Below are positions 1 through 42,192 of a stretch of DNA of 42,192 bases, in pieces (within the stretch, counting starts at the first letter, position 1; each line of letters begins with the position of its first letter). A model generated the notes under the pieces. That model was given only the letters and a program-made list of their open reading frames with translations, did not search any database and was not told the DNA's origin. Source of the stretch: Thermoanaerobaculia bacterium (GTDB taxonomy: Bacteria; Acidobacteriota; Thermoanaerobaculia; Multivoradales; JAGPDF01); assembly GCA_018057705.1 (NCBI GenBank), contig JAGPDF010000018.1, positions 16,794 to 58,985 on the forward strand. The letters run 5' to 3'. The position numbers and the translations under genes are program-made.

Positions 1-3
1 GGA

Positions 4-675
4 TCAGAGTGCCGCGGACGCCGGCGCGGGAATGACGTAGTGCAGGATGGCGAAGTAGTGGCAGACGCTGCCGGCCAGCACGAACAGGTGCCAGATGAAG
101 TGGTGGTAGCGCAGGCTCTTCCAGGCGAAGAAGACCAGCCCGAGCGTGTAGCAGAGGCCGCCGGCCACGAGCAGGGTCACGCCGCCCATGGGCAGGCGCT
201 CGACCAGCGGCTGGAAGGCGATGAGGCAGGACCAGCCCATTCCGACGTAGAGCAGCACCGAGACGATCGGCGCGCGTCCGAGGGCCACTGCCTTCCAGAG
301 AATGCCGCCGATCGCGCCGCTCCAGACCCAGGCAAAGAGCGACCAGCCCCACGGTCCCAGCAGTGGCCCGAGGGTGAACGGCGTGTAGGTGCCGGCAATC
401 AAGAGGTAGATCGAGGAGTGGTCGATGACGCGCAGCACCTTCTTGGCGCGCACGATCGGGATGGAATGGTAGAGCGTCGATGCCAGGTAGAGCAGGATCA
501 GCGTGGCTCCGAAAACCCACGCTGCCGTGAGGTCCAGCGGGCTGCCGTGGAGGGCGGCGCGGGGAATCAGCACGGCGAGCCCGACGATCGCCAGCACGAC
601 GCCGATGCCGTGCGAGACGCTGTGCGCCACCTCTTCGGCAACGCTGTAGACCGGCAGCTTTGCGTCGTTCGCCAT
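4..675 (-). CDS. Hemolysin III family (PAQR/TrhA-like) membrane protein
   Basis: 223-residue polytopic inner-membrane protein with about seven hydrophobic segments, the usual size of the bacterial HlyIII/PAQR family. Visible family motifs are the N-terminal E-x(n)-H-x-x-x-H stretch (Glu14/15, His18, His22), the YHS motif near His70, the DHSS motif at residues 85-88 and a C-terminal histidine cluster around residues 191-206. Together these form the conserved metal site of PAQR hydrolase-like proteins. Members affect membrane lipid homeostasis and some were named for haemolytic activity; a toxin role here is not supported by context. The start is the ATG at 675, with a TAGAAT box five bases upstream and no Shine-Dalgarno sequence. 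Its start codon overlaps a plus-strand ATG within a CATG. Confidence 0.9.
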   Translation of the reverse strand: MANDAKLPVYSVAEEVAHSVSHGIGVVLAIVGLAVLIPRAALHGSPLDLTAAWVFGATLILLYLASTLYHSIPIVRAKKVLRVIDHSSIYLLIAGTYTPFTLGPLLGPWGWSLFAWVWSGAIGGILWKAVALGRAPIVSVLLYVGMGWSCLIAFQPLVERLPMGGVTLLVAGGLCYTLGLVFFAWKSLRYHHFIWHLFVLAGSVCHYFAILHYVIPAPASAAL

Positions 676-680
676 GGGTC

Positions 681-686
681 ATTCTA
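681..686 (-). promoter_or_regulatory. Candidate -10 box for the hemolysin III gene
   Basis: On the minus strand this reads TAGAAT (5 of 6 to the TATAAT consensus) and ends five bases before the ATG. A start about seven bases downstream of the box would give a leaderless mRNA. No clear -35 is seen. Confidence 0.4.
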
Positions 687-739
687 CTCCCCCTGCCTTT
701 CGACCCGTCTGTGTGCCCGTCTCCGGCGCCCTGGCGCGA

Positions 740-745
740 TACGAT
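740..745 (+). promoter_or_regulatory. Candidate -10 box for the yhhN-pheA unit
   Basis: TACGAT sits six bases before the GTG at 752. It argues for that GTG over the ATG at 674 as start of the lysoplasmalogenase gene. No convincing -35. Confidence 0.35.
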
Positions 746-751
746 GCGCCG

Positions 752-1456
752 GTGAAGACGCCTCGAGTCCCGCCCGTGTGGGCTGCCGGCTGCATCCTCG
801 CGTTGGTCGCGGGAGCGGGACACCTGCTCGCCGAGAGCGCCGGCGTGACCCTCTGGGCGCTCCTCGCCAAGCCGATCCCGGTGCTCCTCCTCCTCGCCTG
901 GGTCGCGCTTGCCGGCGACTCGCCGCTCCGGTGGCCCTTGGCGGGCGGCCTCGCCCTGTCGGCAGTGGGGGATGTGCTGATCCAGCGGCCCGGCGGGTTC
1001 CTCGCCGGCCTCGCCTTCTTCCTCGCCGCCCACCTCGCTTACACGAGCGGATTCTGGCGCGCCAGCCCGAAGCTCCACACGGCGCGCGCGCTGCCGTTCC
1101 TGCTCTTCGGCAGCCTGATGGGCTACTGGATCACCCCGGGCACCGCCGGCATGGCGATTCCGGTCGGCGCCTACATTCTGACGATCAGCGCGATGATGTG
1201 GCGCGCTGCGGCGCTCAACGGCGCACCGCGGCTCGAGCCGCTCGTCGGCCGCCTGGCGACCGCCGGCGCGATTCTCTTCGCGGCGAGTGACAGCCTGATC
1301 GCGATCCATCGCTTTGTCGCGCCGATCGCGTGGTCCGACCCGCCGATCATGATCCTCTACTGGCTCGGCCAGACGGGGATCGCCGCGTCCGCGGTCGTCG
1401 CCGGCCGCGCCCCGACGGCGGGCGCCGCGCGCCCGGCGGTCGGAGGCGCGCGATGA
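752..1456 (+). CDS. YhhN/TMEM86 family lysoplasmalogenase-like membrane protein
   Basis: About 234 residues with roughly eight hydrophobic helices, matching the YhhN/TMEM86 family. Characterised members hydrolyse the vinyl-ether bond of lysoplasmalogens in the membrane. Typical features visible are the small-residue-rich GDVLI-type segment in the middle (ALSAVGDVLIQ) and a conserved AASDSLIA motif near the C terminus. An in-frame ATG at 674 would add 26 non-hydrophobic residues and overlap the divergent gene's start codon. I prefer the GTG at 752, which follows a TACGAT box and gives a protein starting just before the first helix. Its stop overlaps the pheA start (ATGA), so the two are probably translationally coupled. 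Substrate specificity is inferred from family only. Confidence 0.8.
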   Translation: MKTPRVPPVWAAGCILALVAGAGHLLAESAGVTLWALLAKPIPVLLLLAWVALAGDSPLRWPLAGGLALSAVGDVLIQRPGGFLAGLAFFLAAHLAYTSGFWRASPKLHTARALPFLLFGSLMGYWITPGTAGMAIPVGAYILTISAMMWRAAALNGAPRLEPLVGRLATAGAILFAASDSLIAIHRFVAPIAWSDPPIMILYWLGQTGIAASAVVAGRAPTAGAARPAVGGAR

Positions 1457-2610
1457 CCCGGGACGTCCCTCCGCAGAACCAGAACGAGCGCCCCGCCGAC
1501 CTGCAGGCGCTGCGCGAGGCGCTCGAACGGATCGACCACCGCCTGCTGCGTCTGCTGCGCGAACGAATGGATCTGGTCGAAGGTGTCGCCGAGGCAAAGC
1601 TGGGCAGCGCCTGGCCGTTCCGGGATCCGGCCCGCGAAGACCGTCTGCTCCTGCGCTTGCGACAGAGTGCGGTGGAGGAGGGGCTCGACCCGCACGAGGT
1701 CGAGCGGCTCTATCGCGTCATTCTCGACATGTCGGTCGCCCACCAGCAGGCGTTCGTGCGCGCCCTCGAAACGACGCCGCTCCGGGTCACCTATCAGGGG
1801 GCGGAGGGCTCGTACAGCCATCTCGCGGCGCAGCGCCAGTACTCCGGGCGGCCCGGTGGCGTGCTGCTCACCGGCTGCGAGACCTTCCGGCGCGCCGCGG
1901 AGGCGGTGCTCTCGGGCGAGGCCGACCTGGCGCTCCTGCCGATCGAGAATACGACTGCCGGCAGCATCAACGAGACCTACGATCTCCTCGGCGAGGGCGG
2001 CCTCACGATTACCGGCGAGGTCATCGCCGCGATCGAGCACTGCCTGCTGGGGCTGCCCGGCTCGACGGTCGAGGAGCTCTCCGCGGCGCTCTCGCATCCG
2101 CAGGCGCTCTGGCAGTGCGAGGGGTTTTTTCGCGCCCATCCACATATCCGGGCACAGGCGGAGTTCGACACCGCGGGCGCGGCGCGCAAGGTGAAGGAGT
2201 CGGGGGACCGGGCGCTCGCGGCCATAGCGAGTTTCGCGGCGGCTTCGACCTATGGACTCGAAGTGCTCGTGCGCGGCATCCAGACCCAGGCCGGAAACGC
2301 CACCCGCTTCGTCGAGATGGGGCTGCACGCCGTGCCGGTGGCGGAGACGGCGCGGGTGAAGAGCTCGCTGCTGCTGGTTCTCTCCGATCGGCCCGGAGCC
2401 CTGGGCGAGGTCCTGCAGGAGCTCGCACGCCGGGGTCTCAATCTCACCAAGCTCGAATCCCGCCCGATTCCAGGCAACCCGTGGTCGTACCGTTTCTACC
2501 TCGACGTCGACGGCCACGCCTCAGCGACCGTCTTCCAGGAGGCACTGGCGGCGCTTGGCGCCCTGACGACCGATCTTCGCCTCCTCGGCACCTATCCGGC
2601 CGCCGGGTGA
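1453..2610 (+). CDS. pheA: Bifunctional chorismate mutase/prephenate dehydratase
   Basis: 385-residue P-protein of phenylalanine synthesis, converting chorismate to prephenate and then to phenylpyruvate in the cytoplasm. Three domains are visible. An AroQ-type helical chorismate mutase lies at about 17-100, with a Lys in the AEAKLG motif near 49. The prephenate dehydratase domain at about 112-290 has the GxxGSYSH loop near 116, an IENTTAGSI motif and the catalytic TRF triad at 284-286. A C-terminal ACT domain runs from about 303 with GALGEVL and the ESRP motif at 335, the usual phenylalanine-binding feedback site. Length is normal. The start is the ATG at 1453, overlapping the upstream stop by four bases; the open frame further upstream is out of family. 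Feedback inhibition by phenylalanine is expected from the intact ACT motifs. Confidence 0.95.
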   Translation: MTRDVPPQNQNERPADLQALREALERIDHRLLRLLRERMDLVEGVAEAKLGSAWPFRDPAREDRLLLRLRQSAVEEGLDPHEVERLYRVILDMSVAHQQAFVRALETTPLRVTYQGAEGSYSHLAAQRQYSGRPGGVLLTGCETFRRAAEAVLSGEADLALLPIENTTAGSINETYDLLGEGGLTITGEVIAAIEHCLLGLPGSTVEELSAALSHPQALWQCEGFFRAHPHIRAQAEFDTAGAARKVKESGDRALAAIASFAAASTYGLEVLVRGIQTQAGNATRFVEMGLHAVPVAETARVKSSLLLVLSDRPGALGEVLQELARRGLNLTKLESRPIPGNPWSYRFYLDVDGHASATVFQEALAALGALTTDLRLLGTYPAAG

Positions 2611-2632
2611 GCCAGAAAGCGGATTCCCAGTC

Positions 2633-3343
2633 ATGAAACCGACCGAGCTCCTGGCCCGCGCCCCCACCGGCGACGGGGACGAGATGACCCTGACCCGGCG
2701 CGACGGCGCCTACTACCTGAATCTGAAATCGAGCGGCGAGCTGATGACCAGCCGGGCCCACGGCTCGGAGAAGGCGCTCGCCACGCTCGCCATTGCCGCG
2801 ATGCCGAAGACCCCCCGTCCCCGCGTCCTGGTCGGTGGCCTGGGCTTCGGCTACACGCTGCGCGCAGCGCTCGACGCGCTGCCGCCTGACGCCGAGGTGG
2901 TGGTCGCGGAGCTCTTCGACCTGGTGCTCACCGCGAACCGCGGCGAGGTCGGCGAGCTCGCCGGCCGGCCGCTCGACGACCCGCGGGTCTCGGTGCGCAT
3001 GGGCGACGTCCGCGACGCGCTCGGCGACGCGACCTTCGAGGCCATCCTGCTCGATGTCGACAACGGCCCCGAGGCGTTCACGCTGGCCGCCAATTCGCGG
3101 CTCTACTCCGGGAAAGGACTGGCCCGGCTGGCGCGAAGTCTCGTTCCGCGCGGCATTCTCGGCATCTGGTCGAATGCGGAAGGTCCCCCGAGCGAACCGG
3201 TCCTGCGCCGGTTCGAAACCTCCGGCTTCTTCACCCCGTGGGTAGAGCGGACGCGTTCCCGCGAGCGCGGTCGCGGCGCCCATCACACCATCGTCCTCGC
3301 ACGGCGCCTGCCGCCGGAGCGGGCGGAGGCCTCTGCGGACTAA
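2633..3343 (+). CDS. Spermidine-synthase-like / SAM-type fold protein
   Basis: 236-residue cytoplasmic protein with a class I methyltransferase/polyamine-synthase fold. A nucleotide-binding GGLGFG loop is at 68-73, an acidic residue ends the next strand (VVVAELFD), and a GDVRDAL motif is followed by a LLDVDNGP strand. This matches the group usually annotated as spermidine synthase-like. It is shorter than true spermidine synthases (about 280 residues) and lacks the N-terminal beta-barrel region, so polyamine synthesis is doubtful; a methyltransferase-like role is equally possible. It follows pheA by 22 bases and is probably cotranscribed. Its TAA stop overlaps the smc stop on the other strand, so the two genes converge with no spacer. 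Confidence 0.7.
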   Translation: MKPTELLARAPTGDGDEMTLTRRDGAYYLNLKSSGELMTSRAHGSEKALATLAIAAMPKTPRPRVLVGGLGFGYTLRAALDALPPDAEVVVAELFDLVLTANRGEVGELAGRPLDDPRVSVRMGDVRDALGDATFEAILLDVDNGPEAFTLAANSRLYSGKGLARLARSLVPRGILGIWSNAEGPPSEPVLRRFETSGFFTPWVERTRSRERGRGAHHTIVLARRLPPERAEASAD

Positions 3344-6300
3344 GCCGAAACGGCGGCTGCTTCGGGGTGGACCTCTTCGAGGGCCACTGTCACCAGCTTC
3401 GACACGCCGCGCTCTTCCATGGTTACGCCGTAGAGCGTGCTCGCGACCTCCATGGTGAGCTTGTTGTGGGTGATGACGATGCACTGCGTCTCCTTGGCGA
3501 GCTCGCGCAGCATGCCGACGAATCGCAGCGTGTTGATGTCGTCGAGCGGTGCGTCGACCTCGTCGAGGATGCAGAACGGCGAAGGCTTGGTGCGGAAGAG
3601 CGCGAAGAGCAGCGCAATCGCAGTCAGCGCTTTCTCGCCGCCGGAGAGCAGCATCAGGTTCTGCAAGCGCTTGCCGGGCGGTCGCGCCACGATCTCGATG
3701 CCGCTCTCCATGAGGTCTTCTTCGTCGAGCAGGCGCATCTCGGCTTCGCCGCCGCGGAACAGATCGACGAAGGTCTTCGAGAACTGGGCGTTCACCTGGG
3801 CGAACGCCTCCTTGAAGCGCTCGCTCGAGGTCTGGTTGATCTCCTTGATGGTGTGACGCAGCGACTCGACCGAGGCGGCGACGTCGGCGCGCTGCACCGA
3901 GAGGAACTTGTGGCGCTCCTCCTCGCCGCTGTACTCGTCGGCGGCAAGGACGTTCACCGGGCCGATGGCCTCGATCTGCTCCTTGATCCGCGCCAGATCG
4001 ACCTCCATCTCGGCGAGGTTCGGCGGCAGCTCGCCCGGAATCTCGGGCAACGGCTCGCCGAAATGCTCGGCATGCTCGGCGCCAAGATGGGTGGCGTCGT
4101 GCTCGAGGCCGACCAGGGCGATGCGGAGATTCTCCACCTCGCCGCGGGCCTGGTCATGCTCGCGGCGAACGGCGGCGAGCGCTTCCTGGCGCGCCCGCGC
4201 GCCCTGGCGCTCGCCGTCGAGGCTCTCGCCATCGCGCCGCAGCAGCTCCTCGCCGCCAGCGCGCAGGTCGAGCGCTTCCTGGAGCTCGCGCTCCGCCTGC
4301 TGCATGGCGGCCTCGAGCTCGCTCTTCCTCGCCGCGAGCGTGGCGGACTCTTTCATCCACTCCTCGATCTGGCGCTCCGCGGCGGCGATCTCGCGCGCCA
4401 GCCGGGAGCTCTCGCGGTCCATCGACTGCAGCCGCTCGGTGAGCACGTCGAGCTGTCCGCGCCGGCCGGCACCGAGGGCGCGCTGGGTCTCGCGCTCCTT
4501 GCGAGCCGCTTCGACCTCCTTCTGGAGCTCGTCGAACTGGAGCTCCTGGGCGGCGTGTCGCGCCTCGAGACCCTCGAGGTCACCGCCGAGGCCGAGCTGA
4601 ACCTCGCCGAGGCGGGCGAGCTCGGAGGCGAGGCGCGCCTGCTCGCGCTGCAGCCCCTCTTCGGCTTCGGTCAGGCGCTGATGCCGCCCGGCGAGGTCGT
4701 CGCGGCGGGAGCGCACGCCGGCCTGCTCCTGCTTGAGCGCACCGGCCGCCTCCTGCGCGCGGTGGATGGTCTCGGCGACGGCGGCTCGCGCCGCGACGAG
4801 CTCCTGAATCTCGCTCTGGGCGGCGAGGATGCGCTCCTCGAGCCCCGGCAGGAGGTCGGCGAGATCGGTCAGCTCGCTGGCGCGGGCAAGGAACCCGGGC
4901 TGCTGCTCGTCGCTCTGGAGGTGGATCAGGCCGCCCTGCATCCAGAGCCGGTCGCGGGTCAGGAACGAGACCCCCGGGTGACGGCGGGCGAGCCGCTCGG
5001 CGTCCTCCGGAGTGGCGACGAGGTAGGCCGGCGGGAGAGCCTGGGCGACCTCCGGTTCGAGGCCGAGGGCGTCGCCGAGCGACGCGACGATCGCCGGATC
5101 GTCCGGCCACGGCCAGGCCCCGCCACCGGCGATGGCCTCACCATCCTCGGCGGAGAGCGGGGTGAGGAGCGTCCCCGAGGCATGGGCGCTGTCGGCGAGC
5201 AGGGTCGCGACCTCGCGCGCCGGCAGCTCACCCGAGAGCACGACCGCGTCGATCAGGTCGCCGAGGTAGAGGTCGAGGCTGCGCTCCCAGCCGCGCATTA
5301 CGTGAATGCGGGTGCCGAGCGTCGCGGGCTCGGAGATGCCGAGCGCCGCGAGATGTTCGGCGAGCGCCCGGCCTTTCTCCCGATCGCCTTCGGCGAGCTC
5401 GGCAAGGAAGCGCTGGCGCTCCGTTCGTCCGGTGCGTTCGTGTTCGAGCGTGCGCAGGACGTCGGCGGCGGTGGCCTCCCGGGCCAGGAGCTCGGCGAGA
5501 GTTTCGCGCGCCGCCGTGAGCTCGAGGTGGCGCTCTCCCAGCAGGGCCTCGATTTCGGCCAGACGGGCGTTGGCCGTGGCCAGGCCGCGGCTCGCCTCGG
5601 TGATCTCCTGCGAGCGCAGCGCGAGCTCGTCGAAGAGATGGCGCTGGCGGAAGCTGCTCTTTTCCGACTCGATCTGCTCGCGATGGATCCGGTTGCGCAG
5701 CGCCGTGAGCTCGCCCAGCGAGGCGAGGAGCTCCTGGCGCGCCGCCTCGAGGCGCGCTTCGGCGGCCGCCGCGACCGATTCGACCTCGCGCAGCCGGGCG
5801 CCGTCCGCCTGGACGAGGGCCGCCGCCTGATCGTGCTCGACGATCAACCGGGCGCGACTGGCGGTGAGCTCGCCGACCGTGCGGCCGTGGGCTTCGAGAT
5901 CCTCCCGCCGCTTGCCGGAAACCGCCTGTCCGGCGGCGACCCGGGCGTCGATCTCGGCGATCGTCCGCCGGGTGCCGGAGAGGAACTGCTGGCGCCCTGC
6001 GATGGTCGCGCCGAGCTCGGCCTGGCGGCGCGACTTGTCGGAGAGCTCCGTGGCGAGCCGGTCGATCTTCTCGCGCAACTCGGCGAGCTCGGCCTCCTGG
6101 CGGTGGATGTTGGCGGCGAGGTCGGTCTCCCTCGTCTGTGACTCGCCGAGGGCGATGCGGCGCTCCGCGAGCTCGCTCGCGAGGCGCGACCAGCGCCCGC
6201 CGAGGACCGCACGGTGGAGCGTCTTCCACTCCGCCTGGCGCTCCTGGAATCGGCGCGCGGCCCCTGCCTGGCGCTTGAGCGAGCGCAGGTTGCGCTCGAT

Positions 6301-6903
6301 CTCGCTCACGATGTCGTCGAGTCGCAGGAGGTTCGCCGTCGCCTCTTCGAGCTTCAGCTCGGCGATCTTCTTGCGCGCCTTGTAGCGGGTGATCCCGGCC
6401 GCCTCTTCGATCAGCTTGCGGCGCTCCTGGGGCTTCCCCGAGAGGATGAGGCCGATCTTCCCCTGCTCGATGACCGAGTAGGCTCGGATGCCCAGTCCGG
6501 TGTCCATCAGCAGGTCCTTGATCTCCTTGAGGCGGACCGTCTTGCCGTTCAGGCGATACTGCGACTCACCCGTGCGGAAGACGCGGCGGGAGATCGTCAC
6601 CCTCCCGTCCTCCCCCAGGGCGCCGCCGGCGAAGCTCGCGTCGGCCAGGAAAGAGAGCGTGACTTCGCCCATGCCGAGAGGCTTCCTCTTCTCGGAGCCA
6701 TTGAAAATGACGTCTTCCATGGTGTCGCCGCGCATCGATTTGGCGCTCTGCTCGCCGAGAACCCAGGTGATGGCGTCCGAGAGATTCGACTTCCCGCAGC
6801 CGTTCGGACCGACGATGCCGGTGATCCCGCCCGCGAACAGGACGTGCACGGGGTCGACGAAGGACTTGAAACCAGAGACATCGAGGCGTTCGAGCTTGAG
6901 CAT
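3340..6903 (-). CDS. smc: Chromosome segregation SMC ATPase
   Basis: 1187-residue structural-maintenance-of-chromosomes protein, full length for the bacterial family. The N-terminal head has the Walker A loop GPNGCGKSN at 32-40 and a Q-loop in YSVIEQGKI. A long coiled coil (about 170-500), a hinge at about 515-660 and a return coiled coil follow. The C-terminal head carries the ABC signature LSGGEK near 1084 and Walker B ending DEVDAPLDD near 1113. The protein homodimerises and acts with ScpA and ScpB, which are not in the window, to load at origins and organise the nucleoid. The ATG at 6903 follows a GGGGA-like ribosome-binding site. It lies 84 bases after the permease gene on the same strand, so it may be cotranscribed or have its own weak promoter. 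Confidence 0.98.
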   Translation of the reverse strand: MLKLERLDVSGFKSFVDPVHVLFAGGITGIVGPNGCGKSNLSDAITWVLGEQSAKSMRGDTMEDVIFNGSEKRKPLGMGEVTLSFLADASFAGGALGEDGRVTISRRVFRTGESQYRLNGKTVRLKEIKDLLMDTGLGIRAYSVIEQGKIGLILSGKPQERRKLIEEAAGITRYKARKKIAELKLEEATANLLRLDDIVSEIERNLRSLKRQAGAARRFQERQAEWKTLHRAVLGGRWSRLASELAERRIALGESQTRETDLAANIHRQEAELAELREKIDRLATELSDKSRRQAELGATIAGRQQFLSGTRRTIAEIDARVAAGQAVSGKRREDLEAHGRTVGELTASRARLIVEHDQAAALVQADGARLREVESVAAAAEARLEAARQELLASLGELTALRNRIHREQIESEKSSFRQRHLFDELALRSQEITEASRGLATANARLAEIEALLGERHLELTAARETLAELLAREATAADVLRTLEHERTGRTERQRFLAELAEGDREKGRALAEHLAALGISEPATLGTRIHVMRGWERSLDLYLGDLIDAVVLSGELPAREVATLLADSAHASGTLLTPLSAEDGEAIAGGGAWPWPDDPAIVASLGDALGLEPEVAQALPPAYLVATPEDAERLARRHPGVSFLTRDRLWMQGGLIHLQSDEQQPGFLARASELTDLADLLPGLEERILAAQSEIQELVAARAAVAETIHRAQEAAGALKQEQAGVRSRRDDLAGRHQRLTEAEEGLQREQARLASELARLGEVQLGLGGDLEGLEARHAAQELQFDELQKEVEAARKERETQRALGAGRRGQLDVLTERLQSMDRESSRLAREIAAAERQIEEWMKESATLAARKSELEAAMQQAERELQEALDLRAGGEELLRRDGESLDGERQGARARQEALAAVRREHDQARGEVENLRIALVGLEHDATHLGAEHAEHFGEPLPEIPGELPPNLAEMEVDLARIKEQIEAIGPVNVLAADEYSGEEERHKFLSVQRADVAASVESLRHTIKEINQTSSERFKEAFAQVNAQFSKTFVDLFRGGEAEMRLLDEEDLMESGIEIVARPPGKRLQNLMLLSGGEKALTAIALLFALFRTKPSPFCILDEVDAPLDDINTLRFVGMLRELAKETQCIVITHNKLTMEVASTLYGVTMEERGVSKLVTVALEEVHPEAAAVSA

Positions 6904-6952
6904 TCCAGATTCCCCAGGGAAGGGAGCGAACCTAGCAGAGCCAGCGGCAGTT

Positions 6953-6965
6953 CCACAACCTGTGG
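6953..6965. repeat. Short inverted repeat between znuB and smc
   Basis: Five-base arms CCACA and TGTGG flank three bases, in the 84-base gap between the permease stop and smc start. It could be a small operator or a weak hairpin. The sequence alone does not decide. Confidence 0.25.
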
Positions 6966-6987
6966 GGGTATCCTATGGCAAGCGCAG

Positions 6988-7872
6988 CTAGATATGGGTG
7001 GAACCCGCCTCCCCGGGCCGGTCGGATCGGCTGGAGGCCGCCTCTCTGAGATGCCGGATCCAGGCGATCGCTCCGGAACCCGCCAGCAGGAGGCCGAAGA
7101 TGCAGACGATGGTCGGTCCGGTGGGCAGGTCCATGCTTTCCCATTGCGTCGAGAGCAGGAGGCCGGAGAGGCCGGCGGCGAGCGCCACCCCCCAGCCGAT
7201 CGCCAGGCGCGTCGCGATCCGCGAGGAGAGCAGCGCGCCGCAGACCGCCGGCACGATGAGATACGAGAACACAAGATAGACGCCGGCGAGACGGACGAAG
7301 CTGGTGACGACCAACCCGAAAGTGGCGTAGAAGAGGAAGTCCCAGAGTCGCACGCTCATTCCCTGGCGCTCCGCCTCGAGCTCGTCGAAGGACACCAGGT
7401 GGAATTTGCGGCGCAGAGCGAAGTGGAAAGCGCCGACTGCCGCGAAGAGAACGAGGGTGCTGAGCACCGCCTCGCGCGAGACCAGCAGGAGATTGCCGAC
7501 CAGGAGGTTCTTGATCTCCTCGTCTCCTGCGGCCGTCCGCGAGAGCACCAGGGTCGAGGCCGCTGCCGCGACGATGTAGAGGACGCCGATGATCGCCTCC
7601 TGCGGCACCCGGGCATGGCGGAAGCGGGTGAGCGAGAAGAGCGCCGCGCCGGCCAGGGTGAAGGCCGTTGCCAACACATGGGGAAGATGCCCGTGGTCGG
7701 GATCGGCGCCGAAGAGGATCGCCGTCGCGATGCCGAGCGCCGCGATCTGCGCCAGCGCGAGATCGACGAAGATGATCCCCCGGCCGACGACGTGGAGTCC
7801 GAAATAGACGAGGAGCGCGGGCAGCAGGATCAGGGCGACGAGTGGCCAGAACCAGAGTGTCAGAAGGTCCAT
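6988..7872 (-). CDS. znuB: ABC-3 family zinc/manganese permease (ZnuB-like)
   Basis: 294-residue inner-membrane permease with eight or so hydrophobic helices, the length and motif pattern of ZnuB/MntB proteins (ABC-3 family). The N-terminal ALLVYFGLHVV-type helix, the VDLALAQIAALG coupling region and the late VFSYLIVPAV helix are characteristic. It would form the channel for a periplasmic metal delivered by the ZnuA-type protein just upstream, from which it is separated by only 10 bases. A GAGGA ribosome-binding site precedes the ATG. No ATP-binding subunit gene adjoins it, which is unusual for this transporter family. Zinc is the likeliest cargo, but manganese cannot be excluded. Confidence 0.88.
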   Translation of the reverse strand: MDLLTLWFWPLVALILLPALLVYFGLHVVGRGIIFVDLALAQIAALGIATAILFGADPDHGHLPHVLATAFTLAGAALFSLTRFRHARVPQEAIIGVLYIVAAAASTLVLSRTAAGDEEIKNLLVGNLLLVSREAVLSTLVLFAAVGAFHFALRRKFHLVSFDELEAERQGMSVRLWDFLFYATFGLVVTSFVRLAGVYLVFSYLIVPAVCGALLSSRIATRLAIGWGVALAAGLSGLLLSTQWESMDLPTGPTIVCIFGLLLAGSGAIAWIRHLREAASSRSDRPGEAGSTHI

Positions 7873-7882
7873 GGCTGGGTCC

Positions 7883-8815
7883 TCAAGGCTGCTTCGCCAG
7901 CGCCTGCGCGATGCGTTTCACGTTGGTGTCGATCAGTTCGACGTAGGTCTCCGTCCCCGGGATGCCGCCGGGAAACTGGCAGACCTCGACCACCTGCGCG
8001 CCGTTGTGTGCCGCGACCGACTCGGCAGTCTTGCGCGGCTGGTAGGGCTCGAGCAGCAGCACGCGGATGTTCTGCGCCTGCATTTTCGCTATGACCTGGG
8101 CCAGGTGGGGAGGCGAGGGCGGGATGCCGGGCTTGGGTTCGAGAAAGGTACTCGCATCGAGTCCGAACCGGTGGCTGAAGTAGCGCCAGGTCGGGTGATA
8201 GGTGACGATGGGGCGCCCCTTGAACGGCGCCAGGATCTCCGTCCATTCGCGGATCTTGGCGTCGAGCGCGGCGGTCGAGGTCGCGAGGTTCGTCTGGAAG
8301 CTCTGCGCGCCGGCCGCATCCAGTGCCGTGAAGACCCGCGCCAGGTGCGCGGCGACGACCTTGGCGTTCTCCGGGTCGAGCATGAAATGAGGATTGCCGG
8401 CGAGGTGGGTGTCGCCCTGCGAGCGGTCCGCCGACTGCGGAATGTCGAGGAGCTTTATGCCCTGCGAAGCCACGACGCGGCCCGGCGCGCCGGCGAGGAT
8501 GCGCGGATTGCGCGCCCCGTCGAGCAGGGGAGCGAGCCATCCGATCTCGAGCTCGGCGCCGCCTTCGATCAGCACGTCGGCGCGATGCATCGCCACGATC
8601 TGACTCGGCCGGGCGTCGACGAAATGCGGGTCTTCGGTCGGTTTGGCGATCGTGGTGACAGTCACCCGGGCGCCGCCGATCTCTTTCGCGAGCGCGCCGT
8701 ACTCGGAGGTCGTGGCGACGACCTTGAGCTCGGCAAGGCCTGCGGCGGGCGTGAGGAGCGTGGCCGCCAGGCAGACGGCGCTGGCGAAGAGCGGGTTTCT
8801 CGTGCCGATGTTCAT
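7883..8815 (-). CDS. znuA: Periplasmic metal-binding protein of a zinc ABC transporter (ZnuA-like)
   Basis: 310-residue cluster A-I solute-binding protein. An N-terminal signal peptide (hydrophobic residues about 9-26, ending in an A-x-A-like GLA site) is followed by the mature start ELKVVATTSEYGAL. Histidines expected as metal ligands are visible in DPHFVDARPS, GNPHFMLDPEN and TYHPTWRYF; the fourth, acidic ligand region is near EPYQPRKTAE. No long His-rich loop is present. The ATG at 8815 has a GAGGG ribosome-binding site five bases upstream; an ATG at 8827 has none, so I chose 8815. The gene lies 14 bases downstream of the outer-membrane protein gene and 10 bases upstream of the permease. 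Confidence 0.88.
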   Translation of the reverse strand: MNIGTRNPLFASAVCLAATLLTPAAGLAELKVVATTSEYGALAKEIGGARVTVTTIAKPTEDPHFVDARPSQIVAMHRADVLIEGGAELEIGWLAPLLDGARNPRILAGAPGRVVASQGIKLLDIPQSADRSQGDTHLAGNPHFMLDPENAKVVAAHLARVFTALDAAGAQSFQTNLATSTAALDAKIREWTEILAPFKGRPIVTYHPTWRYFSHRFGLDASTFLEPKPGIPPSPPHLAQVIAKMQAQNIRVLLLEPYQPRKTAESVAAHNGAQVVEVCQFPGGIPGTETYVELIDTNVKRIAQALAKQP

Positions 8816-8829
8816 GGTAGCCCTCATGC

Positions 8830-10338
8830 TCAGAACTTGTGCGCGGCGTGGGCGCCGAGCAGGAACTCGAGCTGCAGCCAGAGCGAATGTTCGTCGCGCT
8901 CGAGCGCGTCGCCCTGGTCGAAGTTGTACTGCAGACGGAGCTTCGAGTACTCGGTCGGGAACCAGGTCCAGACCGGCGAGAGGCGCAGGCGGCTCTCGAG
9001 CGCCGGATCGCCGGGATCTCCGGTATCGCCGCCCACCCGGTCGAGGCGCAGACCGACCACCTGGCCGGGCCGGTAGCCCCAGTTGGCCTGCAGATAGCCG
9101 CCCCAGTCCTCGAAGTCGGTAGCCGCGAGGCCGGAATCGGGTGCGGCATCGGCCGCGAGATCGCGGTACATCAGCTCGCCCTGGACCTTGAAGAACGGAA
9201 AGCCCTTGAACGCCGTCGGCGACTTCCACTTCCAGAAGCCGTCGATACCGTAGATGCTCGTCTTTCCCGACTCGCCGGTTCCGTTCGGCCCCAGCGCCGC
9301 GGAGGCGCCAAGGAGAAGGGTCTGGGTGTCGGTGAGATCGAACGAGGCGGTGTAGCGCGGCGCGAAGAGCAGGTCGCCCGCCGAGGTGACCTCGCGAAGG
9401 ACGACCTCTCTCCCGAAGAGGGTCTCGCCGGGCACGCTGCGGAAGCTGGTCAGGGTCTCACCCTGGCTGTTCTGGATGCCGAGGAACGCTTCGGAGTAGA
9501 AAGCGGTCGGCAGCAGCCAGGAGACCCGTGCGCCCACCGATCGCAGGCCGTCGCCGCCGAAGAAGCGGCCGTTGACCAGGGGCTGGTCGACGAAGTCCCA
9601 GCTGTGCGGATGGCTCGTGTTGAGCCGCCCGAACTCGGTGAAGAACTGACCCGCCTTGAGCTGAAGCCCACCGGGCAGGGCCGTGGTCGTCGCGTAGACC
9701 TCTTCGAGCTCGACGACTGTCTCGCCCTCGGGGGAGATCTGCAGGATCACGTTCGCCTGGCCTCGGAAGTACGGATCGACCGCACCCTCGAGGACCATCT
9801 CGACGTTCTGCACGGTGAAGCCGCGCTGGACCGGGTCGTGGCCACCCGTCTGGAGCGCCTCGACGTCGCTCGCCGTGGAGGCGCCGGCGGCGAAGATGCC
9901 GTCCAGCGAGAGGTTGAGGTAGTTCTTGCCGGCGGCGCCCGAGAGGAGCGTCAACGGCGCGGGAACCGGCGTCGACTCCGCTGCGCCGCCGCCGGTAGCC
10001 ACTCCGGCGATCGCTTCGGCCGGCGCTGGGGAGGGCTTTGCCGTCCCCGAGGCCTCGAATGGGAGGGGAGGGGCGAGAGTGGCGAGGCGGGCTTCGAGAT
10101 CGGCCATGCGCCGCTCGTAGTCGGATCGCAGCGCAGCGATCTCCCGGCGGAGCTCGGTGACGGCGTCGTCGCTCGCGGTGGCCGTCGCGGGTGCCGGGGC
10201 CGCTGCGATCGATGGGTTGGCGGCCGGTGCTTCTCCCGGGGCCGCGCCGGGCATCGACTGCGCGACGGCGCCTGCGACGACGGCCGCGGGCGCCAGGGCG
10301 GCGAGGATCGCCGCCAGAATGGACTTTCTTGCGTGCAT
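8830..10338 (-). CDS. Outer-membrane beta-barrel protein with N-terminal coiled coil, zinc-uptake associated
   Basis: 502-residue exported protein. A signal peptide (about 1-27), an Ala/Pro-rich linker and a short coiled coil (about 56-95, heptads in TELRREIAALRSDYERR) are followed by a long region of alternating aromatic and polar strands ending in a terminal Phe (LLGAHAAHKF), as in outer-membrane barrels. The layout resembles porins that carry a periplasmic coiled coil to contact peptidoglycan. No TonB box or plug is evident, so it is probably a passive channel rather than a TonB-dependent receptor. Its position immediately before the metal-binding protein suggests a role in zinc entry across the outer membrane; this is inference. 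An AGGAG site precedes the ATG at 10338. Confidence 0.75.
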   Translation of the reverse strand: MHARKSILAAILAALAPAAVVAGAVAQSMPGAAPGEAPAANPSIAAAPAPATATASDDAVTELRREIAALRSDYERRMADLEARLATLAPPLPFEASGTAKPSPAPAEAIAGVATGGGAAESTPVPAPLTLLSGAAGKNYLNLSLDGIFAAGASTASDVEALQTGGHDPVQRGFTVQNVEMVLEGAVDPYFRGQANVILQISPEGETVVELEEVYATTTALPGGLQLKAGQFFTEFGRLNTSHPHSWDFVDQPLVNGRFFGGDGLRSVGARVSWLLPTAFYSEAFLGIQNSQGETLTSFRSVPGETLFGREVVLREVTSAGDLLFAPRYTASFDLTDTQTLLLGASAALGPNGTGESGKTSIYGIDGFWKWKSPTAFKGFPFFKVQGELMYRDLAADAAPDSGLAATDFEDWGGYLQANWGYRPGQVVGLRLDRVGGDTGDPGDPALESRLRLSPVWTWFPTEYSKLRLQYNFDQGDALERDEHSLWLQLEFLLGAHAAHKF

Positions 10339-10378
10339 TGGAGACTCCTCTGCGCGTGCCCAGGGGGCTCCGCGCGGT

Positions 10379-10441
10379 TGAACGGTTGAGTTCCATGGCG
10401 CCGGCGCGACGCGCCGGAGCGGGGGAGCTGAGAACCGTTCA
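10379..10441 (-). repeat. Nested inverted repeats between the small exported protein gene and the barrel gene
   Basis: Outer arms TGAACGGTT (10379-10387) and AACCGTTCA (10433-10441) are perfect nine-base complements. Inside them CCGGCG (10401-10406) and CGCCGG (10412-10417) form a second hairpin with a five-base loop. The outer arm begins in the stop codon of the upstream gene. A direct repeat CGGTTGA-A-CGGTTGA also lies at 10375-10389. There is no U-run, so this could be an intra-operon terminator, an RNA-processing or stability element, or a repressor site. Confidence 0.5.
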
Positions 10442-10816
10442 GGCGGCCGGAGGGCCGCGGGGCGAGGCGGAGGAGGGAAGGCTGTGCGGCGGCGGAGCGA
10501 TGGTGGGCGAGGCCTCGGACGGGCGGTCTCCCGCCGGGCCGATCTGTCCTGCCGGATCCGGATGCACGCCGCGGGACTGCGCCTGCAGCGCGCAGGTGGC
10601 GCAGGCGGGTTCGCGCAACTCGTCGGAGTGGTCGAAATGGTGCGGGATTCCGGGGTGACTGGCCGCCTGGTCGACGATCTCGCCGGCCTCGATGTCCCGA
10701 TGGTGATTCGCCAGATTGTGGAGCTCGAGCGCGCCGCTCGAGGCGAGCAGCGCGCACAGGAGGACGAGAGCCTGTCGGAGGCCTGCGGCGATGGACCTGC
10801 TGGCGCGTCCCGTCAT
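10439..10816 (-). CDS. Small His/Cys-rich exported protein, unknown function
   Basis: 125 residues with no family that I recognise with certainty. An N-terminal hydrophobic segment (about 13-28) looks like a signal peptide or anchor. It is followed by a histidine-dense stretch (HNLANHH, then ASHPGIPHHFDH), a CATC motif (Cys-x-x-Cys) and a Pro/Ser-rich tail. The clustered His and Cys suggest metal binding in the periplasm, fitting its place between the exosortase pair and the zinc uptake genes. The start is the ATG at 10816, four bases after the upstream stop; the frame is open further but out of character. Without a database search it could equally be lineage-specific. Zinc binding is an inference. 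Confidence 0.6.
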   Translation of the reverse strand: MTGRASRSIAAGLRQALVLLCALLASSGALELHNLANHHRDIEAGEIVDQAASHPGIPHHFDHSDELREPACATCALQAQSRGVHPDPAGQIGPAGDRPSEASPTIAPPPHSLPSSASPRGPPAA

Positions 10817-10820
10817 CGGT

Positions 10821-11414
10821 TCAGGTGCGGCGCAGATGGTGCTGAAAGTCCTGGAAGTAGAAGCCCGTCCAGAGGATGAACGGCAGCGCGAGCTTGATCG
10901 GCAGGTCGAGCAGATGCTTTCCGAAACCCCAGAGATTCTGGGCGAAGGCGCCGTAGTGCTCATTGCTCCAGGCGCCGAGCTGGGTCGAGTAGACGAACTT
11001 CACGTAGAAGAAGAGTACCAGTATGTGAAAGCAGACGGAGACGAGCAGTGCCCAGCCGAGGTTCTCGAACCGCCGCCGCTTCTCGACCGCCGGGACAGCG
11101 AGGAAGAGCGCGACGGTGAGGATGAGGTTGAAGTGCAGGTCGGTGAGGCGGAACTTGTAGACGAAGGCCTGCTTGCCCGACATGTCGCTGCGGGTGACGA
11201 GGACCTGGTGGGTCTCCTGAATGTAGAGGCGGGTGACGCCGGGAAACTCGGTCAGACGCGCGAGCTGCTCCCCGGCCACGGAGAGGAATCGGTTGTAGAA
11301 CGGGGTGAGCAGCAGCCAGACCACCGCCGCCGGGAGAATCCAGAACAGGAGACTCCGCACGAGACGGCCCGTCCAGGATGGGCTCCGGTCTCCGCTGCTG
11401 GTGGGGCCAGGCAT
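10821..11414 (-). CDS. Exosortase H-associated membrane protein
   Basis: 197-residue membrane protein with about four hydrophobic helices and a periplasmic-looking loop after the first helix. It has the size, topology and position of the membrane protein that accompanies exosortase H. The function of this partner is not established; it may assist substrate recognition or membrane assembly. The gene begins 48 bases after the xrtH stop on the same strand and ends four bases before the small His/Cys-rich gene, so all three are probably one transcript. Assignment rests on synteny with a recognised XrtH plus general resemblance, not on a catalytic motif. Confidence 0.75.
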   Translation of the reverse strand: MPGPTSSGDRSPSWTGRLVRSLLFWILPAAVVWLLLTPFYNRFLSVAGEQLARLTEFPGVTRLYIQETHQVLVTRSDMSGKQAFVYKFRLTDLHFNLILTVALFLAVPAVEKRRRFENLGWALLVSVCFHILVLFFYVKFVYSTQLGAWSNEHYGAFAQNLWGFGKHLLDLPIKLALPFILWTGFYFQDFQHHLRRT

Positions 11415-11462
11415 GGTCGGATTCTCTTGAGGGCTGTCGAGGAGGAGAGGGGGCCCGCCGGG

Positions 11463-12035
11463 TTAGGCCGACGGCGCATCGCTCGCGGCCGCGGGGTCGC
11501 CAGGGTGCAGCTCCGCGAAGCGATTCGCCCACAGTATCCAGAGCAGCACCCCGGAGAGGATGACGACGGTCTGCCAGATCACCGTGTGGGAGCTGTCGAA
11601 GAGCCGCGGAAAATAGACTCCGGTGAGAAACAGTGCGACCACCCGGACGAGGTTCACCAGCTGGATCGCGACGAAGCCCAGAACCACGCCCAGAAGGCGC
11701 GATCGCCAGCTCGCCGGAAAGGCGAGCACGGCGGCGAAGTAGATCAACATCGCCTCGACGCCGTTGCAGCCGTTGCGGATGTTGACCGCGAACCGGTCGT
11801 TGCGAATGATCGTGCCGCTCATCGTGGTCTGCTGACCCAGCAGGTTGAGGGTCGCTCCACCGGCCCGGGCGATCGCGCCGGTGAACGGCTCGATGACGCG
11901 GTCGTTGACCGGATTCCAGGAGATCAGGGTGAAAGTCGTCCCGAGAATCAGCACGAAGAGGATCAGGAAGCCGAGCTCCCGCCGATAGCGGCTCCAGGCG
12001 GAGGCTGCTGGCGGGGGCTTTTGGGGAGCGCGCAT
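11463..12035 (-). CDS. xrtH: Exosortase H (XrtH)
   Basis: 190-residue integral-membrane cysteine transpeptidase/protease of the exosortase/archaeosortase family. All three signature residues are visible: Cys90 in RNGCNGVEA, Arg131 in NLVRVVAL and His150 in SSHTVIWQ. The small size fits the XrtH subfamily, known to pair with proteins bearing an IPTLxxWG-CTERM sorting signal. Exosortases are thought to cleave such C-terminal tripartite signals during export to the cell surface. No protein encoded in this window shows an IPTLxxWG tail, so its substrates must be elsewhere. It heads the minus-strand run that continues into zinc-uptake genes and has a TGGACA-17-TAGGCT promoter-like sequence upstream. 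Confidence 0.93.
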   Translation of the reverse strand: MRAPQKPPPAASAWSRYRRELGFLILFVLILGTTFTLISWNPVNDRVIEPFTGAIARAGGATLNLLGQQTTMSGTIIRNDRFAVNIRNGCNGVEAMLIYFAAVLAFPASWRSRLLGVVLGFVAIQLVNLVRVVALFLTGVYFPRLFDSSHTVIWQTVVILSGVLLWILWANRFAELHPGDPAAASDAPSA

Positions 12036-12067
12036 GCAGGGGTCGCCCCCGGAAGCGAGGGGTAGCC

Positions 12068-12096
12068 AGCCTATGACGCGGCGCGTCGACTGTCCA
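12068..12096 (-). promoter_or_regulatory. Candidate promoter of the xrtH-zinc run
   Basis: The minus strand reads TGGACA (12096-12091, 5 of 6 to the -35 consensus), a 17-base spacer, then TAGGCT (12073-12068). The likely start near 12061 would leave a leader of about 26 bases before the xrtH ATG. It lies back to back with the pyrR promoter. Confidence 0.45.
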
Positions 12097-12141
12097 GGTT
12101 TGCAGGAGACGCCGAAACGCTGACGGTTCGCCGTGGTTCGA

Positions 12142-12171
12142 TTGACAACCCCGGCGAGCGGGCCATACCAT
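12142..12171 (+). promoter_or_regulatory. Promoter of the pyr operon
   Basis: A perfect TTGACA (12142-12147), an 18-base spacer and TACCAT (12166-12171, 4 of 6) make the best sigma-70-like promoter in the window. Transcription would begin near 12178, about 22 bases before the pyrR start. That leader is too short for a classical PyrR attenuator. Confidence 0.6.
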
Positions 12172-12199
12172 CAGGCCCGGCCCCCCCGGTATCCGATCC

Positions 12200-12754
12200 T
12201 TGTCCCTCGTCACCAAAGCGACCATACTCGACGCCACCGAGATGCGTCGCATCGTCCGTCGAATGGCGGGCGAGCTCATCGAGTCCGAAGGCGACCTCGA
12301 CAATCTGATGCTCGTCGGGATTCGGACCCGGGGCGTGCCGCTCGCTGACCAGCTGGCGGCGGACATCTTCCAGCTCGAAGGCAAGCGCGTGGCGATCGGC
12401 ACCCTCGACATCACGCTCTACCGCGACGATCTGTCGCTGGTCGCTCCGAAACCGGTGGTGCGGGAGAGCCATTTCCCCGTGCCGATCGCGGACCGCACGC
12501 TCGTTCTGTGCGACGACGTGCTCTACACCGGCCGAACCGTGCGCGCGGCGCTCGACGCGCTGCTCGACTACGGACGGCCCAAGGCGGTCCGCCTCGCGGT
12601 GCTGATCGACCGCGGCTGGCGGGAGTTCCCGATCCATGCCGACGTCGTCGGGCGCAAGGTCCCGACCTCCGCGACCGAAGTGATCAAGGTCAGCTTCGAG
12701 GCCACCGACGCGGAGTCGAAGGTGCAGATTCTGGACCGCAAGCCGGGCTCATGA
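12200..12754 (+). CDS. pyrR: PyrR: pyrimidine operon RNA-binding regulator / uracil phosphoribosyltransferase
   Basis: 184-residue phosphoribosyltransferase-fold protein, normal PyrR length. The PRPP-binding loop reads DDVLYTGRT at 105-113, and the N terminus has the family pattern [12 protein letters not shown]. PyrR proteins bind leader RNA of pyr genes in response to UMP/UTP and some also convert uracil to UMP. The TTG at 12200 is the only in-frame start that keeps the conserved N terminus; the ATG at 12242 would remove it. No clear ribosome-binding site is present. It leads a run in which each gene overlaps the next by four bases (ATGA into pyrB), so autoregulation would affect all five genes. 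Confidence 0.95.
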
Positions 12755-13770
12755 CGGTGCCCGTCGATCGGCCCGGCGATCAGGCGAGCGGTCGGCCGGC
12801 CGAGCGGCCCTCCGACCGTTCCGCGCCTGCCGAGTCGATAGCCTGGCGACGCAAGGATCTGCTCGGTATCGCCGAGCTCTCGGTCGAAGAGATCGAGCTC
12901 ATCCTGTCGACCGCCGAGTCGTTCGCCGAGGTCGCCCGCCGGCCGGTGAAGAAGGTCCCGACGCTGCGCGGCAAGACGGTGGTGAATCTCTTCTTCGAGC
13001 CTTCGACCCGCACCCGCGTCTCCTTCGAGATCGCCGCCCAGCGGCTCTCGGCGGACGTGGTCAACTTCAGCACCGCCGGTTCGTCGCAGTCGAAGGGGGA
13101 GACCCTGCGCGACACGACGCACAACATCGCCTCGATGTTCCCCGATTTCGTCGTCGTACGCCACGCCCACCATGGCGTGCCGGCGATGCTCGCCCGCGAG
13201 CTCGCCTGCGGGGTCGTGAACGCCGGCGACGGTTCGCACGAGCATCCCACCCAGGCTCTGCTCGACGCCCTGACGATCCGGCGGCGCAAGGGACGGATCG
13301 CCGGCCTGACGGTGGCGCTGGTGGGGGACATCGCCCACAGCCGGGTGGCGCGGTCGAACATCCACCTCCTGACCCGCCTCGGGGCGCATGTCCGGGTGGC
13401 GGGCCCGCGCACCATGCTCCCGGCGGCGATCGCTTCGATGGGCGTCGAGGTCTGCTACACGATCGAAGAGGCGGTCGCCGGCGCCGACGCGATCGTGATG
13501 CTCCGCCTGCAGCTCGAACGCCAGAGGAGCGTCCTCTTTCCGAGCCTCGGCGAATACGCGGCGCTCTTCGGGCTCAATCCGGCGCGCCTGGCGCTCGCGA
13601 ACCCGGAGGCGATCGTGCTGCACCCTGGCCCGATGAACCGTGGCGTCGAGATCACCAGCGAAGTGGCTGACGGACCGCACTCGGCGATCCTGGAGCAGGT
13701 CGGCCAGGGGGTCGCGGTGCGGATGGCGGTGCTCTACCTCCTCGCTGGTGCGCAGAGGCCCACAGCATGA
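12751..13770 (+). CDS. pyrB: Aspartate carbamoyltransferase catalytic subunit
   Basis: 339-residue ATCase catalytic chain, joining carbamoyl phosphate and aspartate to make carbamoyl aspartate in pyrimidine synthesis. Signature motifs are the carbamoyl-phosphate loop STRTR at 85-89, HPTQ at 165-168 and the C-terminal LHPGPMNRG with His at 291. The N terminus carries about 30 extra Pro/Ser/Ala-rich residues relative to typical chains, retained if the ATG at 12751 (overlapping the pyrR stop) is right. There is no pyrI regulatory subunit nearby; the next gene is dihydroorotase. That fits the class in which ATCase associates with a dihydroorotase rather than a separate regulatory chain. Confidence 0.96.
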
Positions 13771-15110
13771 AGTCCGGCGGTGTGAGGCCCGTCCTGCTCA
13801 CCGGTGGGCGGCTGATCGACCCCGCGCAGGGGATCGACGGCGCGCTCGACCTGTTGCTCACGGACGGTGTCGTGGGTGCCATCGGCGCTCCGGGAAGCCT
13901 CCTCGAGCGCGCGGCTGGGGCCGCCGGCGCGCGCGCCGGCGAAGCGCTCGAAGTGATCGAGCTCGCGGGAAAGGTCGTCTGTCCCGGACTGATCGACATC
14001 CATGTCCATTTCCGGGAGCCTGGTCAGGAGTCCAAGGAGACCGTCGCCACCGGCGCTGCTGCCGCCGTCGCGGGCGGCTTCGCCCGGGTCGCCTGCATGG
14101 CGAACACCCTGCCGGCCAACGACAGCGGCTGGGTGACCGGGCTCATCGTCCGTGCCGCCGAGCTCGCGGCGCTCGCCCGTGTGCATCCGATCGGCGCCAT
14201 CAGCAAGGGCCTCGAGGGCAAGGAGCTCGCGCCGATGGGCGCCATGGTCGCGGCGGGTGCGGTCGCGGTCTCGGACGACGGCCGTCCGGTCTCGAACGCA
14301 GAGCTCATGCGCCGGGCGCTCGAGTATTCACGGCATTTCGGGATTCCGGTGATCCAGCACGCTCAGGACATGGATCTGACCGGCGACGGCGTGATGCACG
14401 AAGGGGTGTGGTCGGCGCGCTCCGGAATGCCCGGCATTCCGGGGCTGGCCGAAGACGTGATGGTGGCGCGCGATCTCCTGCTGGTCGAGGAGACGGGTGG
14501 CCGCTACCATCTGGCGCACATGTCCACCGCTCGCGCCGCCGGACTGGTGCGCGAAGCGAAGCGCCGCGGCCTGCCGGTCACCTGCGAGGTGACGCCGCAT
14601 CACCTACTGCTCACCGACCAGTCCGTGGTCGAGGCCGGGTTCGACGCTCAGTTCAAGATGAATCCGCCACTGCGCGCCGATCGCGACCGCGAGGCCCTGC
14701 TGGCCGCGATCGCCGATGGCACCGTGGACGCCATCGCGAGCGACCACGCGCCCCACACCTCGGACGAGAAGTGTTTCGAATTCGAGCTGGCGCCGTTCGG
14801 AATTCTCGGCCTCGAGACGACTCTGTCGGTCTGCCTCGAGCACCTGGTGCGGCCAGGGCATCTGGCGCTCGGCAAGCTCGTCGAGCTGCTCACCAGCGGA
14901 CCGGCGCGTGTCCTCGGCCTGCCGGGGGGGACGCTCGCTCCCGGGTCGCCGGCGGACGTGACGGTCATCGATCTCGAGCGCAAGTCGACCATCGAGCCGC
15001 GGAGCTTCCGCAGCAAGTCGCGCAACACGCCGTTCGGCGGCTGGCCGGTCACCGGCGGCGCCGTGATGACGATCGTCGGCGGCAGAGTCGTCTTTCGGGT
15101 GGCGCCGTGA
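13767..15110 (+). CDS. pyrC: Dihydroorotase
   Basis: 447-residue amidohydrolase, class I dihydroorotase, cyclising carbamoyl aspartate to dihydroorotate. Metal-binding HVH is visible at 79-81 (DIHVHFRE), followed by the NTLP substrate loop, a VSDDGRPV segment, HLAHMST, and the catalytic Asp326 in IASDHAPH. All motifs for an active enzyme are present, so it is not a PyrX-type inactive paralogue. Compared with related proteins it has an extra Ala/Gly-rich insert around residues 43-60. The ATG at 13767 overlaps the pyrB stop by four bases. The enzyme may physically associate with PyrB, as in several bacteria with this gene pair. Confidence 0.96.
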
Positions 15111-15943
15111 ACCACCGCGAGCTGCTCGAAGGCGCCCTGGCGGCCGCGGAGCTCGGTGCCGACGTACTCAAGCGCCACTTCCGCAGCGGGGGTCTCGAGG
15201 TGCACTCGAAGGCCCTGAACGACTTCGTGACCCAGGCCGACCACGAGAGCGAGGCCGCGGTGGTGGCGGAGCTCCTGGGCCGTTTTCCGGATCACCGGAT
15301 TCTCGCCGAAGAGGGGAGTCTGAACGCTGCGGCTTCGGCCGGCGCCACCGGCGCCAGTGACTACGAGTGGATCATCGATCCGCTCGACGGAACGACGAAC
15401 TTCCTGCAGGGACTCCCCATCTGGGCGGTGTCGATCGCTTGCCGGCGCGGCGACGAGATTCTGGCCGGTGTGGTGCTCGATCCCCAGGGCGGTAACTGCT
15501 TCACCGCCGTGCGCGGCGGGGGGGCGTTCTGGAACGGGAGGCGCATGCGGGTTTCGGACCGTCCGGCGCTCTCCGGCGCGTTTCTGGCGACCGGCTATCC
15601 GTTCCGCGCCAAGGCGGCGCTCGATCTCTACCTCGGCCTCTTTCGCGGCGTCTTCACCGAAGCGCGGGCGATCCGCCGCTGCGGCTCGGCGGCGCTCGAC
15701 CTGGCCTATGTCGCCGCCGGCGTCTACGACGGCTTTTTCGAGTTCCGCCTCGCGCCCTGGGACATCGCCGCCGGCGCCTTGCTGATCGAGCAGGCGGGCG
15801 GCGTGCTCTCCGACCTCGACGGCGGCGCGGACTTCCTGCGCTCGGGCAACGTCCTCGCCGGAAATCCGGGGGTCCACGCCGGCCTGCTGGCGATCGCGAA
15901 GGGCCACGCTTCGGAGGCGGAGCTCGACCGCCTCGTGCCTTGA
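15107..15943 (+). CDS. Inositol monophosphatase family protein
   Basis: 278-residue magnesium-dependent phosphatase of the IMPase/SuhB/CysQ superfamily. Metal-site motifs are intact: Glu68-Glu69 (AEEGS), DPLDGTTNF from Asp91 to Phe99, and Trp218-Asp219 in the late PWDIAAG motif. The likely substrate is an inositol or sugar phosphate or a phosphoadenylate; sequence alone does not say which. The GTG start at 15107 overlaps the pyrC stop (GTGA), making translational coupling likely, an uncommon partner for pyrimidine genes. The frame is open far upstream, but that part is a shadow of pyrC. Confidence 0.92.
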   Translation: MNHRELLEGALAAAELGADVLKRHFRSGGLEVHSKALNDFVTQADHESEAAVVAELLGRFPDHRILAEEGSLNAAASAGATGASDYEWIIDPLDGTTNFLQGLPIWAVSIACRRGDEILAGVVLDPQGGNCFTAVRGGGAFWNGRRMRVSDRPALSGAFLATGYPFRAKAALDLYLGLFRGVFTEARAIRRCGSAALDLAYVAAGVYDGFFEFRLAPWDIAAGALLIEQAGGVLSDLDGGADFLRSGNVLAGNPGVHAGLLAIAKGHASEAELDRLVP

Positions 15944-16974
15944 GCCTGCGCGACTCCGCAGAAATCCATCTGCATCCGCGCAATGCGCGGGGACGGATCC
16001 GGACAGTTCGTTTCAGCCCCCGGGGGAAGCGTTTCGGGCTCGCCCTCCTCGTCGCCTATCTGCTCTTCCTCGCCGGTGGACTCTTCCTCGCGCCGCGCAC
16101 GATCTCGAACCAACTGCTGCAGCGCGACTACCGGGTGCGCGTCGTGCGCCGCCAGCAGCTCGGCGAGCGTCTGCAGGCGCTGGTGGAGCGATTCGCCGAG
16201 CTCGGGCGCCAGGGGCGCGCGCTGCGCTCCCGGGTCGAACGCATCGAACGCGTCTACGGGCTTCCCGAGCGGCCGGAGGGCGATCTGGAGAGGCTCCCGT
16301 CGGGGCCGGCCGAGCTGCCCGCGACCATCTTCGGCAGCGTGCTCGCGCAGGGCAACCGCCTCGAAGCCGCTCTGCGCTCCGACCTCGACCGTGCCGATCG
16401 CGCTCTTTCGGACCTCGAAGCGTTCGAGCGCGAGCGGCGGCAGTGGGTCGACCAGGTCCCGGCGCGCTCTCCCCTGCGCGGCGAGGACGTCGTGTTGACG
16501 AGCGCCTTCGGCAGCCGGCGCAGCCCCTATACCCGGGCCATGGAGTTTCACTCGGGCATCGATCTCGCCGCGCCCGCCGGCACGCCGATCCTCGCACCGG
16601 TCGCCGGCGTGGTGGTCTGGGCTGGAGCCGTCGAGGCCGATCGCCGGAACGACTGGTGGCGGCTCGGTCAGACGGTCGTGATCGCGAGCGGCGACGCTTT
16701 CCGCACCATCTTCGGACACTGCGAGCAGATCCTCGTCCGGCGCGGTGAGCGCGTGTCGGCGGGTGAGCCGATCGCCACCGTCGGCGAGACGGGTTGGACG
16801 ACGGCGCCGCATCTGCACTACGAGATCCGGCGCCGGACCGCGAGCGGCTGGACCGCCGTCGATCCCCGCGACTATCTGCTCGACCGTCCGCTCGAGGAGT
16901 CGGACCGCCCGCCCTCGGCGCGCGGCGCGAACGCCATGGAGGCCCAGCCCCTGCCGCCCCAGTTCCTGCGCTGA
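15940..16974 (+). CDS. M23 family metallopeptidase (LytM-like), membrane-anchored
   Basis: 344-residue cell-wall peptidase. A short basic cytoplasmic N terminus is followed by one membrane helix (about 30-46), a coiled-coil region rich in Arg/Glu/Leu (about 55-165) and a C-terminal LytM domain. Zinc ligands are in place: His204 and Asp208 (HSGID) and the HLH motif ending at His293. Active M23 enzymes cut peptidoglycan cross-links; enzymes of this shape often act in elongation or division. The TTG at 15940 overlaps the preceding stop (TTGA); no later in-frame start keeps the membrane helix. It ends the five-gene pyr run. A Pro-rich tail follows the catalytic domain. Confidence 0.9.
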   Translation: MSLRDSAEIHLHPRNARGRIRTVRFSPRGKRFGLALLVAYLLFLAGGLFLAPRTISNQLLQRDYRVRVVRRQQLGERLQALVERFAELGRQGRALRSRVERIERVYGLPERPEGDLERLPSGPAELPATIFGSVLAQGNRLEAALRSDLDRADRALSDLEAFERERRQWVDQVPARSPLRGEDVVLTSAFGSRRSPYTRAMEFHSGIDLAAPAGTPILAPVAGVVVWAGAVEADRRNDWWRLGQTVVIASGDAFRTIFGHCEQILVRRGERVSAGEPIATVGETGWTTAPHLHYEIRRRTASGWTAVDPRDYLLDRPLEESDRPPSARGANAMEAQPLPPQFLR

Positions 16975-17020
16975 GGTAGGAGATCGGTCAGACCGCCCAC
17001 CGCGTCCTTCGGTCGTGCCC

Positions 17021-17368
17021 TCAGGAGTCTTCGGCGTCCCAGTGGAAACGGTGCATCAACCGGTGGAGGATCGGAGCGAAGACGATACCGGCCACGATGA
17101 GCACAGCGAGGCCGGAGTAGAGAGCATAGAGGCCGGCGAAGATCTTTCCTCCGGCGGTCTGCGGCAGGTTCACCGGGCCCATTCCGCCGAGGATCATCGC
17201 TGCGTTCAGGAATGCGTCGACCCATCCGAGCTGCTCGAACCAGGCGTAGCCCGCCATACCGAGGCCGAGGGATCCGCCAATGAAGCCGATGGCGGCCAGA
17301 AAGTGGCGCAGCAGGCGGAGGCGATACGCCGGCCTGGGAAGGAGCGGACGATCCCTGTGCTCGTACAA
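17021..17368 (-). CDS. Two-helix ion-channel-like membrane protein with degenerate filter
   Basis: 115 residues: a hydrophobic helix (about 20-45), a short re-entrant-looking segment and a second helix (about 75-100). This matches the helix-pore-helix plan of potassium channels. Where a TVGYG selectivity filter would be, the sequence reads ILGGMGPV, so potassium selectivity is not expected. I believe this short GGMGP-type protein recurs in diverse bacteria as a hypothetical protein, but I cannot verify that here. The open frame runs to 17530, but the TTG at 17368 has a strong GAGGAGG ribosome-binding site and begins just before the first helix, so I chose it. The gene converges on the M23 gene and is divergent from the glycosyltransferase. 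Confidence 0.65.
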   Translation of the reverse strand: MYEHRDRPLLPRPAYRLRLLRHFLAAIGFIGGSLGLGMAGYAWFEQLGWVDAFLNAAMILGGMGPVNLPQTAGGKIFAGLYALYSGLAVLIVAGIVFAPILHRLMHRFHWDAEDS

Positions 17369-17469
17369 GCGCCCTCCTCGCAGCCCAGCCTGCGGGCTCC
17401 CCTCCGGTCGGCTTCCGCGAACACCGAGTGTAATGGAGATCGCGGGGCTTTTGCGACGGCAAAGTCCTC

Positions 17470-17475
17470 TACAAT
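17470..17475 (+). promoter_or_regulatory. Candidate -10 box for the glycosyltransferase/CPBP unit
   Basis: TACAAT (5 of 6) ends six bases before the ATG at 17482, which has no ribosome-binding site. The arrangement predicts a leaderless transcript. No good -35 at 16-19 bases. Confidence 0.45.
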
Positions 17476-17481
17476 CCCGGT

Positions 17482-18573
17482 ATGGCCGCAGTCCATACCG
17501 GAGAACGGACTCCGTCGGCAGCGCCGCCATCCTTGCCGGTCACTTTCTACCTCGCGGACGAGCCGGATGTCGCCGGGATCTCGCGCCTGGATCCCGACGT
17601 CGACCTGGACGCTTTCCGTCCGGGGGAGCTCTCCTGGGTGGCGCAAACCTACCTTCGCCTGCGGAACGCGGGCTTCCCGGTCGCGCTGCAGTCGACGCCG
17701 CCGGAGCGTGGTCTGGTCGTCTTTCACGCCAAGCACAAACACGCCCTGGCCCGGCAGGCGAGCGGCCGGCGCGGCCTGATCTTCGTCGCGATTCGGGCCG
17801 ACAACAGCTCGCCGCTCCTCGCCGACTTCGAGGTCCTGCAGTCGGGCCGTTTCGCCGACGACCGCAACCGCTTCTGGATTCCGTTCTGGCCGCAGCCCGG
17901 GCTGGTGCCTCGCGATCCTGCGCGCGGAACGACACTCCAGCGCGTCGCCTACATGGGGCGGATCGAGAACCTCCACCCGGAGTTTCGCGGGGAGGGCTGG
18001 CGCCAGGCGCTCGCGGCCCTCGGCCTGGAGTGGGTCCTGCGCGAAGTCCGGTTCGCGAAGGGTGCAGGCGCGCGCCCGGGCGGGTCGAGTCGCAACGGCA
18101 AGAGCAGTTGCGAGGAGACGCGCATCGACTGGGAGGACTACCGCACGCTGGACGCCGTGATCGCGGTGCGCCCGTTCGAGCCTCACCTGTACTTCGCCAA
18201 GCCGGCGAGCAAGCTGATCAACGCCTGGCGTGCAGGAGTCCCCGCGCTGGTCGGTCCGGAGTTCGCCAGTCGCGAGATCCGTCGCACCGACGACGACTTT
18301 CTCGAGGTCGCCGACGCGGGCGCGGCGCTCGCGGCGCTGCGGCGACTGCGCGACGATCCGGAGCTCTACTCGCGGATCGTCGCCGCGGGCCATCGGCGCG
18401 CTCCCGAGTTCTCCTTCGCCGCGCTCACCGCGCAGTGGGCCCGACTGCTCTTCGAGACCCTGCCGCAGCGCGTCGCCGTAGGCGGACTGCCGTGGAGCCA
18501 TCGTCTCCCGCTGTCTTTGCGGATTCCGCTGCGCCGGGCCGTGCGTCTGCTCCGGGCCGCGAGGAAGCGCTGA
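17482..18573 (+). CDS. GT-B fold glycosyltransferase-like protein
   Basis: 363-residue soluble protein resembling family 1/4-type glycosyltransferases. The N-terminal half has Rossmann-like strands (TFYLADEPD, LVVFHAKHKHAL). The C-terminal half has a YMGRIENLHPEF nucleotide-sugar-domain entry, the KPASKLINAWRAGVPAL motif and a late acidic segment (DDDFLEVAD), the typical donor-binding region order. Donor and acceptor are unknown. Three bases after an in-frame TACAAT box plus GGT comes the ATG, with no Shine-Dalgarno sequence. The next gene overlaps its C-terminal coding region and continues in the same direction, so both are probably one unit. Confidence 0.75.
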   Translation: MAAVHTGERTPSAAPPSLPVTFYLADEPDVAGISRLDPDVDLDAFRPGELSWVAQTYLRLRNAGFPVALQSTPPERGLVVFHAKHKHALARQASGRRGLIFVAIRADNSSPLLADFEVLQSGRFADDRNRFWIPFWPQPGLVPRDPARGTTLQRVAYMGRIENLHPEFRGEGWRQALAALGLEWVLREVRFAKGAGARPGGSSRNGKSSCEETRIDWEDYRTLDAVIAVRPFEPHLYFAKPASKLINAWRAGVPALVGPEFASREIRRTDDDFLEVADAGAALAALRRLRDDPELYSRIVAAGHRRAPEFSFAALTAQWARLLFETLPQRVAVGGLPWSHRLPLSLRIPLRRAVRLLRAARKR

Positions 18574-19520
18574 GCCGGCTGCGCCTTCGCCCGCTGCTGG
18601 CGTGGGTAATCATCCCGCTCGGAGGACTGGTTCTGGCCGCGCTCGCTGCGCCCTTCATCTACTCCGCCCTGCTGGAGCTCCTGCCGAAGGCGGACGTTCC
18701 CTTCTCGCGGGTCTACAACCGGGCTGCGATGCTGATCGCGGCGCTGCTGCTCCTGCTGCTCCGCGATCCGCTCGGCTGGCGTGGGCTGCCGGGGCTCCTC
18801 GTCGCGCGATCTGGCAGTGGAGCGGTCTGCCAGATCGTCGCTGGATTCCTCGCGGCGCTCCTGGGGGTGGGGATCGCGGTCGGAGCCGCCCTCGTCATGG
18901 GTTGGCTCGCGCTGGCGGGTTCTTCTTACGAGTTCGTCGCCGGCAGAACCGCGACGGCACTGGTCGGTGGGCTCGTCGTGGCGTTCCTTGAAGAGTCGTT
19001 CTTTCGCGGGCTGATGTTCGTCTCCCTGGCGGCAAGCCTCGGGACGCTGCGCGCAGCGATCGCGAGCAGCGGCGCCTATGCGCTGGTCCACCTGCTGGTT
19101 TCGGATCCGGCGCTCGGACGGCAGGGCTACTCGGTCGGCGCCGGTCTCGCGTACCTAGGAAATGCGGTCGCCCGGCAGATCGAGCCGGCCTCCCTGCTGC
19201 CTCTGTGCGGACTCTTCCTGTGCGGACTGGTCCTGGCGCTATCCGTCCGCCGCAGTGGGGCGCTCTTTCTCGCCATCGGCCTGCACGCCGGCTGGGTATT
19301 CTCGTTTCAGGTTCTGCGCCACGCCACGCGGCCCCTCGGCGCGATTCCGGGTCACTCCTACCTCGCGACGCACCACTATCTCGTCGGGACCACCTGGGCC
19401 TGGGTCGGCATCTTCCTGGGGGGGATCTTCGTGCTCAGCTGGTGGTTCTGGGCAGAACGGCGACCCGTCGCAGAGCTGCTCGGCGCGGGCCTACCCAGGA
19501 TCGCCCGAAAAGGGGTCTGA
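18492..19520 (+). CDS. CPBP family intramembrane metalloprotease
   Basis: About 342 residues, strongly hydrophobic with around eight helices. The Abi/CPBP catalytic motifs are present: EESFFRG near 167-173, a following YALVHLL histidine motif, and a late HAGWVFSF motif. The family includes Rce1-like prenyl-protein proteases and bacteriocin-immunity proteins; a substrate here is unknown. The start is uncertain. The GTG at 18492, overlapping the glycosyltransferase by 82 bases and preceded by AGGCGG at a good distance, is the only plausible standard start before the first helix; the frame is otherwise open only through shadow sequence. A CTG at 18570 next to the upstream stop is the alternative. 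The neighbour suggests a role in cell-surface biology. Confidence 0.8.
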   Translation: MEPSSPAVFADSAAPGRASAPGREEALSRLRLRPLLAWVIIPLGGLVLAALAAPFIYSALLELLPKADVPFSRVYNRAAMLIAALLLLLLRDPLGWRGLPGLLVARSGSGAVCQIVAGFLAALLGVGIAVGAALVMGWLALAGSSYEFVAGRTATALVGGLVVAFLEESFFRGLMFVSLAASLGTLRAAIASSGAYALVHLLVSDPALGRQGYSVGAGLAYLGNAVARQIEPASLLPLCGLFLCGLVLALSVRRSGALFLAIGLHAGWVFSFQVLRHATRPLGAIPGHSYLATHHYLVGTTWAWVGIFLGGIFVLSWWFWAERRPVAELLGAGLPRIARKGV

Positions 19521-19523
19521 TCG

Positions 19524-19539
19524 CAGCCGTCGCCGGCTG
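19524..19539. terminator. Hairpin between convergent genes
   Basis: CAGCCG and CGGCTG form a perfect six-base stem around a TCGC loop within the 30-base gap between the CPBP protease and the GT14 gene. It has no U-run on either strand, so bidirectional termination is possible but not assured. Confidence 0.35.
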
Positions 19540-19550
19540 GCGGTCGATCC

Positions 19551-20486
19551 TCAGTCGGCGTCGAGTTCGAGCAGCTCCCGGTCGATACGATCCAGCACGG
19601 CGGGATCCGACGCAAGATCGAACTTTCGCGCGAAGTGGTAGTTCCCGGAGGCCAGGAGAGGCAGGTCGGCCATGGTGAGCGTCCGCGGAGAACCGCGCAC
19701 GGCTCCGGAGTAGTCGATGTATCGCAGATCGTCGTTCGCCAGCGCGAAGCGCCGGCTGCCGACGAGGATCGTCGGGAGCAGCGACTCTTCGGGCGCCACC
19801 GTGCCGCGATAGTGGCGAAGGACGTCCGGTCGCGCGGCGAGAAACTGCTTCAGGTAGAGCACCGCCTTTCGTCGCAGCGTCCACCAGCTTCTGCCGCCGA
19901 GGCAGCGCAACCCGCCGGTGAAGGGCGTGCGCAGCAGCCGCACGCCGACCAGCGGCCCGTAGTCGAGATAGAAATGGAGCGGCGTGATCCTGGTGATCCA
20001 GCGCAGCGCCTGAAGCAGCCGCTCGCTACCGTCGGGCCAGCGCCGGAAGCGGTGCCAGTAGCGGGCGCGTGCCTTTCGTCGCGACCATGGGCTGTCCGTC
20101 CGCAGGACGTCCCACCAGCGCACGAAGCCGTCCACCTTCGACTCTTCGAGGATGGCCTCGATCCGGCGCACCGGGGTCACGGGATAGTCCTGCGCCGTCA
20201 GGTTGATCAACCAGTCGTAGGCTACGTGGCGCTCTTCCAGCCAGGCGATGACGTCGAGATAGGGTTGAACCTGGCAGGAAAAAGTTCCGCGAAGCTGGCG
20301 GCCCGAGGCGGGGAGGAGGTGAAGGTCGGGAATGACCTCGAACGCCGTGGTCTCGAGCTCCAGCGCGTCTTGGTCGTGGCGCAGGACGATCGGCCCACTG
20401 CTCGCCTGACGCAACGTCCGGACGAGCCGCAGGATCTGCTCCGGGTCACGGTGGCTCTGGATGAACCAGCAGACGGTGACCGGCAT
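19551..20486 (-). CDS. GT14-like (core-2/I-branching) glycosyltransferase
   Basis: 311 residues with the motif order of the beta-1,6-N-acetylglucosaminyltransferase/xylosyltransferase family (GT14). The N-terminal strand contains FIQSHRDPEQ. An NLTAQDYPV motif corresponds to the family's S-G-x-DYP loop, a GGRSWWTLRR segment corresponds to the G-S-x-W motif, and PEESLLPT corresponds to the D/P-E-S/T-F motif holding the catalytic Glu. There is no membrane anchor, so it is cytoplasmic. Bacterial members usually act on surface polysaccharides or lipids, but the sugar transferred cannot be read from sequence. The start codon lies six bases after the stop of the second alcohol dehydrogenase, so it is the third gene of that operon. 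Confidence 0.85.
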   Translation of the reverse strand: MPVTVCWFIQSHRDPEQILRLVRTLRQASSGPIVLRHDQDALELETTAFEVIPDLHLLPASGRQLRGTFSCQVQPYLDVIAWLEERHVAYDWLINLTAQDYPVTPVRRIEAILEESKVDGFVRWWDVLRTDSPWSRRKARARYWHRFRRWPDGSERLLQALRWITRITPLHFYLDYGPLVGVRLLRTPFTGGLRCLGGRSWWTLRRKAVLYLKQFLAARPDVLRHYRGTVAPEESLLPTILVGSRRFALANDDLRYIDYSGAVRGSPRTLTMADLPLLASGNYHFARKFDLASDPAVLDRIDRELLELDAD

Positions 20487-20492
20487 GCGGGC

Positions 20493-21662
20493 CTACGCCG
20501 GCCGGATGACGACCTTGAGGGCGCGTCGCTCCATCATGGCGCGCAGGGCCGATTCGACCCCGTCCAGCGACTCGTCGTAAGACAGGAGAAGCCGATAGTC
20601 GGAGCGCGCCGCGGCGAGCCGGTCGATCGCCGACCGGAAACTGCGCGGCGTATGGTGGTAGCTCCCCAGGAGAGAGAGCTCGTCGTAGTGAATGGGAAAG
20701 GTCGAGAGCTCGATGCGGTCGGCCGGGGCGCAACCGCCGAAGAAGAGGGTCGTGCCTCCGGGCAGGGTTGCGCCGAGAGCGGTCGTCCAGCCGCTCACCG
20801 TGCCGGTGGCGTCGATGGCGATCTCGAACTCCCGGTCGATCGACGAGTGCTCGTCGTTCCACGACCGCTCGATGTGGATGCCCGCCTCGGCGCCGAGCTT
20901 CAGGGCGACCTCGAGGCGCAGGGCGTGGGGGTCGGCCGCTGTGACGCGATGCCCGAGCTCGCAGAGCACCGCGACGAAAAGCAGGCCGAGCGGACCGGCT
21001 CCCTGCACCAGGATCTTCCGCGGCCGGAGCTCCGCTGCGCCGGCCGTGGCGAGGCCCAGACGCACGAGGCCGTGCTCGACGCAGGCGAGCGGCTCGGAAA
21101 GGGCGGCAAGCTCCGGCGCCAGGTTGGCAGGGCGCAGATAGGTCGAGCGTTCGACGAACCGCGCCGGCACCAGGAGGTAGTCGGCATAGGCGCCGTTCAG
21201 GTAGGCGAGATCGGGACAGAGGTTCTCGCGGCCGGCACGGCAGGCCGGGCAGGTCCCGCAGGAGGCGGAGTTCGCGACCACCACCGCGTCGCCCTCGCGC
21301 AGGTGCGCGCTGCCCTGGCCTCCGGCTCTCGGCTTCGGCGAGGAGCCTGCGGGAGAGAGCGGCCCCCGGCTGCCCGCCGCGACGATCGTGCCCGTCATCT
21401 CGTGTCCGAAGGGCCCGGGGACTTCGAGCATCCGCGGATGACCCCCGCGCCCGAAAACCTTGAGGTCGGTGCCGCAGGTCGTCGCCGCCTCGATCGCGAC
21501 GAGGATTTCGCCGGGACCGGGTCGCGGCACTTTCACCTCCCTGAGCTCGACCTCCTCGGGGCCGAGGAGAAAGATGGCTCGCGCCCGGGCGGGCAGCTCT
21601 CCGCCGGCGCGGGTCGCGGCCGGGGAAGGGATCGCCAGCGTCGTGGTGCGGGGCGCCGTCAC
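20493..21662 (-). CDS. Zinc-dependent medium-chain dehydrogenase, second of a tandem pair
   Basis: 389 residues. Catalytic-zinc motifs TTCGTDLK and GHEMTG, and a four-Cys structural zinc motif (CGTCPACRAGRENLC), are intact, as is the nucleotide loop GAGPLGLL. It carries an N-terminal extension of about 25 residues and a Gly/Ser/Pro-rich insert before the structural-zinc loop, which its neighbour lacks. The reaction is probably oxidation of a polyol, sugar alcohol or threonine-like substrate, not assignable further. The GTG at 21662 overlaps the stop of the preceding dehydrogenase (GTGA); upstream open frame is shadow. The frame then leads directly into the GT14 gene. Confidence 0.85.
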   Translation of the reverse strand: MTAPRTTTLAIPSPAATRAGGELPARARAIFLLGPEEVELREVKVPRPGPGEILVAIEAATTCGTDLKVFGRGGHPRMLEVPGPFGHEMTGTIVAAGSRGPLSPAGSSPKPRAGGQGSAHLREGDAVVVANSASCGTCPACRAGRENLCPDLAYLNGAYADYLLVPARFVERSTYLRPANLAPELAALSEPLACVEHGLVRLGLATAGAAELRPRKILVQGAGPLGLLFVAVLCELGHRVTAADPHALRLEVALKLGAEAGIHIERSWNDEHSSIDREFEIAIDATGTVSGWTTALGATLPGGTTLFFGGCAPADRIELSTFPIHYDELSLLGSYHHTPRSFRSAIDRLAAARSDYRLLLSYDESLDGVESALRAMMERRALKVVIRPA

Positions 21663-22732
21663 GGATGGAAGGCTACCTTGAGAGCCTCTTGCCGGCGGGC
21701 GGCGCTCCAACCCTCGTCGAACTCGGCGAGCGCCAGGCGGTGGCTGACCAGGCAGGCGGGGCGCAGTCTGCCCGAGCACAGGAGCTCCCAGACCTCGGAC
21801 TGTTCGGCTAGGCTCCCGGAGTAGGCGCCCACCAGGCGTTTCTCGAGCTTGAAGAGGTCGTTGAGCGGAAAACCGGCGGTCTCTCCCGCCCGGCCGTGGG
21901 CAAAGAGCACGGCCGTGCCTCCTGGCCGCAGCGCCGCCAGAGCGGCCTCGGTGAGCGCGCTGCCGCCGACACAGTCGAAAACCGCGTCGGCACCCCGGCC
22001 GTCCTCGCTCTGAGCGCTCGCCGCGGCGAGCAGCGCCTCTCCGGGGGGGACCGCCTCGTCGGCGCCTAGGCCCCGGGCGAGATGGCGCCGGTCCTCGCGC
22101 GGGTCGACGACCACGATCCGGACGGGCGCGCCGAGCGCCCGCAGAACGAGCAGGTGAAGCAGGCCCATGCTGCCGCCGCCCAGGATCACCGCGAGCCGCG
22201 TCCATTCTCCGGGCGCCGCTTCGCGAGCTCGGGGTCCCCCGGCGAGCGGGGCGAGGATGGGGCTGCGTCGCAGGCTCCGCAGAACGCAGGCGGCCGGCTC
22301 GAGGAAGATGGCGTCGAGGTCGTCCAGGGCATCGGGGAGCCGTCGCGCCGTCGTCGCGAGGGCGCGACGGCGGACCAGGATCTGCCCGGCGAAACCGCCG
22401 GGCTCGAGGAGGTTCTCCCGGAAGGCCGCGCACTGCGTCGCAGCACCGCTCGCGCAGTCGTAGCACACCCCGCAGGCCGCATGATGCGGCACGACGAGAC
22501 GGTCGGCCGGCGCGAACGCCGTGACTCCCGGGCCGACGGCCTCGACCTCGCCGACGACTTCGTGCCCGAGCACGGTGCCGGGCGCCGGTGCGCCCGTCGC
22601 CAGTTTGAACAGGTCCGTGCCGCAGAGGCCGCTCCAGCGCAGGCGCAGGACGAGCTCCCCGGCGGCCGGCACGGGGTCGGGGAGCTCCTGGAGGCGAGGC
22701 CTGCCGAAGGGGTCGATCGTCACCGCTTGCAT
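21659..22732 (-). CDS. Zinc-dependent medium-chain dehydrogenase, first of a tandem pair
   Basis: 357 residues of the alcohol/sorbitol dehydrogenase superfamily. Visible features are GLCGTDLFK (catalytic Cys region), GHEVVGEV, the structural-zinc motif CGVCYDCASGAATQC and a nucleotide-binding loop GGGSMGLL. A segment near 160-175 (GGPRAREAAPGEW) is an uncommon insert. Its closest general resemblance is to sorbitol or L-threonine 3-dehydrogenases. It shares only the fold-level motifs with the downstream dehydrogenase, so the two are not a recent duplication. The start ATG faces the PilZ gene across a 21-base spacer with no ribosome-binding site. Confidence 0.88.
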   Translation of the reverse strand: MQAVTIDPFGRPRLQELPDPVPAAGELVLRLRWSGLCGTDLFKLATGAPAPGTVLGHEVVGEVEAVGPGVTAFAPADRLVVPHHAACGVCYDCASGAATQCAAFRENLLEPGGFAGQILVRRRALATTARRLPDALDDLDAIFLEPAACVLRSLRRSPILAPLAGGPRAREAAPGEWTRLAVILGGGSMGLLHLLVLRALGAPVRIVVVDPREDRRHLARGLGADEAVPPGEALLAAASAQSEDGRGADAVFDCVGGSALTEAALAALRPGGTAVLFAHGRAGETAGFPLNDLFKLEKRLVGAYSGSLAEQSEVWELLCSGRLRPACLVSHRLALAEFDEGWSAARRQEALKVAFHP

Positions 22733-22739
22733 CGGGGGG

Positions 22740-22746
22740 TATCATT
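22740..22746. promoter_or_regulatory. Overlapping divergent -10 boxes
   Basis: The plus strand reads TATCAT (22740-22745, 5 of 6), with TCGTCA 17 bases upstream. The minus strand reads AATGAT (22746-22741), with TGGATA 18 bases upstream. Each box is eight bases from the start codon it faces, so both mRNAs would be nearly leaderless and the promoters would be mutually exclusive. Confidence 0.4.
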
Positions 22747-22753
22747 CCACCAC

Positions 22754-23539
22754 ATGGAACGCCGTATCCACCGCCGGTTTCCCCGGCGCATCGAATTGCG
22801 CTACTGGCGCTCCGGCGAGGTCCAGGGGCACACGGCCTATTCGACGAACATCTCGAAGAGCGGGCTCTTCCTGAGCAGCTCCAGTCCGTTGGCCTCCGGC
22901 GAGCGCGTGCGGCTGGAGGTCATCGACCGCGAATGCGGGTTCATCGCCGAAGGGCGGGTGACCCGGATTCATCGCGTGCCGCTGGCCCTCCGGCATGTCG
23001 ATCAGCAGGGCGTGGGGGTGCGCTTCCTCCTGCCGGAGGAGCTCGTCGAGGACCTCGTTCCGCTGGCGCGCCAGTCCGGTCCGACCACCCAGGGGGGCAG
23101 GGAGGTCGGTTTCACCTCGCCGACCTCCGTCGAGTGGGACGCCGCCAGCGTCAGTGCCGAGGCCGCCACCCAGGATGAGCCGGAGCCGGAGCCGGTGCCG
23201 TTGCCGGCGATGGACGCCGGCCGCGACAAGATCGTGCCGATCACCTTCGCGGACGCGTCGGCGTTCCTTTCGACCTACCACCGCGACATCAGCGCCGGCG
23301 GGCTGTTCATCTCGACGCCGACCCCGATGGACCTGCAGGAGGCGGTGTGGATCGAGATGCAACTGCCGATTCCCGGCGAGCGGCCGAAGTTGTTCGCCGC
23401 GCGAGTCGTCCAGCGCTTCGATCCGCTCGCCGCGGTCGGGGGCGGACGGAACCTGATCTCGGGGATGGCGGTGCAGTTCGTCGAGCCCGAAAAGGTCCTC
23501 ACGGAGCTCAAACCGTTCCTCGCCGTCCTGAGGAGATAA
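22754..23539 (+). CDS. Tandem PilZ-domain protein
   Basis: 261-residue cytoplasmic protein with two PilZ-like domains joined by an acidic Glu/Pro linker (about 130-155). The first has the N-terminal Arg cluster (RRIHRRFPRR) and an N32-x-S-x-x-G37 motif, with Asn where the canonical c-di-GMP site has Asp. The second has a canonical D178-x-S-x-x-G183 (DISAGG) but no obvious RxxxR ahead of it, the pattern of the TIGR02266 domain described in Myxococcus. Cyclic-di-GMP binding by the first domain is possible but weakened by the substitution; the second may be structural. The start is the ATG at 22754, directly behind a TATCAT box. The bacilliredoxin gene begins 53 bases downstream. Confidence 0.88.
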   Translation: MERRIHRRFPRRIELRYWRSGEVQGHTAYSTNISKSGLFLSSSSPLASGERVRLEVIDRECGFIAEGRVTRIHRVPLALRHVDQQGVGVRFLLPEELVEDLVPLARQSGPTTQGGREVGFTSPTSVEWDAASVSAEAATQDEPEPEPVPLPAMDAGRDKIVPITFADASAFLSTYHRDISAGGLFISTPTPMDLQEAVWIEMQLPIPGERPKLFAARVVQRFDPLAAVGGGRNLISGMAVQFVEPEKVLTELKPFLAVLRR

Positions 23540-23592
23540 GCTTGCGGTCCGGCACGGTCCCCGGGACCGCCGGCCTTCCAGGAGAATTCGAA

Positions 23593-24030
23593 ATGCCCTA
23601 TAGCCCCTTGCTGATCCGGCCGATGCGCGAAGAGCTGACGAGCGCCGGCTTTGCCGAGCTCCGAACCGTCGAAGAGGTGCAGGGCCTCCTCGACGAGAAA
23701 CAGGGAACGACGCTGGTGGTGGTCAACTCGGTCTGCGGCTGCGCCGCCGGCGGGGCGCGGCCGGGTGCCCGCCTGGCGATCCAGGAGTCGCCGCGTCCCG
23801 ACCGGCTCGCGACGGTCTTCGCCGGACAGGATCTCGAGGCCACCGCCCGCGTGCGCGCCTACTTCGGCGAGATTCCGCCTTCCTCACCCTCGATGGGCCT
23901 GTTCAAGGACGGCGAGCTCGTCTGGTTCCTGCCCCGCCACCGGATCGAAGGCCGCGATGCCCTCGCGGTCGCTGCGGACCTGCGTGCGGCGTTCGCAGCC
24001 CATTGCTCAGCGGTCCCGGTCGCGGACTGA
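23593..24030 (+). CDS. BrxA/BrxB family bacilliredoxin
   Basis: 145-residue thioredoxin-fold protein of the YphP/YqiW family, normal length. The active site is a Cys-Gly-Cys motif, Cys48-Gly-Cys50, in the SVCGCAAG segment. In Bacillus these proteins remove bacillithiol from oxidised proteins; in Gram-negative bacteria that lack bacillithiol the family is still common and the thiol partner differs. Bacillithiol synthesis genes are not in the window. An AGGAG ribosome-binding site stands eight bases before the ATG at 23593; upstream open frame is shadow of the PilZ gene. Likely cytoplasmic, responding to thiol stress. Confidence 0.9.
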   Translation: MPYSPLLIRPMREELTSAGFAELRTVEEVQGLLDEKQGTTLVVVNSVCGCAAGGARPGARLAIQESPRPDRLATVFAGQDLEATARVRAYFGEIPPSSPSMGLFKDGELVWFLPRHRIEGRDALAVAADLRAAFAAHCSAVPVAD

Positions 24031-24065
24031 GCTCCCGGCGCACCCGGACTCCGGCCGAACCGATC

Positions 24066-24347
24066 ATGGGCACCTTCCACCACGACAAGCACGCACTGCA
24101 CGGCATCACCGTCATCGTCGAGACCCACGGCCCCGAGCTCTTCATCGGTCGCTGCGACGACATCGTCGCCGAGGGGGTCCTTCTGCGCGACGCCGATGTC
24201 CATCGCGAAGGGGATCCGGCCGCGGCGGGCAAGAGTCGCGCCGACTTCCTCGATCACGCCCGGCGCTTCGGCGCCTGGCCGAAACTCTCGCGCATTCTCG
24301 TGCCGGCAGAGAGCGTGCGCGAGATCCGTCGCCTCGGCGAAATCTGA
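24066..24347 (+). CDS. Small conserved-looking protein of unknown function
   Basis: 93 residues with no domain I can name. It starts GTFHHDKHALHG, a histidine-containing N terminus, and ends in a Leu/Glu-rich stretch (SVREIRRLGEI). There is no signal peptide or membrane helix, so it is probably cytoplasmic. Its coding signature and tidy position, 35 bases after bacilliredoxin and 26 bases before the P5C dehydrogenase, make it a real gene. The start ATG at 24066 is preferred over the longer open frame because that extension is low in coding character. Metal binding by the N-terminal histidines is a guess. Confidence 0.65.
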   Translation: MGTFHHDKHALHGITVIVETHGPELFIGRCDDIVAEGVLLRDADVHREGDPAAAGKSRADFLDHARRFGAWPKLSRILVPAESVREIRRLGEI

Positions 24348-24373
24348 ACAGAACTTCGACAGGAGTCCGAATC

Positions 24374-26002
<1,629 letters not shown>

Positions 26003-26013
26003 GCCTCGGCCGG

Positions 26014-26811
26014 ATGCGCTGCCGCGTCGCGAGCCTCGCGATAGCCGGAGTCCTCGCCGTCGTCGGCGCGCTCGCCGACCCTCCGGCCGCCCTGGCGGCC
26101 CGAAGGGCCGGCGCGGAGAAGCCGCGGCACATTCCGATGCGCGAGGCTCCGGTGACGATCACTTCACCCCTGGCGAACGCTACCCTGCGCGCGGGTGAGG
26201 CGGTCGTTTTCAGCTGGAAAGCGCTGCCCGAGCTCCGACGCTACGCAGGCATCGAGGAATGGGAGGCTTTCCTCTCTCTCGATGGCGGCGTGACCTACCC
26301 GGTGCGGCTGACTCCCCACCTCGATCTCGATCGCCGGAGCGTCGTCATCGAGCTCCCGGACCTCGCGACCGAAAGCGCTCGATTCCTGTTGCGTTTCGGC
26401 GACGAGCGCGTCGAGCACGAGTTCGCCTTCCCGGAACGCTTCGAGATCGTGCCGTCGCGCACGAGCCGTTTTCCTCCCTGGGGAGTGGCACACGGCCGCG
26501 GCGAGCCGGCGCGCCTCAGCGACCCGAACGATGCGGGTGTGGTGATCTGGGTCGAAGGGAGCCGACGCGGCGAAGCCACCCGGACTGTGATCGCGGGGCG
26601 CACCGAAACGGAGATCGAGGCGGTCGAGCCTCTGCGCTGGATCGCCCTCCGCCACGCCACGGCCGCCCCTGCCTCCCCGCAGATCGCCGCGGCGGAGCCA
26701 TCCAATCCTCTCTTTGCCGGTCCTTTCGCTTCGACGTCCACGCATCCTTTCGCGGTGCCACGCGGCGCCGCGATAGCGCCTCGCCGCAGGACCTGCCGCC
26801 AGAACGAATGA
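26014..26811 (+). CDS. Exported protein of unknown function, TonB-receptor neighbour
   Basis: 265 residues with a clear signal peptide (hydrophobic stretch about 6-27, ending PAALA-A). The mature part is rich in beta-strand-like alternation, for example VVFSWKALPELR, SLDGGVTYPVRL and ARFLLRFGDERV, suggesting an Ig-like fold. No catalytic motif is visible. It starts 12 bases after the P5C dehydrogenase, behind a GAGGAG site, and is followed 97 bases later by a TonB-dependent receptor. It could be a periplasmic partner of that receptor, but the link is only positional. The C-terminal 50 residues are low complexity and may be disordered. Confidence 0.65.
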   Translation: MRCRVASLAIAGVLAVVGALADPPAALAARRAGAEKPRHIPMREAPVTITSPLANATLRAGEAVVFSWKALPELRRYAGIEEWEAFLSLDGGVTYPVRLTPHLDLDRRSVVIELPDLATESARFLLRFGDERVEHEFAFPERFEIVPSRTSRFPPWGVAHGRGEPARLSDPNDAGVVIWVEGSRRGEATRTVIAGRTETEIEAVEPLRWIALRHATAAPASPQIAAAEPSNPLFAGPFASTSTHPFAVPRGAAIAPRRRTCRQNE

Positions 26812-26908
26812 GCTGCGGCGCACTCGAGGTGCGCCGCTCGCGACCTTCGTGCGGACTCCGCAGTGCGGATCCGTGTCCGAATCCCTCTACCTGGAGCAGG
26901 AGCACTGC

Positions 26909-29092
26909 ATGTTCAGAGCTTCGCGTACGCTGTTCCTTTTCGGCGCTTGCGCGCTACTTTCCGGCCCCCTGCTGGCCGCTTTCGAGGTCCGGCTCTCCCT
27001 TCCCGGCGGTGGCGCGGCCGCCGGATTCTCGGTCTCGGTCGTCGGCCAGCCGGTCACCGTCATCACGGACATCGAGGGGCGATTGAGACTCGATCCAGCG
27101 CCCGCCTTGCCGTTCACCCTCGTTGCAACCTCGCCCTCCGGAGAGACTTCGGCACCCTTCGAGGTCTCCGACCTGGCGGCAGGGGAGATCGAGCTGCCCG
27201 ACGTCTTGCGCGAGAGCGTGACCGTGATCTCGGGCGTCGCGCCGTCGCTCGACCTGCTGCCGGGAAGTGTCGCCACCGTGCTGACGCGCGAGGAGCTCGA
27301 GCAGCGCGCACCGCAGAGGCTCTACCAGGCCCTCGAGTCGATCGCCGGCGCATCCAAGCTCGGCGACGGAGCCGACTCGGTACCGGCGCTGCGCAATCTC
27401 GGTCGCGGCCGCACGCTGATCCTGATCGACGGCGCCCGGGTCACCGCTGAAAGGCGCGCGGGCCCTTCTGCGACCTTTGTCGATCCGGCGAGTCTCGGCT
27501 CCGTGGAGGTCGTGCGCGGTCCCGGTTCGGTGATCTACGGCTCGGATGCCTTCGGCGGCGTGTTGAACGCGGTGACGCGGGATCCAGAAATGGACCGGGC
27601 GCACACTTCCTACGGCGCGGAGGGTTCGTTCGAGTCGAGCGACGAACTGTCGGGTTTCGTCGCCGGATCGACGCCCGTGGGCAGCGGTGCGCTGCTCGTC
27701 GAAGGACACTACCGGGATGCCGGCAACTTCGCTGCGGGCGGTGGCGAGGAGATCGACAACTCGAGCTACACCTCGTTCGGGGGGGCGCTGCGCTATGTCG
27801 TTCCGACCAGTACGGGGCGTTGGCGCCTCGGTCTCGCGCTCGACCGCGTCGACGACATGGGCAAGGCTGCGATCGATTCGCAGCAGATCCGAGCCTACTA
27901 TCCGGACGAGGACTCGGATCGCTTGACCGCGTCATGGCTCGGAGCGGTGGGCTCCTGGGACGCGGTGGAAGCGGCGGCCTTCTACGGTACCTACGACACC
28001 GTTCTGGACCGCGACCGCGCTCCTACGGCGACGTCGAACCGGCGTATCGACCGAGCGGATACGCGGGCGAAGGACGCCTCGGCGCGCCTCGTCGCCGGGC
28101 GATCGCTCGCCGGCGGGCGTTTTCAGGGCGGACTCGATCTCGCCACGCGCTTCGACCTCGAGTCGGTCTTCTCGCAGATCCGCTATGCGGACGACGCGAC
28201 GACCGTCTCGCGGGTCGACCGCTTCCCGGCGATCGACGACGCGCAGAAGGCCGACAGCGGCCTCTTCGCCACCTGGACGCGGCCGGTCACCGAGCGGATT
28301 TCGCTCGGTCTGGGGGCGCGCGGAGACTATGTCGAGTCCGAGAACCGAGGCGGTTTCTTCGGGGACCATTCGACCGCGGAGACCGCCTTCTCGGGCAACG
28401 TCGCACTCTCTTTCGGTCCGTTCGCGGGCTGGACCTCGACGGCTCAGGTGGCGCGCGGATTTCGCACGCCCACGCTGTCGGATCTCTACTTTCGTGGACC
28501 GTCGGGTCGCGGTTTCGTGACCGGCAATCCCGATCTTGAGGCGGAAGAGAGCCTGCAGTTCGATCTCGGAACGCGCTGGCGAAAGGGCCGGACGGCAATC
28601 GGTCTCTTTGCCTATCGCTACGAAATCGACAACCTGATCGAGCGCTATGCGGTCGGCGACAATTTCCAGTTCCGCAACCGAGGCCGGGGTACGATCGAGG
28701 GCGTCGAAGCCGAAATGCAGACGGCGTTTGCCGAGATCTGGAGCCTCGAAGCCGGCCTCGCCGTCTCCGACGGCGGCACGGATGGCAACGCGGAGATCGA
28801 CGACATCGCTCCCCCGAACGGTTGGCTCACGCTGCGGTGCTCCTCTGGGCGCGCCTTCGCTTTCGGGCGGGTGGCCACCTTTCTCGAACAGGACGAGCCC
28901 GGCCCGACCGAACTGGCGCGCCCGGGATACACCCTGTTCGATGTCGGCGGGGGCTACCGCTTCACCGATGCGATCGAGCTCAGGCTGCTGGTGCGAAACG
29001 CCGGCGACAAGCGTTACTACGGCGCCGCGGACAACGCCGCGGATCGCGCCACCGGACGGATCGTCTCGGTCGCCCTGTCAGGCCGCATCTAG
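26909..29092 (+). CDS. TonB-dependent outer-membrane receptor
   Basis: About 727 residues with a signal peptide (about 3-22), an N-terminal beta-sandwich-like domain (about 25-95) of the carboxypeptidase regulatory type, then a TonB box-like ESVTVIS, plug domain (about 105-225, with VPALRNLGRGRTLILIDGAR and GPGSVIYGSDAFGG) and a C-terminal 22-strand-type barrel. The plug motifs and length fit siderophore, haem or vitamin B12 receptors; the ligand cannot be read. It ends LSGRI rather than in an aromatic residue. The ATG at 26909 follows an excellent GGAGCAGGAG site; a GTG 60 bases upstream is also in frame but would spoil the signal peptide. Its stop overlaps the stop of the convergent permease in a CTAG. 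Confidence 0.92.
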   Translation: MFRASRTLFLFGACALLSGPLLAAFEVRLSLPGGGAAAGFSVSVVGQPVTVITDIEGRLRLDPAPALPFTLVATSPSGETSAPFEVSDLAAGEIELPDVLRESVTVISGVAPSLDLLPGSVATVLTREELEQRAPQRLYQALESIAGASKLGDGADSVPALRNLGRGRTLILIDGARVTAERRAGPSATFVDPASLGSVEVVRGPGSVIYGSDAFGGVLNAVTRDPEMDRAHTSYGAEGSFESSDELSGFVAGSTPVGSGALLVEGHYRDAGNFAAGGGEEIDNSSYTSFGGALRYVVPTSTGRWRLGLALDRVDDMGKAAIDSQQIRAYYPDEDSDRLTASWLGAVGSWDAVEAAAFYGTYDTVLDRDRAPTATSNRRIDRADTRAKDASARLVAGRSLAGGRFQGGLDLATRFDLESVFSQIRYADDATTVSRVDRFPAIDDAQKADSGLFATWTRPVTERISLGLGARGDYVESENRGGFFGDHSTAETAFSGNVALSFGPFAGWTSTAQVARGFRTPTLSDLYFRGPSGRGFVTGNPDLEAEESLQFDLGTRWRKGRTAIGLFAYRYEIDNLIERYAVGDNFQFRNRGRGTIEGVEAEMQTAFAEIWSLEAGLAVSDGGTDGNAEIDDIAPPNGWLTLRCSSGRAFAFGRVATFLEQDEPGPTELARPGYTLFDVGGGYRFTDAIELRLLVRNAGDKRYYGAADNAADRATGRIVSVALSGRI

Positions 29093-30534
29093 TCGCGCCG
29101 CGGGCTCGAGCGCCGCAGCCAGACGTAAGCCGGCAGACCGAGCGCCACGAGCCCGAGTCCGAGCAGCGACTCGACCGGGCGCTCGACGACGGTGTTCACG
29201 AGCAGCACCGCCATCGCTGCGAGAAAGGCGATCGGGACATACGGATATCCCCAGACCCGGTAGGGGCGCGGCGCCTCCGGCCGGGTCCTGCGGAGCACGA
29301 AGACGGCGGCGCCCGCCATCACGTGGAAGAGCACCGTGACCAGCACGGCATAGGTGTAGAGCTGGCTGTAGCTGCCCGAGAGGGTGAGGACGACCGCCCA
29401 GAGGCTCTGCGCCCAGAGGCTGCGCGCCGGGACATGGGTGACCGGGTCGATGCGCGCCAGCGAGCGGAAGAAGAGGCCGTCTTCCGCCATCGGATGGTAG
29501 ATGCGCGAGCTGTAGAGAATGGTCGCCGCCAGGCAACCGAAGGTCGACACGACCACCGCCGCCGCGAGCCACTGCCCGGCGAGCGGTCCGAGGAGAGCCG
29601 TCGCCGCGGCTTCGCCGATGCGCGACTCGCCGGCCATGCGCTCGACCGGCATGGCGCGCAGGTAAACGAAGTTGATCAGCAGGTAGAGCGCGGTGATGAT
29701 CGCCGTGCCGCCGATCAGCCCGAGCGGCAGCGAGCGCCCGGGGTTCTTCATCTCGCCGGCGGAGAAGGTGAGTCCGTACCAGCCGTCGTAGGTCCAGAGG
29801 GCGGCGATCATCGCCAGCCCGAACGCCGCGAGGAGTCCTCCGCCGGACATCGCGGTGGCGAGCGGCGCGGTGATCCCCAGGGCGCTCTTCGCCGGCACCC
29901 AGAACCCGAGCACGGCCACCGCCACGATGGCTCCGATCTTCAGCACGGTCATGAGGTTCTGCACGGCGGCGCCCTGCTTCAGGCCGAAGTGATTGACCGC
30001 CGTCAGGAAGAGGATCGCCGCCACCGCGACGACCTGCACTCCCGAGAGTGTCCAGGTCCAGGCGCCGAACGACTGCGACGCCAGGACGTTGGTGGTGGAG
30101 GCGAACGGAAAGAAGGCGCCTGAATACTCGCCGAAACCGATGGCGATCGCCGCCATGCCGCCGGACATCATCACCAGGAAGCAGCCCCAGCCGTAGAGGA
30201 ACCCGGTGAGCGGACCGTAGGCCTCCTTGAGGAAGACGTAGATCCCGCCGGCGCGCGGGAACATGGCGCCGAGCTCGGCGTAGGTGAGGGCACCGGTGAG
30301 CGACAGCAGGCCCCCGGCGAGCCAGACCAGGAGGAGCATCCCGCCGTGCGGCAGCACCTTGGCGATGTCCGAAGAGACGAGGAAGATGCCGGTGCCGATG
30401 ACGCTGCCGACCGTCAGCAGGACACCGTCCCAGACTCCGAGTCCGCGCACCAGTTCGGCGCGCGAGTTCGCGGGCGGGTCGACATGCGGTCGCGCGCCCG
30501 TATCGACGTGCGGTGTAGCCCTATTTTCGGACAT
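29089..30534 (-). CDS. APC superfamily amino-acid permease
   Basis: 481-residue inner-membrane transporter with about 12 hydrophobic helices. The helix 1 signature GSVIGTGIF and a helix 2-3 region reading LSLTGALTYAELGAMFPRAGG place it in the amino acid-polyamine-organocation family, near L-type and SteT-like amino-acid exchangers. The substrate is unknown. It is transcribed away from the M20/YfcC/aminotransferase operon across a 66-base divergent spacer, so shared regulation with that operon is plausible. The ATG at 30534 follows a TAGGAT box at eight bases with TTGGGC 17 bases further upstream. The open frame upstream is shadow. Confidence 0.92.
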   Translation of the reverse strand: MSENRATPHVDTGARPHVDPPANSRAELVRGLGVWDGVLLTVGSVIGTGIFLVSSDIAKVLPHGGMLLLVWLAGGLLSLTGALTYAELGAMFPRAGGIYVFLKEAYGPLTGFLYGWGCFLVMMSGGMAAIAIGFGEYSGAFFPFASTTNVLASQSFGAWTWTLSGVQVVAVAAILFLTAVNHFGLKQGAAVQNLMTVLKIGAIVAVAVLGFWVPAKSALGITAPLATAMSGGGLLAAFGLAMIAALWTYDGWYGLTFSAGEMKNPGRSLPLGLIGGTAIITALYLLINFVYLRAMPVERMAGESRIGEAAATALLGPLAGQWLAAAVVVSTFGCLAATILYSSRIYHPMAEDGLFFRSLARIDPVTHVPARSLWAQSLWAVVLTLSGSYSQLYTYAVLVTVLFHVMAGAAVFVLRRTRPEAPRPYRVWGYPYVPIAFLAAMAVLLVNTVVERPVESLLGLGLVALGLPAYVWLRRSSPRRD

Positions 30535-30542
30535 TGCCGCGC

Positions 30543-30548
30543 ATCCTA
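30543..30548 (-). promoter_or_regulatory. Candidate -10 box for the APC permease
   Basis: TAGGAT on the minus strand, eight bases before the ATG, with TTGGGC 17 bases upstream. The spacing predicts a leaderless or near-leaderless mRNA. Confidence 0.4.
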
Positions 30549-30584
30549 CTCGCGCTCGCCGCGAAGCCCAAGCCGGGCTTGCGT

Positions 30585-30590
30585 TACACT
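30585..30590 (+). promoter_or_regulatory. Candidate -10 box for the M20/aminotransferase operon
   Basis: TACACT ends ten bases before the ATG at 30601. There is no ribosome-binding site and no clear -35. A start near 30597 leaves a leader of only a few bases. Confidence 0.35.
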
Positions 30591-30600
30591 TTCCGAAACC

Positions 30601-31812
30601 ATGTCCGACTCCGACCTGTTGCAGAAGATCGACGGCGAAATCGAGCGCCTGTCCCCGGTCGGGCTGGCGGCCGAGCTCATCCGCATCCCGAGCCATCCCG
30701 GAATCGAGCGCCAGGAGGAGAAGGTGGTTCTGGCGCTGGGGCGATTCCTCGGCGAGCGCGATCTCGGCGTGCAGCTCGAGGAGGTCCTGCCTGGGCGCCC
30801 GAACCTGATGGTCAGCGTCCAGGGCGAGCGTCCGGGTCCTCACCTGCTGCTCTGCGGGCACACCGACACGGTGCCGCTCAACTCCGGCGACCCGGGATTC
30901 GGCCTCTCGGGCGAGATTCGCGAAGGGCGGCTCCTCGGGCGCGGCTCGGTGGACATGAAGGGCGCCGTCGCCGCGATGGCGACAGCGGTGGTCGCGTTGT
31001 CGCGCCATCTTCCGGCGGGCCGCGTCTCCTTCTCTGCCGTCATCGACGAGGAGATGGAGAGCCTCGGCGCCGAGCAGCTCGTCGATACCAGCTTCCGGGC
31101 CGACGGCGCCGTCGTCGGCGAGCCGACCTCGAACCGGATCGCCCTCGGGCACAAGGGGCTCGAATGGTTGGAGGTCCACTTCCAGGGGCGCTCTGCGCAC
31201 GGCGGCACGCCGGAGATGGGGGTCAACGCAGTCTCGGCCGCGGGGATGTTCGTCGCCCTGGTCGAGAACGAGCTCAAGCCGCGCCTGCTGGCGAGGCGGC
31301 ATCCGATCCTGGGCCCGCCGACGCTCAACTTCGGGACGATTCGCGGCGGCGACCAGCCGTCCACGGTGGCCGCTACCTGCCTGCTGACCCTCGATCGGCG
31401 CACGGTGCCGGGAGAGAACTTCCAGAGCATCGTGGCCGAGCTGACCGACCTGCTGGAGCGGATCGAGCGCGTCTTCCCCGGGCTGCATACCGTCGTGCGC
31501 CGCGTGCAAGGTGGGATGGGCAACCTCCTCCACGTCGCGCTGGTCACCTCGCCCGACTCCCCGCTCGCGCTCGCGGCGCAGACGGCGCGCCGCCAGGTCT
31601 GCGGTGAGGTCGGCGAGCTCACCACCTTCCCGGCCTGGACCGACGGCGCCCTGCTCTCCGGCTACGCGGGAATTCCGACGATCATTCTCGGTCCGGGCGA
31701 CATCTCTCTCGCGCACTCCCCGCGCGAGTCGGCCCCGGTCGCCGAGATCGAAGAAGCCGCCCGCCTCTACGCCCACCTGGCGCTCGCCTTCTGCGCCGGA
31801 GCGGGGGTGTGA
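30601..31812 (+). CDS. M20 family peptidase/deacylase (ArgE/DapE-like)
   Basis: 403-residue di-zinc hydrolase. The metal and catalytic residues of the M20 family are visible: His87 and Asp89 (GHTDT), the bridging Asp118 (VDMKG), the Glu150-Glu151 pair (DEEME), a later VGEPTSN acidic ligand, and His372 near the C terminus. The inserted dimerisation (lid) domain spans about 175-290. Members remove acyl groups or cleave dipeptides; ArgE and DapE act on N-acetylornithine and N-succinyl-diaminopimelate. Which substrate applies here cannot be read. Context (transporter, aminotransferase, aldehyde dehydrogenase) suggests release of a free amino acid with a second amino group. It is followed by a transporter overlapping its stop (GTGA). 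Confidence 0.9.
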   Translation: MSDSDLLQKIDGEIERLSPVGLAAELIRIPSHPGIERQEEKVVLALGRFLGERDLGVQLEEVLPGRPNLMVSVQGERPGPHLLLCGHTDTVPLNSGDPGFGLSGEIREGRLLGRGSVDMKGAVAAMATAVVALSRHLPAGRVSFSAVIDEEMESLGAEQLVDTSFRADGAVVGEPTSNRIALGHKGLEWLEVHFQGRSAHGGTPEMGVNAVSAAGMFVALVENELKPRLLARRHPILGPPTLNFGTIRGGDQPSTVAATCLLTLDRRTVPGENFQSIVAELTDLLERIERVFPGLHTVVRRVQGGMGNLLHVALVTSPDSPLALAAQTARRQVCGEVGELTTFPAWTDGALLSGYAGIPTIILGPGDISLAHSPRESAPVAEIEEAARLYAHLALAFCAGAGV

Positions 31813-33170
31813 AGCTCAGGGTTCCGCATACTTTCGTCCTGCTCTTTGCGCTCGTCGCGCTGGCGGCGATCGCTACGCATCTGCTGCCGGCGGGGGAGTA
31901 TCAGCGCACCGAAGTCGGGGGACGGCAGCTGGTCGATCCCGACTCCTACCGGCCGATCGCGGCCCGGCCGGCGACGCTGGGTGACGTCTTCCTCGCCTGG
32001 CCGCGCGGTCTCGCGGCGACCGCCTCGATCGTCTTTTACATCTTCATCATCGGGGGGGCGTTCGGCGTCCTGCAGGCCACGGGCGCCCTCGACGCCCTGA
32101 TCGCCGGTGTCGTCGCGGCGGCACGCGGGCGCGGCGAGGTCATCCTGCCGGCGCTCATGCTGCTGTTCGCGATCGGCGGCGGCACGATCGGCATGGCCGA
32201 GGAGACGTTGCCGTTCCTGCCCGGGCTGGTGCTGCTCGCCAAGCGGCTCGGCTACGACGAGGTGGTCGGCGGCGCGATCGCGCTGGTCGGCGCCGGAGCC
32301 GGTTTCGCCGGCGCCTTCATGAATCCGTTCACCGTCGGGGTGGGCCAGGCGATCGCCGGCTTGCCGCTCTTCTCGGGGATGGGCTATCGATTGATCGTCT
32401 GGTTCGTCCTGACGACCGTGACCATCGTCTACGTCGCGTGGTACGCGGGCCGGCATCGCGTGGCGCTGCCGGCGAATCCAGGACCGCCGGCGTCCGCCGG
32501 AGAGCCGCCGGCGTTCCGGCTGGCGAACCGGCAGGCCGGAGTGCTGGCGATCCTGTTCGCGGCGTTCGTCCTGCTCGCGGTCGGATGCCTGCGCTGGGAG
32601 TGGGGTTTGCTCGAGCTCTCGGCGCTGTTCGTGGCTGTCGGAGTTGCCGGCGGGCTGGTCGGCGGATTGGGGAGCGACGGCACGGCAGAGGAATTCCTGA
32701 AGGGCGCCTCCGCTTTCGCCGGCGCGGCGCTCGTGGTGGGTCTGGCGCGCGGCGTGCTGGTCATCTTCGACGCCGCGCGCGTCACCGACGGGATCCTGCA
32801 TGCGATGGCCCAGGCGGTGCGCGGCCTCCCGGAGGGCGCGACCGTCGCGGGCATCTACTTCGTGCAGATCGTCCTGTCGTACCTCGTGCCGTCCGGAAGT
32901 GGTCAGGCGGCCCTCTCCCTGCCGATCCTGACGCCGCTCGCCGACCTCACCGGCGTGACCCGGCAGACGAGCGTCCTCGCCTATCAGTTCGGCGACGGCT
33001 TCTCGAATATCTTCACGCCGACTCAAGGTTACTTCATGGCCGGGCTGGCGCTCATCGGTGTGCCGTGGACCCGGTGGGTGAAGTTCCTCTGGCCGCTGCA
33101 GGTGATCTGGCTCGTCCTCGGGCTCGTCTTCCTGCTCATCGCCCAGGCCATGCGCTGGGGTCCGTTCTAG
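31809..33170 (+). CDS. YfcC-family transporter
   Basis: 453-residue membrane protein with about 11 helices. The start [12 protein letters not shown] and the [10 protein letters not shown] segment after the first helix are the standard opening of the YfcC family, and the late [17 protein letters not shown] motif is typical too. The family is related to C4-dicarboxylate carriers and predicted basic amino-acid/ornithine antiporters; transport specificity is not established. The GTG at 31809 overlaps the M20 stop by four bases, which strongly couples the two. Position between a deacylase and an aminotransferase suggests uptake of the substrate handled by those enzymes. Confidence 0.88.
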
Positions 33171-33174
33171 CTCC

Positions 33175-34497
33175 ATGCCGCATCGATTCCCGGAGAGCGC
33201 GGTTTTCTACCGCAAGTTGCGCCACGATTTTCCGCTGGCAGTGCGCGCCGAAGGTTCGTGGATCGAAGACGAGACAGGCCGTCGCTGGCTCGACGCTTCG
33301 GGGGGAGCGGTGGTCGCGAACCTCGGGCACGCCGGCCCGCTCGCCGGCGAGATCGCCGACGCCGTCGCCGCCGAGATCCGCACCCTCGGCTACATCAACG
33401 GCACCCAGTTCACTCACCGCGCGGTCGAGGCGCTGTCGGCCGAGCTCGTCGCTCTCACCCCCGGCGATCTCGACTTCGCCTACTTTCTCGCCAGCGGGTC
33501 GGAGGCGGTCGAGGCGGCGGTGAAGCTCGCGCGCCAGGTGCAGGTCGAGTCCGGCCGACCGGAGAAGTGGAAGGTCATCTCGCGCGTGCCGTCGTACCAC
33601 GGCAACACCCTCGCCGCCCTCGCCCTCTCGGGGCGCGAGCACTACCGGACGATCTACGGCCCGCTCCTCCTCGACCTGCCGCGGATCCCGGCGCCCGACC
33701 TCTATCGTGAGCCGGAGGGGCCCGGCGCGACCGGCGAGGCGCTCGAAGCCGAGATCCAGCGCCAGGGAGCCGACTCCATCGCCGCCTTCATCGCCGAGCC
33801 GATCGGCGGCTCGTCCTCCGGAGCGACCGTCCCGACGCGCGAGTACTGGCGCCGTGTGGCCGAGCTCTGCCGCCGCCACGACATCCTCCTCATCGCCGAC
33901 GAGGTGCTCTGCGGCATGGGGCGGACCGGGCGCCTCTTCGCCTGCGAGCACTTCGAGCTGGTGCCCGACATTCTCGTGCTCGGCAAGGGCCTGAATGCCG
34001 GGGCTCTGCCGCTCTCGGCAGTGGTGGCGCGGCGCGGCCTGGTGGAACGCCTGGCGGCGGGAAGCGGCGCGTTCAATCACGCCCAGACCTACTCGCACCA
34101 TCCGGCGCTCTGCGCGGCGGGTCTCGCCACGTTGCGCGCCCTCGTGCAGGAGCGCCTCGTCGAACGGGTCGCCCGGCTCGAAGCTCCGCTCTTCGGCGCT
34201 CTCGAGCGGCTGCGCGGACACGTGGCGGTCGGCGACATCCGCGGCCGGGGCTTCCTCGCGGCGGTCGAGTTCGTTGCCGACCGTGCGACGAAGCGGCCTT
34301 TCGAGCGCTCCCTGCGCTTCGCCGAGCGCCTCACCGAACGGGCGTTCGCGAACGGACTGATCGTCTGGCCGAACGTCGGCAACGCCGACGGCCAAAGCGG
34401 CGATCTCATCATCGTCGCGCCGCCGTTCACCGCGACCGAAGAGGACCTCGAAGAGATCGTTCGCCGACTCGATGGGACCCTGAAGGAGATGACATGA
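33175..34497 (+). CDS. Class III PLP-dependent aminotransferase
   Basis: 440-residue fold-type I aminotransferase of the ornithine/omega-amino-acid group. The PLP-binding Asp242 (ADEVLCGMGRTG) and Schiff-base Lys271 (LGKGLNAG) are in place, with an SGSEAVEAAVKLARQ motif near 108-122 and the SYHGNTLAAL motif downstream. Annotation systems commonly call this type aspartate aminotransferase family protein, but the substrate is more likely a diamine or omega-amino acid. It starts four bases after the transporter and overlaps the downstream aldehyde dehydrogenase by four bases. Together they suggest transamination to a semialdehyde that the next enzyme oxidises. Confidence 0.9.
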   Translation: MPHRFPESAVFYRKLRHDFPLAVRAEGSWIEDETGRRWLDASGGAVVANLGHAGPLAGEIADAVAAEIRTLGYINGTQFTHRAVEALSAELVALTPGDLDFAYFLASGSEAVEAAVKLARQVQVESGRPEKWKVISRVPSYHGNTLAALALSGREHYRTIYGPLLLDLPRIPAPDLYREPEGPGATGEALEAEIQRQGADSIAAFIAEPIGGSSSGATVPTREYWRRVAELCRRHDILLIADEVLCGMGRTGRLFACEHFELVPDILVLGKGLNAGALPLSAVVARRGLVERLAAGSGAFNHAQTYSHHPALCAAGLATLRALVQERLVERVARLEAPLFGALERLRGHVAVGDIRGRGFLAAVEFVADRATKRPFERSLRFAERLTERAFANGLIVWPNVGNADGQSGDLIIVAPPFTATEEDLEEIVRRLDGTLKEMT

Positions 34498-36086
34498 GCG
34501 AATCCCGCCGGATCACCTACACCTCGACCGCCACCGATCCCGAGTTCCGTGCCAGCTTCGATCGTGAGCTCGCTCGTGTCCGCGGGCGCTTTCCGCTCGC
34601 GCTCGGTGGCAACGTCGGCGAGGGGCCGGTCGAAGGGCTGCCCGCGCATCCTGTGGTGTCGCCGATCGACACCCGCCTCGTCGTCGCCAGGGTCGCGATC
34701 GCGACCCCGGGGGAGGTCGAGGCCGCGGTGGGTTTCGCGCGCTCCGCCTTTCCCCGCTGGCGGGCGCTCGCGTGGCAGCGCCGGGCCGAGGTCGTCCGCG
34801 ACGCCGCGGAGCGGATTGCGGCGAGGAATCTCGAGCTCGCGGCCTGGATGGTCTACGAGGTCGGCAAGACCCGTCTCGAGGCGATGGCGGAGGTGGAGGA
34901 GTCGGCCGACCTGCTGCGCTACTACGCCGAGCGCATGGAGTCCCGGCACGGCTACCGGCGGCCGCTCGCCCGGATGAGCCCGGCGGAGACGACGGAGAGC
35001 GTCCTCCTGCCCTACGGCGTCTGGGCGGTCGTCTCGCCGTGGAACTTCCCCTCGGCGCTCGCCGCAGGGATGATCGCCGGGGCTCTCCTCGGTGGCAACA
35101 CGGTGGTCTTCAAGCCGGCGCTCGACGCGCCGGTCTCGGGGGAGCTCCTCTGCCAGGCGTTCTGGGACGCCGGTCTGCCGCGCGATGCCCTGCAGCTCGT
35201 GCACGGTCCGGGTGCCACGGTCGGCGCGGCGCTCCTCGCCGACGAGAGGATCGCCGGCGTGGCTTTCACCGGTTCGTCGGCGGTCGGCATGAGAATCGTG
35301 CGCGCCGCGACGGAAGGGGATGCCGGACCGCGTCCGGTGGTGGTCGAGATGGGCGGCAAGAACGCCTGCCTGGTGACTGCGACGGCCGACCTCGACGCCG
35401 CCGCGGAGGGCGTCGCCCGTTCGGCCTTCGGCTTCGGCGGACAGAAGTGCAGCGCCTGCTCCCGCGTCTACGTCGAGCGCGCGGTGGCCCAGCCGTTTCT
35501 CGATCGGCTGATTCGGCGCACGGAGGCGATGAAGGTCGGGGACCCGGCAGCGGGCGACCCGGCGCTCGGGCCGGTCATTCGACAGAGCGCGCTCGAGAGC
35601 TACCGCCGCTATGTCGAGGAGATCGTCGCGAGCGGAGGCGAGATCGTGAGCGGCGGGCAGGTTCTGAGCTCCGGGGATCTCGCCTGCGGTTTCTATGCTC
35701 AGCCGACGATTGGCCGCCTTCCTTCACCGGACCATCTGCTTTTTTCCGAGGAGATGTTCCTGCCGATCCTGCTCTTTCAGGAGGTGGAGGACCTCGCCGA
35801 AGGGATCGCACGCGCCAATGCCGTGCCCTACGGGCTCACCGCCGGTCTCTTCACCACCGACGAGCACGAAAAGCAGTACTTTCTCGAGCGCATCGAAGCG
35901 GGCGTGCTCTACGTCAACCGCAGAAGCGGCGCGACTACCGGCGCCTGGCCCGGGATCAACCCGTTCGGCGGCTGGAAGGCGAGCGGAGCGCCCGGTCCCG
36001 CGGCGCTCGGCCCCGACTACCTGTTGAACTTCCTGCGCGAACAGAGCCGCACGGTGAACGGCTTCGGCGACTCGCCGCCGGCGTAG
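34494..36086 (+). CDS. Aldehyde dehydrogenase, RocA/P5C-dehydrogenase-like
   Basis: 530-residue NAD(P)-dependent aldehyde dehydrogenase. General base Glu285 (EMGGKN) and nucleophile Cys319 (GGQKCSACS) are present, as is the SPWNFPSALAAG nucleotide-binding segment. The length and motifs fit the RocA-type P5C-dehydrogenase/semialdehyde dehydrogenase group. It is not a duplicate of the enzyme at 24374, whose motifs follow the eukaryotic-style type. The ATG at 34494 overlaps the aminotransferase stop. In this operon it would oxidise the semialdehyde made by that enzyme to a carboxylate, for example glutamate semialdehyde to glutamate. The exact substrate is inferred. Confidence 0.9.
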   Translation: MSESRRITYTSTATDPEFRASFDRELARVRGRFPLALGGNVGEGPVEGLPAHPVVSPIDTRLVVARVAIATPGEVEAAVGFARSAFPRWRALAWQRRAEVVRDAAERIAARNLELAAWMVYEVGKTRLEAMAEVEESADLLRYYAERMESRHGYRRPLARMSPAETTESVLLPYGVWAVVSPWNFPSALAAGMIAGALLGGNTVVFKPALDAPVSGELLCQAFWDAGLPRDALQLVHGPGATVGAALLADERIAGVAFTGSSAVGMRIVRAATEGDAGPRPVVVEMGGKNACLVTATADLDAAAEGVARSAFGFGGQKCSACSRVYVERAVAQPFLDRLIRRTEAMKVGDPAAGDPALGPVIRQSALESYRRYVEEIVASGGEIVSGGQVLSSGDLACGFYAQPTIGRLPSPDHLLFSEEMFLPILLFQEVEDLAEGIARANAVPYGLTAGLFTTDEHEKQYFLERIEAGVLYVNRRSGATTGAWPGINPFGGWKASGAPGPAALGPDYLLNFLREQSRTVNGFGDSPPA

Positions 36087-36095
36087 GCCGACGGC

Positions 36096-36362
36096 TTACT
36101 GAGCCATCGCTCCCGAGAAGGCGCCGTACATGCTCAGGGAGCTGCCGATCACAGCGACCACCGCGCAGACCAGCCAGCGCAGGAAGGGCGTCTTGCAGGC
36201 CGGCCAGTTCTTGGCGATGTAGACCAGGATCACGAACGGGATGAGCAGGCTGCACAGGCCCCAGGCGAGGCTGGTCTTGAATGCCAGGATCAGGATCTGG
36301 ATGGTGAAGATCAACGCTCCGATGCCGCCCACGACCGAGAGAATCATTCCCAACGTAGCCAT
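36096..36362 (-). CDS. Small membrane protein of unknown function
   Basis: 88 residues with about three hydrophobic helices (roughly 5-27, 33-50 and 60-80) and almost no soluble part. Two Cys lie in the middle of the chain, one of them in NWPACK. I do not recognise a family. The ATG at 36362 is preceded by a strong GGAGGAAG ribosome-binding site, which supports it as a real gene despite its size. It lies in a convergent position against the aldehyde dehydrogenase (nine bases apart) and has a 312-base upstream gap that may hold its promoter. It could be a membrane stress or regulatory peptide. Confidence 0.6.
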   Translation of the reverse strand: MATLGMILSVVGGIGALIFTIQILILAFKTSLAWGLCSLLIPFVILVYIAKNWPACKTPFLRWLVCAVVAVIGSSLSMYGAFSGAMAQ

Positions 36363-36674
36363 TCTTGCTTCCTCCCTGAAACGAACCGGCCTCCGCCTGC
36401 GGCGCGGCGGCGCGCCGGAGTACCCCTCCGGCGTCGTCCCCTGGCCGAGCTTCGGCCTCCATATTCCGGCGTCTGGCAGTAAGTACGTGAAGGGCCGAAA
36501 AAGGGGGACAAGAGCCGGGTCTCCCCGGCCCGGCTTTACCGGGGAGCGCCGCTCGGGCTAGAGTTGGGGCTCCTGTAGTCCCGGCGCCGCGCCGTTCTCC
36601 GCCGCCCCACGGCATGCTCGGACCGGCCCGCCGGCCCCCTTCACGTTCACGTTGCCGACTTTTCGCGAGAGACC
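36363..36674. other. 312-base intergenic region between divergent genes
   Basis: Contains no open frame with coding character. It should hold promoters for the small membrane protein (minus) and the YebC gene (plus). A TAGAGT at 36559-36564 is a possible -10 for YebC with a leader of about 100 bases. A pair of overlapping hairpins occurs at 36513-36546 (separate entry). I see no tRNA or repeat here. Confidence 0.5.
36513..36546 (+). promoter_or_regulatory. Two mutually exclusive hairpins upstream of the YebC gene
   Basis: AGCCGGG (36513-36519) pairs with CCCGGCT (36529-36535), followed by three Ts. CTCCCCGG (36521-36528) pairs perfectly with CCGGGGAG (36539-36546). Each hairpin uses part of the other's loop, so only one can form. 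Both arms are GC-rich and could be chance in such DNA. The Ts after the first make a weak terminator on the plus strand. Confidence 0.3.
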
Positions 36675-37397
36675 ATGGGACGCATATTCGAGACCCGCAA
36701 GCATGTGATGTTCGCCCGCTGGGACAGGATGGCCAAGGCGTTCGCGCGCATCGGCAAAGAGATTGCGATCGCCGTCAAGGCCGGGGGGCCGAACCTCGAG
36801 TACAACCCCCTGCTCCGGCGGGTGCTCCAGAACGCCCGCGCCGTGAACATGCCGAAGGACAAGGTCGAGTCGGCGATCAAGAAGGCTTCCGGCCAGGGCG
36901 CCGTCGACTATGCGGAGGTGCTCTACGAGGGCTACGCTCCGCACGGTGTCGCGGTGCTGATCGAAACCGCGACCGACAACACCTCGCGCACCGTGCCCAA
37001 TCTGCGCACCGCCTTCAACAAGGGGGGCGGCAACCTCGGCAACACCGGCAGCGTCGCCTTTCAGTTCAAGCGCGTGGGCGTCTTCCGCCTCCACCCCGAG
37101 AAGCTCGACCAGGAGGCGCTCGAGCTCGAGCTCATCGACCACGGCCTCGAGGAGATGGGCGAGTCGGTCTCCGACAAGGGCGAGCCGCAGCTCGTCATCC
37201 GCTGCGCCTTCAACGATTTCGGCACCCTGCAGAAGGCGCTCGAGGACCGGGGAATCGTGCCGATTTCGGCGGAGTCGGAGTACATCCCGAACACCACCGT
37301 CGAGCTCTCCGAGAAGGAAGCGAACGAGGTCCTGAAGCTCGTCGACGTCCTCGAGCAGGACGACGACGTCCAGCGCGTCTTCCACAACCTCGCCTGA
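36675..37397 (+). CDS. YebC/TACO1 family protein
   Basis: 240-residue cytoplasmic protein. The N terminus with the [12 protein letters not shown] and [14 protein letters not shown] segments and the central [14 protein letters not shown] motif define the family. It is long called a DNA-binding regulator, but more recent work on bacterial YebC and mitochondrial TACO1 supports a ribosome-associated role in translating difficult stretches such as polyproline. The N terminus ([14 protein letters not shown]) differs from the proteobacterial AGHSKW version and resembles the second YebC group. There is a long upstream gap with possible control elements. No neighbour suggests a specific target. Confidence 0.93.
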
Positions 37398-37417
37398 CGG
37401 CGTCCCCTTCGGCTGCC

Positions 37418-38014
37418 CTAGTTTCGGGGCAGGGGAAACATCCGGTCCAGCAGTTCGGTGAGCATCGGGCCCAGCAGTTTCTTCTCGGACAACCCCGGCG
37501 CTTCACCGAACGCCGCACCTTCGGCGACCGTTTTGCCCGTCTCGGCCGAAAAGGCCCGGATTTCCAGCCGGCCGCGCACGGTGTCGGCGCCGCTTGCGCT
37601 CCGAGCGTACTTCTCGCCGGGCGCGAGCGGCCGCTCGTCGGGGTCCCGAGCTCCTTTGGAGCGGACCTTCTCCAGCTCGCGCACGCGAATCTCGAGCAGG
37701 GTCTGGGCGCCGAGCCGCGCTGCGAGGGGCGCACGGCTCTCGGCGTCGAGCGCGCTCGCGCCGAGCGCCGCGAGCGCCGTCCGGGTCGCGGCGGCGCCGC
37801 GGAACACCGGTCTCTTGCGCCGCAGGGTCTCGCCTTCGACCCGGCGGTCGAGCCAGGCGCAGTCGACGTTCGCGGGGCAGATGGAGGGCAGCACCGCCAC
37901 CACGCCGGCCGTTTCGAGAAAGTCGCGGTTGGCGCCGCCTTCGATCCGGAAGTCCGCGGTGAGCGTTGCCGCGCCGACGAGCCAAAGCAGCCATCCGAGG
38001 GTCCGGATCCGCAT
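37418..38014 (-). CDS. Exported protein of unknown function
   Basis: 198 residues with an N-terminal signal peptide (hydrophobic about 5-19). The mature part has an alternating strand/helix pattern including GVVAVLPSICPANVDC, GAQTLLEIRVRELE and RGRLEIRAFSAETGKTVAEG. This is the general appearance of periplasmic proteins with a TolB-N or CsgG/LpoB-like fold, although I cannot confirm a family. Two Cys (in ICPANVDC) might form a disulfide. There is no lipobox. The start ATG at 38014 overlaps the hydrolase stop upstream (TGATG), so the two genes are coupled; the longer open frame is shadow of the hydrolase. Confidence 0.65.
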   Translation of the reverse strand: MRIRTLGWLLWLVGAATLTADFRIEGGANRDFLETAGVVAVLPSICPANVDCAWLDRRVEGETLRRKRPVFRGAAATRTALAALGASALDAESRAPLAARLGAQTLLEIRVRELEKVRSKGARDPDERPLAPGEKYARSASGADTVRGRLEIRAFSAETGKTVAEGAAFGEAPGLSEKKLLGPMLTELLDRMFPLPRN

Positions 38015-38907
38015 CAGCCGCCGAGCTCCGGCAGCAGGTGGGGGCGCCAGAGTGCCTCCGCCATTTCCGGGCGAAAGAAGCCGAAGTGCCCGATGCGGCG
38101 GAGGCCGAGCTCGGCCGGGGAGAACCGCTTCATGGTGCGCGGCGCGCCGGCGTAGAAGCTGTGCAGGGACTCCGTGTTGCGCTCGGACATGAAGTCGTCG
38201 TCGGTGAAGGAGAAGGAGACGATGGGCGTCGTGATCCCTTCGTAGAGGCTGCGAGCGAGCTCGCCTTCGACGCCGACCGCGTACTCCGGGTGCAGGCACC
38301 AGCGACGCCACTGCGCCATGACGCCCTTCGGAAGGTCGCCGACCATTTTCAGCCGCTTGCCTGGAAAGTAGCCGAAGAGTGCCATCGAGGCCGGCACGAC
38401 GCCGTACCAGAGGATCCCGGCGAAGCGCCGCAGGCGCGGCGAATTCTCCCGCCAGTAGCCGCTGCCGGTAGCGACGGTGAGGATACGGGCGACCGCCTCT
38501 CGGTTCGGGACGAACGGCAGGATCTGGCCGCCGAGGCTATGCCCGAGCCAGAAGAGCGGCTCGCCCGGGGCCTCGCGCAGGGCGAGCTCGACCATCGCGG
38601 CGCAGTCCTCGCGTGCCCAGTCGAGCAGGCCGACGCGGAAGCCGCGCAGGGTTCGCCGGTGTTCCGGAGGACGCGAGAGTCCCATGCCCCGGTAGTCGAA
38701 AGTGACGGCGAGGTAGCCCTCGCCGGCGAGCCACTTGGCGAGCGGGGCATAGAAGGCCTGGGCGACGCCCATGGCGGGGACGAGGAGTACCGCGCCGCGG
38801 CAGCCGGCCCCGGTCCGCACCCCCGGACGGGGGCGGAAGATCCGCGCCACGATGCGCTGCCCGCCGGGCAGGTCGACCGCGCGGCTCTCGAACGGCTCGC
38901 GTTCCAT
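38014..38907 (-). CDS. Alpha/beta hydrolase
   Basis: 297-residue alpha/beta-fold hydrolase, soluble. The nucleophile elbow GHSLGG has Ser124, an oxyanion-hole-like VPAMGVAQAFY occurs near 45-55, and a late GHFGFF motif probably carries the catalytic His. Members act on esters, thioesters or lactones; the substrate is unknown. The 12 residues before the chosen ATG would belong to an earlier GTG/ATG start at 38943. I prefer 38907 because a TTGCGA-17-TACTCT promoter ends seven bases before it. The exported protein gene overlaps its stop, so they form a two-gene operon. Confidence 0.85.
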   Translation of the reverse strand: MEREPFESRAVDLPGGQRIVARIFRPRPGVRTGAGCRGAVLLVPAMGVAQAFYAPLAKWLAGEGYLAVTFDYRGMGLSRPPEHRRTLRGFRVGLLDWAREDCAAMVELALREAPGEPLFWLGHSLGGQILPFVPNREAVARILTVATGSGYWRENSPRLRRFAGILWYGVVPASMALFGYFPGKRLKMVGDLPKGVMAQWRRWCLHPEYAVGVEGELARSLYEGITTPIVSFSFTDDDFMSERNTESLHSFYAGAPRTMKRFSPAELGLRRIGHFGFFRPEMAEALWRPHLLPELGG

Positions 38908-38914
38908 GTCCGGG

Positions 38915-38943
38915 AGAGTAAGGCGTCGGCAGTTTCCTCGCAA
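38915..38943 (-). promoter_or_regulatory. Promoter of the hydrolase operon
   Basis: Minus strand: TTGCGA (38943-38938), a 17-base spacer, TACTCT (38920-38915), then seven bases to the ATG. A start at the ATG would give a leaderless mRNA. Back to back with the plus-strand TAGAGT box. Confidence 0.45.
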
Positions 38944-38955
38944 GCCAGAGCGAGT

Positions 38956-38961
38956 TAGAGT
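38956..38961 (+). promoter_or_regulatory. Candidate -10 box for the YdjM-like/GT operon
   Basis: TAGAGT (4 of 6) ends seven bases before the ATG at 38969, with no ribosome-binding site. Another leaderless-type arrangement. No strong -35. Confidence 0.4.
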
Positions 38962-38968
38962 CCGCCGA

Positions 38969-39664
38969 ATGTTCCTCGGCCACTATGCCGTCGGTCTGGC
39001 GGCGAAGCGGGCGACGCCCGCACTCTCTCTCGGCCTCCTCTTCGGCGCTGCGCAGCTCGCGGATCTCCTCTGGCCGAACCTGCTCCTCGCGGGCGTCGAG
39101 AAGCTCGAGATCGTGCCCGGTGCGACGGCGGTGAATCCGCTGCGCTTCGTCTCCTATCCCTGGTCACACAGCCTCGTGGCGCTCGGCGCCTGGGGTGTCC
39201 TGCTCGCGACCCTCGCCGTGCTGCTGCGGCGCGGCCGGGGGCGCGACGCCGCGATCGTGGTCGGGGTGGTGGTCAGTCATTGGGTGCTCGACGTCGTCTC
39301 GCATCTGCCCGACATGCCGTTGACGATCACCGGCGAGACCCGTCTCGGCCTCGGGCTCTGGCGCTCCCTCCCCTGGACTCTCGCGGTCGAGCTGCTGCTG
39401 CTCGGCGCTGGAGCCGCCGTCTATCTCAGGTCGACGCGGGCGCGGGACCGCGTCGGCTCGATCGGCCTCGGAGCCCTGCTCGCTCTGCTGGTGGCGATCT
39501 ACGCCGGCAGCCTCTTCGGCCCGCTGCCACCATCGCCCGAGGCCGTCGCCTGGAGCGCCCAGGCGCTCTGGCTGCTGGTCCTCTTCGGCTGGTGGGTCGA
39601 CCGTCACCGCGTTCCCGCCGGGCCTGCGGCCGGGGGCCCGGCCAACGGCCTTCGGGCTCCCTAG
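38969..39664 (+). CDS. YdjM-like membrane-bound metal-dependent hydrolase-type protein
   Basis: 231-residue membrane protein with five or so helices. The N terminus opens GHYAVGLAAKR, followed by AQLADLLWP, then a YPWSHSLVAL motif and SHWVLDVVSHLPDMP. These clustered His and Asp residues are the hallmark of the YdjM/LexA-binding-like membrane hydrolase family. Members are often annotated as metal-dependent hydrolases; actual chemistry is uncertain. The ATG at 38969 follows a TAGAGT box. The GT2 gene begins eight bases after its stop, so they are likely cotranscribed. A Pro/Gly-rich tail follows the last helix. Confidence 0.85.
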   Translation: MFLGHYAVGLAAKRATPALSLGLLFGAAQLADLLWPNLLLAGVEKLEIVPGATAVNPLRFVSYPWSHSLVALGAWGVLLATLAVLLRRGRGRDAAIVVGVVVSHWVLDVVSHLPDMPLTITGETRLGLGLWRSLPWTLAVELLLLGAGAAVYLRSTRARDRVGSIGLGALLALLVAIYAGSLFGPLPPSPEAVAWSAQALWLLVLFGWWVDRHRVPAGPAAGGPANGLRAP

Positions 39665-39672
39665 CAACAACG

Positions 39673-40410
39673 ATGGCGGAGCACGTCGGGCCAAGCCTCT
39701 GCGTCGTGATGCCGGTCTTCAACGAAGAGGCGGCAGTTGAGCAGGTCTTCGCCGAGTGGCTCCCTGCGCTGCGCAGGCTCGGCGTCGAGTTCCGGGTGCT
39801 CGCAGTGAACGACGGCAGCACCGATTCGACGCCCGAGCTCCTGCGCGCCCTCGCGGGCGCGAACCCGGAGCTCGTGGTCCACGATCGCCCCAACGCCGGC
39901 CACGGCCAGAGCTGCGCCCACGGCTACCGGATCGCGCTGCAGATGGGGGCGGACTGGATCCTGCAGCTCGATTCGGATGGGCAGTGCGACGCCCGGTTCC
40001 TGCCCGCGCTCTGGCAGGCGAGCGCCAGCCATCCGGTCGTCTTCGGCCACCGACTCCGGCGGGACGACGGCTGGGCGCGCTGGTGCATTTCGCGGAGCGT
40101 CAGTCTGGTCGGCCTCCTGGCAGCCGGCACCTGGGTCGCGGACGCCAACGTCCCCTACCGCCTGATGCGGCGCGACGCTCTCGAGCGCGCGCTGGCGGAC
40201 CTGCCGGCGGACTTCCGGCTGGTCAATGTTCTGCTGGCGCTGCGCCTCCAGCGCGACGGCGGCATTCGGTGGATTCCGATCCGCTTCCGGCGACGCTTCG
40301 GCGGCTCGCCGTCGCTCGCGGCGAGCGCTTTCGCGCGCCAGGGGCTGCTGCTCTTCCGGCAACTGCGCCGGGCGTTCGGCCCACGCGCGCGACGGTGCGG
40401 AGTGGCATGA
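39673..40410 (+). CDS. Family 2 glycosyltransferase (polyprenyl-phosphate-sugar synthase-like)
   Basis: 245-residue soluble GT2 enzyme. Motifs are VVMPVFNEE at the N terminus, VNDGSTDST, and the metal-binding DSDGQ (Asp100-x-Asp102). The fold and length match dolichol/polyprenyl-phosphate mannose synthases that lack a membrane anchor. The donor sugar is not assignable. The ATG at 39673 is eight bases after the upstream stop, and the end overlaps the membrane GT-C-like gene (ATGA). The adjacent order, soluble GT2 then a polytopic membrane protein, suggests it makes the lipid-linked sugar consumed by the next protein. Confidence 0.9.
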   Translation: MAEHVGPSLCVVMPVFNEEAAVEQVFAEWLPALRRLGVEFRVLAVNDGSTDSTPELLRALAGANPELVVHDRPNAGHGQSCAHGYRIALQMGADWILQLDSDGQCDARFLPALWQASASHPVVFGHRLRRDDGWARWCISRSVSLVGLLAAGTWVADANVPYRLMRRDALERALADLPADFRLVNVLLALRLQRDGGIRWIPIRFRRRFGGSPSLAASAFARQGLLLFRQLRRAFGPRARRCGVA

Positions 40411-41816
40411 TTCCGCTCTACGGCATCTCGATCCTCTACCTCTACCTGCCGCTGCTGATCTTCAGCTGGGGCTGGCTGCGGCCGGAAGTCGCGGCGGCGG
40501 TGACCGCGCTTCTCGCCGGTTGCGCATGGCACTTCCGCGCCGAGCTCCGGTCGCGGTTCGAGCTCTGCCGCCGGAGCCTGGTCGGGACACTGCTCGTCGC
40601 GGTCGGCTGGACCGTCTGCGTCGGCGCCGGCGGACTCGGTTATCCGAACGGCGACGACTGGCGCAAACACAACGCCGTTCTCAAGGATCTGACGCTGAAA
40701 ACCTGGCCGGTCGTCTACGACTACCCGGTGGCAGGAATCGAAGGCGACCGCCATGCCCTCGTCTTCTACTTCGCCTACCATCTCCCGGCGGCGGTGGTGG
40801 GGAAGGTCGCCGGCTGGAAGGCCGCGAACTACGCGATCTTCCTCTGGACGCTCCTGGGGACCTTTCTGGTCCTCCTCTGGGTGGAGCGCCTGGTCGGCGG
40901 CCGCCCGGGGGTGGCTGCACTCCTCTTCGTCTTCGCGAGCGGCATGGACGCCCTGGGAATTCTGCTGCGCGGCCAGCGCCTCTTCGCCCCCACCGAGCAC
41001 CTCGAGGTCTGGGCGTCGGTCTGGCAACTCTCCTCCGATACCACGCTGCTCTTCTGGGTCCCGCACCAGGCGCTCGGTGGCTGGCTGGCGACCGCCCTCC
41101 TGATCGACGGCGCCGTGCGGGCGAGGCGGTCGTCCTCGGCGCTCCTCGAGAGCTTCGGGGCGCTGCTCTGGTCGCCGCTCGCCTGCATCGGCCTGCTGCC
41201 GTTCGCGGCGCTGCGGCTCCTGCGGCAACCGCTCGAATGGCTGCGGGCGTGGCCCACCTGGACCGCCTTTCCGCTGCTCGGCGGGCTGCTTCTTGCCTTC
41301 TACGCAGCGCTGCGCATCTCGATCTTGCCCGCCTTCGTCGGGGGGGAGATCTTCGGGCCACTGGCGGGCAACTATCTTCTCTTCACGACTCTCGAGTTCG
41401 GCCTCTTCTTCTGGGTCTGCCGCGGCGCAGCGAGCGGGGAGTGGCGCCTGCTCTGGTGGATCGCCGGCGTGAGCCTGGCGCTCATCCCGTTCGGTCGCAT
41501 CGGCTACTACAACGACTTCGTCATGCGGGTGTCGATCCCGGCGCTGTTCGCACTCTGGCTCATGGTGGCGAAGGGTCTGCTCGGAGGCGACCTGCCCAAG
41601 CGGCGCCGGTGGTTGCTTGCCGGCATGGTCCTGGTCGGGGCGCTGACCGCGGGATCGGAGTTCACCCGCTCCTTCAAACTCTTTCGCGTCCGGATCGCCA
41701 AGGAGAACCGTGTGCGGGAAGTCCCGCGCGTGCACGCCCTGCCCGAGCTCAACGTCCTCTATCTGGGCGATCCCGAAGCGCCCTTCTTTCGCTACCTCGC
41801 ACGCCGGCAACCCTGA
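40407..41816 (+). CDS. Polytopic membrane glycosyltransferase-like protein (GT-C type)
   Basis: 469-residue integral membrane protein with about ten helices. A periplasmic loop near residues 75-110 contains NGDDWRKHNAVL, an acidic motif of the kind seen early in GT-C sugar transferases, where Asp binds the lipid-linked donor. No family name can be given with certainty; it resembles uncharacterised membrane proteins annotated as hypothetical or mannosyltransferase-like. The C terminus is a short soluble tail (EVPRVHALPELN to LGDPEAPFF). The ATG at 40407 overlaps the GT2 stop by four bases. Function in transferring a sugar from a lipid carrier is inferred from that pairing. Confidence 0.7.
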   Translation: MIPLYGISILYLYLPLLIFSWGWLRPEVAAAVTALLAGCAWHFRAELRSRFELCRRSLVGTLLVAVGWTVCVGAGGLGYPNGDDWRKHNAVLKDLTLKTWPVVYDYPVAGIEGDRHALVFYFAYHLPAAVVGKVAGWKAANYAIFLWTLLGTFLVLLWVERLVGGRPGVAALLFVFASGMDALGILLRGQRLFAPTEHLEVWASVWQLSSDTTLLFWVPHQALGGWLATALLIDGAVRARRSSSALLESFGALLWSPLACIGLLPFAALRLLRQPLEWLRAWPTWTAFPLLGGLLLAFYAALRISILPAFVGGEIFGPLAGNYLLFTTLEFGLFFWVCRGAASGEWRLLWWIAGVSLALIPFGRIGYYNDFVMRVSIPALFALWLMVAKGLLGGDLPKRRRWLLAGMVLVGALTAGSEFTRSFKLFRVRIAKENRVREVPRVHALPELNVLYLGDPEAPFFRYLARRQP

Positions 41817-41832
41817 CCGCCCGGGCGCGAGA

Positions 41833-42192
41833 TCAGATTGCCCGCCGCGCGAAGGCGGGAATCTCCGCCCAGGTACCCTCCTCGACCGTCTTGCCCGCGG
41901 CGAACCAGGTGTCGAACTCCTCGCCGTCGACGAACCGGTTCTGGAAGCCGGCGCCGCTCGCGAGATCTGCCGGATTCCATGGACGGGCGGCCTGCTCTCG
42001 ATGCTTGCGCAGACACTGCTCGCGGTCGAAGCGGTGCAGGTGGGCGAGGTAGAGACCGGCTTCGGGTAGGGCCTGCGCGGCGTTGCGAAGGCGATGGAAT
42101 CCGAGGCCATAGCGCAGCGGAACGCGGGTCACGAGTGTCTTGTCGTACCAGGGGTCGGCGCGCCATCGCGACCGGCTGGCGAGCAGGGGGCC
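41833..42192 (-). CDS. C-terminal fragment of an unidentified protein, cut by the window edge
   Basis: The minus-strand frame is open from 42192 to a TGA at 41833-41835, at least 119 residues with no start visible inside the window, so the gene probably continues past the right end; a GTG at 42132 is a shorter alternative start. The readable part includes DPWYDKTL, a HLHRFDREQC motif and a final EIPAFARRAI. The aromatic and acidic pattern is compatible with the C terminus of a glycosyltransferase, which would fit the neighbouring GT genes, but this is weak. It ends 17 bases from the convergent GT-C-like gene. Confidence 0.5.
   Translation of the reverse strand, partial: GPLLASRSRWRADPWYDKTLVTRVPLRYGLGFHRLRNAAQALPEAGLYLAHLHRFDREQCLRKHREQAARPWNPADLASGAGFQNRFVDGEEFDTWFAAGKTVEEGTWAEIPAFARRAI

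Follow-up and report, generated by a model that had tools for sequence, protein, structure and literature searches.

A four-gene unit and its surroundings

The window, a 42,192-nt stretch of contig JAGPDF010000018.1 from a Thermoanaerobaculia bacterium, carries four co-oriented genes for an M20 amidohydrolase, a carrier, a class III aminotransferase (AT1) and an aldehyde dehydrogenase (ALDH) (Table 1). The tight packing described in the earlier note, two overlaps and one 4-base spacing, is exact in ORF coordinates and junction sequences: a 4-nt GTGA overlap at M20/carrier (31809-31812), a 4-nt gap at carrier/AT1 (33171-33174) and a 4-nt ATGA overlap at AT1/ALDH (34494-34497). Because third-position G+C is 0.87-0.90 in each of the four ORFs, we regard all of them as coding. 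Pfam assigns Peptidase_M20 plus M20_dimer, DcuC, Aminotran_3 and Aldedh to the respective ORFs, every score being far above its cut-off. A gene for an APC-family permease diverges from the predicted operon at a distance of ~66 bp, and relatives of this permease recur beside AT1/ALDH (loci L033, L035, L036, L044, L046 and L058).

Table 1. Genes of the predicted operon and two flanking genes discussed in the text
Feature	Coordinates	Strand	Basis
M20 amidohydrolase, ArgE/DapE type, 403 aa	30601..31812	+	PF01546/PF07687; TIGR01910 204.1 bits, cut-off 217.6
DcuC/YfcC-superfamily carrier, predicted importer, 453 aa, GTG start	31809..33170	+	PF03606 298.7 bits
Class III aminotransferase (AT1), 440 aa	33175..34497	+	PF00202; PRK07483 below cut-off; orthologues beside CoA-transferase and ALDH
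Aldehyde dehydrogenase, P5CDH-related distinct clade, 530 aa	34494..36086	+	PF00171; below P5CDH models; 3-residue insert
APC-family amino acid permease	29089..30534	-	PF13520
True P5C dehydrogenase, outside operon	24362..26002	+	TIGR01236 793.8 bits, cut-off 613.6; start codon unrefined

Both halves of the unit are conserved better than chance. The M20-YfcC pair is retained in 2/6 loci whose M20 is at least 48% identical, and the AT-ALDH pair in 5/6 loci whose aminotransferase is at least 52% identical; across the phylum, 8 of the 297 genomes have both AT and ALDH, compared with 1.3 expected. The neighbourhood check proposed in the earlier note upheld the linkage of AT and ALDH, but the neighbours indicate 3-oxoadipate, as described below.

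Relationships of the four proteins

The nearest solved structures to the ALDH are P5C dehydrogenases (P5CDHs), with which it shares the catalytic Cys-Ser and the residues of the Thr-Gly-Ala loop. However, it scores below the cut-offs of all P5CDH/RocA models (TIGR01236, 224.8 against 613.6; TIGR01237, 356.4 against 659.65; TIGR01238, 279 against 485.2; PRK03137, 391.9 against 648) and belongs to a different clade, in which all 77 sequences have a three-residue insert in the presumed substrate loop, before the Thr-Gly-Ala loop. The insert is absent from the window's true P5CDH, and the RocA-like label given previously is therefore not retained. Models for SSADH (300.3 against 521 and 232.6 against 646.35) and for piperideine-6-carboxylate dehydrogenase (249.8 against 730) also scored below their cut-offs. 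The clade is found in Gamma- and Alphaproteobacteria, Gemmatimonadetes, Verrucomicrobia and Acidobacteria/Holophagae, taxa being as labelled in the sequence records. Because the true P5CDH sits 8 kb upstream, the operon ALDH would be dispensable for proline or ornithine oxidation.

AT1 is a class III aminotransferase (PF00202, 300.5 bits, cut-off 30.5) that stays below the cut-offs of PRK07483 (450.4 against 485) and of the argD acetylornithine-type model TIGR00707 (222.7 against 410.05). The M20 protein is nearest to ArgE/DapE, with every specific cut-off above its score, including those of TIGR01892 (163.3 against 297.7) and TIGR01910; its predicted role is to release the diamino acid from a conjugate of the N-acyl or peptide kind. 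The carrier falls within the Pfam DcuC superfamily and below the cut-off of the YfcC basic amino acid antiporter model NF008611 (293.5 against 500).

Neighbourhoods in relatives

Across the 77 loci of the ALDH clade, the recurrent neighbours are AT2 (52), AT1 (51), the CoA-transferase CoA-TA (44), PcaR (28), PcaF (16) and a DmpA/BapA-type peptidase (13), all of which were found in 0 of 22 loci of more distant ALDHs. Specific models were exceeded by the relatives' PcaR (TIGR02431, 288 against 284.75), AT2 (PRK05769, 586.8 against 552) and one PcaF (locus L048; TIGR02430, 615.1 against 597). The relatives' CoA-transferase subunits, thiolase and IclR-type regulator are homologous to those of the pcaR-pcaIJF clusters of Pararhizobium (L276) and Azospirillum (L277), with 57-62% identity for the CoA-transferase subunits. 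Unlike in those clusters, the feeding steps in the relatives are aminotransferases and the ALDH, and ring-cleavage dioxygenases are absent in most genomes tested. 3-Oxoadipate is otherwise familiar from the degradation of aromatic compounds. Intradiol dioxygenase and PaaA were both absent in 15/15 genome handles whose locus carries PcaF, and 3-oxoadipate should therefore have a non-aromatic source there. An aromatic beta-ketoadipate operon was likewise rejected for the relatives, as intradiol dioxygenase is absent in 20/22 and PaaA in 21/22 genome handles, of which at least one genome is seemingly counted twice (L063 = G115; same identities and order).

Orthologues of AT1 (at least 52% identical) adjoin the ALDH in 5/6 cases and CoA-TA in 5/6. 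The earlier note had AT1 form the semialdehyde, yet in relatives other enzymes fit that step: usually a separate aminotransferase (PRK05769 family), and at individual loci either a flavin enzyme or one resembling saccharopine/lysine dehydrogenases. As the window-type aminotransferase of these relatives lies beside the CoA-transferase, this points to a later transamination giving a 3-oxo acid, and AT1 is predicted to act on the beta-amino group.

Two findings count against the route proposed below. In 17 ALDH-clade loci from the phylum sample, a CoA-transferase is near in only 2 and AT2 in 1; G022 and G035 have AT1 and a CoA-transferase (G022 also a thiolase), yet neither is among the ALDH matches. 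In favour of that route, the same ALDH type on a Rhizobium plasmid has a KamA-family gene as a neighbour, along with GNAT, HDAC-like, flavin oxidoreductase and AT1-like genes; this KamA, however, scores 259 against a lysine-specific cut-off of 525.4. Two KamA queries found KamA beside the ALDH in 0/77 clade loci. KamA as a general partner is unsupported, with TIGR00238 above cut-off in only 24/51 genomes, among which gammaproteobacterial EpmB is presumably included.

Proposed route and alternatives

beta-Lysine (3,6-diaminohexanoate) is an unusual amino acid of antibiotics and salt-protecting molecules. We give about even chances to the reading that the operon serves to scavenge and oxidize beta-lysine, free or as an N-acyl or peptide conjugate, with substrate and reactions deduced from homology and gene context. 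The simplest route that we infer would run from beta-lysine via 3-aminoadipate semialdehyde, 3-aminoadipate and 3-oxoadipate to succinyl-CoA and acetyl-CoA. The carrier would import beta-lysine or its conjugate, and the M20 hydrolase would release beta-lysine. Conversion of the omega-amine to the semialdehyde would fall to another class III aminotransferase whose gene lies outside the operon, a role that a lysine-dehydrogenase-like enzyme may take in some relatives. The ALDH, as a predicted 3-aminoadipate semialdehyde dehydrogenase, would then yield 3-aminoadipate, AT1 would produce 3-oxoadipate by beta-amino transamination, and a PcaIJ-type CoA-transferase with a thiolase would complete the cleavage. 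We know of no gene assigned to a 3-aminoadipate semialdehyde dehydrogenase or a 3-aminoadipate transaminase, and no description of a route from beta-lysine to 3-oxoadipate was found in the literature searched.

The unlinked steps would be present elsewhere in the window genome. A PcaIJ-type CoA-transferase, 50-54% identical to pcaI-position proteins and the sole CoA-TA match of this type in the genome, lies on the window's contig, near but outside the operon (13.5 kb downstream). No omega-amine enzyme is linked to the operon, and in the window genome the best matches to PcaF (376.7 bits, cut-off 597) and to the KamA family of lysine 2,3-aminomutases (123.3 bits, cut-off 199.2) are below cut-off; the assignment in the window is therefore only likely. 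KamA is dispensable if beta-lysine is imported. The nearest AT2-like protein of the genome (G000:C50) shows only 41% identity. Its gene belongs to a different cluster, which also holds a further aminotransferase and a gene resembling saccharopine dehydrogenases, and we did not accept it as an orthologue. By eye, that further aminotransferase looks putrescine-aminotransferase-like.

Barker is said to have found that Pseudomonas degrades beta-lysine via N6-acetyl-beta-lysine. That route also has a beta-amino transaminase, CoA-linked cleavage, an amide hydrolase and aldehyde oxidation, whereas in the window the omega-amine is seemingly oxidized to a carboxylate, giving 3-oxoadipate. In an acetylated version for the window, which we consider unlikely, AT1 would convert N6-acetyl-beta-lysine to 3-oxo-6-acetamidohexanoate, a CoA-transferase and thiolase would give 4-acetamidobutyryl-CoA, the M20 hydrolase would release GABA and the ALDH would oxidize a later semialdehyde. 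It fits the GNAT and HDAC-like genes beside KamA in the Rhizobium cluster, and the M20 and AT1 resemble PRK06915 and PRK06917, which we take to be YodQ and YodT; the Bacillus subtilis kamA-yodPQRST set presumably includes an M20 protein, a CoA-transferase and a class III aminotransferase. 3I4J, the top solved-structure match of AT1, is also the closest one to YodT according to PMC6522883. However, the M20 (146 bits, cut-off 428) and AT1 (394.3 bits, cut-off 535) fall well below these models, and unlike the Bacillus set the window genome has an ALDH and lacks KamA above cut-off. The P5CDH-like character of this ALDH, its low SSADH scores and the PcaF and PcaR of relatives argue against acetylation, as does the absence of an acetyltransferase from the 23 neighbour families listed for relatives, as we read that list; a different M20 family (C11, PRK09133) does recur, in 7 loci.

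It is still less probable that the operon joins unrelated halves, M20-YfcC being a pair for uptake of peptides or acyl-amino acids in general that has landed upstream of an AT-ALDH pair, which alone serves a beta-lysine-type pathway. M20-YfcC pairs do occur without AT/ALDH in G072 and G170, and window-type M20 or YfcC adjoins 0/77 ALDH-clade loci, but the start/stop overlaps and 4-bp spacing within a single operon and the recurrence of DmpA, M28 and S9 peptidases in relatives' clusters speak for a functional connection. Very unlikely is the original proposal, import and deacylation of N-acyl-ornithine or -lysine, transamination to the omega-semialdehyde and oxidation to glutamate or 2-aminoadipate. 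The order of functions and the ArgE/DapE and P5CDH affinities suit it, and a catabolic operon with carrier, amide hydrolase, transaminase and semialdehyde dehydrogenase is supported, plausibly for a diamino acid; ornithine or alpha-lysine fits poorly as its substrate, given AT1's place outside the ArgD family and a neighbourhood indicating 3-oxoadipate. We rejected ornithine via glutamate semialdehyde in view of the true P5CDH nearby and of the distinct ALDH clade with its altered loop, and lysine via 2-aminoadipate because it leaves PcaF, PcaR and the CoA-transferase without purpose and the piperideine-6-carboxylate dehydrogenase model scored low.

Returning to beta-lysine oxidation through 3-aminoadipate, we tentatively propose, at slightly less than even confidence, that the operon belongs to a widespread, undescribed route joining the beta-ketoadipate pathway, with the ALDH as 3-aminoadipate semialdehyde dehydrogenase and AT1 as 3-aminoadipate transaminase. 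Candidate sources of beta-lysine are beta-lysyl peptides, antibiotics such as streptothricin and the osmolyte N-acetyl-beta-lysine. Culturable relatives allowing a direct test include Pseudoxanthomonas and Kordiimonas. If true, the proposal would tell what an as yet unnamed clade of aldehyde dehydrogenases does and why genomes that lack aromatic ring cleavage carry PcaR/PcaIJ/PcaF sets. It would also suggest where the beta-lysine of antibiotics, osmolytes and modified proteins ends up.

Layout and family scores of the operon

The four-gene operon is real. Its M20 hydrolase, YfcC/DcuC-type carrier, class III aminotransferase (AT) and aldehyde dehydrogenase (ALDH) genes meet, in order, at a 4-nt overlap, a 4-nt gap and a 4-nt overlap; start and stop codons are intact, third-position G+C is 0.87-0.90, and the spacing suggests co-transcription. 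Pfam agrees with all four families named in the earlier note, and the gene positions and tight spacing it described match our coordinates and junctions. The small convergent ORF encodes 88 hydrophobic residues with strong codon bias (GC3 0.90) and no Pfam match.

Coordinates of the operon genes and other features of the window
Feature	Position	Strand	Basis or orientation
M20 hydrolase	30601-31812	+	ORF call, Pfam
Carrier	31809-33170	+	ORF call, Pfam
Aminotransferase	33175-34497	+	ORF call, Pfam
Aldehyde dehydrogenase	34494-36086	+	ORF call, Pfam
Amino acid permease	29089 to about 30534	-	divergent from operon
Small ORF	36096-36362	-	convergent with operon
P5C dehydrogenase	about 24362-26002		TIGR01236

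None of the four proteins reached a specific functional NCBIfam cut-off. The M20 hydrolase scored 204.1 bits against the ArgE/DapE subfamily model (cut-off 217.6), the carrier 293.5 against YfcC (500), the AT 450.4 against PRK07483 (485) and 222.7, far under the cut-off of 410, against argD, and the ALDH 391.9 against its best P5C dehydrogenase (P5CDH) model (648). As a true P5CDH is encoded upstream in the window (793.8, cut-off 613.6), the operon ALDH is dispensable for proline/ornithine oxidation.

The ALDH clade and its neighbourhoods

Scanning 84,980 species genomes for the ALDH gave 80 loci, and among 297 genomes of the window's phylum 20 matched at E 1e-110 or better. In a tree of 100 sequences (99 aligned, those with internal stops dropped, plus a Rhizobium protein), one clade unites the window ALDH, the Rhizobium plasmid ALDH and 75 loci (local support 0.78); together with its sister, the ALDH of locus L070, support is 0.996. 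All 77 clade ALDHs carry, in the alignment, three additional residues immediately ahead of the Thr-Gly-Ala stretch, an insert absent from the window P5CDH and from 21 of the 22 outside ALDHs, L070 being the exception. Thermus P5CDH binds the substrate carboxylate through this stretch and through the Ser that follows the catalytic Cys, and the window ALDH retains both when aligned with solved structures. From its sequence, we read it as a P5CDH-related enzyme predicted to act on a similar but different amino-carboxylate semialdehyde; given the P5CDH score and the separate clade with its insert, the RocA label it had received is probably wrong.

Neighbour genes, labelled by tblastn with a protein panel, were counted within 9 kb in the 77 loci with an ALDH identity of 41% or more; many contigs end early, which lowers the counts, and at least one genome is entered twice (L063 and L262 resemble one locus). 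The A subunit of a 3-oxoadipate-type CoA-transferase (CoA-TA) lies near the ALDH in 44 of the 77, a second, PRK05769-family aminotransferase (AT2) in 52 and a first aminotransferase in 51 (9 of the window type, 42 of another, AT1x). PcaR-type regulators (28/77), PcaF thiolase (16/77), DmpA/BapA-type (13/77) and S9 (14/77) peptidases and a WD40-propeller protein (27/77) also recur. In the 22 loci where the ALDH is more distant (34-40% identical), every one of these types counts zero. In operons L047-L102 the PD40/WD40-propeller protein, of about 856 aa and probably a secreted hydrolase, often lies directly downstream of AT2. Against this linkage, the ALDH stands mostly alone in the phylum sample, a nearby CoA-transferase being missing in 15 of the 17 loci fetched; some genomes, such as G169, hold a first aminotransferase and CoA-transferase elsewhere.

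At six loci (L028, L029, L047, L050, L055 and L056) the AT shares 52% identity or more with that of the window. It is adjoined by the ALDH in five and by AT2 in five, and CoA-TA accompanies it in five, counting a fragment at the L028 contig end. The CoA-transferase directly abuts the AT at L029, and likewise abuts the 44%-identical relatives at L030-L032. Because of these neighbours the window-type AT belongs with CoA-transferase, an association suggesting that it makes a 3-oxo acid. A class III aminotransferase paired with a saccharopine-dehydrogenase-like gene is kept both in the window genome (L273, G000:C50:14000-28000), beside an additional PRK05769-like aminotransferase, and at L274 (G026:C66).

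A proposed route from beta-lysine to 3-oxoadipate

The Pseudoxanthomonas thiolase (L048) scores over the PcaF equivalog cut-off, as do the Kordiimonas (L062) regulator over that of PcaR/PcaU/PobR and its AT2 over that of PRK05769. The two L062 CoA-transferase subunits share 60-62% and 57-59% identity with their counterparts in annotated pcaIJF-type clusters of Pararhizobium and Azospirillum, and the Azospirillum cluster also holds pcaD, pcaC and pcaH. Intradiol dioxygenase is missing in 20 and PaaA in 21 of the 22 genome entries with such loci, several being draft assemblies, and both are missing in all 15 entries with PcaF in the locus; 3-oxoadipate in these genomes should therefore come from a source other than aromatic-ring cleavage. 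With a semialdehyde dehydrogenase and a pair of transaminases, 3,6-diaminohexanoate (beta-lysine) would yield 3-oxoadipate. The outline of a catabolic operon in the earlier note stands, while its proposed substrate, an acylated ornithine or lysine derivative, is probably wrong, since the relatives' clusters point to 3-oxoadipate.

Several loci suggest links between these genes and beta-lysine. On Rhizobium sp. CB3171 plasmid NZ_CP121654.1 (L278), the insert-bearing ALDH shares a region with a KamA-family aminomutase (233 bits, family cut-off 199.2; 259 against the lysine 2,3-aminomutase cut-off of 525.4, which it misses), a GNAT protein, a histone-deacetylase-like protein, an FAD-dependent oxidoreductase and a class III aminotransferase nearest PRK07483. 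The plasmid is typed as conjugative, and the region resembles a mobile island for the catabolism of beta-amino acids. Genome G279 has, one gene away from a 39%-identical relative of the first aminotransferase, a KamA-family protein that scores highest, though under cut-off, with the glutamate 2,3-aminomutase model. DmpA/BapA enzymes hydrolyse peptides whose N-terminal residue is a beta-amino acid; the L085 peptidase strongly matches DmpA 1B65 and BapA 3N2W, and two clusters with a first aminotransferase and CoA-transferase (L044 in G035, L046 in G022) have adjacent DmpA/BapA-like peptidases, an M28 peptidase and an APC permease. Their saccharopine-dehydrogenase-type protein best matches, among solved structures, PH1688, which we take to be a lysine dehydrogenase; L046 also has a thiolase, and the ALDH is absent from both. 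At L111, with ALDH, AT1x, CoA-transferase and PcaF, a protein of the saccharopine-dehydrogenase Pfam type replaces AT2. In B. subtilis, YodT belongs to the kamA operon with an M20 protein (YodQ) and CoA-transferase subunits. The window AT resembles YodT in its nearest solved structure by sequence, the class III aminotransferase 3I4J, and a review table gives KamA and YodT nearby locus numbers and the common sigma factor SigE (PMC6522883).

The proposed route in the window organism

The window genome has one CoA-TA match, 66% identical to the G169 query and paired with its B subunit on the window's contig, 13,461 bp past the ALDH; by a rough estimate, such proximity would arise at random in 5.08 Mb about 1 time in 200. 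AT and ALDH occur together in 8 of 297 phylum genomes, with 1.3 expected (hypergeometric 7e-6, kinship ignored). Neither is found, at the thresholds used, among the same-order genomes listed, which makes the operon look sporadic. The beta-lysine reading is weakened by the lack of a KamA, PcaF or AT2 orthologue at cut-off in the window genome. At G000:C15:56641-57597 (L155, L170), within a 604-aa open frame, lies a KamA-family radical SAM protein under the family cut-off (123 bits), and other sub-threshold members occur in G026, G153, G169 and G221.

The least secure step of the argument is the use of the M20 hydrolase and carrier, a pair that would free the amino acid from an acyl or peptide linkage. 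M20 relatives (48-62% identical) occur in six genomes, the carrier adjoins M20 in two of them, and neither adjoins the ALDH at any of the 77 loci, so the pair is an independent module; other peptidases stand in the corresponding clusters of other relatives. The main rival is an acetylated beta-lysine route as in Pseudomonas, the nearest known route. The open-access literature searched held no paper describing a 3-aminoadipate route, which is not proof of absence. Conversion of beta-lysine to 3-oxoadipate is the best reading of the operon; in the window organism it would require uptake of beta-lysine from outside, with less specific enzymes taking on the omega-amine and thiolase steps.
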